From Candidatus Aerophobota bacterium (GTDB taxonomy: Bacteria > Aerophobota > Aerophobia > Aerophobales > B3-G15): a stretch of 33,649 nucleotides of DNA. Positions 1-33,649 of this stretch are shown piece after piece. The translations under genes were made by a program, and so were the position numbers. Position 1 is the stretch's first letter. The number at the start of each line of letters is the position of its first letter. Below the pieces are notes generated by a model that made no database searches, was not told where the DNA came from, and saw only the letters and a list, made by a program, of their open reading frames with translations. Location: assembly GCA_014859225.1 (NCBI GenBank), contig JACUUP010000004.1:1-33649 (forward strand), in the 5' to 3' direction.

Positions 1-2
1 TA

Positions 3-1175
3 TTCGGCTGGTTGTTGTCATTTCATTTTTTGCATCATATTTATCTTTTTGCCTTACCACCCTTATTCCCGTTGCTAAGACAAAGTATAATTCCATCTTA
101 TACAATGCTTGGGTTTCTCCAGGCTGTATTTATGGGGACGGGATTTTTAATGATTCTAACGGGCAAATTAGCCGATAGAGTGGGAGAGAGAAGAGTTATT
201 CTTTTAGAATTTTTTACCATTCCTATTTTTCTGATTCTTTCAGGTTTGGCACCTAATTCTCTGACTCTCTTTTTATTTATCGTAGGGTTTGGAGTAGCAA
301 CGTGCATGTATCATCCAGCAGGGCTTTCGTATTTGTCTAAAGGTGTAAGGAGCAATGTTAGAGGAAAAGCAATCGGGTTGCATGAGTCAATAGGTTCTAT
401 AGGAAGCGGAATAGCTTTTGTAAGCCTGGGAGGCCTTGGTCAGTGGCTGGGCTGGAGATATGCATTAATGATAATGGCAATTCCTTGCCTTGTGCTTATA
501 TTGCTTTATTTTCTTTTTGCTAAGGATGGGATAGGTGAGGTTACATCCAAAAAATCCAGGGATTCAGAAAAAGGGACTCTATACAGGACTCCTAAGGTTG
601 CTTTTGGAATCAAAAAAGAAGAACTTTTTCCCTTTTACCTGCAAATGGGAAGCGGTATGATAGCAGTAGTGGGATTTGGTGGTTTTACAACATTTTTAGC
701 TATTTTTCTGGTTCAAGTTTATGGTTTTTCTGTAGCAATAGCTGGAACAATAGTCGGTATCAGTTATATTGGAACTTTTCTGGGAAATCTGGTTGGTGGG
801 AAACTATCGGACAAAATAGGATTCATTACAACTTATGCCCTATTCGGTCTACTTGCAGCTTTTTTCACAGCCATTGTTGCTCTTTTTCATCTACCTTCTC
901 AATTGCTGCTTGTTGTTCTTCTATCTTGTTTTTTTCTACTGGGCGCAAGAAGCCCAACAGATAAAGCTTTACTGGCTGATTATTCACATGCTGAAGGACG
1001 CAGCACCAGTTATGGTTTTCTTTTCTCTTCCTATACCCTGGGTTTTGTTATTGCAGGTCCTTTGTTTGGATTTCTCATAGAAAAACTTGGGATGCGGTCA
1101 GGTTTTCTCTTTGTGCCAGTTCTTTTCATTATAGCCTCACTCATAAGATATCGAATGAAAAGATATCACATATAA
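3..1175 (+). CDS. MFS transporter, Fsr-like (5' partial)
   Basis: Probable inner-membrane secondary transporter of the major facilitator superfamily. The translation is almost entirely hydrophobic segments, with two MFS loop motifs: GKLADRVGERR after the second helix and GGKLSDKIG in the second half. That arrangement fits the usual 12-helix, two-bundle fold. The opening HHIYLFALPPLFPLL resembles the start of the fosmidomycin-resistance (Fsr) group, but the substrate cannot be inferred. The ORF track begins at a TTG (12). The frame is open to the window edge (Phe-Gly-Trp precede), and no Shine-Dalgarno precedes that TTG, so the gene is probably cut at its 5' end. It converges on the TPP-enzyme gene across a 79-bp gap with no terminator hairpin that I can see. 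Confidence 0.8.
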   Translation, partial: FGWLLSFHFLHHIYLFALPPLFPLLRQSIIPSYTMLGFLQAVFMGTGFLMILTGKLADRVGERRVILLEFFTIPIFLILSGLAPNSLTLFLFIVGFGVATCMYHPAGLSYLSKGVRSNVRGKAIGLHESIGSIGSGIAFVSLGGLGQWLGWRYALMIMAIPCLVLILLYFLFAKDGIGEVTSKKSRDSEKGTLYRTPKVAFGIKKEELFPFYLQMGSGMIAVVGFGGFTTFLAIFLVQVYGFSVAIAGTIVGISYIGTFLGNLVGGKLSDKIGFITTYALFGLLAAFFTAIVALFHLPSQLLLVVLLSCFFLLGARSPTDKALLADYSHAEGRSTSYGFLFSSYTLGFVIAGPLFGFLIEKLGMRSGFLFVPVLFIIASLIRYRMKRYHI

Positions 1176-1254
1176 TTTTCTTTTATTTATTAGCTCCAAA
1201 ACCTAATTTTTGACCTTGTATGATTTATCAGACAGTATATTATGCAAGAGTTTG

Positions 1255-2922
1255 TCATTTGGAACGTTCAAAATGGGACATATCAATTCCCGTGACAAAG
1301 TCAAGTACTGCGGGTATTCCCTCCTGGTTAGCTTTCAATGCCTCTTTTAGAGCCGACCTTATCTCGGATGACCTTTCAATTCTTCTCCCATAACATTTAC
1401 ATGCTTCAGCCCACTTCACGAAATCAGGTTGTATTTTGAATGTGGCGGTATCCCATCCTACTTTGTCTATCTGTGAAGATTTTACCCAACCTAAGGCAGA
1501 GTTATTCAGTACTACCCAGGTGCATCCCACGTTGTACTGGGCTGCTGTTGGTAGCTCCTTCATATACATTTGAAAGGCTCCATCACCGCTAACACATACT
1601 ACATTCTTTTCTGGCTTCGTCAGTTTAGCTGCAATAGCACCAACTACACCCATTCCCATACATGTCTGTTCAGCAACCGGGACACAGCCTGAGCCGTTCT
1701 TGACCTTATAGTAAGGGAAGAAATATGACCAGCAATCCTGAGAACCATTCTCATTGACCAGGATTGTGTTCTTGTCAAACACTTTGTTCAAATCATGTAC
1801 TATACGCTTGGCTGAAATCAGAGTGGATTCAGCCATACACTCAGCCTCTACCTCAGCTTCAAACTCCTTTTTTGCCTTTACAATTTGCTTTATCTCTGGC
1901 ATTTCCTTAAAATTTCTTCCCGTTCCAACCTTTGTCTTTATGGCATCAACTAGTTGTCTCAAGACAATTTTGGCATCACCAACGATACCTACATCAGGCG
2001 TCCAGACTCTCCCGATTTCAAACGCAGAGATGTCGATCTGGATGAACTTGGCTCCTGCAGGAAAATCCTTAAATTGGTGCGTTTGGAAACTCTCATTCCT
2101 GCTGCCAATACTTACAATCAAGCTGGCATCAGAGTATATTTTCTTTCCAACTTTCGTACGGTATAGACCGCATAGCCCAAGGGATAGAGGATGGTCTTCA
2201 GACAGAATACCTCTTCCGCCAGGTGTGGTCAAAAATGGTATGCCCAGTAGTTCAATAAATTCCCTGAATTCCGCCGAGGCTCTTGCATATACTGTTCCGC
2301 TACCAGCTACCGCCACCACTCGGTCCGTATTTAGCAATAGCTCTACAGCTTCAGCGATTAGTTCTGGAGCGCCAGCGTTAGGAATTCTTTTTGCAGCTGT
2401 ATATTTTGGTTGTTCAATCTCCACCTGGTCGTGGTGACCACCAACATCATAGGGTATCTCCAGGTAAACAGGTCCTGGTTGTCCGTTTATGGCTACGGAA
2501 AAGGCACGGTTCACAAACCAGGGAACTCTTTCCGTGAGGGGGACTCGGGCGCTCCATTTGGTTATTGGCTTCATCATGCCCAACTGGTCGCACTCCTGAA
2601 ATTCACCCATCCCTTCTGTTTTTTGAGATATTGTTGGACATATCACTACCAGTGGCACACACCCAGAATATGCCTCCAATACCCCGGGAACTAAATTAGC
2701 CACCCCTGGCCCGGGGCTACCGCTGCACACGCCTGGCTTACCAGTCAGTCTGGAGTAAGCCGCAGCCATAAATGGTGCTGAACCCTCATACCGAACAGTG
2801 ATTGGCATTAATCCTGGCACTTTCTCGGCATACAACAAAAGGTCGGTATCCCCCAGCCCAAAAATAAATTCCACTCCCTGCGATTTAACCATATTGACAA
2901 CTACTTCCCAGGCATTCATCAT
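1255..2922 (-). CDS. TPP-dependent acetolactate synthase-like enzyme
   Basis: Thiamine-diphosphate enzyme of the acetolactate synthase/pyruvate oxidase-like family, expected to perform carboligation or decarboxylation of a 2-keto acid. The 555 residues show the N-terminal pyrimidine-binding domain with the likely catalytic Glu46 in RYEGSAPFMAAAYSRLTG and the SGSPGPGVAN loop. A central domain (about 180-340) follows, then a C-terminal pyrophosphate domain with the GDG...NN metal/TPP motif (GDGAFQM at 446, LNNSALG at 472). No small regulatory subunit gene (ilvN) is adjacent, and the N-terminal motifs differ from ordinary IlvB, so the substrate is uncertain. Relatives such as sulfoacetaldehyde acetyltransferase or a benzoylformate decarboxylase-like enzyme are possible. 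AGGAGG lies 2 nt from the first ATG and 5 nt from a second (2919), which may be the true start. By-eye counts of sample lines give 47-67% GC, against about 40% next door. Confidence 0.85.
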   Translation of the reverse strand: MMNAWEVVVNMVKSQGVEFIFGLGDTDLLLYAEKVPGLMPITVRYEGSAPFMAAAYSRLTGKPGVCSGSPGPGVANLVPGVLEAYSGCVPLVVICPTISQKTEGMGEFQECDQLGMMKPITKWSARVPLTERVPWFVNRAFSVAINGQPGPVYLEIPYDVGGHHDQVEIEQPKYTAAKRIPNAGAPELIAEAVELLLNTDRVVAVAGSGTVYARASAEFREFIELLGIPFLTTPGGRGILSEDHPLSLGLCGLYRTKVGKKIYSDASLIVSIGSRNESFQTHQFKDFPAGAKFIQIDISAFEIGRVWTPDVGIVGDAKIVLRQLVDAIKTKVGTGRNFKEMPEIKQIVKAKKEFEAEVEAECMAESTLISAKRIVHDLNKVFDKNTILVNENGSQDCWSYFFPYYKVKNGSGCVPVAEQTCMGMGVVGAIAAKLTKPEKNVVCVSGDGAFQMYMKELPTAAQYNVGCTWVVLNNSALGWVKSSQIDKVGWDTATFKIQPDFVKWAEACKCYGRRIERSSEIRSALKEALKANQEGIPAVLDFVTGIDMSHFERSK

Positions 2923-2948
2923 GACCTCCTCGTAAAGTAATCTTAGCT

Positions 2949-2977
2949 ATTATACATATTATTATTCAAAACAACAA
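2949..2977 (-). promoter_or_regulatory. Sigma-70-type promoter for the TPP-enzyme gene
   Basis: On the minus strand TTGTTG (2977-2972) is followed after 17 bp by a perfect TATAAT (2954-2949). The predicted transcript starts about 20 nt before the Shine-Dalgarno of the TPP-enzyme gene. The -10 is ideal and the -35 matches at four of six positions. Confidence 0.6.
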
Positions 2978-3000
2978 ACTCCTCTAAATCCTTTCCCTCT

Positions 3001-3025
3001 GATAGTAACTCTCCTGGAGTCTATC
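3001..3025. promoter_or_regulatory. Dyad between divergent promoters (candidate operator)
   Basis: GATAG-ta-ACTC, a 5-nt loop, then GAGT-CTATC gives a nine-pair imperfect palindrome with a 2-nt bulge. It lies upstream of both predicted start sites, between the divergent promoters of the TPP-enzyme and aminotransferase genes. It is therefore unlikely to be an RNA hairpin and could be a regulator-binding site serving both genes. No regulator gene is next to it. Confidence 0.35.
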
Positions 3026-3028
3026 AAT

Positions 3029-3061
3029 TTGACTTTGGCAATAACACGACTAAAATGTTAT
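3029..3061 (+). promoter_or_regulatory. Sigma-70-type promoter with overlapping dyad, aminotransferase gene
   Basis: TTGACT (3029-3034), 16 bp, then TAAAAT (3051-3056). An inverted repeat ATAACA-N9-TGTTAT (3041-3046 and 3056-3061) brackets the -10 and is a possible operator. The predicted transcript would start near 3063, about 55 nt before the ATG. Confidence 0.55.
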
Positions 3062-3117
3062 CAGCTTGGTTAGAAGATAAAATCTAAAAATCTACTACAG
3101 AAAAGGATAAAGATAAA

Positions 3118-4119
3118 ATGAAGTCTAAAAACATACCACTAAAGCTCCTGTCAAAAGAGGAAATTTTTTCCCAAAAAGCTATCTGGCGAGAACCCGGAAG
3201 GGAAAAGTATTTTTCTATGTACTCAAGTGTTTTTGGTGGGGTGGTAACTGAGCCTGCTTTCATGGTTATCCCCCTGGATGACCATATGGTGCACCGGGGA
3301 GATGGTATTTTTGAAGCTTTTAAGTGTGTGAAGGGAAACATTTATAACCTGAAAGCCCATCTTGAAAGATTGCAAAGGTCGGCAAAGCTTATCTCCTTGG
3401 AGCTTCCCTTTGACATTGATGCGATTGAGCAAATAGTTGTAGAGACTGTAGCTATAGGAGGTGCTAAGGATTGTGTGGTGCGGCTTTTTGTTTCCCGGGG
3501 CCTGGGGGGATTTGACTGTGCACCAAAGGAATGCCAGAAAAGCAACCTTTATGTTGTATGCCTTGAGGCTTGGAAATGCCCTGAGAGATTTTACACCCGG
3601 GGAGTATCAGCAATAACCAGCAAGATACCCATCAAACCCTCCTTTTTTTCTCAGGTAAAATCCTGTAACTATCTGCCAAATGTTCTTGTAGATATGGAGG
3701 CAGAGCAAAATAATGTAGATTTTGCCATAATGCTTGATGCACGGGGAATGCTGACTGAGGGAGCAACTGAAAATGTGGCTATTGTTAACAAAGATAAGAT
3801 GCTTGTGTATCCCACATTTAACCATATATTAAAAGGCACTTCTCTTTTGCGGGGAGTGGAATTAGCTAAGGAGCTAATAAAAACCGGGGATTTAAAACTG
3901 ATTCTTCAAAAAGATATATCCCGGGAGGATGCTTATAATGCACAAGAGATGCTTTTATTTGGCACGGGACCCAACGTTCTTCCCATAGTAAGATATGATG
4001 GAAAAAAAATTGACGCAGGAGAGCCAGGATATATTTATAAAAAACTTAGTGAGCTTTTTACAAAAGATATGTTAGAAAATAAAGAAATTGTAACACCTGT
4101 TTTTAAGGATGAATGTTAA
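3118..4119 (+). CDS. Class IV aminotransferase (branched-chain / D-amino-acid / ADC lyase family)
   Basis: PLP-dependent fold-type IV enzyme. The 333 residues contain the N-terminal HRGDGIFEAF motif (59-68), the Schiff-base lysine in VKSCNYLPNVL (Lys181), the cofactor-phosphate motif LTEGATENVAIV (Glu214) and the C-terminal LFGTGPNVLPI. Branched-chain aminotransferase (IlvE), D-amino acid aminotransferase and aminodeoxychorismate lyase share this fold. The extended N-terminus and the HRGDGIFEAFK form do not settle which it is. Divergence from an acetolactate-synthase-like gene makes a branched-chain amino acid role attractive, but that is inference. The Shine-Dalgarno is weak (AAGGAT, about 12 nt upstream). 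The LOG-family gene follows after 31 nt and is probably co-transcribed. Confidence 0.85.
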   Translation: MKSKNIPLKLLSKEEIFSQKAIWREPGREKYFSMYSSVFGGVVTEPAFMVIPLDDHMVHRGDGIFEAFKCVKGNIYNLKAHLERLQRSAKLISLELPFDIDAIEQIVVETVAIGGAKDCVVRLFVSRGLGGFDCAPKECQKSNLYVVCLEAWKCPERFYTRGVSAITSKIPIKPSFFSQVKSCNYLPNVLVDMEAEQNNVDFAIMLDARGMLTEGATENVAIVNKDKMLVYPTFNHILKGTSLLRGVELAKELIKTGDLKLILQKDISREDAYNAQEMLLFGTGPNVLPIVRYDGKKIDAGEPGYIYKKLSELFTKDMLENKEIVTPVFKDEC

Positions 4120-4150
4120 AAAACGTTTTTAGAGAAACTGGAGGATAACA

Positions 4151-4864
4151 TTGGATATGAAGGGAAAACAACGTCTACATCATGATAAAGAGCTTTTACA
4201 AGCTGTAATAAGAGAGGTAAGGGAAGATTTTACCAATGCAGACCCCTGGAGAATACTTAGAATTCAAGGAGAGTTTGTAGAAGGTTTTGATACACTTTCT
4301 AAAGTTGGACCGGCAGTTGCTATTTTTGGCTCTGCCAGGCTTACCCCCGATAACACTTACTACCAATCCGCGGTAAGTGTTGCGGAAAAGCTATCCAGGG
4401 CAGGGCTTTCTATTATTACGGGTGGAGGACCAGGAATAATGGAGGCGGCGAATTTAGGTGCTACCCGGGGCAAAGGCTTATCCATTGGTTGCAACATAGA
4501 GCTTCCTGATGAACAAGAGCCAAATCCCTATCAGGATATATCACTTCAATTTAGATATTTTTTTGTGCGTAAGATGATGTTTGTAAAATACTCTGTAGCT
4601 TTTGTCATATTCCCCGGAGGATTTGGAACTATGGATGAGCTTTTTGAATCCTTAACTTTATGTCAGACTGGAAAGATTGAACATTTTCCCATTGTTGTTT
4701 TCGATTCATCTTACTGGAAAGGTTTAATTCAGTGGTTACACGATTGCATGTTAAAAGGTGGTTGTATTAACAAGGAAGATTCTGCCCTTTTTCATCTGGT
4801 AGATAACCCGGATGAGGCAGCAAATATCATTATTGAAAATTCACGCAAAAATGGATATATGTAA
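4151..4864 (+). CDS. LOG family protein (nucleoside 5'-monophosphate phosphoribohydrolase-like)
   Basis: Rossmann-fold protein of the LOG / lysine-decarboxylase-like family (TIGR00730 type). Characterised members hydrolyse nucleoside 5'-monophosphates, including cytokinin ribotides, to base plus ribose 5-phosphate. Diagnostic motifs are GGGPGIMEAANLGA (91-104) and PGGFGTMDELFE (155-166). Arg140 and Lys141 precede the second motif, as in active family members. GGAGG at 4140-4144 sits 6 nt from a TTG codon but 12 nt from the next ATG (4157), which favours the TTG start. It is cytosolic and runs with the upstream aminotransferase. The older label 'lysine decarboxylase' would be wrong. The real substrate in bacteria like this is not known. 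Confidence 0.85.
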   Translation: MDMKGKQRLHHDKELLQAVIREVREDFTNADPWRILRIQGEFVEGFDTLSKVGPAVAIFGSARLTPDNTYYQSAVSVAEKLSRAGLSIITGGGPGIMEAANLGATRGKGLSIGCNIELPDEQEPNPYQDISLQFRYFFVRKMMFVKYSVAFVIFPGGFGTMDELFESLTLCQTGKIEHFPIVVFDSSYWKGLIQWLHDCMLKGGCINKEDSALFHLVDNPDEAANIIIENSRKNGYM

Positions 4865-4874
4865 CTTTAACCTT

Positions 4875-4902
4875 TTGACCTTTGCCTGGTTTCTATTATA
4901 AT
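4875..4902 (+). promoter_or_regulatory. Sigma-70-type promoter of the hom-rpsB-tsf run
   Basis: TTGACC (4875-4880), 16 bp, perfect TATAAT (4897-4902). The predicted start near 4909 gives a leader of about 30 nt to the phasin-like gene. Genes on this strand are then closely spaced through bpsA (10843), so this is the likely main promoter for that run. Confidence 0.7.
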
Positions 4903-4937
4903 GTTACACTACAAGTTATAATGAGGAGGAGGGTTAC

Positions 4938-5237
4938 ATGGAAAAATTTTTGAGGAAGGCTTTACTTATAGGAATGGGAGTAGCTGCACTGGGCAAGGAA
5001 AAAATGGAGAGTTTTCTTGAGGATTTAAGCAAAACTGCAGAAAATGTGGGAGATGAGGATATTTTATCTCAAATAGTTAAGAAGGGGGAAGAGACAAGAG
5101 AAGACCTTGAAAATAAGATAGTGAAGGAGCTGGGAGGGCTTATTACCAAGGGAAAGTTTGCTACCAAGGAGGATATCTCAAGAATAGAGGATAAAATAGA
5201 TAGATTGGAGAAAATTATAAAAGAAAAGCAAAAATAA
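4938..5237 (+). CDS. Small phasin-like coiled-coil protein
   Basis: A 99-residue protein with a short hydrophobic N-terminus (ALLIGMGVAALG, about 8-19), then highly charged helix-forming sequence. It ends in a heptad-like coiled coil (EDISRIEDKIDRLEKIIKEK). The layout matches small proteins loosely assigned to the polyhydroxyalkanoate granule-associated (phasin PhaI/PhaF-like) superfamily, found in many bacteria that make no PHA. No PHA synthase is in this window, so a granule role is unsupported. It may be a membrane-surface or structural helix protein. A very strong GAGGAGGAGGG Shine-Dalgarno and the best promoter in the region suggest high expression. hom follows 17 nt later. Confidence 0.75.
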   Translation: MEKFLRKALLIGMGVAALGKEKMESFLEDLSKTAENVGDEDILSQIVKKGEETREDLENKIVKELGGLITKGKFATKEDISRIEDKIDRLEKIIKEKQK

Positions 5238-5254
5238 GCCAGTAAACAAAGAAA

Positions 5255-6532
5255 ATGGGGAAGAAAAAATTAAGGATAGGTATTTTTGGTCTGGGAACAG
5301 TAGGCTCTGGTGTAGTGGAACTTCTTAAACGAAAAGAAGGAAAATTGGGAAGCGCATCCTTTTCTTTAGAAAAAGTTGTAGTTAAAAATTTGACTAAAAA
5401 AAGGGACATCAATCTTTCTCCTGAAATCTTATCCATTAATCCTGAAGATATACTTTGCAACTTGTCTATAGATACAGTTATTGAGGTAATAGGGGGTATC
5501 TATCCTGCCAGAGCTTTTGTTTTGCAGGCTCTGGAGAAGGGGAAAAATGTAATAACTGCCAACAAAGCTCTTTTAGCCACATCGGGAAGTGAAATTTTTA
5601 AAAAAGCAGCAGAAAAAAATTGCTATTTGGGAGTAAGAGCCTCTAATATAGCAGCCTACAGGCTTATAGAAAGTTTAACAAACTCTCCCTCCAGGATAGA
5701 GAAACTGGTAGGTATTTTTAATGGAACCTGCAATTATATTTTAACCGAGATGGAGAAAACGGGTAAACCTCTCCCGGACCTTTTGAAAGAAGCACAGAGT
5801 ATGGGATATGCAGAAGCTGACCCTGCTGATGATATTAATGGGAAAGATACTGCTCACAAATTAGTTGTTCTTCTTGGATTAACTCTTGGCTGTTTTTTCC
5901 CCCTGAAGTCCATTCATGTTGAAGGGATAGCAAATGTAAGCTCTGAGGATATTGTGTTTGCGCATGAGTTAGGTTATAAGATAAAGCTTTTAGCTATAGC
6001 CAGGCGCAAAGAAGACATTTTGGAAGCAAGGGTTCATCCGGCGTTAGTTCCACAGGACAGATGGCTGGCACGTCTTGCGGGTGTGGAAAACGGACTGGAA
6101 ATTAGAGATGAAATAGGGCTGGAGATAGGGATGCAGGCACCAGGAGCAGGAAAATACCCAACTGCAACTGCTATTATAGAAGATTTAATTTGTATTGCTC
6201 AGGGTAGAAAATTGTTTTTGTCTGAAAGAATTCCTTCTTTTAATTTGAAACCCATGAGTGAAATTGAGACCAAGTATTATTTAAAAGTTTATGCTGTGGA
6301 TAAAGCGGGTGTTCTGGCAAAAATAGCCAATGTTTTTGGAGACCACGATATTAGTATTGAATCAGTTATCCAGAAAAAAATAGAAAGCAAGAAAGACAAT
6401 TTAGTCCCGGTTATAATGTTAACTCATCGCTCTCGTGAAGATAATATTCAAAAAGCTTTAAGGAAGATAAAAGATTTACCTGTGATAAAAAAGAACCCAT
6501 TCCTGATTCGTGTGGAAGAGGGGATATTTTAA
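5255..6532 (+). CDS. hom: Homoserine dehydrogenase with ACT domain
   Basis: NAD(P)H-dependent reduction of aspartate semialdehyde to homoserine, on the route to threonine, methionine and isoleucine. The 425 residues show the dinucleotide fold (GLGTVGSGVVELL, 12-24), TANKALLA with Lys104, FNGTCNYIL (155-163), EADPADD (187-193), the catalytic-lysine segment DTAHKL (Lys202) and a C-terminal ACT domain (about 342-425) for amino acid feedback. The normally conserved E-A-S-V-G/A-G-G-I/L-P segment reads VRASNIAAYR (127-136) here, so Glu, both glycines and Pro are replaced, which is unusual. No clear Shine-Dalgarno precedes the ATG. thrB and thrC are not nearby. It sits ahead of rpsB in the same run. 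Confidence 0.9.
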   Translation: MGKKKLRIGIFGLGTVGSGVVELLKRKEGKLGSASFSLEKVVVKNLTKKRDINLSPEILSINPEDILCNLSIDTVIEVIGGIYPARAFVLQALEKGKNVITANKALLATSGSEIFKKAAEKNCYLGVRASNIAAYRLIESLTNSPSRIEKLVGIFNGTCNYILTEMEKTGKPLPDLLKEAQSMGYAEADPADDINGKDTAHKLVVLLGLTLGCFFPLKSIHVEGIANVSSEDIVFAHELGYKIKLLAIARRKEDILEARVHPALVPQDRWLARLAGVENGLEIRDEIGLEIGMQAPGAGKYPTATAIIEDLICIAQGRKLFLSERIPSFNLKPMSEIETKYYLKVYAVDKAGVLAKIANVFGDHDISIESVIQKKIESKKDNLVPVIMLTHRSREDNIQKALRKIKDLPVIKKNPFLIRVEEGIF

Positions 6533-6572
6533 CAAATACAGATAAAAGATAAGCTGGACAAGGAGGTAAAAG

Positions 6573-7493
6573 GTGCCGATAATTACCATGAAAGAACTTC
6601 TGGAGGCAGGGGCTCACTTTGGTCACAGAAAAAGTGCCTGGAACCCAAAGATGAAACCTTATATTTATCAGCGGCGGGAAAACATGCACATCATAGATTT
6701 AACCAAAACGGTGAAGCTTTTAGATGAAGCTTATAGTTTTGTGAGGGACCTTGGTTCGGAAGGAAAACAAATACTTTTTGTAGGAACAAAACCGCAGGCT
6801 AAAAAATGTATTCAGGAGGAAGCCGACAGATGTGGCTGTCCTTATGTTAATAATCGATGGCTCGGAGGGTTTTTGACTAATTTTCCCACCATTAAAAAGA
6901 GGATAGAAAGACTCTCCCATCTGGAAAGAGAAGAAAAAGAGGGTTTGTGGGAAAAACTTTCTAAAAAAGAGGAAATAAGCCTGAGGAAAGAACTGGAAAA
7001 GTTGGGGAAAAATTTGGGAGGAGTTAAGAATGTTGATACTCTTCCCAATTGCTTGTTTGTAACTGATGTAAGAATAGAGAACACCGCGGTTAAAGAGGCA
7101 GTGAAATTAAAGATTCCCGTGATAGGTATGATTGATTCTAATGTGGATCCTGAAGAGATAGGTTATCCTATCCCTGCCAATGATGACGCAATTAAAAGTA
7201 TTAAATTAATTACCGGTAAAATTGCCGATGCTGTGGTTGAGGGAAAAGATATTTTTGAGAAGAGAAAACTAATTGAAGAAAAGAAAAAGTTAGAGGAGGC
7301 TGAAACGGAAAAGGCCGAGGATAAGGCAGCCGAGCCAGAGGAAAAGGAGGAAAAAGAAGAAATTTCTGAACAGGTAAAAACGGCTGAGGTATCCAAAAAA
7401 ATATCCAGAGTAGTCAAGAGTAAGAAGAGTGAAAGTGAAATAAATGAAAACAAAGAGGAAGAAGATAAAAATATAAATAAGGAAGGGTCTTAA
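6573..7493 (+). CDS. rpsB: 30S ribosomal protein S2 with long acidic tail
   Basis: Small-subunit ribosomal protein S2, which docks with S1 on the back of the 30S head-body junction. GTG start 5 nt after a full AGGAGGT. Signature sequences are MKELLEAGAHFGHR, KPYIYQRR, NRWLGGFLTNF, KNLGGVKNVDTLP and GMIDSNVDPEEIGYPIPANDDA. The body ends near residue 225. The remaining 75-80 residues are low-complexity Glu/Lys-rich sequence (for example EPEEKEEKEE), making the protein 306 aa, longer than the usual 230-260. tsf follows after 2 nt in the classical rpsB-tsf-pyrH-frr order. Confidence 0.97.
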   Translation: MPIITMKELLEAGAHFGHRKSAWNPKMKPYIYQRRENMHIIDLTKTVKLLDEAYSFVRDLGSEGKQILFVGTKPQAKKCIQEEADRCGCPYVNNRWLGGFLTNFPTIKKRIERLSHLEREEKEGLWEKLSKKEEISLRKELEKLGKNLGGVKNVDTLPNCLFVTDVRIENTAVKEAVKLKIPVIGMIDSNVDPEEIGYPIPANDDAIKSIKLITGKIADAVVEGKDIFEKRKLIEEKKKLEEAETEKAEDKAAEPEEKEEKEEISEQVKTAEVSKKISRVVKSKKSESEINENKEEEDKNINKEGS

Positions 7494-7495
7494 TT

Positions 7496-8092
7496 ATGAA
7501 TATCTCTTTTGATAAAGTAAAAAAATTGCGTGCAGAGACTTTAGCTGGCATTGTTGACTGCAAAGAAGCTCTGGAGGAAAGTGAGGGGGATTTAGAAAAA
7601 GCTAAGCTCATCCTCAGGAAAAAAGGTATAAAGATTGCTGAGAAAAAGAGTGAAGAGGCTACAAATCAGGGGTTAATTGCCTCTTATATTCATCATAATA
7701 GACGGCTTGGAGTTTTAGTAGAGGTTCAGTGTCAGTCAGACTTTGTGGCGAGGAGTGGAGAATTTCAGCAGTTTACCCGAGATGTAGCAATGCAAATAGC
7801 GGCAGGTAGGCCTAAATGGATTTCTCAGGAAGATGTTCCAGGAGAAAAAATAGAAGAGGAAAAGGAGATTCTGTCAGAAGAGGCGCAAAGGGAAGGAAAG
7901 CCTCCTCACATTATTGATAAAATAGTTCAGGGCAGAATGAAAAAATTTTACCAACAGTTTTGTCTGCTTGAGCAACCTTACATAAAAGATGAAGAGAAGA
8001 CTGTAAGTGAATACCTGCAGCAGATAGTCGCTAAATTAGGGGAAAATATTAAAATAAATCGTTTTGTAAGGTTTGAGGTGGGTGGAACATAA
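7496..8092 (+). CDS. tsf: Translation elongation factor Ts
   Basis: Guanine-nucleotide exchange factor that recycles EF-Tu-GDP. At 198 aa it is the short form, close to that of Thermus, rather than the roughly 280-aa E. coli type. The N-terminal UBA-like domain is present ([19 protein letters not shown]), followed by the exchange-domain motif [14 protein letters not shown] and the C-terminal [11 protein letters not shown]. The Shine-Dalgarno GGAAGGG lies about 10 nt upstream, inside the end of rpsB. The gene is tightly coupled to rpsB and pyrH. Confidence 0.96.
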
Positions 8093-8102
8093 AGGTGATT
8101 TT

Positions 8103-8825
8103 ATGGAAGAGCGCACCTTAAAATGGAAGAGGGTTTTGCTTAAAATGGGAGGTGAAGCTTTCTCGGGTAAAAAAAATTTTGGCATTTCTTTTTCTCGCCT
8201 GAGCTGGATTTCTGAGGAAATAAGGAAGGTAAAAGAGCTTGGAGTTTGTCTGGGGATTATGGTGGGTGGAGGGAATATCTGGAGAGGAGAGAAAGCTGCA
8301 AAGGAAGGGATAGATAGAGCTACAGGAGATTATATGGGGATGCTGGCTACTATAATTAATGCACTGGCGCTGCAGGATGTGCTTGAAAAAAGGGGAATAG
8401 TAACTCGTGTTCAAACATCAATAGAGATGAGAGAAATAGCAGAGCCATATATTCGCAGGAGAGCTTTAAGGCATCTGGAGAAAGGAAGAGTAGTTATCTT
8501 TGCTGGAGGAACAGGCAATCCTTACTTTACAACTGATACAGCAGCTGCTCTTAGAGCACTGGAAATTGGTGCAGAGGTTATCTTGAAAGCTACCAAAGTT
8601 GCAGGGATATATTCTGCAGACCCTTTCAAGGATGAAAAAGCTGTAAAGTTTGAGCGCATCGGCTATACAGAATTCCTCAATAGAAGATTAAAAGTTATGG
8701 ACTCTACTGCAGTAACTTTGTGTATGGATAATAACCTGCCCGTAGTTGTTTTTGACCTGAATGAGCCGGATTCCATAAAGAGAATAGCTGTAGGTGAGAG
8801 GGTAGGCACTATAGTGCAGGACTAA
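8103..8825 (+). CDS. pyrH: UMP kinase
   Basis: Phosphorylates UMP to UDP with ATP in pyrimidine nucleotide synthesis; amino-acid-kinase fold, normally hexameric. I chose ATG 8103 over the ORF-track start (8073). AAGGTGA sits 4-5 nt upstream, the 240-aa length is normal, and the track start would overlap tsf without a ribosome site. Motifs are [39 protein letters not shown] and [12 protein letters not shown]. The N-terminal signature reads KMGGEAF where most family members have K-L-S-G-E-A-L, a mild departure next to the phosphate-binding loop. Confidence 0.96.
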
Positions 8826-8852
8826 CCAAACTACAACTATAGGGAGGCAAGA

Positions 8853-9416
8853 ATGTCACCTCTAAAAAAAATATACCAGGATACAAAGAAAAAAATGGAG
8901 CAGTGCAGGGAAGCTCTTGTGAAAAAATATGCTACCATGAGAGGAGGAAGGGCAAATCCTGAAATGGTGAGCAGTATTAAAGTGGAGTGCTATGGTTCCA
9001 GGATGGAGCTTTCCCAACTTTCCAGTATTTCTATTCCAGAGGCGCGGTTAATTGTTGTGGAGCCCTGGGATAAATCAATTTTGGAAGATATAAAAAAGGC
9101 TATACTTGCTTCCAACTTAGGGGCGAACCCGAGCGATGATGGGAATTTAATCCGTATATCTTTGCCCCCTCTTAGCGAAGAGAGAAGAGAGGAGCTTGCC
9201 AGGCTGATAAGACAGTGGGCAGAAGAGGCGAAAGTAACTATCAGGAATTTTCGGCGTGAGGCTCGAGAGCAAATAGAGAAAATGGAGCAGGAAAAGGAAA
9301 TTTCAGAAGATGAAAAAATAAGAGCTGAAAAAGAAATCCAGTCTTTGACTGACGAGTGCATAGAGGCTATGGATGAGCTCAAAGATAAAAAGGTAGAGGA
9401 AGTTAAAAAGATTTGA
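8853..9416 (+). CDS. frr: Ribosome recycling factor
   Basis: Splits post-termination ribosomes together with EF-G. The 187-aa length is typical, and the elongated three-helix domain I and compact domain II are both covered. Recognisable segments are MRGGRANPEMV, IPEARLIVVEPWDKSILEDI, SNLGANPSDDGNLIRISLPPL and REEL. The Shine-Dalgarno GGGAGG lies about 6 nt from the ATG. It completes the rpsB-tsf-pyrH-frr cluster. speD follows after 49 nt. Confidence 0.97.
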   Translation: MSPLKKIYQDTKKKMEQCREALVKKYATMRGGRANPEMVSSIKVECYGSRMELSQLSSISIPEARLIVVEPWDKSILEDIKKAILASNLGANPSDDGNLIRISLPPLSEERREELARLIRQWAEEAKVTIRNFRREAREQIEKMEQEKEISEDEKIRAEKEIQSLTDECIEAMDELKDKKVEEVKKI

Positions 9417-9465
9417 ATGTGAGCCCTGGCGTAATCAGGAATACATAGTGCAAGGAGGGAGGAAA

Positions 9466-9870
9466 ATGAGAAGACGCGATAATTTTGGAATCCATATAAT
9501 TTCTGATCTTTACGGATGCGAACCCGAAAGATTAGCCAGAGCAAAACAGATTAAGCAATTCATAGAACAAACAATAGATGAATCAGGACTAACCAAAATA
9601 AAATCCTGCTTTCACCAGTTTGACCCTTATGGAGTTACGGGACTTGTGTTGCTTTCCGAATCTCATCTGGCGATTCATACATGGCCTGAATATAGATATG
9701 TTTCACTGGATGTATACAGTTGTGGGCCACCTGATGCCTCATTCTTCACCCATAAGAAGGTTATTGGATTCTTTAATCCCAAAAAGGCTTGCACCAGTGT
9801 TTTTACCAGGGGGAAAATTGATGAGTCGCACAGAATATCAGATATTAAGACTCTTAGCCACAGGGCCTAA
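9466..9870 (+). CDS. speD: S-adenosylmethionine decarboxylase proenzyme
   Basis: Makes decarboxylated S-adenosylmethionine, the aminopropyl donor for polyamines. The prokaryotic short proenzyme self-cleaves to give a pyruvoyl cofactor. The motif LSESHLAIHTWPE places cleavage between Glu65 and Ser66, with His71 and Cys86 (SCGPPDA) as processing/catalytic residues. The spacing is the same as Ser63/His68/Cys83 of the Thermotoga enzyme. ATG 9466 is preferred because AGGAGGGAGG lies immediately upstream, while the track's GTG (9448) would place that site inside the gene. The last 50 nt overlap bpsA in another frame. No spermidine synthase speE is in the window. Confidence 0.95.
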   Translation: MRRRDNFGIHIISDLYGCEPERLARAKQIKQFIEQTIDESGLTKIKSCFHQFDPYGVTGLVLLSESHLAIHTWPEYRYVSLDVYSCGPPDASFFTHKKVIGFFNPKKACTSVFTRGKIDESHRISDIKTLSHRA

Positions 9871-10843
9871 GGATTTCTGGCAGCTTATCTCAAAACAGGA
9901 CACATCTATAAAAGAATTTGCGCAAGAGTTGAAAAATCTTTGCAGGCGTGGAGTTATAAAAAAAGAGAATGGTTTGTTTGAACTGAATCGGGAAAAAATT
10001 GATAGAAAAATTAATAAATATTTTGAGTCATGTTGCAGGGTATGTGGGGACGGAATTGACTTTACGAGGGATTTTAAAACTCTTTTGAACAATTTTGAAA
10101 AAGCGGTAGAGAAAAGGCCCCTCCCCAGAGAAGAATATGACCAGGGTTTTATGAGGATTGAGGATACTGTAAAAAGGGCTATTTTTATGTACGAGAGAGC
10201 TGATGTGGAGAAAAAGAACATATTTATCCTGGGAGACGATGATCTTTTATCTTTGGCTATCGGGCTTATGGGATTTGCTAATCTTGTAACTGTTGCTGAG
10301 GTTGATGAAAGAATAGTAGATTTTATAAGAAAAAGAGCAAAAGATCTTGGTATATCATCCATACGAACTGTCAATTACAATGCGCTAAATGAGCTACCTT
10401 TCAATTTGTGCGGGCAGTATGACACATTTGTAACCGACCCGGTAGAGACCTTACCCGGCTTAAAGATTTTTATAGCAAGATGTATGAAGAGTTTAAAAGG
10501 TGCAGGCTCAAGTGGCTATTTTGGGTTGACTCACCTTGAGGCTTCTTTAAAAAAGTGGTGGGAAATAGAAAAGTTCCTTCTAAATTGCAGTTTTGTGATT
10601 ACGGATATTTTGAGGGATTTTAGCCTTTATCCTGAGGATGAAAACAGATGGGAGAAGTTTTATCAAAGCTACAGACTCATTAAAGAAATACCTGATGTTG
10701 GCTTGCCTGGTGTTGATTGGTACAGGTCATCTTTTTTCAGGATAGAGGCAGTTAATGAGATTAATTTTCTCCAGCTTCCCCTTCTTAGCTTTTCTGAGGA
10801 GCTTTATCTGGATGATGAAACATGGGCTACCCCACACTCTTAA
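9821..10843 (+). CDS. bpsA: Branched-chain polyamine synthase BpsA (N4-bis(aminopropyl)spermidine synthase)
   Basis: Aminopropyltransferase that, in characterised thermophile enzymes, adds two aminopropyl groups from decarboxylated SAM to spermidine, giving a quaternary branched polyamine. The ORF track opens at 9620, but that part lies inside speD. ATG 9821, preceded by AGGGGG at 7 nt, gives 340 aa, near the family length. An N-terminal winged-helix-like region (1-60) is followed by CCRVCGD (71-77). Then comes the YDQG motif (106-109), the active-site GDDD (138-141, in ILGDDDLLSLAI) and VTDPVETLPG (204-213). The 50-nt overlap with speD implies translational coupling and a shared pathway. Its stop shares TTAA with the stop of convergent rarA. 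Confidence 0.9.
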   Translation: MSRTEYQILRLLATGPKDFWQLISKQDTSIKEFAQELKNLCRRGVIKKENGLFELNREKIDRKINKYFESCCRVCGDGIDFTRDFKTLLNNFEKAVEKRPLPREEYDQGFMRIEDTVKRAIFMYERADVEKKNIFILGDDDLLSLAIGLMGFANLVTVAEVDERIVDFIRKRAKDLGISSIRTVNYNALNELPFNLCGQYDTFVTDPVETLPGLKIFIARCMKSLKGAGSSGYFGLTHLEASLKKWWEIEKFLLNCSFVITDILRDFSLYPEDENRWEKFYQSYRLIKEIPDVGLPGVDWYRSSFFRIEAVNEINFLQLPLLSFSEELYLDDETWATPHS

Positions 10844-12189
10844 CCCTCTTCTTTTCTTAATTCATCCAATCTTCTTTTTATCTTTTTTTCATATCCCCGT
10901 TCAACGGGCTCGTAGTAGATTTTTCCTTCAAGCTCAGAAGGAAGGTGAGGTTGTTTTACGTACCCTTCTGGAAAATTATGGGCGTACTTATAACCTTTTC
11001 CATAACCTAATTTTTCCATCAAGGAAGTGGGGGCATTTCTTATAACCAGGGGCACAGGAAGATTACCTGTTTTTTTAACATCTTCTTGAGCTTTTATGTA
11101 TGCACGGTACAGGGCGTTACTTTTTGGGGCGCAGGCAAGGTAAGTTGCTGCCTGACAGAGGGCAAGATTTGCCTCAGGCATTCCTACAAATTGAGTTGCT
11201 TGCATAGCGGCAACTGCTACTTGCAGTGCTTGAGGGTCAGCGTTTCCTATGTCCTCAGAGGCAAATCTAACCATACGCCTTGCGATATACAGGGGGTCCT
11301 CCCCCGCCTCCAGCATTCTAACCATCCAGTAGATGGAAGCATCAGGGTCAGAGTCTCTCAGGCTCTTGTGCAGGGCTGAGATGATGTTATAATGTTCTTC
11401 CCCGCTTTTGTCATATCGTAGAACCTTTTTTTGAATAACCCTGGTTACCACTGAAGGGGTAATATGAACTTCATCGTTTTCCTTTGCACTCATAAAAGAA
11501 AGCTCCAGGATGTTTAAAGCTACCCGTGCATCGCCATTAGCCATTTCCACGATGTAATCTAAAACCTTTTCCTCTATTTGTATCCTGTATTTGCCAAGAC
11601 CCATCTCTTTGTCCTTCAGAGCTCTTTCTAACACCTTTTTCAGTTCTCCGGGTGAGAGAGATTTCAATACATATACGCTTGAGCGGGAAAGAAGAGGGGA
11701 GTTTACCTCAAAGGATGGATTCTCGGTGGTTGCTCCAATCAGAATTATAGTCCCATTTTCTACATAAGGAAGAAAAGCATCCTGTTGCGTTTTGTTAAAG
11801 CGGTGTATCTCATCTACAAATAGTATGGTGCGCTGCAGGTTATATTTTCTTCTTTTAATTGCCTCCTCTACAACTTTTTTCAGGGCAGGGATACCGGAGG
11901 TAACTGCACTGAAGGAAACAAAATAAGATTTTGTTATTTTAGCTATAATTCTGGCAAGAGTGGTCTTTCCTGAACCAGGGGGACCCCAGAGGATAATGGA
12001 AACTAATCTATCCTCCTCAATTGCTCTTCTAAGCGGAGCCCCGGGACCTACAATCTCCTCCTGTCCGATAAAATCCTTCAGTTTTTCCGGTCTCATCCTT
12101 TCAGCAAGAGGAGCTTGATTTTTGAGTTCTAATTCAAATCTTTTATCAAAAAGGTCCTGGGTTTTATTATTAAATTTTTTGGAGTTCAT
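10840..12189 (-). CDS. rarA: Replication-associated recombination protein A (RarA/MgsA AAA+ ATPase)
   Basis: AAA+ ATPase of the RarA/MgsA/WRNIP1 family, acting at stalled replication forks and related to clamp loaders. The 449 residues carry LAERMRPEKLKDFIGQ (28-43), the Walker A GPPGSGKTT (69-77), Walker B ILFVDEIHRFN, sensor 1 IGATTENPSFEVN and the C-terminal tetramerisation region. The start overlaps pgi/pmi by 20 nt with no clear Shine-Dalgarno, so coupling is likely and the exact start is uncertain. It is the distal gene of the purH run and meets bpsA stop-to-stop. Confidence 0.94.
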   Translation of the reverse strand: MNSKKFNNKTQDLFDKRFELELKNQAPLAERMRPEKLKDFIGQEEIVGPGAPLRRAIEEDRLVSIILWGPPGSGKTTLARIIAKITKSYFVSFSAVTSGIPALKKVVEEAIKRRKYNLQRTILFVDEIHRFNKTQQDAFLPYVENGTIILIGATTENPSFEVNSPLLSRSSVYVLKSLSPGELKKVLERALKDKEMGLGKYRIQIEEKVLDYIVEMANGDARVALNILELSFMSAKENDEVHITPSVVTRVIQKKVLRYDKSGEEHYNIISALHKSLRDSDPDASIYWMVRMLEAGEDPLYIARRMVRFASEDIGNADPQALQVAVAAMQATQFVGMPEANLALCQAATYLACAPKSNALYRAYIKAQEDVKKTGNLPVPLVIRNAPTSLMEKLGYGKGYKYAHNFPEGYVKQPHLPSELEGKIYYEPVERGYEKKIKRRLDELRKEEG

Positions 12190-13228
12190 TTTTTAAAAGG
12201 TCAATAAAGCTAACAGGAGTTGGGTCAACTCCCTGTATGATAGCCAGATAAAAGCTTATCCAGTCACCTGTATAGATAGAGGAAAAAATCCTCGTAATAA
12301 GGGATTTTCCCTCTGACCAGAGCTCAGAGTATTCAATTTCATTTTTTTCAAAAAGTCCTTGCGTTATCTTGATTCTTTGAGTTATTCTTTGATATTCGCC
12401 CTTGTCCCTTATAAAGAGAGGGTGAAAAATATTTAGCTCCAATGCTCCCTCACCTGAGAAGGGGACAATTTCATTATGATTCATTTCGGGAAAGACATCC
12501 CAGCTGGCAACAACCTTTGAGTTTTCGTTAAGCTGGGTTTTTAACCTCCTAACTGCAACATCGGTAACCCTGTTAATTCCATAAATCAAGGGAATTTTCC
12601 CTTTTAGCCTGAGAGCAACTGATTTTGTGAGATTTTCGGAAGTTTTTTTCTCGGGTGCATATCTCTGGGAAATTTCGGATACGACCTGCACCAGCTCTTC
12701 ATAATCAAATAAGTCTACATTTAGAATTTTCTCCAATAAAACTATCATGGGAATACTCAAAAATCCAACACAGCAGCGAGGTGGCATTCCAGAAGGAATT
12801 TTTATAGAGGGTATGCTATTTTGCTCCGAAAGCCTTTGCAATTTGCCTCCGGATGTAATAGATATTATACGACAGCTCTTCTTTAAAGCTTGCTTAAAGG
12901 AAAAAATAGTTTCCTCAGTATTACCTGAATAGCTAACTACAAATACAACTGTCTTCTCATCAACAAAAGAGGGTAGATGGTAGTCTCTATTTACTTCAAT
13001 TGTGGTTTTTTGAGCAGAAAAAAGAGTTTTTAAAATATCTCCTCCAATTGCTGAGCCTCCCAGGCCACACACAACAATCTTATCCACTTTATCCCCCCTA
13101 ATACGAGAGGTTACATTCATATCCCTGCCCAATTTTATTGCTTCTTTGCATTGTTCAGGGAATCTTTCAAGGATTTCTCTCATATTAGATTTATCTATAT
13201 TTTTTATGTAGCTTAAATCATCAAGCAT
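12170..13228 (-). CDS. Bifunctional phosphoglucose/phosphomannose isomerase
   Basis: SIS-domain sugar isomerase of the archaeal-type PGI/PMI family, interconverting glucose 6-phosphate or mannose 6-phosphate with fructose 6-phosphate. Motifs are GLGGSAIGGD (55-64), VSYSGNTEET (98-107), a conserved SGMPPR turn and PEMNHNEIVPF, where the family's catalytic Glu and His lie. At 352 aa it is of family size and much smaller than classical Pgi (about 550). The Shine-Dalgarno AAGGGGGA lies 6 nt before the ATG, inside the end of ptsI. The gap to ptsI is 1 nt. The gene suggests this organism uses the archaeal-like isomerase for glycolysis/gluconeogenesis and cell-wall sugar supply. Confidence 0.9.
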   Translation of the reverse strand: MLDDLSYIKNIDKSNMREILERFPEQCKEAIKLGRDMNVTSRIRGDKVDKIVVCGLGGSAIGGDILKTLFSAQKTTIEVNRDYHLPSFVDEKTVVFVVSYSGNTEETIFSFKQALKKSCRIISITSGGKLQRLSEQNSIPSIKIPSGMPPRCCVGFLSIPMIVLLEKILNVDLFDYEELVQVVSEISQRYAPEKKTSENLTKSVALRLKGKIPLIYGINRVTDVAVRRLKTQLNENSKVVASWDVFPEMNHNEIVPFSGEGALELNIFHPLFIRDKGEYQRITQRIKITQGLFEKNEIEYSELWSEGKSLITRIFSSIYTGDWISFYLAIIQGVDPTPVSFIDLLKNELQKI

Positions 13229-13229
13229 T

Positions 13230-14981
13230 TTAGTCCCCCTTTAATGTTTTTCTTATCTTTTTGCCAAGTTTACTCTCAAGGTATCTTCTTGCCTGCTGAG
13301 AGGTGCTTAGTTTGAGAAGATGGGTGGTTATCTTCTGGAGCTCTTCCCAGTTTAGCTGTCTTATCACTTTTTTAATTTCAAGAATACTGGTGGGAGCAAC
13401 GCTGAGCTCATCTATTCCTAATCCTAAAAGCACAGCCATACCGAGAAGGTCGCTGGCCATTTCTCCGCAGGCACCTACCCATATATTCTCTCTATGGGCG
13501 GCCTTAACCACATTATCAATAAGGCGCAAAATGCTAGGATGAAAGGGCTGGTAAAGATAGGCTACTCTTTCATTTACTCTATCTACTGCAAGAGTATACT
13601 GAATTAAATCATTTGTTCCCAGGCTAAAAAAATCCACCTCCTTAGAAAGAACATCAGCCATAATAGCCGCCGAGGGAACCTCAATCATAACTCCTACTTC
13701 TAAGGAATTAGAAGGCAAAGATACTCCTTTTTCTTCAAGCTCCTTTTTTACCTCAAATAATATTTTTTTTGCTTTTTGCACCTCTTCCAGGGAGGAGACC
13801 ATGGGAAACATTACTTTAACCTTACCGTACTGGCTGGCTCTGAGTATTGCCCGAAGCTGGGTTTTAAAAACATCAACCATTTCAAGAGATAATCTGATGG
13901 CTCTTTGTCCCATAAAGGGGTTTATCTCCTCTGGTAAAGGTAAGGGGGATAGAAATTTATCTCCCCCGATATCAAGGGTCCGGATAATTACAGAATGTGG
14001 GTTTACCTTTTCAGCTACGGTTCGGTAAGCCTCAAGTTGTTCCTCTTCTGAAGGGAGGGATGTTTTATTCATGTAAAGGTATTCTGTGCGGTAAAGCCCT
14101 ATTCCCTCGGCTCCATTTCTTATTGCAAGGTCAACTTCCTCTGGCCCGGCAATATTTGCTGCCAGCTCTATTTCTCTTCCGTCAAGACTCTGGCAGGGTA
14201 AGGATTTCAGGCTTTCCAGTTTTTTCCTGTAGATTAGGAATCTCTTTTTTCTCTCCTGGTATCTTTTTATCTGAGTGTAAGTAGGATTAATAAGTACATG
14301 TCCTTTATCTCCATCTATAACGATAGTTGCTCCCGGTTTAACCTTTTTTGTTATCTCCCTTAATCCAACTACAGCAGGAATTTCCAGAGCTCTTGCCATT
14401 ATGGCTGTGTGAGATGTTCTGCCTCCTACATCAGTGGCAAACCCTAAAACCTTTTTTTTGTCCATTGATGCTGTGTCAGATGGAGCCAGGTCATAAGCTA
14501 CAACAATTATCTCTTCCTCAAGGTGCGATAAACTTAGCATTGGTCTTTTTAACAAATTATGCAACACTCTTTCAGCTGCATCCTCAACATCTCTAAATCG
14601 CTCTTGTATAAACTCAGATTGGACAAGTTTAAATCTGTGAGGAAAACTTTTGCAAATCTCTCTGATGGCTGTTTCTGCATTAAGTCTTTCCTCTTTTATC
14701 TTCTTAACTATCTCACCTATAAACAGGGGGTCCTCCAGGACATTAAGATAAGTTTGAAATATATAGGCTTCCCTCTTTCCAATCTTTTTCTTTACTTTTT
14801 CTTTAATCTCTGCTATCTGCTTTTTTGTTTCCTCAACAGCCTCTTTAAATCTTCTTATCTCCGTCTCTATTTCTTCTTTTTTTATCCTGTATTCTAATAT
14901 ACAAAAAGTTTCTTTTTCCAAAATGTAAACTTCTCCTATGGCTATTCCTGAAGAAGCAGGGATTCCTTTTAGCATTGGCAA
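13230..14981 (-). CDS. ptsI: PTS enzyme I (phosphoenolpyruvate-protein phosphotransferase)
   Basis: First phosphotransfer protein of the PEP-dependent phosphotransferase system. It takes phosphate from PEP onto His and hands it to HPr in the cytosol. The 583 residues contain an N-terminal HPr-binding helical domain and the phospho-histidine motif GGRTSHTAIMA (His191). The PEP-binding barrel shows GIGLYRTEYLYM, DIGGDK, MFPMVSS, SLGTNDLIQYTLAVDR and GACGEMASD with the catalytic Cys. GAGAGGAG sits 7 nt before TTG 14981 but 13 nt before ATG 14975, favouring the TTG start. It overlaps folC by 13 nt. No HPr or enzyme II gene is visible here, so a regulatory or nitrogen-PTS-like use cannot be excluded. 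Confidence 0.95.
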   Translation of the reverse strand: MPMLKGIPASSGIAIGEVYILEKETFCILEYRIKKEEIETEIRRFKEAVEETKKQIAEIKEKVKKKIGKREAYIFQTYLNVLEDPLFIGEIVKKIKEERLNAETAIREICKSFPHRFKLVQSEFIQERFRDVEDAAERVLHNLLKRPMLSLSHLEEEIIVVAYDLAPSDTASMDKKKVLGFATDVGGRTSHTAIMARALEIPAVVGLREITKKVKPGATIVIDGDKGHVLINPTYTQIKRYQERKKRFLIYRKKLESLKSLPCQSLDGREIELAANIAGPEEVDLAIRNGAEGIGLYRTEYLYMNKTSLPSEEEQLEAYRTVAEKVNPHSVIIRTLDIGGDKFLSPLPLPEEINPFMGQRAIRLSLEMVDVFKTQLRAILRASQYGKVKVMFPMVSSLEEVQKAKKILFEVKKELEEKGVSLPSNSLEVGVMIEVPSAAIMADVLSKEVDFFSLGTNDLIQYTLAVDRVNERVAYLYQPFHPSILRLIDNVVKAAHRENIWVGACGEMASDLLGMAVLLGLGIDELSVAPTSILEIKKVIRQLNWEELQKITTHLLKLSTSQQARRYLESKLGKKIRKTLKGD

Positions 14982-16315
14982 TTTTTTTCTCCTCTCTTTA
15001 AATTTAATAATGCCTCACCCACAAGATAGACTGAACCTGTTATACAAACAATTCCCTTTTTTCTGGCGGTTTCTCTGGCTTTATCTATGGCGTTTTTTAC
15101 ATTTTCCTCCATGAGAGGTTCTGTGTGACAGTATCTTTTTATTTTAGTGAATAAATCTTTGGTTGGCAAGGCTCTTGGACTATTTACGGATGTAGCAATA
15201 ACCTTATCTGCTAAAGGGCAAAGTGCCTTGGCTATTCCCTCAACATCTTTATTTTTTAGCACAGCTATAACCAGCACAAGTTTTCTATCTGCGTAAAAGT
15301 CTCTCAGGAATTTAGCCAGGACTTGAGCTGAGGAGGCGTTATGTGCACAATCTATTAGTGTAATAGGTTCTCGGGAAATTATCTGTATTCTTCCAACCCA
15401 CTTTACCTTTTTTAATCCCTGTTTGATGTGTTCCCGGGATACTCTAAAACCGAAATCTGGCAAAAGCTCCACAACCCCAATTGCTGTTGTGGCATTCCAC
15501 AACTGGTGTTCTCCAGCTAAGGGAAGAAAAAGCAGGGGATAGCTTTGCAAGAGTCCCGCAACCTCAAACTTCTGGTAGGTGGGGGTTGCTTTGATTAATT
15601 TAAATTTAATATCTTTTCCCACCAGGTAATATTTCGCTTGTTTTTCCTGACAGATTTCTTGCAGTAACGATAAAACTTCTTCCTCCTGGGAGGATATTAT
15701 TACCTTAGATTGAGGTTTTATTATGCCTGCTTTTTCTTTTGCAATTGAGATAATTTCTGTACCAAGTTGCTGGGTATGGTCAATGCTTATGGGAGTGATT
15801 ACTTCTACCAGGGGCCAAATCACATTGGTGGCATCCAGTCTCCCTCCTAAACCTACTTCAATGACTGCTATATCTACTTTTTTTTGATGGAAATAGAGGA
15901 AGGCAAGCGCCGTATACACCTCAAAAAAAGTCGGATGCAGGGGATTTGCGTTGTATTCAATACCCTCTACTGCAGATTTTACCTTCGTAAGGTAGCTGGA
16001 GAACTCCTCTTTGCTTATAAGGATGTTCCCAATTTTTATCCTTTCCCGGGGGGATATAAGATGGGGAGAGGTATAAAGACCAACTTTATACCCTGCAGCA
16101 TCTAATATAGAAGCAGCAATTGCTGCGGTTGAGCCTTTACCCTTTGTTCCCGCAATGTGAATAGCTTTTAAAAAAAGGTGAGGATTACCTAATTCCCTAA
16201 GGATAGTCCTTGTTCTTTCCAGATTAAATAATCTCTGGTTGTAGGTAAAATCTACCTTTTTTTCGTAATTTATTAATGAACCAAGATAATCTAAGGCTTC
16301 TTTGTAGGAAAGCAT
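14969..16315 (-). CDS. folC: Bifunctional folylpolyglutamate synthase / dihydrofolate synthase
   Basis: Mur-ligase-like ATP enzyme that adds glutamate to dihydropteroate and/or polyglutamylates folates, retaining the cofactor used by GlyA and PurH in the same run. The 448 residues show the P-loop HIAGTKGKGSTAA (53-65), TSPHLISPRERI, VGLGGRLDATNV, ISIDHTQQLG, GEHQLWNATTAIG and DCAHNASSAQVL. The start lies 5 nt after the glyA stop with no evident Shine-Dalgarno, suggesting coupled translation. The end overlaps ptsI by 13 nt. Confidence 0.95.
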   Translation of the reverse strand: MLSYKEALDYLGSLINYEKKVDFTYNQRLFNLERTRTILRELGNPHLFLKAIHIAGTKGKGSTAAIAASILDAAGYKVGLYTSPHLISPRERIKIGNILISKEEFSSYLTKVKSAVEGIEYNANPLHPTFFEVYTALAFLYFHQKKVDIAVIEVGLGGRLDATNVIWPLVEVITPISIDHTQQLGTEIISIAKEKAGIIKPQSKVIISSQEEEVLSLLQEICQEKQAKYYLVGKDIKFKLIKATPTYQKFEVAGLLQSYPLLFLPLAGEHQLWNATTAIGVVELLPDFGFRVSREHIKQGLKKVKWVGRIQIISREPITLIDCAHNASSAQVLAKFLRDFYADRKLVLVIAVLKNKDVEGIAKALCPLADKVIATSVNSPRALPTKDLFTKIKRYCHTEPLMEENVKNAIDKARETARKKGIVCITGSVYLVGEALLNLKRGEKNCQC

Positions 16316-16320
16316 ACAAT

Positions 16321-17562
16321 TTATTTATAAATAGGAAAACTGTGGCAAAGCTTTTCTACCTTTGCTTTAATTTCATCCCGCATCTTTTTATTGTTGGGAT
16401 TATGCAGAATTTCACTTATCCACTTACCGATTAACTTCATCTCATCCTCTTTCATTCCTCTTGTAGTCAGGGCAGGTGTTCCTGGCCTGATTCCAGAAGT
16501 TATAGATGGGGGCAGGACATCAAAAGGGATGCAGTTTTTATTTACAACTATTCCCGCTTCTTCTAAAACAAGAGCAGCCTTCTTGCCCGTTATTTTCTGA
16601 GAAGAGAGGTCTATCAACATAAGGTGGTTGTCAGAGCCCCCGGTTATAAGTTTAAATCCTTTTTCCATCAGTGTATTTGCCAGAGACTGGCAGTTGATAA
16701 TAATCTGCTTTGCATATTCTTTAAAGGAAGGCTGCATTGCCTCCTTAAAACAAATGGCTTTTGCCGCTATTGTATGCATAAAGGGTCCTCCCTGTGTTCC
16801 AGGGAAAACAGCCCTATCAATTTTGCTGGCAAGCTCTTTTTTGCAGAGTATAAAGCCCCCTCTTGGGCCCCGTAGTGTTTTTTGGCAGGTGGCAGTTACA
16901 ACATCAGCATAGGGGACAGGGTCAGGATGAACTTTTGCTGCAATTAAGCCTATTATATGCGCCATATCAGCCAGAAGATAAGCTCCCACTTCATCAGCAA
17001 TTTCTCTCCAGGGTTTGAATTCTATTTTTCTCGGATAAGAGCTTGCTCCAACGATTATCAGGCGGGGCCGCTCTTTCTTTGCCATTTTTCTTATCTTGTC
17101 CAGGTCAAATCTTCCAGATTTTTTATCCACCCCGTAGTTTACTATCCTGTAGTATGTGTGAGGGAGTGTCCCTTCTTTTCCATGGGAAAGATGTCCTCCC
17201 TGGGTAAGGTCAAGGGAGAGGATTTTATCTCCTGGCTGCAAAAGCGCCTGGTAGCAGGCTATGTTAGCGCCGGTTCCTGAGTGAGGTTGCAGGTTAGCAT
17301 GTTCTGCCCCAAATAGCTTTTTTGCCCTGGTGATGGCAATTTCTTCAATCTCATCTGCAAGCGTACAACCCTGGTAGTATCTTTTCCCTGGATATCCTTC
17401 TGCATACTTATTGGTGAATATAGAACTCTGAGTCTCAAGAACAGCAGAACTTGCGTAATTTTCTGAGGGAATCAGCATCAGGGTGTTCTGTTGACGATTA
17501 AGCTCTTTCTGGAGAACCTCATCTATTTGTGGGTCAACTTGTGCAATTGGTTTTAGCTTCAT
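16321..17562 (-). CDS. glyA: Serine hydroxymethyltransferase (divergent active-site motif)
   Basis: PLP enzyme converting serine and tetrahydrofolate to glycine and 5,10-methylene-THF. The length (413 aa) and the motifs IPSENYAS, NKYAEGYPGKRYY, QPHSGTGAN, LADMAHIIGLIA and KTLRGPRGG are clear. The PLP-lysine segment reads TATCQKTLRGPRGG (Lys228), whereas the family norm is T-T-T-T-H-K-T-L. The highly conserved His before the lysine is Gln, and one Thr is Cys. QPHSGTGAN also departs from the usual QPHSGSQAN. The Shine-Dalgarno AAGGAA lies about 6 nt from the ATG. A one-carbon role is reinforced by purH upstream and folC downstream on the same strand. Confidence 0.93.
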   Translation of the reverse strand: MKLKPIAQVDPQIDEVLQKELNRQQNTLMLIPSENYASSAVLETQSSIFTNKYAEGYPGKRYYQGCTLADEIEEIAITRAKKLFGAEHANLQPHSGTGANIACYQALLQPGDKILSLDLTQGGHLSHGKEGTLPHTYYRIVNYGVDKKSGRFDLDKIRKMAKKERPRLIIVGASSYPRKIEFKPWREIADEVGAYLLADMAHIIGLIAAKVHPDPVPYADVVTATCQKTLRGPRGGFILCKKELASKIDRAVFPGTQGGPFMHTIAAKAICFKEAMQPSFKEYAKQIIINCQSLANTLMEKGFKLITGGSDNHLMLIDLSSQKITGKKAALVLEEAGIVVNKNCIPFDVLPPSITSGIRPGTPALTTRGMKEDEMKLIGKWISEILHNPNNKKMRDEIKAKVEKLCHSFPIYK

Positions 17563-17640
17563 TTTTTTCCTTATTTTTCTGCATTATTATGTCTTGCCAC
17601 GGAATTTATCTTCCTGTTCAGCATTAGAAAATCCTGTAGG

Positions 17641-17868
17641 CTAATCTTTTGCATAGTGTCTGATTCGGTCTTTGACCCAATCCCAATTTGGATCAGCGCG
17701 ATTGAAGAAGGATTTAAAATTATCCTTAAGCCACTCGTAGAGGTCATCCTCAGTGTACCTGCAGAAAGTCTCTATGAGTGCTTCTTTGGAAATATCCCTG
17801 GGTATCTCCAGTTCTATATCTTTAAATTCCTCTTCTAAAAATTCCTTTACAACTTTACGGTCAAGCAT
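17641..17868 (-). CDS. Small hypothetical protein (75 aa)
   Basis: I do not recognise this protein. The 75 residues are acidic and aromatic-rich, predicted mainly helical, with no signal peptide or membrane segment. Notable stretches are FLEEEFKDIELEIP, EDDLYEWLKDNFKSFF and the Trp-rich DPNWDWVKDRIRHY. The Shine-Dalgarno AAGGAGA lies about 10 nt upstream. It is the third of three consecutive small ORFs between purH and glyA on the same strand. Codon use looks like the neighbours. A small cytosolic accessory or regulatory protein is possible, but no function is supported. Confidence 0.65.
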   Translation of the reverse strand: MLDRKVVKEFLEEEFKDIELEIPRDISKEALIETFCRYTEDDLYEWLKDNFKSFFNRADPNWDWVKDRIRHYAKD

Positions 17869-17888
17869 TTTTTATTTTTCTCCTTGTC

Positions 17889-17975
17889 TTACTTTTTTAA
17901 AAAGGTAATCAATCTATTGTCAGCTTTAGTGTAAATTTCTTTATCATAATCCTTTTTTCTGGCAACTTTAGCCAT
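17889..17975 (-). CDS. Microprotein ORF (28 aa), not in ORF track
   Basis: This 28-codon ORF begins MAKVARKKDYDKEIYTKADN and ends TFLKK. Its ATG overlaps the end of the 83-aa ORF in the arrangement ATGGCTAA. A GGGG-type Shine-Dalgarno (AAAAGGGG) is placed 5 nt upstream. It stops about 5 nt before the Shine-Dalgarno of the 75-aa ORF, so it neatly fills the gap between two small genes. It is Lys/Asp-rich and unrecognised. It could be a real coupled microprotein, a leader ORF controlling the next gene, or a remnant of a longer gene. Confidence 0.4.
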   Translation of the reverse strand: MAKVARKKDYDKEIYTKADNRLITFLKK

Positions 17976-18219
17976 TCTTACCCCTTTTTAATTCTCTTAA
18001 ATAATCGTTTATTACTTTATATAACACAAGGTTAAAAGATTCTTCTCCTTCATCATTTAGAAGCTTTGCCTCATCTATTCTATAGAGAAGATGTTGTTTT
18101 ATTAAAGTTAACTCTCGTTGTCTTATTGCTTGTGAAGTAAATGGTCCCCTGGCTCCACTCCAACTTTTTCTTTCTTTGTAAATTTTCCCAAGTTCATTTC
18201 TTATTTCTTTGGTTGTCAT
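17968..18219 (-). CDS. Small hypothetical protein (83 aa)
   Basis: I do not recognise this protein. The 83 residues are basic at both ends and predicted helical, with no membrane segment. A central segment GARGPFTSQAIRQREL is followed by a long amphipathic helix (LIKQHLLYRIDEAKLL) and ESFNLVLYKVINDYLREL. The Shine-Dalgarno AAGGTAAT is properly spaced, and the start lies 14 nt after the purH stop, so it is co-transcribed with purH. Basic, helical, small proteins of this kind may bind nucleic acid or a partner protein, but nothing in the sequence proves it. Confidence 0.65.
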   Translation of the reverse strand: MTTKEIRNELGKIYKERKSWSGARGPFTSQAIRQRELTLIKQHLLYRIDEAKLLNDEGEESFNLVLYKVINDYLRELKRGKNG

Positions 18220-18233
18220 TAGTTATTACCTTT

Positions 18234-19793
18234 TTAGTGCAGGAAATGTCTTATTCCAGTGAAAACCATAGCTATATTGCAGCGGTTTGCTGTCTCAATA
18301 ACTTCTTTATCTTTTACGGAGCCCCCTGGCTGGATAATTGCTGTTATTTCTGCTTTTTTTGCCTCTTCCACAACATCGGGGAAAGGGAAAAAGGCATCAG
18401 AGGCAAGGACCGCTTCCCTGCAGCGCTTTCCTGCCTTTTTAATGGCAATGAGGGCAGCATCAATTCTACTCATCTGTCCTGCACCAACTCCCACCACCAT
18501 TTTATCCCTGGCTATTAAAATTGCATTAGATTTAACGTATTTACACAGCTTCCAGGCAAACTCTAAATCTTCCATTTCCTTTTGTGTAGGGGACCTTCTG
18601 GTGACAAATTTCAATTTATCTTTACTAAGGATTTCTCTATCTTCATCCTGAAGCAGAATTCCTCCCTTTATCCTTCTCATATCAACTTCAGCATCTTTTC
18701 TAAAAAAGGGAAGTTTCAGGATAATTAAATTTTTGCCCCAGGGCTGTTTCTCTTTAAGTATTTTGAGAGCTTCCTGAGTGTAATCTGGAGCAACTATTCC
18801 TTCCACAAAATTTTCTGTGCTGGCAATACATTCTGCTGCTTTCTCATCAATAGTTTTGTTTGTTCCCACAACACTGCCAAAAGCAGAAACAGGGTCCCCC
18901 TCAAATGCCCTCTGGCAGCCATCCTGCAGGGTAGCTCCTTGTGCGGCTCCGCAGGGGTTGTTATGCTTTATCACCACACAGAAAGGACCATTCATATCCG
19001 ATGCTATATTAATAGCTGCTTGAAAATCAAGAATATTATTGAAAGATAAATCTTTTCCCCCGAGTTTTTCTGCAAGAGGAAGTGTTCCTGTTGGTGCATC
19101 AGCTTCCTGGTAAAAAGCAGCCTCCTGATGGGGATTTTCTCCATAGCGCAGGTCCTTAATTTTTTGAAAAGATAAATTAAGGATAGAAGGAAACTTTGTT
19201 CCTTTCCTTTGCCCGAGATATTTTGCCACCACAGTGTCATAGGAGCTGGTAGTTTGGAAAACCTGTAGGGCAAGTTCATACGAGGTCTCCTCGGTCAGGA
19301 ATCCTTTACTTTGTTTGAGCTCTTTTAGAACAAAGCTGTACTGCTTGGGACTTGATACAACAGCCACGCTTTTAAAATTCTTAGCCCCTGCTCTTAGCAT
19401 GCAAGGGCCACCTATATCTATATTCTCCAGAGCTTCCTCCATAGACACTCCCTCTTTTCTTATAACCCGGGCAAAGGGGTAAAGGTTAACCACCACCATA
19501 TCTATGGGCTTAATCCCTTCCTCTTTTATCTCATCCATCTGTTCGGAACTATCCCTCAGTGCCAGAAGTCCTGCGTGGATTTTTGGGTGCAAAGTTTTCA
19601 CTCTTCCTCCCAGCATCTCTTTTGCTCCGGTGTACTCCGAAACCTCTTGATGTGAAATTTTTGCCTCTTTTAAGAGCTTTGCCGTCCCTCCAGTTGAAAG
19701 TATCTGTATCCCAAGCTGGGAAAGTCCCTTAGCAAAATCAACTATCCCTGTTTTATCCCACACGCTCAAAAGCGCTGTATTTACCTCAAACAT
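18234..19793 (-). CDS. purH: Bifunctional AICAR transformylase / IMP cyclohydrolase
   Basis: Catalyses the last two steps of IMP synthesis, using 10-formyl-THF. The track start (TTG 19844) adds 17 residues unlike the family. ATG 19793, with AAAGGA at about 8 nt, gives 519 aa beginning MFEVNTALLSVWDKTG. The N-terminal cyclohydrolase domain shows LSTGGTAKLL, GGRVKTLHPKIHAGLL and NLYPFA. The transformylase domain shows LRYGENPHQEAAFY and KHNNPCGAA with the catalytic Lys-His pair, then AFGSVVG, VGVGAGQMSRIDA and SDAFFPFPD. A consensus-like promoter and a leader hairpin lie upstream. It leads the folate-linked gene run purH, small ORFs, glyA, folC. Confidence 0.96.
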   Translation of the reverse strand: MFEVNTALLSVWDKTGIVDFAKGLSQLGIQILSTGGTAKLLKEAKISHQEVSEYTGAKEMLGGRVKTLHPKIHAGLLALRDSSEQMDEIKEEGIKPIDMVVVNLYPFARVIRKEGVSMEEALENIDIGGPCMLRAGAKNFKSVAVVSSPKQYSFVLKELKQSKGFLTEETSYELALQVFQTTSSYDTVVAKYLGQRKGTKFPSILNLSFQKIKDLRYGENPHQEAAFYQEADAPTGTLPLAEKLGGKDLSFNNILDFQAAINIASDMNGPFCVVIKHNNPCGAAQGATLQDGCQRAFEGDPVSAFGSVVGTNKTIDEKAAECIASTENFVEGIVAPDYTQEALKILKEKQPWGKNLIILKLPFFRKDAEVDMRRIKGGILLQDEDREILSKDKLKFVTRRSPTQKEMEDLEFAWKLCKYVKSNAILIARDKMVVGVGAGQMSRIDAALIAIKKAGKRCREAVLASDAFFPFPDVVEEAKKAEITAIIQPGGSVKDKEVIETANRCNIAMVFTGIRHFLH

Positions 19794-19833
19794 AGTTTTT
19801 CCTTTAAAAAATTTTTTAGAGTTCGGAATATCA

Positions 19834-19852
19834 TCCCCTCGCAATGAGGGGG
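19834..19852 (-). promoter_or_regulatory. Hairpin in the purH leader
   Basis: On the minus strand CCCCTC-ATTGC-GAGGGG forms a 6-bp GC-rich stem with a 5-nt loop, about 15-35 nt downstream of the predicted transcription start and about 40 nt before the purH ATG. No U-run follows, so it is not an intrinsic terminator. It may be an mRNA-stabilising or regulatory element, or a fragment of a dispersed GC-rich repeat. Confidence 0.4.
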
Positions 19853-19874
19853 TTCACTGAGCATTTACGGTAAA

Positions 19875-19903
19875 AGTATACTACATTATTCTTTGTCCGT
19901 CAA
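19875..19903 (-). promoter_or_regulatory. Sigma-70-type promoter of the purH run
   Basis: Minus strand TTGACG (19903-19898), 17 bp, TATACT (19880-19875). Each hexamer has five of six consensus bases. The start near 19868 gives a leader of about 75 nt. No other strong promoter is evident before rarA, so it may drive about nine genes. Confidence 0.7.
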
Positions 19904-19917
19904 ACAAAAAAGCTTCT

Positions 19918-20370
19918 TTACTTAAAGTTTTTTTGCTCTAATTTTTTTAGTTTTTCCAGGCGTCTTTTGTATCTTTCATCTTTTTTAAATTTTGCCGTGA
20001 GCCACTCATTCACTATTTCTCTGGCTAAATCTTCCCCGGTCATTCTGCCTGCCAGGACTAAGATGTTGCAGTCGTTGTGTTCTCTTGATTGGCGGGTGGC
20101 ATACAAATCGTAGCAGGCTGCAGCTCTTACACCGGGGAATTTGTTAGCCACAATATTCATTCCCAGACCTGTTCCGCAGATAAGTATACCTCGCTCAAAC
20201 TCGCCCTTTGCTACTTTCTCGGCTGCTTTTTCTCCCCAGTCTATATAGTCACAGGACTTCTCGCTGTAGCATCCAAAATCATGAAAGGCAACACCTCTTT
20301 CCCCAAGAAAATCCTTAATAGTTTCCTTTAATCTGAATCCTCCGTGGTCTGCAGCTAAAGCAACTTTCAT
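19918..20370 (-). CDS. rpiB: Ribose 5-phosphate isomerase B
   Basis: Interconverts ribose 5-phosphate and ribulose 5-phosphate in the pentose phosphate pathway (RpiB/LacAB fold). The 150 residues have AADHGGF (His9), the catalytic CGTGLGMNIVANK loop (Cys65), GVRAA, SREHNDCN (His98) and LAGRM. A very strong AAGGGGGAGG Shine-Dalgarno precedes the ATG. It has its own promoter about 110 nt upstream and reads toward purH, linking ribose phosphate supply to purine synthesis by position. The last residues (KKLEQKNFK) form a charged tail. Confidence 0.95.
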   Translation of the reverse strand: MKVALAADHGGFRLKETIKDFLGERGVAFHDFGCYSEKSCDYIDWGEKAAEKVAKGEFERGILICGTGLGMNIVANKFPGVRAAACYDLYATRQSREHNDCNILVLAGRMTGEDLAREIVNEWLTAKFKKDERYKRRLEKLKKLEQKNFK

Positions 20371-20487
20371 TTCCTCCCCCTTTCCTGAAAAAATTACGTT
20401 GTGAAAAATAGCTTATCCTGAAGTTTTCTATTTTCTTTCAGTGCAAATATTAATGATGAAACAGTGGATTGTGGAGTTTTTTCGGTT

Positions 20488-20515
20488 ATTGTAGTTTCAG
20501 GATGTAAAATGTCAA
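20488..20515 (-). promoter_or_regulatory. Sigma-70-type promoter of rpiB
   Basis: Minus strand perfect TTGACA (20515-20510), 16 bp, TACAAT (20493-20488). The leader to rpiB is about 110 nt, long for this genome. It contains only a weak CTGAA/TTCAG pairing. Confidence 0.6.
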
Positions 20516-20523
20516 ATCTTTGC

Positions 20524-20552
20524 TTGCCAGAAGCTCACCAAACTTATATAAT
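20524..20552 (+). promoter_or_regulatory. Sigma-70-type promoter of the methyltransferase gene
   Basis: TTGCCA (20524-20529), 17 bp, perfect TATAAT (20547-20552). Its -35 lies 8 bp from the -35 of the opposing rpiB promoter, so the two polymerases would compete for one site. Confidence 0.6.
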
Positions 20553-20591
20553 TAGAAACTGCCTATATTATAACAGTTTTAAGGTAAAAAA

Positions 20592-21107
20592 TTGCTTATA
20601 CTCTTCATAGGATTTGTTGCTGTGGTGGCTTTTATGGGGTGGATCTACTGGCCACAAATTATTGGAGCCGGCTGGAGTCCAACTCCGATGGAAAAAGTTA
20701 AAAAAATGTTGAAGATGGCTGAGATTGAAGAAAATGATGTGGTTTATGACCTTGGATGTGGAGATGGTAGAATAATAGTAGCTGCAGCAAGCAGGTTTGG
20801 TGCAAGGGCAGTTGGAATAGAAGCAGACCCTTTGCGGTTTTTATTCTCCTGGCTCAGGGTAAAATTATGCGGACTTGGAGATAAGGTTAAGGTTATCTGG
20901 GGAAACTTTTTTTCTTATAATCTTGCGGATGCCACAGTGATAACTGTTTTTCTCTCCCATGAGGCAAACAGTAAACTTAAGGAGAAACTGCAGAAGGAAC
21001 TTTCTCCTGGAGCCCGCGTAGTTTCCTATTACTGGCTTTTTCATGGATGGAAGGTGATTAAATTTGATCCAGTTCACCAGCTCTATATGTACAGGATTGG
21101 GGATTGA
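20592..21107 (+). CDS. Membrane-anchored class I SAM methyltransferase, FAM173-like
   Basis: Predicted S-adenosylmethionine methyltransferase with one N-terminal membrane helix (about residues 2-20, LILFIGFVAVVAFMGWIYW). The SAM-binding motif I VYDLGCGDGRIIVAAA (51-66), the acidic end of strand beta2 (VGIEAD, Glu77) and a late VVSYYWLFHGW segment resemble the small FAM173 group. Eukaryotic members of that group (ATPSC-KMT, ANT-KMT) trimethylate lysines on membrane proteins. At 171 aa the fold is minimal. The start is a TTG with AAGG upstream. A membrane protein is a plausible substrate, but which one is unknown. It has its own promoter and is separated from recO by an inverted-repeat element. 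Confidence 0.75.
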   Translation: MLILFIGFVAVVAFMGWIYWPQIIGAGWSPTPMEKVKKMLKMAEIEENDVVYDLGCGDGRIIVAAASRFGARAVGIEADPLRFLFSWLRVKLCGLGDKVKVIWGNFFSYNLADATVITVFLSHEANSKLKEKLQKELSPGARVVSYYWLFHGWKVIKFDPVHQLYMYRIGD

Positions 21108-21122
21108 GAAAAGTAGGGGTGG

Positions 21123-21247
21123 GGGGTCAGGTCTTGCAATATCACTTTTTCAATGGTGATAGCTGTGGTCTTAAACCTTTGATATAAACCATATTAATCC
21201 TTTGGAGCATAATTTCTATTATATGTGATATTGCAAGACCTGACCCC
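21123..21247. mobile_element. MITE/REPIN-like element with perfect 23-bp inverted ends
   Basis: The left arm (21123-21145) begins GGGGTCAGGTCTTGCAATAT. The right arm (21225-21247) is its exact reverse complement over 23 bp. The 79-bp interior has no ORF. The left arm's last five bases can also pair with GTGAT at 21156-21160, giving a second small hairpin. This is the layout of a non-autonomous element, and the sequence type resembles repeats moved by REP-associated tyrosine (Y1/IS200-like) transposases. No transposase is in the window and no clear target-site duplication is visible. It lies between the methyltransferase stop and the recO promoter and could act as a two-way transcript-end hairpin. 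Confidence 0.65.
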
Positions 21248-21274
21248 ATGTTTTATTTTCTTGAAGGCGTTTCC

Positions 21275-21303
21275 TTGACCTGGGGCTTTGTTTTTGCTAT
21301 AGT
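21275..21303 (+). promoter_or_regulatory. Sigma-70-type promoter of the recO-rpoD-ychF run
   Basis: TTGACC (21275-21280), 17 bp, TATAGT (21298-21303). The start near 21310 coincides with the GTG of the ORF track, which argues for the ATG at 21325 as the recO start and gives a very short leader of about 15 nt. Confidence 0.65.
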
Positions 21304-21324
21304 TAATGAGTGTGGTCGCAAACT

Positions 21325-22098
21325 ATGAATACCTTAAAAACTCGTGGTATTGCCCTTACAAGTTACGAATTATTCGAGCAGGATAAAATAGTCACTTTTT
21401 ATACTCAAAATTTTGGGATGCTCAAGGCTGTAGCAAAGGGCGCAAGGAAGATAAAAAGTCGGTTTGCTCCTGTAGTGCAGTTTCCCTCTTACGTTGACAT
21501 TTATATATATAAAAGGGAATCCTCGCAAATGGGGACCCTTACTGACTGCAGGACAAGGTATCTTTTCCCTAAGATAAGGACAAATATTTTCAGATTCGCC
21601 TACGCCTCTTATGTAGCTGAAATTCTGCTTGGCTCTTTAAAGGGGGAGGAGCAAAATCATGCCTTATTTTCTTTGCTACTCAAGGCGTTTTTTCTCCTGG
21701 AGGATAAGAAAGAAGAGGATTTTGATATACTTATCTGTTCTTTTAAATTAAAACTGCTTTACATATTAGGTTATACTCCAGAGTTTAGAATATGTGTTGA
21801 ATGTGGGAGAAAAAGGGATTTTTTTATATCATTCTATTTCAACTTGCAAAAAGGAGGAATTCTTTGTGAGAGGTGTCAGGGAGAAGATTTTCAGGCAATA
21901 GGAGTTCCAAAACTAACTGTTTTGGCTATGGATTATATGATGAGAAATGGAATGAGCTGCTCATTCAAACCACAAATCCACAAGGTGAAAAAACAGATTA
22001 ATTTTTTACTTGATGCTTATTTTTTATACCATGTAAATAGTAATGAGAAGAAAAACAACTCTCAAGGATTGATTAAACAATTGGAGAAATTAAGGTAA
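21325..22098 (+). CDS. recO: DNA repair protein RecO
   Basis: Recombination mediator of the RecFOR pathway, loading RecA on SSB-coated gaps. From ATG 21325 the protein is 257 aa. It has an N-terminal OB fold ([38 protein letters not shown]), a helical middle, and a zinc site of CVECG...CERCQ type. The track's GTG start (21310) would sit at the predicted transcription start and adds only five residues. The leader is about 15 nt with no good Shine-Dalgarno, so initiation may be near-leaderless. The sigma-factor gene begins 4 nt after the stop. Its usual partner SSB is encoded further down the same run. Confidence 0.9.
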
Positions 22099-22102
22099 AC
22101 TC

Positions 22103-23272
22103 ATGGCTTGCTATAACGGTTTCAGTAATTCAAGTAGTTCCAGTCAAAAGATTAGTTCCTCTTTAAATAAATATTTCAGGGGCATAAGCAAAACTCCGCT
22201 TTTATCGGAAGAAGAGGAGAGGGAACTTGCGGCTAACTTAAAGAGAGAGGGGGAACACTTAATTAAATTAGTTGTGGAGTTAATTAAGATTTTTAAGACG
22301 GAAGGAAAACTGTTGGATTTCTTAGATAAAGCAGGAAGAAATGTAAAAGCACTGGAGCAGGCAAGCAAGAGCGTAGCTGAAGCTCGAGAATTTGTTGATT
22401 TTGTAGTCAAGGATAAAGAGGAGATTCTAAAAATCCTAAGAAAAGATAGATGGGATATGGCTGAAAAGATTATTGAAGAGCTGAAAAAGACAAAGAGCGC
22501 TTACACTGAGCATAAAAAAAAGATGATGGAGGCAAACCTCAGGTTAGTAGTTAGCTTTGCCAAAAAATATACCGGGAAAGGTGTTTCTTTCCCTGATTTA
22601 ATTCAAGAAGGCAATATAGGGCTTTCTCGGGCAGTAGATAAATTTGACTGTGAAGCAGGTAAACGGTTCAGTACTTATGCCAGCTGGTGGATCAGACAGT
22701 CTTTATCTCGAGCACTTACTGAACAGGGAAGCACCATTCGTCTTCCAGCTCATATTGCTCATTTAATCAAGAGGTTAACCGCTATCTCCAAGGAACTTGA
22801 GCAGACGCTGAAACGGGAGCCAACCCCGGAAGAGATTGCCAAAAAGGCAAAACTTTCACCTGAAAAGATAAAGCAAACTTTAAAACTTTCCCAGGGAGTT
22901 ATTTCCTTAGATACTCCCCTGGGAGAGGAAAAAGATACTAAAATGATAGATTTCATTGCTGACTCCACCATTCCTCCTCCTGTTTATAGGGTTACACTTG
23001 ATATGCTAAAAAGGGATGTAAGAGAACTTCTGGATAAAGTTGTGACAGATGCGCGTGAACATGAAATTTTAAAGTTAAGGTTTGGGCTGGAAGGTGAAAC
23101 TTTCTCCCTGAGAGACATCGGAAAAAAATATGGAGTCAGCAGAGAGAGAATCAGACAAATTGAAGAACGGACTCTCAGGCGTCTTCGTCTACCTGCGGAA
23201 AAGGCAAGTCTCAGGGGCTATTTACAGATGTTAGACCATTTGCGCTCCCAGTATGAGCAAAGTTATACTTAA
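22103..23272 (+). CDS. RNA polymerase sigma-70 family factor (RpoD-like)
   Basis: Sigma factor with region 1.2 ([23 protein letters not shown], 21-43), a non-conserved charged helical insert (about 50-135), region 2 ([13 protein letters not shown]...[11 protein letters not shown], 144-199), region 3 (about 210-295) and region 4 with its helix-turn-helix ([28 protein letters not shown], 335-362). It lacks region 1.1 and begins with a Ser-rich stretch. At 389 aa it is short for a primary factor. Several promoters in this window have near-consensus sigma-70 hexamers, as expected for this region 2/4 type. It may be the primary factor or a group 2 relative; only the whole genome can decide. It is coupled to recO (4-nt gap) and to ychF. 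Confidence 0.9.
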
Positions 23273-23286
23273 ATTTAGCAGGAGAT

Positions 23287-24384
23287 ATGTTTTTGGCTAC
23301 TCTTTCCAGTGGGATTATAGGTCTTCCCAATGCAGGAAAATCAACGCTCTTCAACGCTCTTTGTAGAGGTGGAGCGCAAGTTGCTAATTTCCCTTTTTGC
23401 ACAGTTTCTCCCAATGTAGGTATAGCTTATGTTCCCGATTTGCGTCTGGAAAAATTATTCCGTATTGTTAATCCCCAAATAGTGACCCCGGCAACAGTTG
23501 AAGTAGTGGATGTGGCGGGTTTAATAAGAGGTGCTCACAAAGGAGAAGGGCTGGGAAATGAATTTTTAAGCAGGATAAGAGGGATTGATGTATTAATCCA
23601 GGTAGTTCGCTGTTTTGAAGGAGAAGCATCTCATCCAGAGGGTAGTATTGACCCGATAAGAGATGTTGAGACCCTTAAGATAGAACTTTTCCTATCAGAC
23701 CTTGACATCCTCCAGAGAAGGTTGACAAGGTTAAATAAACTATTAAAATCACAAATTAAACAAAATGCAGCAGTGGAAGCTTTACACAAGCTGGAAAAAG
23801 CTCTCAGAGAAGGAATTTCTCCCTTAAAAGTTATATCTTTGCCGGAATATAATTTGTTAAGGGACGAGGGATTTCTTTCATTAAAACCGATGATTTATGT
23901 AGCAAATATAGGGGAGGAAGATATAGAACCTGTATCCTCTATCCATGCTGAGTGTTTTAGAGGATTTGTTAGGAGGGAGGATATTGAAGTGGTTGAAATG
24001 TGTGCTAAGTTAGAGGCAGAACTTTCAGAGTTTCCTGAGGAGGAAAAACAGAAGTTAATAGAGGAGATGGGAATAAAAGAGGCAACCTCTAAATTAATAA
24101 AAAAAATTTACCATACGTTAAACTTGATAACTTTTTTTACAATAACAGGTGGGAAGGAAGTTAAAGCCCATGCTGTGGAAAAAGGAACCTTAGTAGTTGA
24201 TGCAGCAGAAAAAGTTCACTCTGATATGAAAAAAGGATTTATAAAAGCTGAAGTAATTAATGTAGATGAGCTTTTAAAGCTTGGAGATTTCAGGCGTGCA
24301 AAATCTGATGGAAAGGTTAGTTTAGAAGGTAGAGGTTATGAGGTGCAGGATGGAGATGTTATTCATTTTCATTTTGCTTTGTAG
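23287..24384 (+). CDS. ychF: YchF/Obg-family ATPase (redox/translation-associated)
   Basis: P-loop TRAFAC NTPase of the YchF/OLA1 family, which prefers ATP, binds ribosomes and affects stress responses. The 365 residues contain G1 GLPNAGKSTLFNAL (12-25), ANFPFCTVSPNVG (switch I), DVAGLIRGAHKGEGLGN (G3), a coiled-coil insert (about 140-190), YVANIGEED in place of the G4 NKxD, and a C-terminal TGS domain. The GGAG Shine-Dalgarno is only about 2-3 nt from the ATG, and the TTG two codons on (23293) is better spaced. The gene sits between the sigma factor and the rpsF-ssb-rpsR-rplI cluster. Confidence 0.95.
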   Translation: MFLATLSSGIIGLPNAGKSTLFNALCRGGAQVANFPFCTVSPNVGIAYVPDLRLEKLFRIVNPQIVTPATVEVVDVAGLIRGAHKGEGLGNEFLSRIRGIDVLIQVVRCFEGEASHPEGSIDPIRDVETLKIELFLSDLDILQRRLTRLNKLLKSQIKQNAAVEALHKLEKALREGISPLKVISLPEYNLLRDEGFLSLKPMIYVANIGEEDIEPVSSIHAECFRGFVRREDIEVVEMCAKLEAELSEFPEEEKQKLIEEMGIKEATSKLIKKIYHTLNLITFFTITGGKEVKAHAVEKGTLVVDAAEKVHSDMKKGFIKAEVINVDELLKLGDFRRAKSDGKVSLEGRGYEVQDGDVIHFHFAL

Positions 24385-24405
24385 AATAACCTGAGGAGGT
24401 ATAAG

Positions 24406-24747
24406 GTGAGGTTATACGAGATAGTTTTTGTTTTGAGGCCAAAATTAGATGAAGAAAGTCTAAAGAATGTGAAGGATGAAATAAAAGGTTTTATTGAGCA
24501 AAATGAAGGTAAGGTGGAAAAATTTATTGACCTGGGAAAGAAAAAATTAACGTATGAGGTAGAAAAAGAAGAGGAAGGATATTTTATAAAAGCTTTTTTT
24601 AGTGTGGATTCATCGCCTGTTAATGAGCTTATAAGGTGGATGAGAGCTCAGGATAACATAATAAGATTGGTAGTTGCTAAAGCTAAACTTGATATTTTGA
24701 GCTTAGAAAATACAGAAAGGAGAAAAGCCGATGTCAGCTCTAAATAG
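24406..24747 (+). CDS. rpsF: 30S ribosomal protein S6
   Basis: Small-subunit protein S6, which pairs with S18 on the central domain of 16S rRNA. GTG start after AGGAGGT. The 113 residues begin MRLYEIVFVLRPKLDEE and include the ferredoxin-like core with GKKKLTYEVEKEEEGYF and the C-terminal LVVAKAKLD. The end overlaps ssb by 17 nt. The order rpsF-ssb-rpsR-rplI is the conserved bacterial cluster. Confidence 0.96.
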   Translation: MRLYEIVFVLRPKLDEESLKNVKDEIKGFIEQNEGKVEKFIDLGKKKLTYEVEKEEEGYFIKAFFSVDSSPVNELIRWMRAQDNIIRLVVAKAKLDILSLENTERRKADVSSK

Positions 24748-25195
24748 AGTTATACTGATAGGTAATCTTACCCGGGAGCCAGAGCTAAGATATACACCCG
24801 ATGGGACACCTGTTGCCAGCTTTACCCTGGCGGTAAATCGCCCTTTTCTAAGTCAGGAAAAAGAAAGAGGAACTGATTTTGTCCCTATTGTTGCATGGCG
24901 AAGTCAGGCAGAGAGATGTTCGCAATATTTGACGAAAGGCTCTCAAGTTGCTGTGGATGGTAGACTTCAGGTGCGCTCCTATGAAGATAAAAATGGGATA
25001 AGGAGAAAAGTAGCCGAGGTGGTAGCCTGGAGGGTGGAGTTTTTGCAGAGATTAAAAGGGCCATCCGTGGAGGAACATATTCCTTCTGAAGAGGAGGAGA
25101 ATGAAATAGATAGCATTTCTATAAGTAGTGAAGATATAGATTTAAATGATAAAAGGGAGCTTAACCAGGAAAAAAAGCAAGAGGGAGAGGAGTAA
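24731..25195 (+). CDS. ssb: Single-stranded DNA-binding protein, no canonical C-terminal tip
   Basis: Tetrameric OB-fold protein coating single-stranded DNA. The OB domain (about 1-110) shows NRVILIGNLTREPELRYTPDG, VASFTLAVNRPF, DFVPIVAWRSQAE and a DGRLQVRSYEDKNG strand pair. The tail is acidic (EEEENEIDSISISSEDID) but ends EKKQEGEE and lacks the D-D-D-I-P-F-type hydrophobic tip with which most bacterial SSBs recruit partners such as RecO. The next gene's ATG follows the stop directly, so the end is not a sequencing read-through. The Shine-Dalgarno AAGGAG lies within rpsF. Confidence 0.95.
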   Translation: MSALNRVILIGNLTREPELRYTPDGTPVASFTLAVNRPFLSQEKERGTDFVPIVAWRSQAERCSQYLTKGSQVAVDGRLQVRSYEDKNGIRRKVAEVVAWRVEFLQRLKGPSVEEHIPSEEEENEIDSISISSEDIDLNDKRELNQEKKQEGEE

Positions 25196-25414
25196 ATGGT
25201 AACAAAGTTTTTTAAAAGAAGCAGAGTCTGTGAGTTCTGTCGTTCAAGTGCAAAAGCTATAGATTTTAGCGAGATTGATACTTTAAGAAGATATGTAGAT
25301 AACAGGGCCAGGATAAAGAATAGACGCAGGACAGGAGTTTGTGCCAAACATCAAAGACGACTGGCAAAAGCAATTAAGATAGCAAGACAGATAGCTCTTT
25401 TGCCCTATAAATAA
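25196..25414 (+). CDS. rpsR: 30S ribosomal protein S18 (zinc-ribbon type)
   Basis: S18, partner of S6 on the 30S platform, 72 aa. It keeps potential metal ligands CEFC near the N-terminus and CAKHQR further on (the C+ form), and ends in the typical ARQIALLPY. The segment normally reading g-K-I-x-P-R-R reads ARIKNRRRTG. The start ATG abuts the ssb stop (TAAATG). GAGAGGAG inside ssb serves as the ribosome site, so the two genes are translationally coupled. Confidence 0.96.
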   Translation: MVTKFFKRSRVCEFCRSSAKAIDFSEIDTLRRYVDNRARIKNRRRTGVCAKHQRRLAKAIKIARQIALLPYK

Positions 25415-25431
25415 AGGGGGGTTAAGAAGGA

Positions 25432-25896
25432 ATGAAGGTTATTCTCAGAGAAAATGTGGAGAACCTTGGAAGTACACATAATATAGTAGATGTAAGTGAT
25501 GGATATGCCAGGAATTTTTTAATACCTAAAGGACTTGCCTTGCAGGCAACGGCAAGTGAGCTTAAAAAGTGGGAGGAAAGAAAGAGAATATCTGAGCAAA
25601 AAAGTGAAAGGGAGATATTCAAAGCAAGGCGAGTGGAAGAAAAGCTGAAAGATATTACTCTTGTTATTGAAAGGGATGTTGGCGAGGAAGGAAAATTGTT
25701 TGGCTCAGTTACTACTCAGGATATTGCCGAGCGGATAATAAATAAATTCAACCTCCCCATAGACCACAGAAAAATTGTTTTAGATGAGCCAATAAGAGTG
25801 ATTGGTATAAGAGAGATTTTTATAAAACTCCACCCGCAGGTGGAGATACCGCTCAAGGTTGAGGTAACAAAGAGGGTGAAAGAAGATGAAAAATAA
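25432..25896 (+). CDS. rplI: 50S ribosomal protein L9
   Basis: Large-subunit protein L9, with an N-terminal RNA-binding domain and a C-terminal domain joined by a long helix. The N-domain MKVILRENVENLGSTHNIVDVSDGYARNFLIP is diagnostic. The C-domain shows EGKLFGSVTTQDIA and HPQVEIPLKVEV. At 154 aa it is full length. The Shine-Dalgarno is a run of Gs (AAAGGGGGG) about 11 nt upstream. The last 11 nt overlap the following DRE-TIM gene. Confidence 0.96.
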   Translation: MKVILRENVENLGSTHNIVDVSDGYARNFLIPKGLALQATASELKKWEERKRISEQKSEREIFKARRVEEKLKDITLVIERDVGEEGKLFGSVTTQDIAERIINKFNLPIDHRKIVLDEPIRVIGIREIFIKLHPQVEIPLKVEVTKRVKEDEK

Positions 25897-27151
25897 AAAT
25901 AAGATTTATATTATAGATGTTACCAACAGGGATGGGGTTCAAACTTCCAGGCTCGGGTTGGCGAAGTTAGAAAAAACTATCATTAATTTATACCTGAATG
26001 AAATGGGAATCTATCAGTCGGAGTTTGGTTTCCCCTTTACCAATCATGAGAAAAAGTACTTAAAAGCCAACCTGGAACTTGCTAAAATGGGTGTGCTAAA
26101 GCCCATAATTTTATCCGGTTGGTGCAGACCGCTAAAAGAGGATATAGAAGAAGCTCTAAAATTGGGAGTGGAACATATAAATATCTCTATTTCCACCTCA
26201 GAGCAAATGACTAAAGGTAAGTTTCAGGACAGGGTTGTTAGAAGCCCCAAAGAGGATTCTTCTAAACCAAGTATCATCGGTATGGTTGTGGAGAGTGTAA
26301 GGCTTGCCAGAGAAAATGGTATGAAAACCATAGGAGTTAATGCTGAGGATGCATCCAGGACAGATGATGAGTTCTTAATTGAATTTGCCGCCTCAGCTAA
26401 GGAAGCTGGTGCAGATAGGATAAGATACTGTGATACCTTAGGGTACGATGACCCATTTACTCTCTACAAAAGAGTGCATAGACTGGCAAAAGAGGTGAAA
26501 ATCCCTGTTGAGCTTCACTGCCATAACGACCTTGGTACGGCCGTTGCCTGTTCTATAGCTGGTGCTAAAGCTGCAATAGATGCTGGAGTGGATGCCTACA
26601 TTAACACCACTATCAATGGTATGGGAGAGCGAGCCGGGAATGCTGACCTTGTTTCAGTTATACTTGCGCTTAAAAAATCAAGTGGTCTTAAAGACCTTAA
26701 CCTGTTAGACGAGAGAGTGGACTTATCTAAATCCTGGAAGATTGCTAAATATGCCTCCTATGCATTCGGGGTTCCAATGCCCATAAATCAGCCGGGGGTT
26801 GGTGAGAATGCTTTTGCTCACGAATCAGGAATTCATGCTGATGGAGCTCTTAAAGATAGAAGAAATTATGAGCTTTACGATTATGAAGAGCTCGGTAGAG
26901 GTGAACCAGAAATAGTTGAAACTGGTAGAAAGATAACTACGGGAGAGTATGGCGGAATTAGAGGTTTTAGAAATGTTTACGAGAAATTAGAGGTGGAGTT
27001 TAAGGACGAAAATGAAGCTTACCGCATTTTGGAACTTGTCCGCTACGCTAATGTTCATACTCAAAAACCACTTACCAATGATGAGCTTCTTTTTATTGCC
27101 AGGTATCCTGAACAAGCCAAACTAATTCTTACCGTTGTTCCCCCGGTATAA
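25886..27151 (+). CDS. Homocitrate synthase/2-isopropylmalate synthase-family enzyme
   Basis: DRE-TIM metallolyase condensing acetyl-CoA with a 2-keto acid. The family signature is modified to DVTNRDGVQ (11-19; usual D-T-T-L-R-D-G-E-Q), with metal ligands at Asp11 and His211/His213 (ELHCHNDLG). NGMGERAGNADL (244-255) and FAHESGIHADG are also present. At 421 aa it lacks the C-terminal leucine-regulatory LeuA domain, as in NifV-type homocitrate synthases or Re-citrate synthases. The substrate could be 2-oxoglutarate, oxaloacetate or 2-oxoisovalerate. No leuB/C/D, aks or nif genes are near. It overlaps rplI by 11 nt and its 3' end overlaps convergent murC by 23 nt. Confidence 0.85.
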   Translation: MKNKNKIYIIDVTNRDGVQTSRLGLAKLEKTIINLYLNEMGIYQSEFGFPFTNHEKKYLKANLELAKMGVLKPIILSGWCRPLKEDIEEALKLGVEHINISISTSEQMTKGKFQDRVVRSPKEDSSKPSIIGMVVESVRLARENGMKTIGVNAEDASRTDDEFLIEFAASAKEAGADRIRYCDTLGYDDPFTLYKRVHRLAKEVKIPVELHCHNDLGTAVACSIAGAKAAIDAGVDAYINTTINGMGERAGNADLVSVILALKKSSGLKDLNLLDERVDLSKSWKIAKYASYAFGVPMPINQPGVGENAFAHESGIHADGALKDRRNYELYDYEELGRGEPEIVETGRKITTGEYGGIRGFRNVYEKLEVEFKDENEAYRILELVRYANVHTQKPLTNDELLFIARYPEQAKLILTVVPPV

Positions 27152-28484
27152 GTTGCAGGGATAGCTCTGTAATATCTCCTGCCCCTAAGGTTACAACTAA
27201 ATCATTTTCCCTGAGATTTGCTTGGACAAACTGGATTATCCTTTCCCTGGAGGGGATGTAATAAGTAGGTAATGACCTTCTTTTTTGTAGAGCCTCAAAT
27301 AAAACTTTCCCATTGATTCCTGAAATTGGTCTTTCTCCCGCTGGATAAATCGGAGTAAGAATGAGTATATCAGCTTTATCAAAAGCAGTTAAAAATTTAG
27401 ATAACAAAAGTTTAGTTCTACTGTAGCGGTGGGGTTGAAATATAACAATAGTTCGCCTTCCAACTTTTTTTAACTCACCCAAAACAGCTTTAATCTCAGT
27501 TGGATGGTGAGCGTAATCATCAAATACGGGAACCTGTCCTATCTCTCCTACTTTTTCTATTCTTCTTTTCACTCCCTCAAAAGAGCAAAGGCTATTTTTA
27601 ATCTCTGTCCAGCTAATACCCAGAAGGTATCCAGTTGCAGTTGCCGCTAACGAGTTGTAGACATTATGCATACCGGGAAGAGGAACTGTAAGCTCTCCCA
27701 TATAATTTTTCTTATAATATACCTTAAAGCTGGATTGGAAAACCTGCAATTTAATATCTTCTGCCCGGATATCGGCTTGCTTATTAAGTCCATAAGTTAA
27801 AATCTTCTCCCTTTTTACCTTTTTGAATATGAAAGAGGATGCAGCATCATCCAGATTAAGAGCTCCTGTTCCTTGAGGTTTAACCTGATGCATGAATTTA
27901 ATGAAGGCGTACACGATATTCCTTGATGAGCCATAAAAATCAAGATGGTCATCTTCCACATTCGTGACAACGGCTATATCTGGATGAAAGTGAAGAAAGG
28001 AAGCATCAGATTCATCTGATTCTACGACCACGTAGCTACTTTTTCCCAATCTGCTATTAGAGCCTATTTTTTTTAAAATTCCTCCCATAAAGATAGAGGG
28101 GTCTTTCCCTGTATTTAAAAGAAGCTCTGCAATAAGAGCGGTGGTGGTTGTTTTGCCGTGGGTTCCTGCTACGATGATACTTTTTTTTGGGTTTATAATT
28201 TGAGCAACAAGTTTTCCTCTTGCAATCAAGGGAACTTTTCTTTTTTTTGCCTGCCTTATCTCGGGATTAGAGTTTTTAATTGCTGAGGAAAAGATAACTA
28301 AATCTGCACCATAGATTTGATTTTTTTTGTGGCCTTTGTAAATAATAGCTCCTTTGTGATGGAGGTGTTTTGTTATTTGTGTTTCTTTCGTATCCGACCC
28401 GGACACAGTGTATCCCAACTCAAGAAAAATTTTTGCCAGCCCACTCATTCCAATTCCTCCGATTCCAATGAAGTGTAGATGCAT
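27129..28484 (-). CDS. murC: UDP-N-acetylmuramate--L-alanine ligase
   Basis: Adds L-alanine to UDP-MurNAc, the first amino acid step of peptidoglycan precursor synthesis. The 451 residues show the N-terminal UDP-binding GIGGIGMSGLA (7-17) and GSDTKE, the P-loop AGTHGKTTTTALIAELL, the central EDDHLDFYGS and the C-terminal DDYAHHPTEI and FQPHRYSRT. It starts within the murG stop (TAATG) and so is coupled. The 3' end overlaps the DRE-TIM gene on the other strand. Together with murG it shows the cell has a peptidoglycan wall. Confidence 0.96.
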   Translation of the reverse strand: MHLHFIGIGGIGMSGLAKIFLELGYTVSGSDTKETQITKHLHHKGAIIYKGHKKNQIYGADLVIFSSAIKNSNPEIRQAKKRKVPLIARGKLVAQIINPKKSIIVAGTHGKTTTTALIAELLLNTGKDPSIFMGGILKKIGSNSRLGKSSYVVVESDESDASFLHFHPDIAVVTNVEDDHLDFYGSSRNIVYAFIKFMHQVKPQGTGALNLDDAASSFIFKKVKREKILTYGLNKQADIRAEDIKLQVFQSSFKVYYKKNYMGELTVPLPGMHNVYNSLAATATGYLLGISWTEIKNSLCSFEGVKRRIEKVGEIGQVPVFDDYAHHPTEIKAVLGELKKVGRRTIVIFQPHRYSRTKLLLSKFLTAFDKADILILTPIYPAGERPISGINGKVLFEALQKRRSLPTYYIPSRERIIQFVQANLRENDLVVTLGAGDITELSLQLIPGEQR

Positions 28485-29593
28485 TAGTTTTTCTCCAGCT
28501 GCAAAATTAAACTGGTAAGGTTCTCTGCAGCTTCAGGTTTTCTTAAAGCAAGGCATGCTTTTTCCATCTTATCTCTTACTTCATTACTGAAAAATATCTG
28601 CTCAATTGTCATCTTAAGCAAAGATGGGTTTACCTTTTCCTGAGTAATTAGCTTTGCTGCCCCCTCTCTTTCCAGAAAAAGAGCGTTTTTTAACTGGTGC
28701 TTATTTGTGGCATAAGGATAGGGAATAAGTATGCAGGGAAGAGTGCAGGCGGTCATCTCTGAAATAGTTGTAGCTCCACTGCGGGATATAGCAACATCAC
28801 TTGCCGCCAGGGCATGGTGAATATGGGAAAGATAGGAGAAAACTTTCCCCCGGATATTTATTTTTTCAGTTTTTTCCCTTATCCAGGAATAATCTTTTTC
28901 ACCAGCAATTATCATGAATTGAATATTTTCTGCCCATTTTTCTTCTTGTATAAGGTAAAGAGTTTCAACGGCTAATTTATTTAAATGATGGGCACCCTGG
29001 CTTCCTCCTAAAAAAAGAATGGTAAATTTTTCCTTCTCCAGCCCTAATTTCCTTCTCCCCTCCTCTCTTGAGCAGGTTAAAATCTTTTCTCTTACTGGAT
29101 TGCCGGTTACAACTGCTTTTTTCCTGCTCCAGTAAGGGATATGTTCCATACTATCCTTAAAAGTAAGCGCTATTTTAGAAGCAAAGGGCAAAAGCATTTT
29201 ATTGGTGAGGGACAGATTGACATTTTGCTCGCAAATTATGATGGGTATACCGAAAAGAAAAGCTGATAATGCCACCGGATACGAGTGAAAACTACCCACC
29301 CCTACCAGCACATCTGGTTTAAATCTGAAGATAATCGTTGCAGATTGTACGAAAGAAATAATTATTTTTAAGGTAAAGCTTAGCCACTTCAGGGAAAAAG
29401 ACCTTGGCAGGGGCAAAACATCTATAGACACAAACTCTACATTTTCTTTTTCAACAATTTTTTTCTCAAGCTCCCTTTCTCCTCCAATCCATAAGATTGA
29501 GCAGTCAGGATACCTTTTTTTTATGCTTTGAACAAGGGCAATTGCAGGATAGATGTGCCCCCCTGTGCCTCCAGCGGCAATCAGAATTCTCAT
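28484..29593 (-). CDS. murG: MurG N-acetylglucosaminyltransferase (lipid II synthesis)
   Basis: Transfers GlcNAc to lipid I at the cytoplasmic face of the membrane, forming lipid II. I chose ATG 29593, giving MRILIAAGGTGGHIYPAIAL, the normal family start. The track's ATG (29620) adds nine residues inside secF with no ribosome site. The GT-B fold motifs are GGTGGHIYPA, GVGSFHSYP, EQNVNLSLTNKML (family form E-Q-N-x-x-x-G-x-x-N), GGSQGAHHLN, ISRSGATTISE and PYPYATNKHQLKNA. The start is 1 nt after the secF stop with only a poor Shine-Dalgarno (AAAGAAA), so coupling to secF is likely. Confidence 0.95.
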   Translation of the reverse strand: MRILIAAGGTGGHIYPAIALVQSIKKRYPDCSILWIGGERELEKKIVEKENVEFVSIDVLPLPRSFSLKWLSFTLKIIISFVQSATIIFRFKPDVLVGVGSFHSYPVALSAFLFGIPIIICEQNVNLSLTNKMLLPFASKIALTFKDSMEHIPYWSRKKAVVTGNPVREKILTCSREEGRRKLGLEKEKFTILFLGGSQGAHHLNKLAVETLYLIQEEKWAENIQFMIIAGEKDYSWIREKTEKINIRGKVFSYLSHIHHALAASDVAISRSGATTISEMTACTLPCILIPYPYATNKHQLKNALFLEREGAAKLITQEKVNPSLLKMTIEQIFFSNEVRDKMEKACLALRKPEAAENLTSLILQLEKN

Positions 29594-29594
29594 C

Positions 29595-30710
29595 TTATTT
29601 CTTTGTTTTGCCCCAGGCATAAATTACAGGGGTTGCTACGAAACTGGATGAGTAGGTGCCAACAATCACTCCCACAAGAAGTGCGAAAGTAAATCCACGC
29701 AGAGGCTCTCCCCCCCACAGGAAAAGAATAAGAACGACAATAAAAGTGGTTAAAGAGGTTATAAGGGTGCGAGAAAGAGATTGGTTTATACTTAGGTTAA
29801 GAATCTTTTTTGAGGGAAGCTTCTTTTTTCTAAGTGTTTTGATGTTCTCTCGTATCCTGTCGTAAACAACAATTGTATCATTTAACGAATATCCAATAAT
29901 GGTTAAAATAGCGGCAACAATTGGAAGTGTAAATTCAAAATTAAATAAGGAGAGCAGTCCCACAGCGATTACAACATCGTGGGCAAGGGCTATTACCGCT
30001 CCTGCGGCAAAGCGAAACTCAAACCTCCATCCAATATAAATGAGCATGCCGATTAAACTAAAGGCAATTGCCAGAAGAGCGTTGCGTTGCAATTCTTCAC
30101 TCACCTTAGGTCCCATTAAGCTTACACTTAAAATTTCAAAGGGATTTTCTTTATTCACAAATTCAGTCTGGATAGCTTCTTGTATCTTAGATGCCATCTC
30201 CCGCGAGGTAACATCCTGAATAACAGATGCAAGGGCATCTTTTGTAGCCTTGTTTAAATTAATCTTATCAATCCTTTCAATATCAAGCGTAAGTTCTGTT
30301 ATTAGGTTTTCATATCCAATCCCCTCTATCCCGGGGATATTTTTCAACTCTTCAATACTTTGAAACTCGCCTTTGCTCTGGCGATAATCTATTATATTTG
30401 TGGCTATCACATCTGAAATTTCCTCCAGGTGGTATCTTATAAGGACAGTGTTTTCCTCCTGAGGCCCATAACGCTGGATAACCGCTCCTCCCAGACCAAC
30501 TCCCGAAAGAGCAGACCTTATCCTACCTATCTCAAAAGAGTTCTCAAATTTTAAGTGAGTTTCCATTCCTCCTGTAAAGTCAAGTCCTAATCCCAGCCCT
30601 CCTTTTAAAGCTATGGAAGATAAGCCAACCACAATAGCTATAATAGAAATGATAAAAGCCACCTTTCTCCATTTAATAAAATCTATATTTGTTTCACCTA
30701 AAAGTTGCAT
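29595..30710 (-). CDS. secF: Protein translocase subunit SecF with HhH-like insertion
   Basis: Inner-membrane SecDF partner that uses the proton gradient to pull proteins through SecYEG. The first helix (17-35), the FTGGMETHLKF motif (45-55), SVSLMGPKVSEEL (195-207) and the membrane core with SLNDTIVVYDRIRENI are typical. The protein is 371 aa rather than about 300. The extra length lies in the periplasmic domain, residues about 100-168. There YRQSKGEFQSIEELKNIPGI and INLNKATKDAL resemble the two halves of ComEA-type helix-hairpin-helix repeats, in reverse order. secD lies 12 nt upstream. The Shine-Dalgarno is AGAGGTA. Confidence 0.93.
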   Translation of the reverse strand: MQLLGETNIDFIKWRKVAFIISIIAIVVGLSSIALKGGLGLGLDFTGGMETHLKFENSFEIGRIRSALSGVGLGGAVIQRYGPQEENTVLIRYHLEEISDVIATNIIDYRQSKGEFQSIEELKNIPGIEGIGYENLITELTLDIERIDKINLNKATKDALASVIQDVTSREMASKIQEAIQTEFVNKENPFEILSVSLMGPKVSEELQRNALLAIAFSLIGMLIYIGWRFEFRFAAGAVIALAHDVVIAVGLLSLFNFEFTLPIVAAILTIIGYSLNDTIVVYDRIRENIKTLRKKKLPSKKILNLSINQSLSRTLITSLTTFIVVLILFLWGGEPLRGFTFALLVGVIVGTYSSSFVATPVIYAWGKTKK

Positions 30711-30722
30711 TTTTACCTCTTT

Positions 30723-32015
30723 TTAAATACTCAGTTTTTGTACGGGTTTTCCCTCAAGAATGAGGTTAAATATAGCCCTCGTTACAACTACCGCGGTAAA
30801 TAAACTTGCCAGTATTCCAATGGAAAGAGTAGTGGCAAATCCTTTTACCGGACCTGTCCCAAATTGAAATAAAAGAAGAGAAACGATGAGCGTGGTAATG
30901 TTAGCATCAAGTATTGTGCGCAAAGCTCTGTCATACCCAACATCTACAGCAGAGCGAGGAGCCCTTTCTCTTCTAAGCTCCTCTCTAATCCGTTCAAAAA
31001 TAATCACATTTGCATCCACACTCATTCCTATGGTGAGAATCATTCCTGCAATACCGGGAAGGGTAAGCGTAGCTTTTAGGGCGGCAAGAGCTGCCATGAT
31101 AAAAATAAGATTAAGGATTAAAGCGGAGATTGCAATCATTCCTGCTTTTTTGTAGTAAATTCCCATAAAAATAATAACGGCTACAAATCCAGCTAATCCA
31201 GAGATTAAACCTTTTTGTATAGAGTCTCTACCCAGAGAAGGTCCAATGGTTGTGTGTTGAATAATGTTAAGAGGGACAGGGAGTGCGCCTGATTTTAAGA
31301 CTATTCTAAGCTCCGATGCCTCGTCCATGGTGAAGTTTCCCTCTATTACTGCTTTCCCCCCGGTAATCCGCGTTCTTATCACAGGAGCCGATTTTACCAC
31401 GTCATCCAGTATTATGGCTAATCGCTCTCCAATATGTCTTCCCGTAAGCTCGGCAAATTTTTCTGCTCCCTCACTGGTGAAATCAATAGATACGTAGGGC
31501 TGACCCCACTCGCCTATCTCCACGCGCGCATCTTTTATGGCGGCTCCGGTTAAAAGAGATTCTTTTTCTACCACGTAAGCTTTTCCCTCAGCATCATACA
31601 ATAGCTCGCTTCCAGAAGGAACGTTGCCCTCCAATGCTGCCTGGATATCGGCTCTTTCATTCAGCAACTTAAAGTCTAACAGTGCTGTTCTTCCGATAAT
31701 ATCTATTGCTCTTTGTGGCTCCTCTATGCCAGGAAGGTCAACTACTATCCTCTTTTCCCCCTGGCGTGCTATAGTTGGCTCCATAACCCCGAACTGGTCT
31801 ATGCGATTTCGGATAATCTCAAGGGCGGTATCAACCGTATCTTTCACGCTAACACCGGGAGGAATCCTGGTTTCATCTGCTTCCAGTACAAGATGCATTC
31901 CTCCTCTGAGGTCAAGCCCAAGGTTTATTTTTTCCCCGGGTGGATATATAGCCCAGATAGAGAGGGCAATTAAAACTACGACAAAAAGAAGTATCCACCT
32001 GCTGTAACCTCGCAT
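30723..32015 (-). CDS. secD: Protein translocase subunit SecD
   Basis: RND-type membrane protein forming SecDF. The 430 residues have an N-terminal helix (about 6-24), LGLDLRGGMHLVLEAD (33-48), a periplasmic P1 domain with RIDQFGV and IVVDLPGIE, and the six-helix RND core with the GMSVDANVIIFERIREELR motif (the conserved Asp of the proton path). This is the compact bacterial form. The Shine-Dalgarno AAAGGAGT is well spaced. It is the first gene of secD-secF-murG-murC. Confidence 0.96.
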   Translation of the reverse strand: MRGYSRWILLFVVVLIALSIWAIYPPGEKINLGLDLRGGMHLVLEADETRIPPGVSVKDTVDTALEIIRNRIDQFGVMEPTIARQGEKRIVVDLPGIEEPQRAIDIIGRTALLDFKLLNERADIQAALEGNVPSGSELLYDAEGKAYVVEKESLLTGAAIKDARVEIGEWGQPYVSIDFTSEGAEKFAELTGRHIGERLAIILDDVVKSAPVIRTRITGGKAVIEGNFTMDEASELRIVLKSGALPVPLNIIQHTTIGPSLGRDSIQKGLISGLAGFVAVIIFMGIYYKKAGMIAISALILNLIFIMAALAALKATLTLPGIAGMILTIGMSVDANVIIFERIREELRRERAPRSAVDVGYDRALRTILDANITTLIVSLLLFQFGTGPVKGFATTLSIGILASLFTAVVVTRAIFNLILEGKPVQKLSI

Positions 32016-32028
32016 TGTTTTTTACTCC

Positions 32029-32063
32029 TTTTGATACATTAATTGCCTACTACTGTATCAAAA
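32029..32063. promoter_or_regulatory. 10-bp inverted repeat over the secD -10 (candidate operator)
   Basis: TTTTGATACA (32029-32038) and TGTATCAAAA (32054-32063) form a perfect 10-bp dyad with a 15-bp centre. On the minus strand one arm covers part of the -10 hexamer and the other touches the secD Shine-Dalgarno. Because one arm is largely upstream of transcription, a protein-binding site is likelier than an RNA hairpin. Confidence 0.45.
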
Positions 32064-32080
32064 ATAATAAGCCTTGTCAA
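32052..32080 (-). promoter_or_regulatory. Sigma-70-type promoter of secD-secF-murG-murC
   Basis: Minus strand perfect TTGACA (32080-32075), 17 bp, TACAGT (32057-32052). The predicted leader to the secD ATG is about 30 nt. Confidence 0.65.
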
Positions 32081-32088
32081 CAAGAATT

Positions 32089-32123
32089 TGCCCTTGAGGG
32101 GGGAGGATTAAAGGTGGGGGTGC
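32089..32123. repeat. REP-like GC-rich repeat copy plus 9-bp direct repeat
   Basis: CCCTTGAGGGGGGAGGATTA followed by AAGGTGGGGGTG resembles a degenerate copy of the dispersed CCCTTGAGGG/GAGGATTA/GGTGAGGGTG-type extragenic repeat seen in many bacterial genomes. Just beyond it GGGTGCAGC occurs twice (32118-32126 and 32142-32150). The second copy encodes the last residues of GlpK, so the GlpK tail (SCTLIA) may have been reshaped by the repeat. It lies between the glpK stop and the secD promoter. Confidence 0.4.
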
Positions 32124-32130
32124 AGCAATT

Positions 32131-33648
<1,518 letters not shown>

Positions 33649-33649
33649 T

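Follow-up and report, generated by a model that had tools for sequence, protein, structure and literature searches.

A SecF variant with a ComEA-like helix-hairpin-helix insert in its P4 domain in Candidatus Aerophobota

The mode of action of the SecDF periplasmic domains is still debated. Joint rearrangements of the P1-base and P4 during the SecDF cycle have been reported (PMC8669966). Helix-hairpin-helix (HhH) domains usually hold DNA by backbone contacts, hairpins to phosphates, and lysine substitutions in the HhH motifs of Bacillus subtilis ComEA impair transformation (PMC9747964). A relative of ComEA binds fibronectin via VNINTA and its HhH motifs (PMC2601033), which means that a ComEA-type module is capable of extracytoplasmic protein binding. 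No mention of SecF together with HhH was found in the non-subscription literature that was searched.

The window (the whole 33,649-nt stretch of Candidatus Aerophobota DNA that was analyzed) carries an adjoining secD-secF pair with the following features.

29595 to 30710, minus strand: secF, HhH-bearing variant, 371 aa (TIGR00966, E = 1.6e-90; PF02355, E = 7.9e-67).
30723 to 32015, minus strand: secD, 430 aa, directly upstream of secF (TIGR01129, E = 1.9e-141).
30213 to 30419, minus strand: P4 insert of ∼69 aa, residues ∼98 to 166, between beta3 and alpha2 (alignment against insert-free SecF; pLDDT of 84 to 90 in blocks spanning residues 101 to 180 in the AF2 model of the whole protein).
30306 to 30431, minus strand: putative HHH_3 half, helix B-helix C-hairpin 2-helix D, residues 94 to 135 (Pfam HHH_3, E = 5.6e-12; hhalign to ComEA of the same order, E = 3.5e-13).
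30303 to 30335, minus strand: putative hairpin 2, PGIEGIGYENL, residues 126 to 136 (Gly to Glu at 129 and basic to Gly at 132, from column counts against 13 ComEA).
30192 to 30266, minus strand: INLNKATKDAL segment, the likely equivalent of the ComEA "INLN-A" plus helix A, residues 149 to 173, leading into P4 helix 2 (hhalign to ComEA positions 1 to 15, E = 2.4e-4).
30114 to 30204, minus strand: P4 helix 2 (end of the predicted helix 157 to 184) and beta4 (191 to 199) (AF2; matches LAQKIQEALREEF of the insert-free SecF L015).

The window SecF scored 303 bits against TIGR00966, compared to an equivalog-domain cut-off of 160. Its P4 domain (residues 48 to 199) falls between TM1 and TM2 (AF2 helices 11 to 35 and 205 to 369). 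Counted on the sequences, it has 69 residues more than the insert-free SecF L015 of the same order, from "LIR" at the end of beta3 to "GPKV," in agreement with the original prediction that the protein is about 70 residues too long. For comparison, Escherichia coli SecF has 323 aa (PDB set), and the ordinary SecF frames surveyed mostly have ∼295 to 325 aa. The surplus had been placed at residues 100 to 168, which correspond exactly to 30207 to 30413, and this stretch does largely coincide with the insertion between beta3 and alpha2; the host domain, however, is P4 of SecF and not P1 as first proposed. The insertion boundaries are clean in alignments with ordinary SecF and with the two insert-free relatives, L015 and L016. 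Because the insert is in frame in 13 SecF genes on separate contigs, an assembly artefact or frameshift was ruled out. The window protein is 65% identical to the SecF of Candidatus Aerophobetes isolate AUK042 (L001), and a contig scan of named genomes returned only this SecF and an Actinomycetota SecF with an ordinary P4 (L002). Two other genes of the window also stand out by their length: SecD is compact (430 aa) compared to the 622-residue SecD chain of 5mg3, and the elongation factor Ts frame at 7496 to 8092 has 198 aa, compared to the 293 positions of the TIGR00116 model.

In the AF2 model of the whole SecF, the front part of P4 consists of beta1 (48 to 55), alpha1 (61 to 70), beta2 (77 to 81), and beta3 (88 to 93). 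Helices at 98 to 113, 119 to 124, 128 to 131, and 133 to 137 and a long helix at 157 to 184 follow, in which helix A is continuous with P4 alpha2, and then beta4 (191 to 199). The P4 topology would be beta-alpha-beta-beta-alpha-beta, ferredoxin-like, with beta4 leading down into TM2. Folded alone by AlphaFold, the insert gave a helical module with a mean pLDDT of 85.9 and a pTM of 0.74. The best Foldseek matches of the whole model were the SecDF structures 5yhf, 5xap, 5xan, and 3aqp, and the isolated insert had no significant match in the PDB, so that the probable HhH assignment stands on sequence homology and not on a fold match. The proposed HhH fold thus gained profile homology and a confidently predicted helical module but not a structural counterpart in the PDB for the insert by itself.

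The sequence homology was detected in several ways. Pfam HHH_3 (PF12836) matched residues 94 to 135 of the window SecF with 46 bits, compared to a gathering cut-off of 27, and also matched 13 of the 13 insert-bearing SecF of the order (E ≤ 0.1) but neither of the insert-free L015 and L016. The NCBIfam comE and ComEA-repeat models matched the window SecF as well, below their whole-protein cut-offs. When searched against the PDB, a profile of the insert region found ComE operon protein 1 (ComEA; E = 1.7e-4) and the HhH protein EEPD1 (E = 1e-6). With ComEA sequences read from the DNA of 13 genomes of the order, hhalign aligned the insert to positions 21 to 63 and then separately to positions 1 to 15. 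Support for the INLNKATKDAL half came from profile methods only and was weak when this half was taken alone. Homology to ComEA and a position in P4, taken jointly, are in our judgment very probable.

The order of the HhH elements in the SecF insert is B-C-hp2-D-A, and the ComEA-type arrangement A-hp1-B-C-hp2-D with both motifs was not found. This order, B-C-D and then A, was described correctly in the original prediction, and its interpretation as a circular permutation can be refined. A doubled ComEA profile gave a single continuous hhalign alignment through B-C-D-A with a score of 83.1, compared to 67.0 for a single copy and 66.3 with a scrambled second copy, so that the "permuted" order would most simply be a single repeat period, taken from helix B onwards and hence in another register, of a tandem (HhH)2 array. 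An independent test of the same kind in the G384 phylum gave 38.5 for the doubled, 25.3 for the single, and 24.9 for the scrambled profile. In such an array, the following helix B would correspond in position to P4 helix 2. Since these phyla have proteins with several consecutive HhH matches, a tandem HhH protein is a plausible source of the insert; that it was the source, we infer. A recent origin of the insert by transfer from the ComEA of the same organism is not supported, as the identity of the insert to its own ComEA was not consistently above that to other ComEA.

Within the order, the insert was found in 13 SecF and was absent from two (L015 and L016), which means that it is dispensable and not essential. 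In a tree of the SecD and SecF core, L015 is nested among the carriers (UFBoot 83), which suggests that the insert was lost there secondarily. At the base of the group stands L016, whose insert-free state could be ancestral or a loss. The L016 protein (genome G008) looks as if the insert's two ends had been joined directly (GVEKTSSEFASEI/SPKVEQAIRGEF), which suggests a deletion.

An Aerophobota profile made from the insert only was run over 76 SecF frames. It matched nearly all SecF of the G136 phylum and most of those of the G384 phylum, covering nearly the whole insert, with E values typically between 1e-11 and 1e-3 (∼0.05 for two G384 members). Elsewhere, the matches were marginal only, and hardly any ordinary SecF was matched. 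Related genomes, in which the original prediction had suggested looking for the same insertion, yielded it in 13 SecF of the order, and the profile matches indicate the same kind of insert, at the same P4 site, in at least two further phylum-level groups. Of 385 broadly sampled genomes, only 11 reached E ≤ 1e-20 with the P4-insert profile, the insert-free G008 among them, and the insert is therefore uncommon; most of the genomes covered by this broad search had been sampled before.

The size of the insert differs widely among phyla. In the G136 phylum (L064/L065 and L069 to L081), SecF has ∼463 to 500 aa and a further HhH-like stretch (RNLGGIQTMRLL...LARDAGLDSEVV) following the first one, so that its P4 seems to hold two HhH modules. 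Larger P4 inserts with similar repeats, about three degenerate tandem modules by eye, were seen in L144 (G034 phylum) and L151 (G044); in L144, the P4 stretch is ∼240 residues and was matched in part by the profile, the protein scoring E = 5.8e-8. The G049 phylum (L017/L066 and L178 to L181) has an HhH-like SecF insert that follows alpha2, keeps the standard order, and may have been inserted independently. Four of four SecF from this phylum align over the insert, and HHH_3 reaches an E value of 5.9e-4, below the cut-off. The long SecF of G043, G045, G048, G054, and G058 have other insertions with no recognizable HhH. Because support at the deep nodes of the SecD and SecF core tree is weak, the tree is compatible with a single origin or several origins across phyla. 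L158 (G003:C76) is an insert-free SecDF pair in a genome that has an insert-bearing pair as well, and the insert-free pair may be genome-bin contamination.

A column-by-column comparison of the 13 SecF inserts with 13 ComEA of the same order bears on the possible function of the insert. The hairpin Gly at 129 is present in 13/13 ComEA and 0/13 SecF, 11 of which have Glu instead. Similarly, K/R at 132 went from 13/13 to 0/13 (Gly in 12 of the SecF), K/R at 137 from 11/13 to 0/13, and Arg at 105 from 12/13 to 0/13, and the shared segment has an average net charge of −1.8 in SecF compared to +2.8 in ComEA. Neither the GxG hairpin nor the basic DNA-contact residues of a ComEA-type HhH were found in the SecF inserts, whereas the helix-core residues Y109, R110, F116, L122, and I128 are largely retained. 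This systematic loss disfavors a nucleic-acid partner, one of those first suggested. Thus, although the homology to ComEA is clear, it is very improbable that the insert is a periplasmic DNA binder that ties SecF to DNA uptake or release: essentially all 13 inserts have lost the contact positions that ComEA of this order retains, the net charge is negative, and a separate canonical ComEA with intact hairpins is present in 13 genomes of the order. A neutral or near-neutral spacer, an HhH fragment drifting in a tolerant surface loop, would fit the two relatives without the insert, one of them nested among carriers, the variable linker and helix A segment (40% identity), and the wide size variation between phyla. 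However, the B-D segment of the insert is as conserved as the P4 front, with mean pairwise identities of 57% and 62%, respectively, compared to 59% for TM1 and 42% for P4 alpha2-beta4. The SecF inserts also share a derived motif, PGIE-x-[VI]-GYENL, that is absent from ComEA, and several phyla have an insert at the same site. A spacer is therefore unlikely, though less easily dismissed than DNA binding.

A protein contact rather than a DNA role is, from the pattern of lost and retained residues, the probable function. One ComEA-type (HhH)2 period would be embedded in SecF P4, entered after beta3 and returning into alpha2, and a DNA-binding module would have changed into one that contacts proteins or confers rigidity. 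Both the end of beta3 and the start of alpha2 are expected on the membrane side, which would place the module at the membrane-proximal base of P4, near the SecD P1-base and SecY/YidC. It may offer P4 an additional surface that faces the SecD P1-base, SecY, YidC, or the preprotein as it emerges, and this extra surface may stabilize or tune the proton-driven P1/P4 movement of SecDF. Such a membrane-proximal placement with a docking or tuning effect on SecDF is offered as one reading, to which we give somewhat less than an even chance. A contact with the YidC P1 periplasmic domain, the SecF binder in E. coli, where residues 215 to 265 of YidC are the reported SecF interaction site (PMC8669966), is hardly credible here, since PF14849 (YidC_periplas) was above the cut-off in none of the 17 genomes of the order, with one sub-threshold match (G005). 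It is also improbable that the insert is an outer-envelope adaptor that, in these diderm lineages, helps to connect SecDF with BAM or with a chaperone of the periplasm. A connection between SecDF and BAM has been reported for E. coli (PMC8669966), and 16 of the 17 genomes of the order encode BamA-type POTRA arrays, but these also occur in the insert-free G004 and G008, and the likely position of the insert at the P4 base is away from the outer membrane.

Beyond the order, the insert could mark an unrecognized, recurrent type of Sec translocon spread over several candidate phyla. Here, P4 would carry one to several ComEA-derived HhH modules that dock or mechanically aid SecDF, and the larger tandem-looking inserts (G136, G034, G044, and G049) would be elaborations; this is a tentative proposal that we would not yet call probable. 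A DNA-uptake domain looks exapted inside a protein-export machine, and the same P4 region is enlarged in several little-studied phyla. A conserved module whose origin is clear and whose place in P4 is well defined, with insert-free close relatives as natural controls, gives a handle on P4 contacts.

Compared with known systems, the window SecF shares with SecF/SecDF (TIGR00966, PF02355) the GG motif, the P4 strands and helices, TM1 to TM6, and the secD-secF pair. It differs from the SecDF of solved structure by the ∼69 extra residues between P4 beta3 and alpha2, and those sequences match only outside this stretch. The type II secretion protein GspK (T2SSK, PF03934) has HhH/SAM-like repeats in a periplasmic secretion protein, as does the SecF insert, and the insert had been likened to both ComEA and T2SS-K repeats. 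The ComEA likeness held by HHH_3 and profiles, but T2SSK gave matches below the Pfam gathering score in 3 of the 13 members (best E = 0.0026) and none in the window SecF at E ≤ 10, and there is no pseudopilin context. A good example of a ComEA-type HhH with VNINTA acting as an extracytoplasmic protein-binding (fibronectin) module is Pasteurellaceae ComE1 (PM1665) (PMC2601033), which keeps DNA binding and, unlike the SecF insert, is a small stand-alone protein. The ComEA (HhH)2 module (PF12836 HHH_3, TIGR01259, and TIGR00426) has in common with the insert the signature of helix B-C-hairpin-D and INLN-helix A. The insert differs in its order, B-C-D-A, in the loss of the hairpin Gly and basic DNA-contact residues, and in being embedded in P4, whereas the ComEA module terminates a membrane-anchored competence protein.
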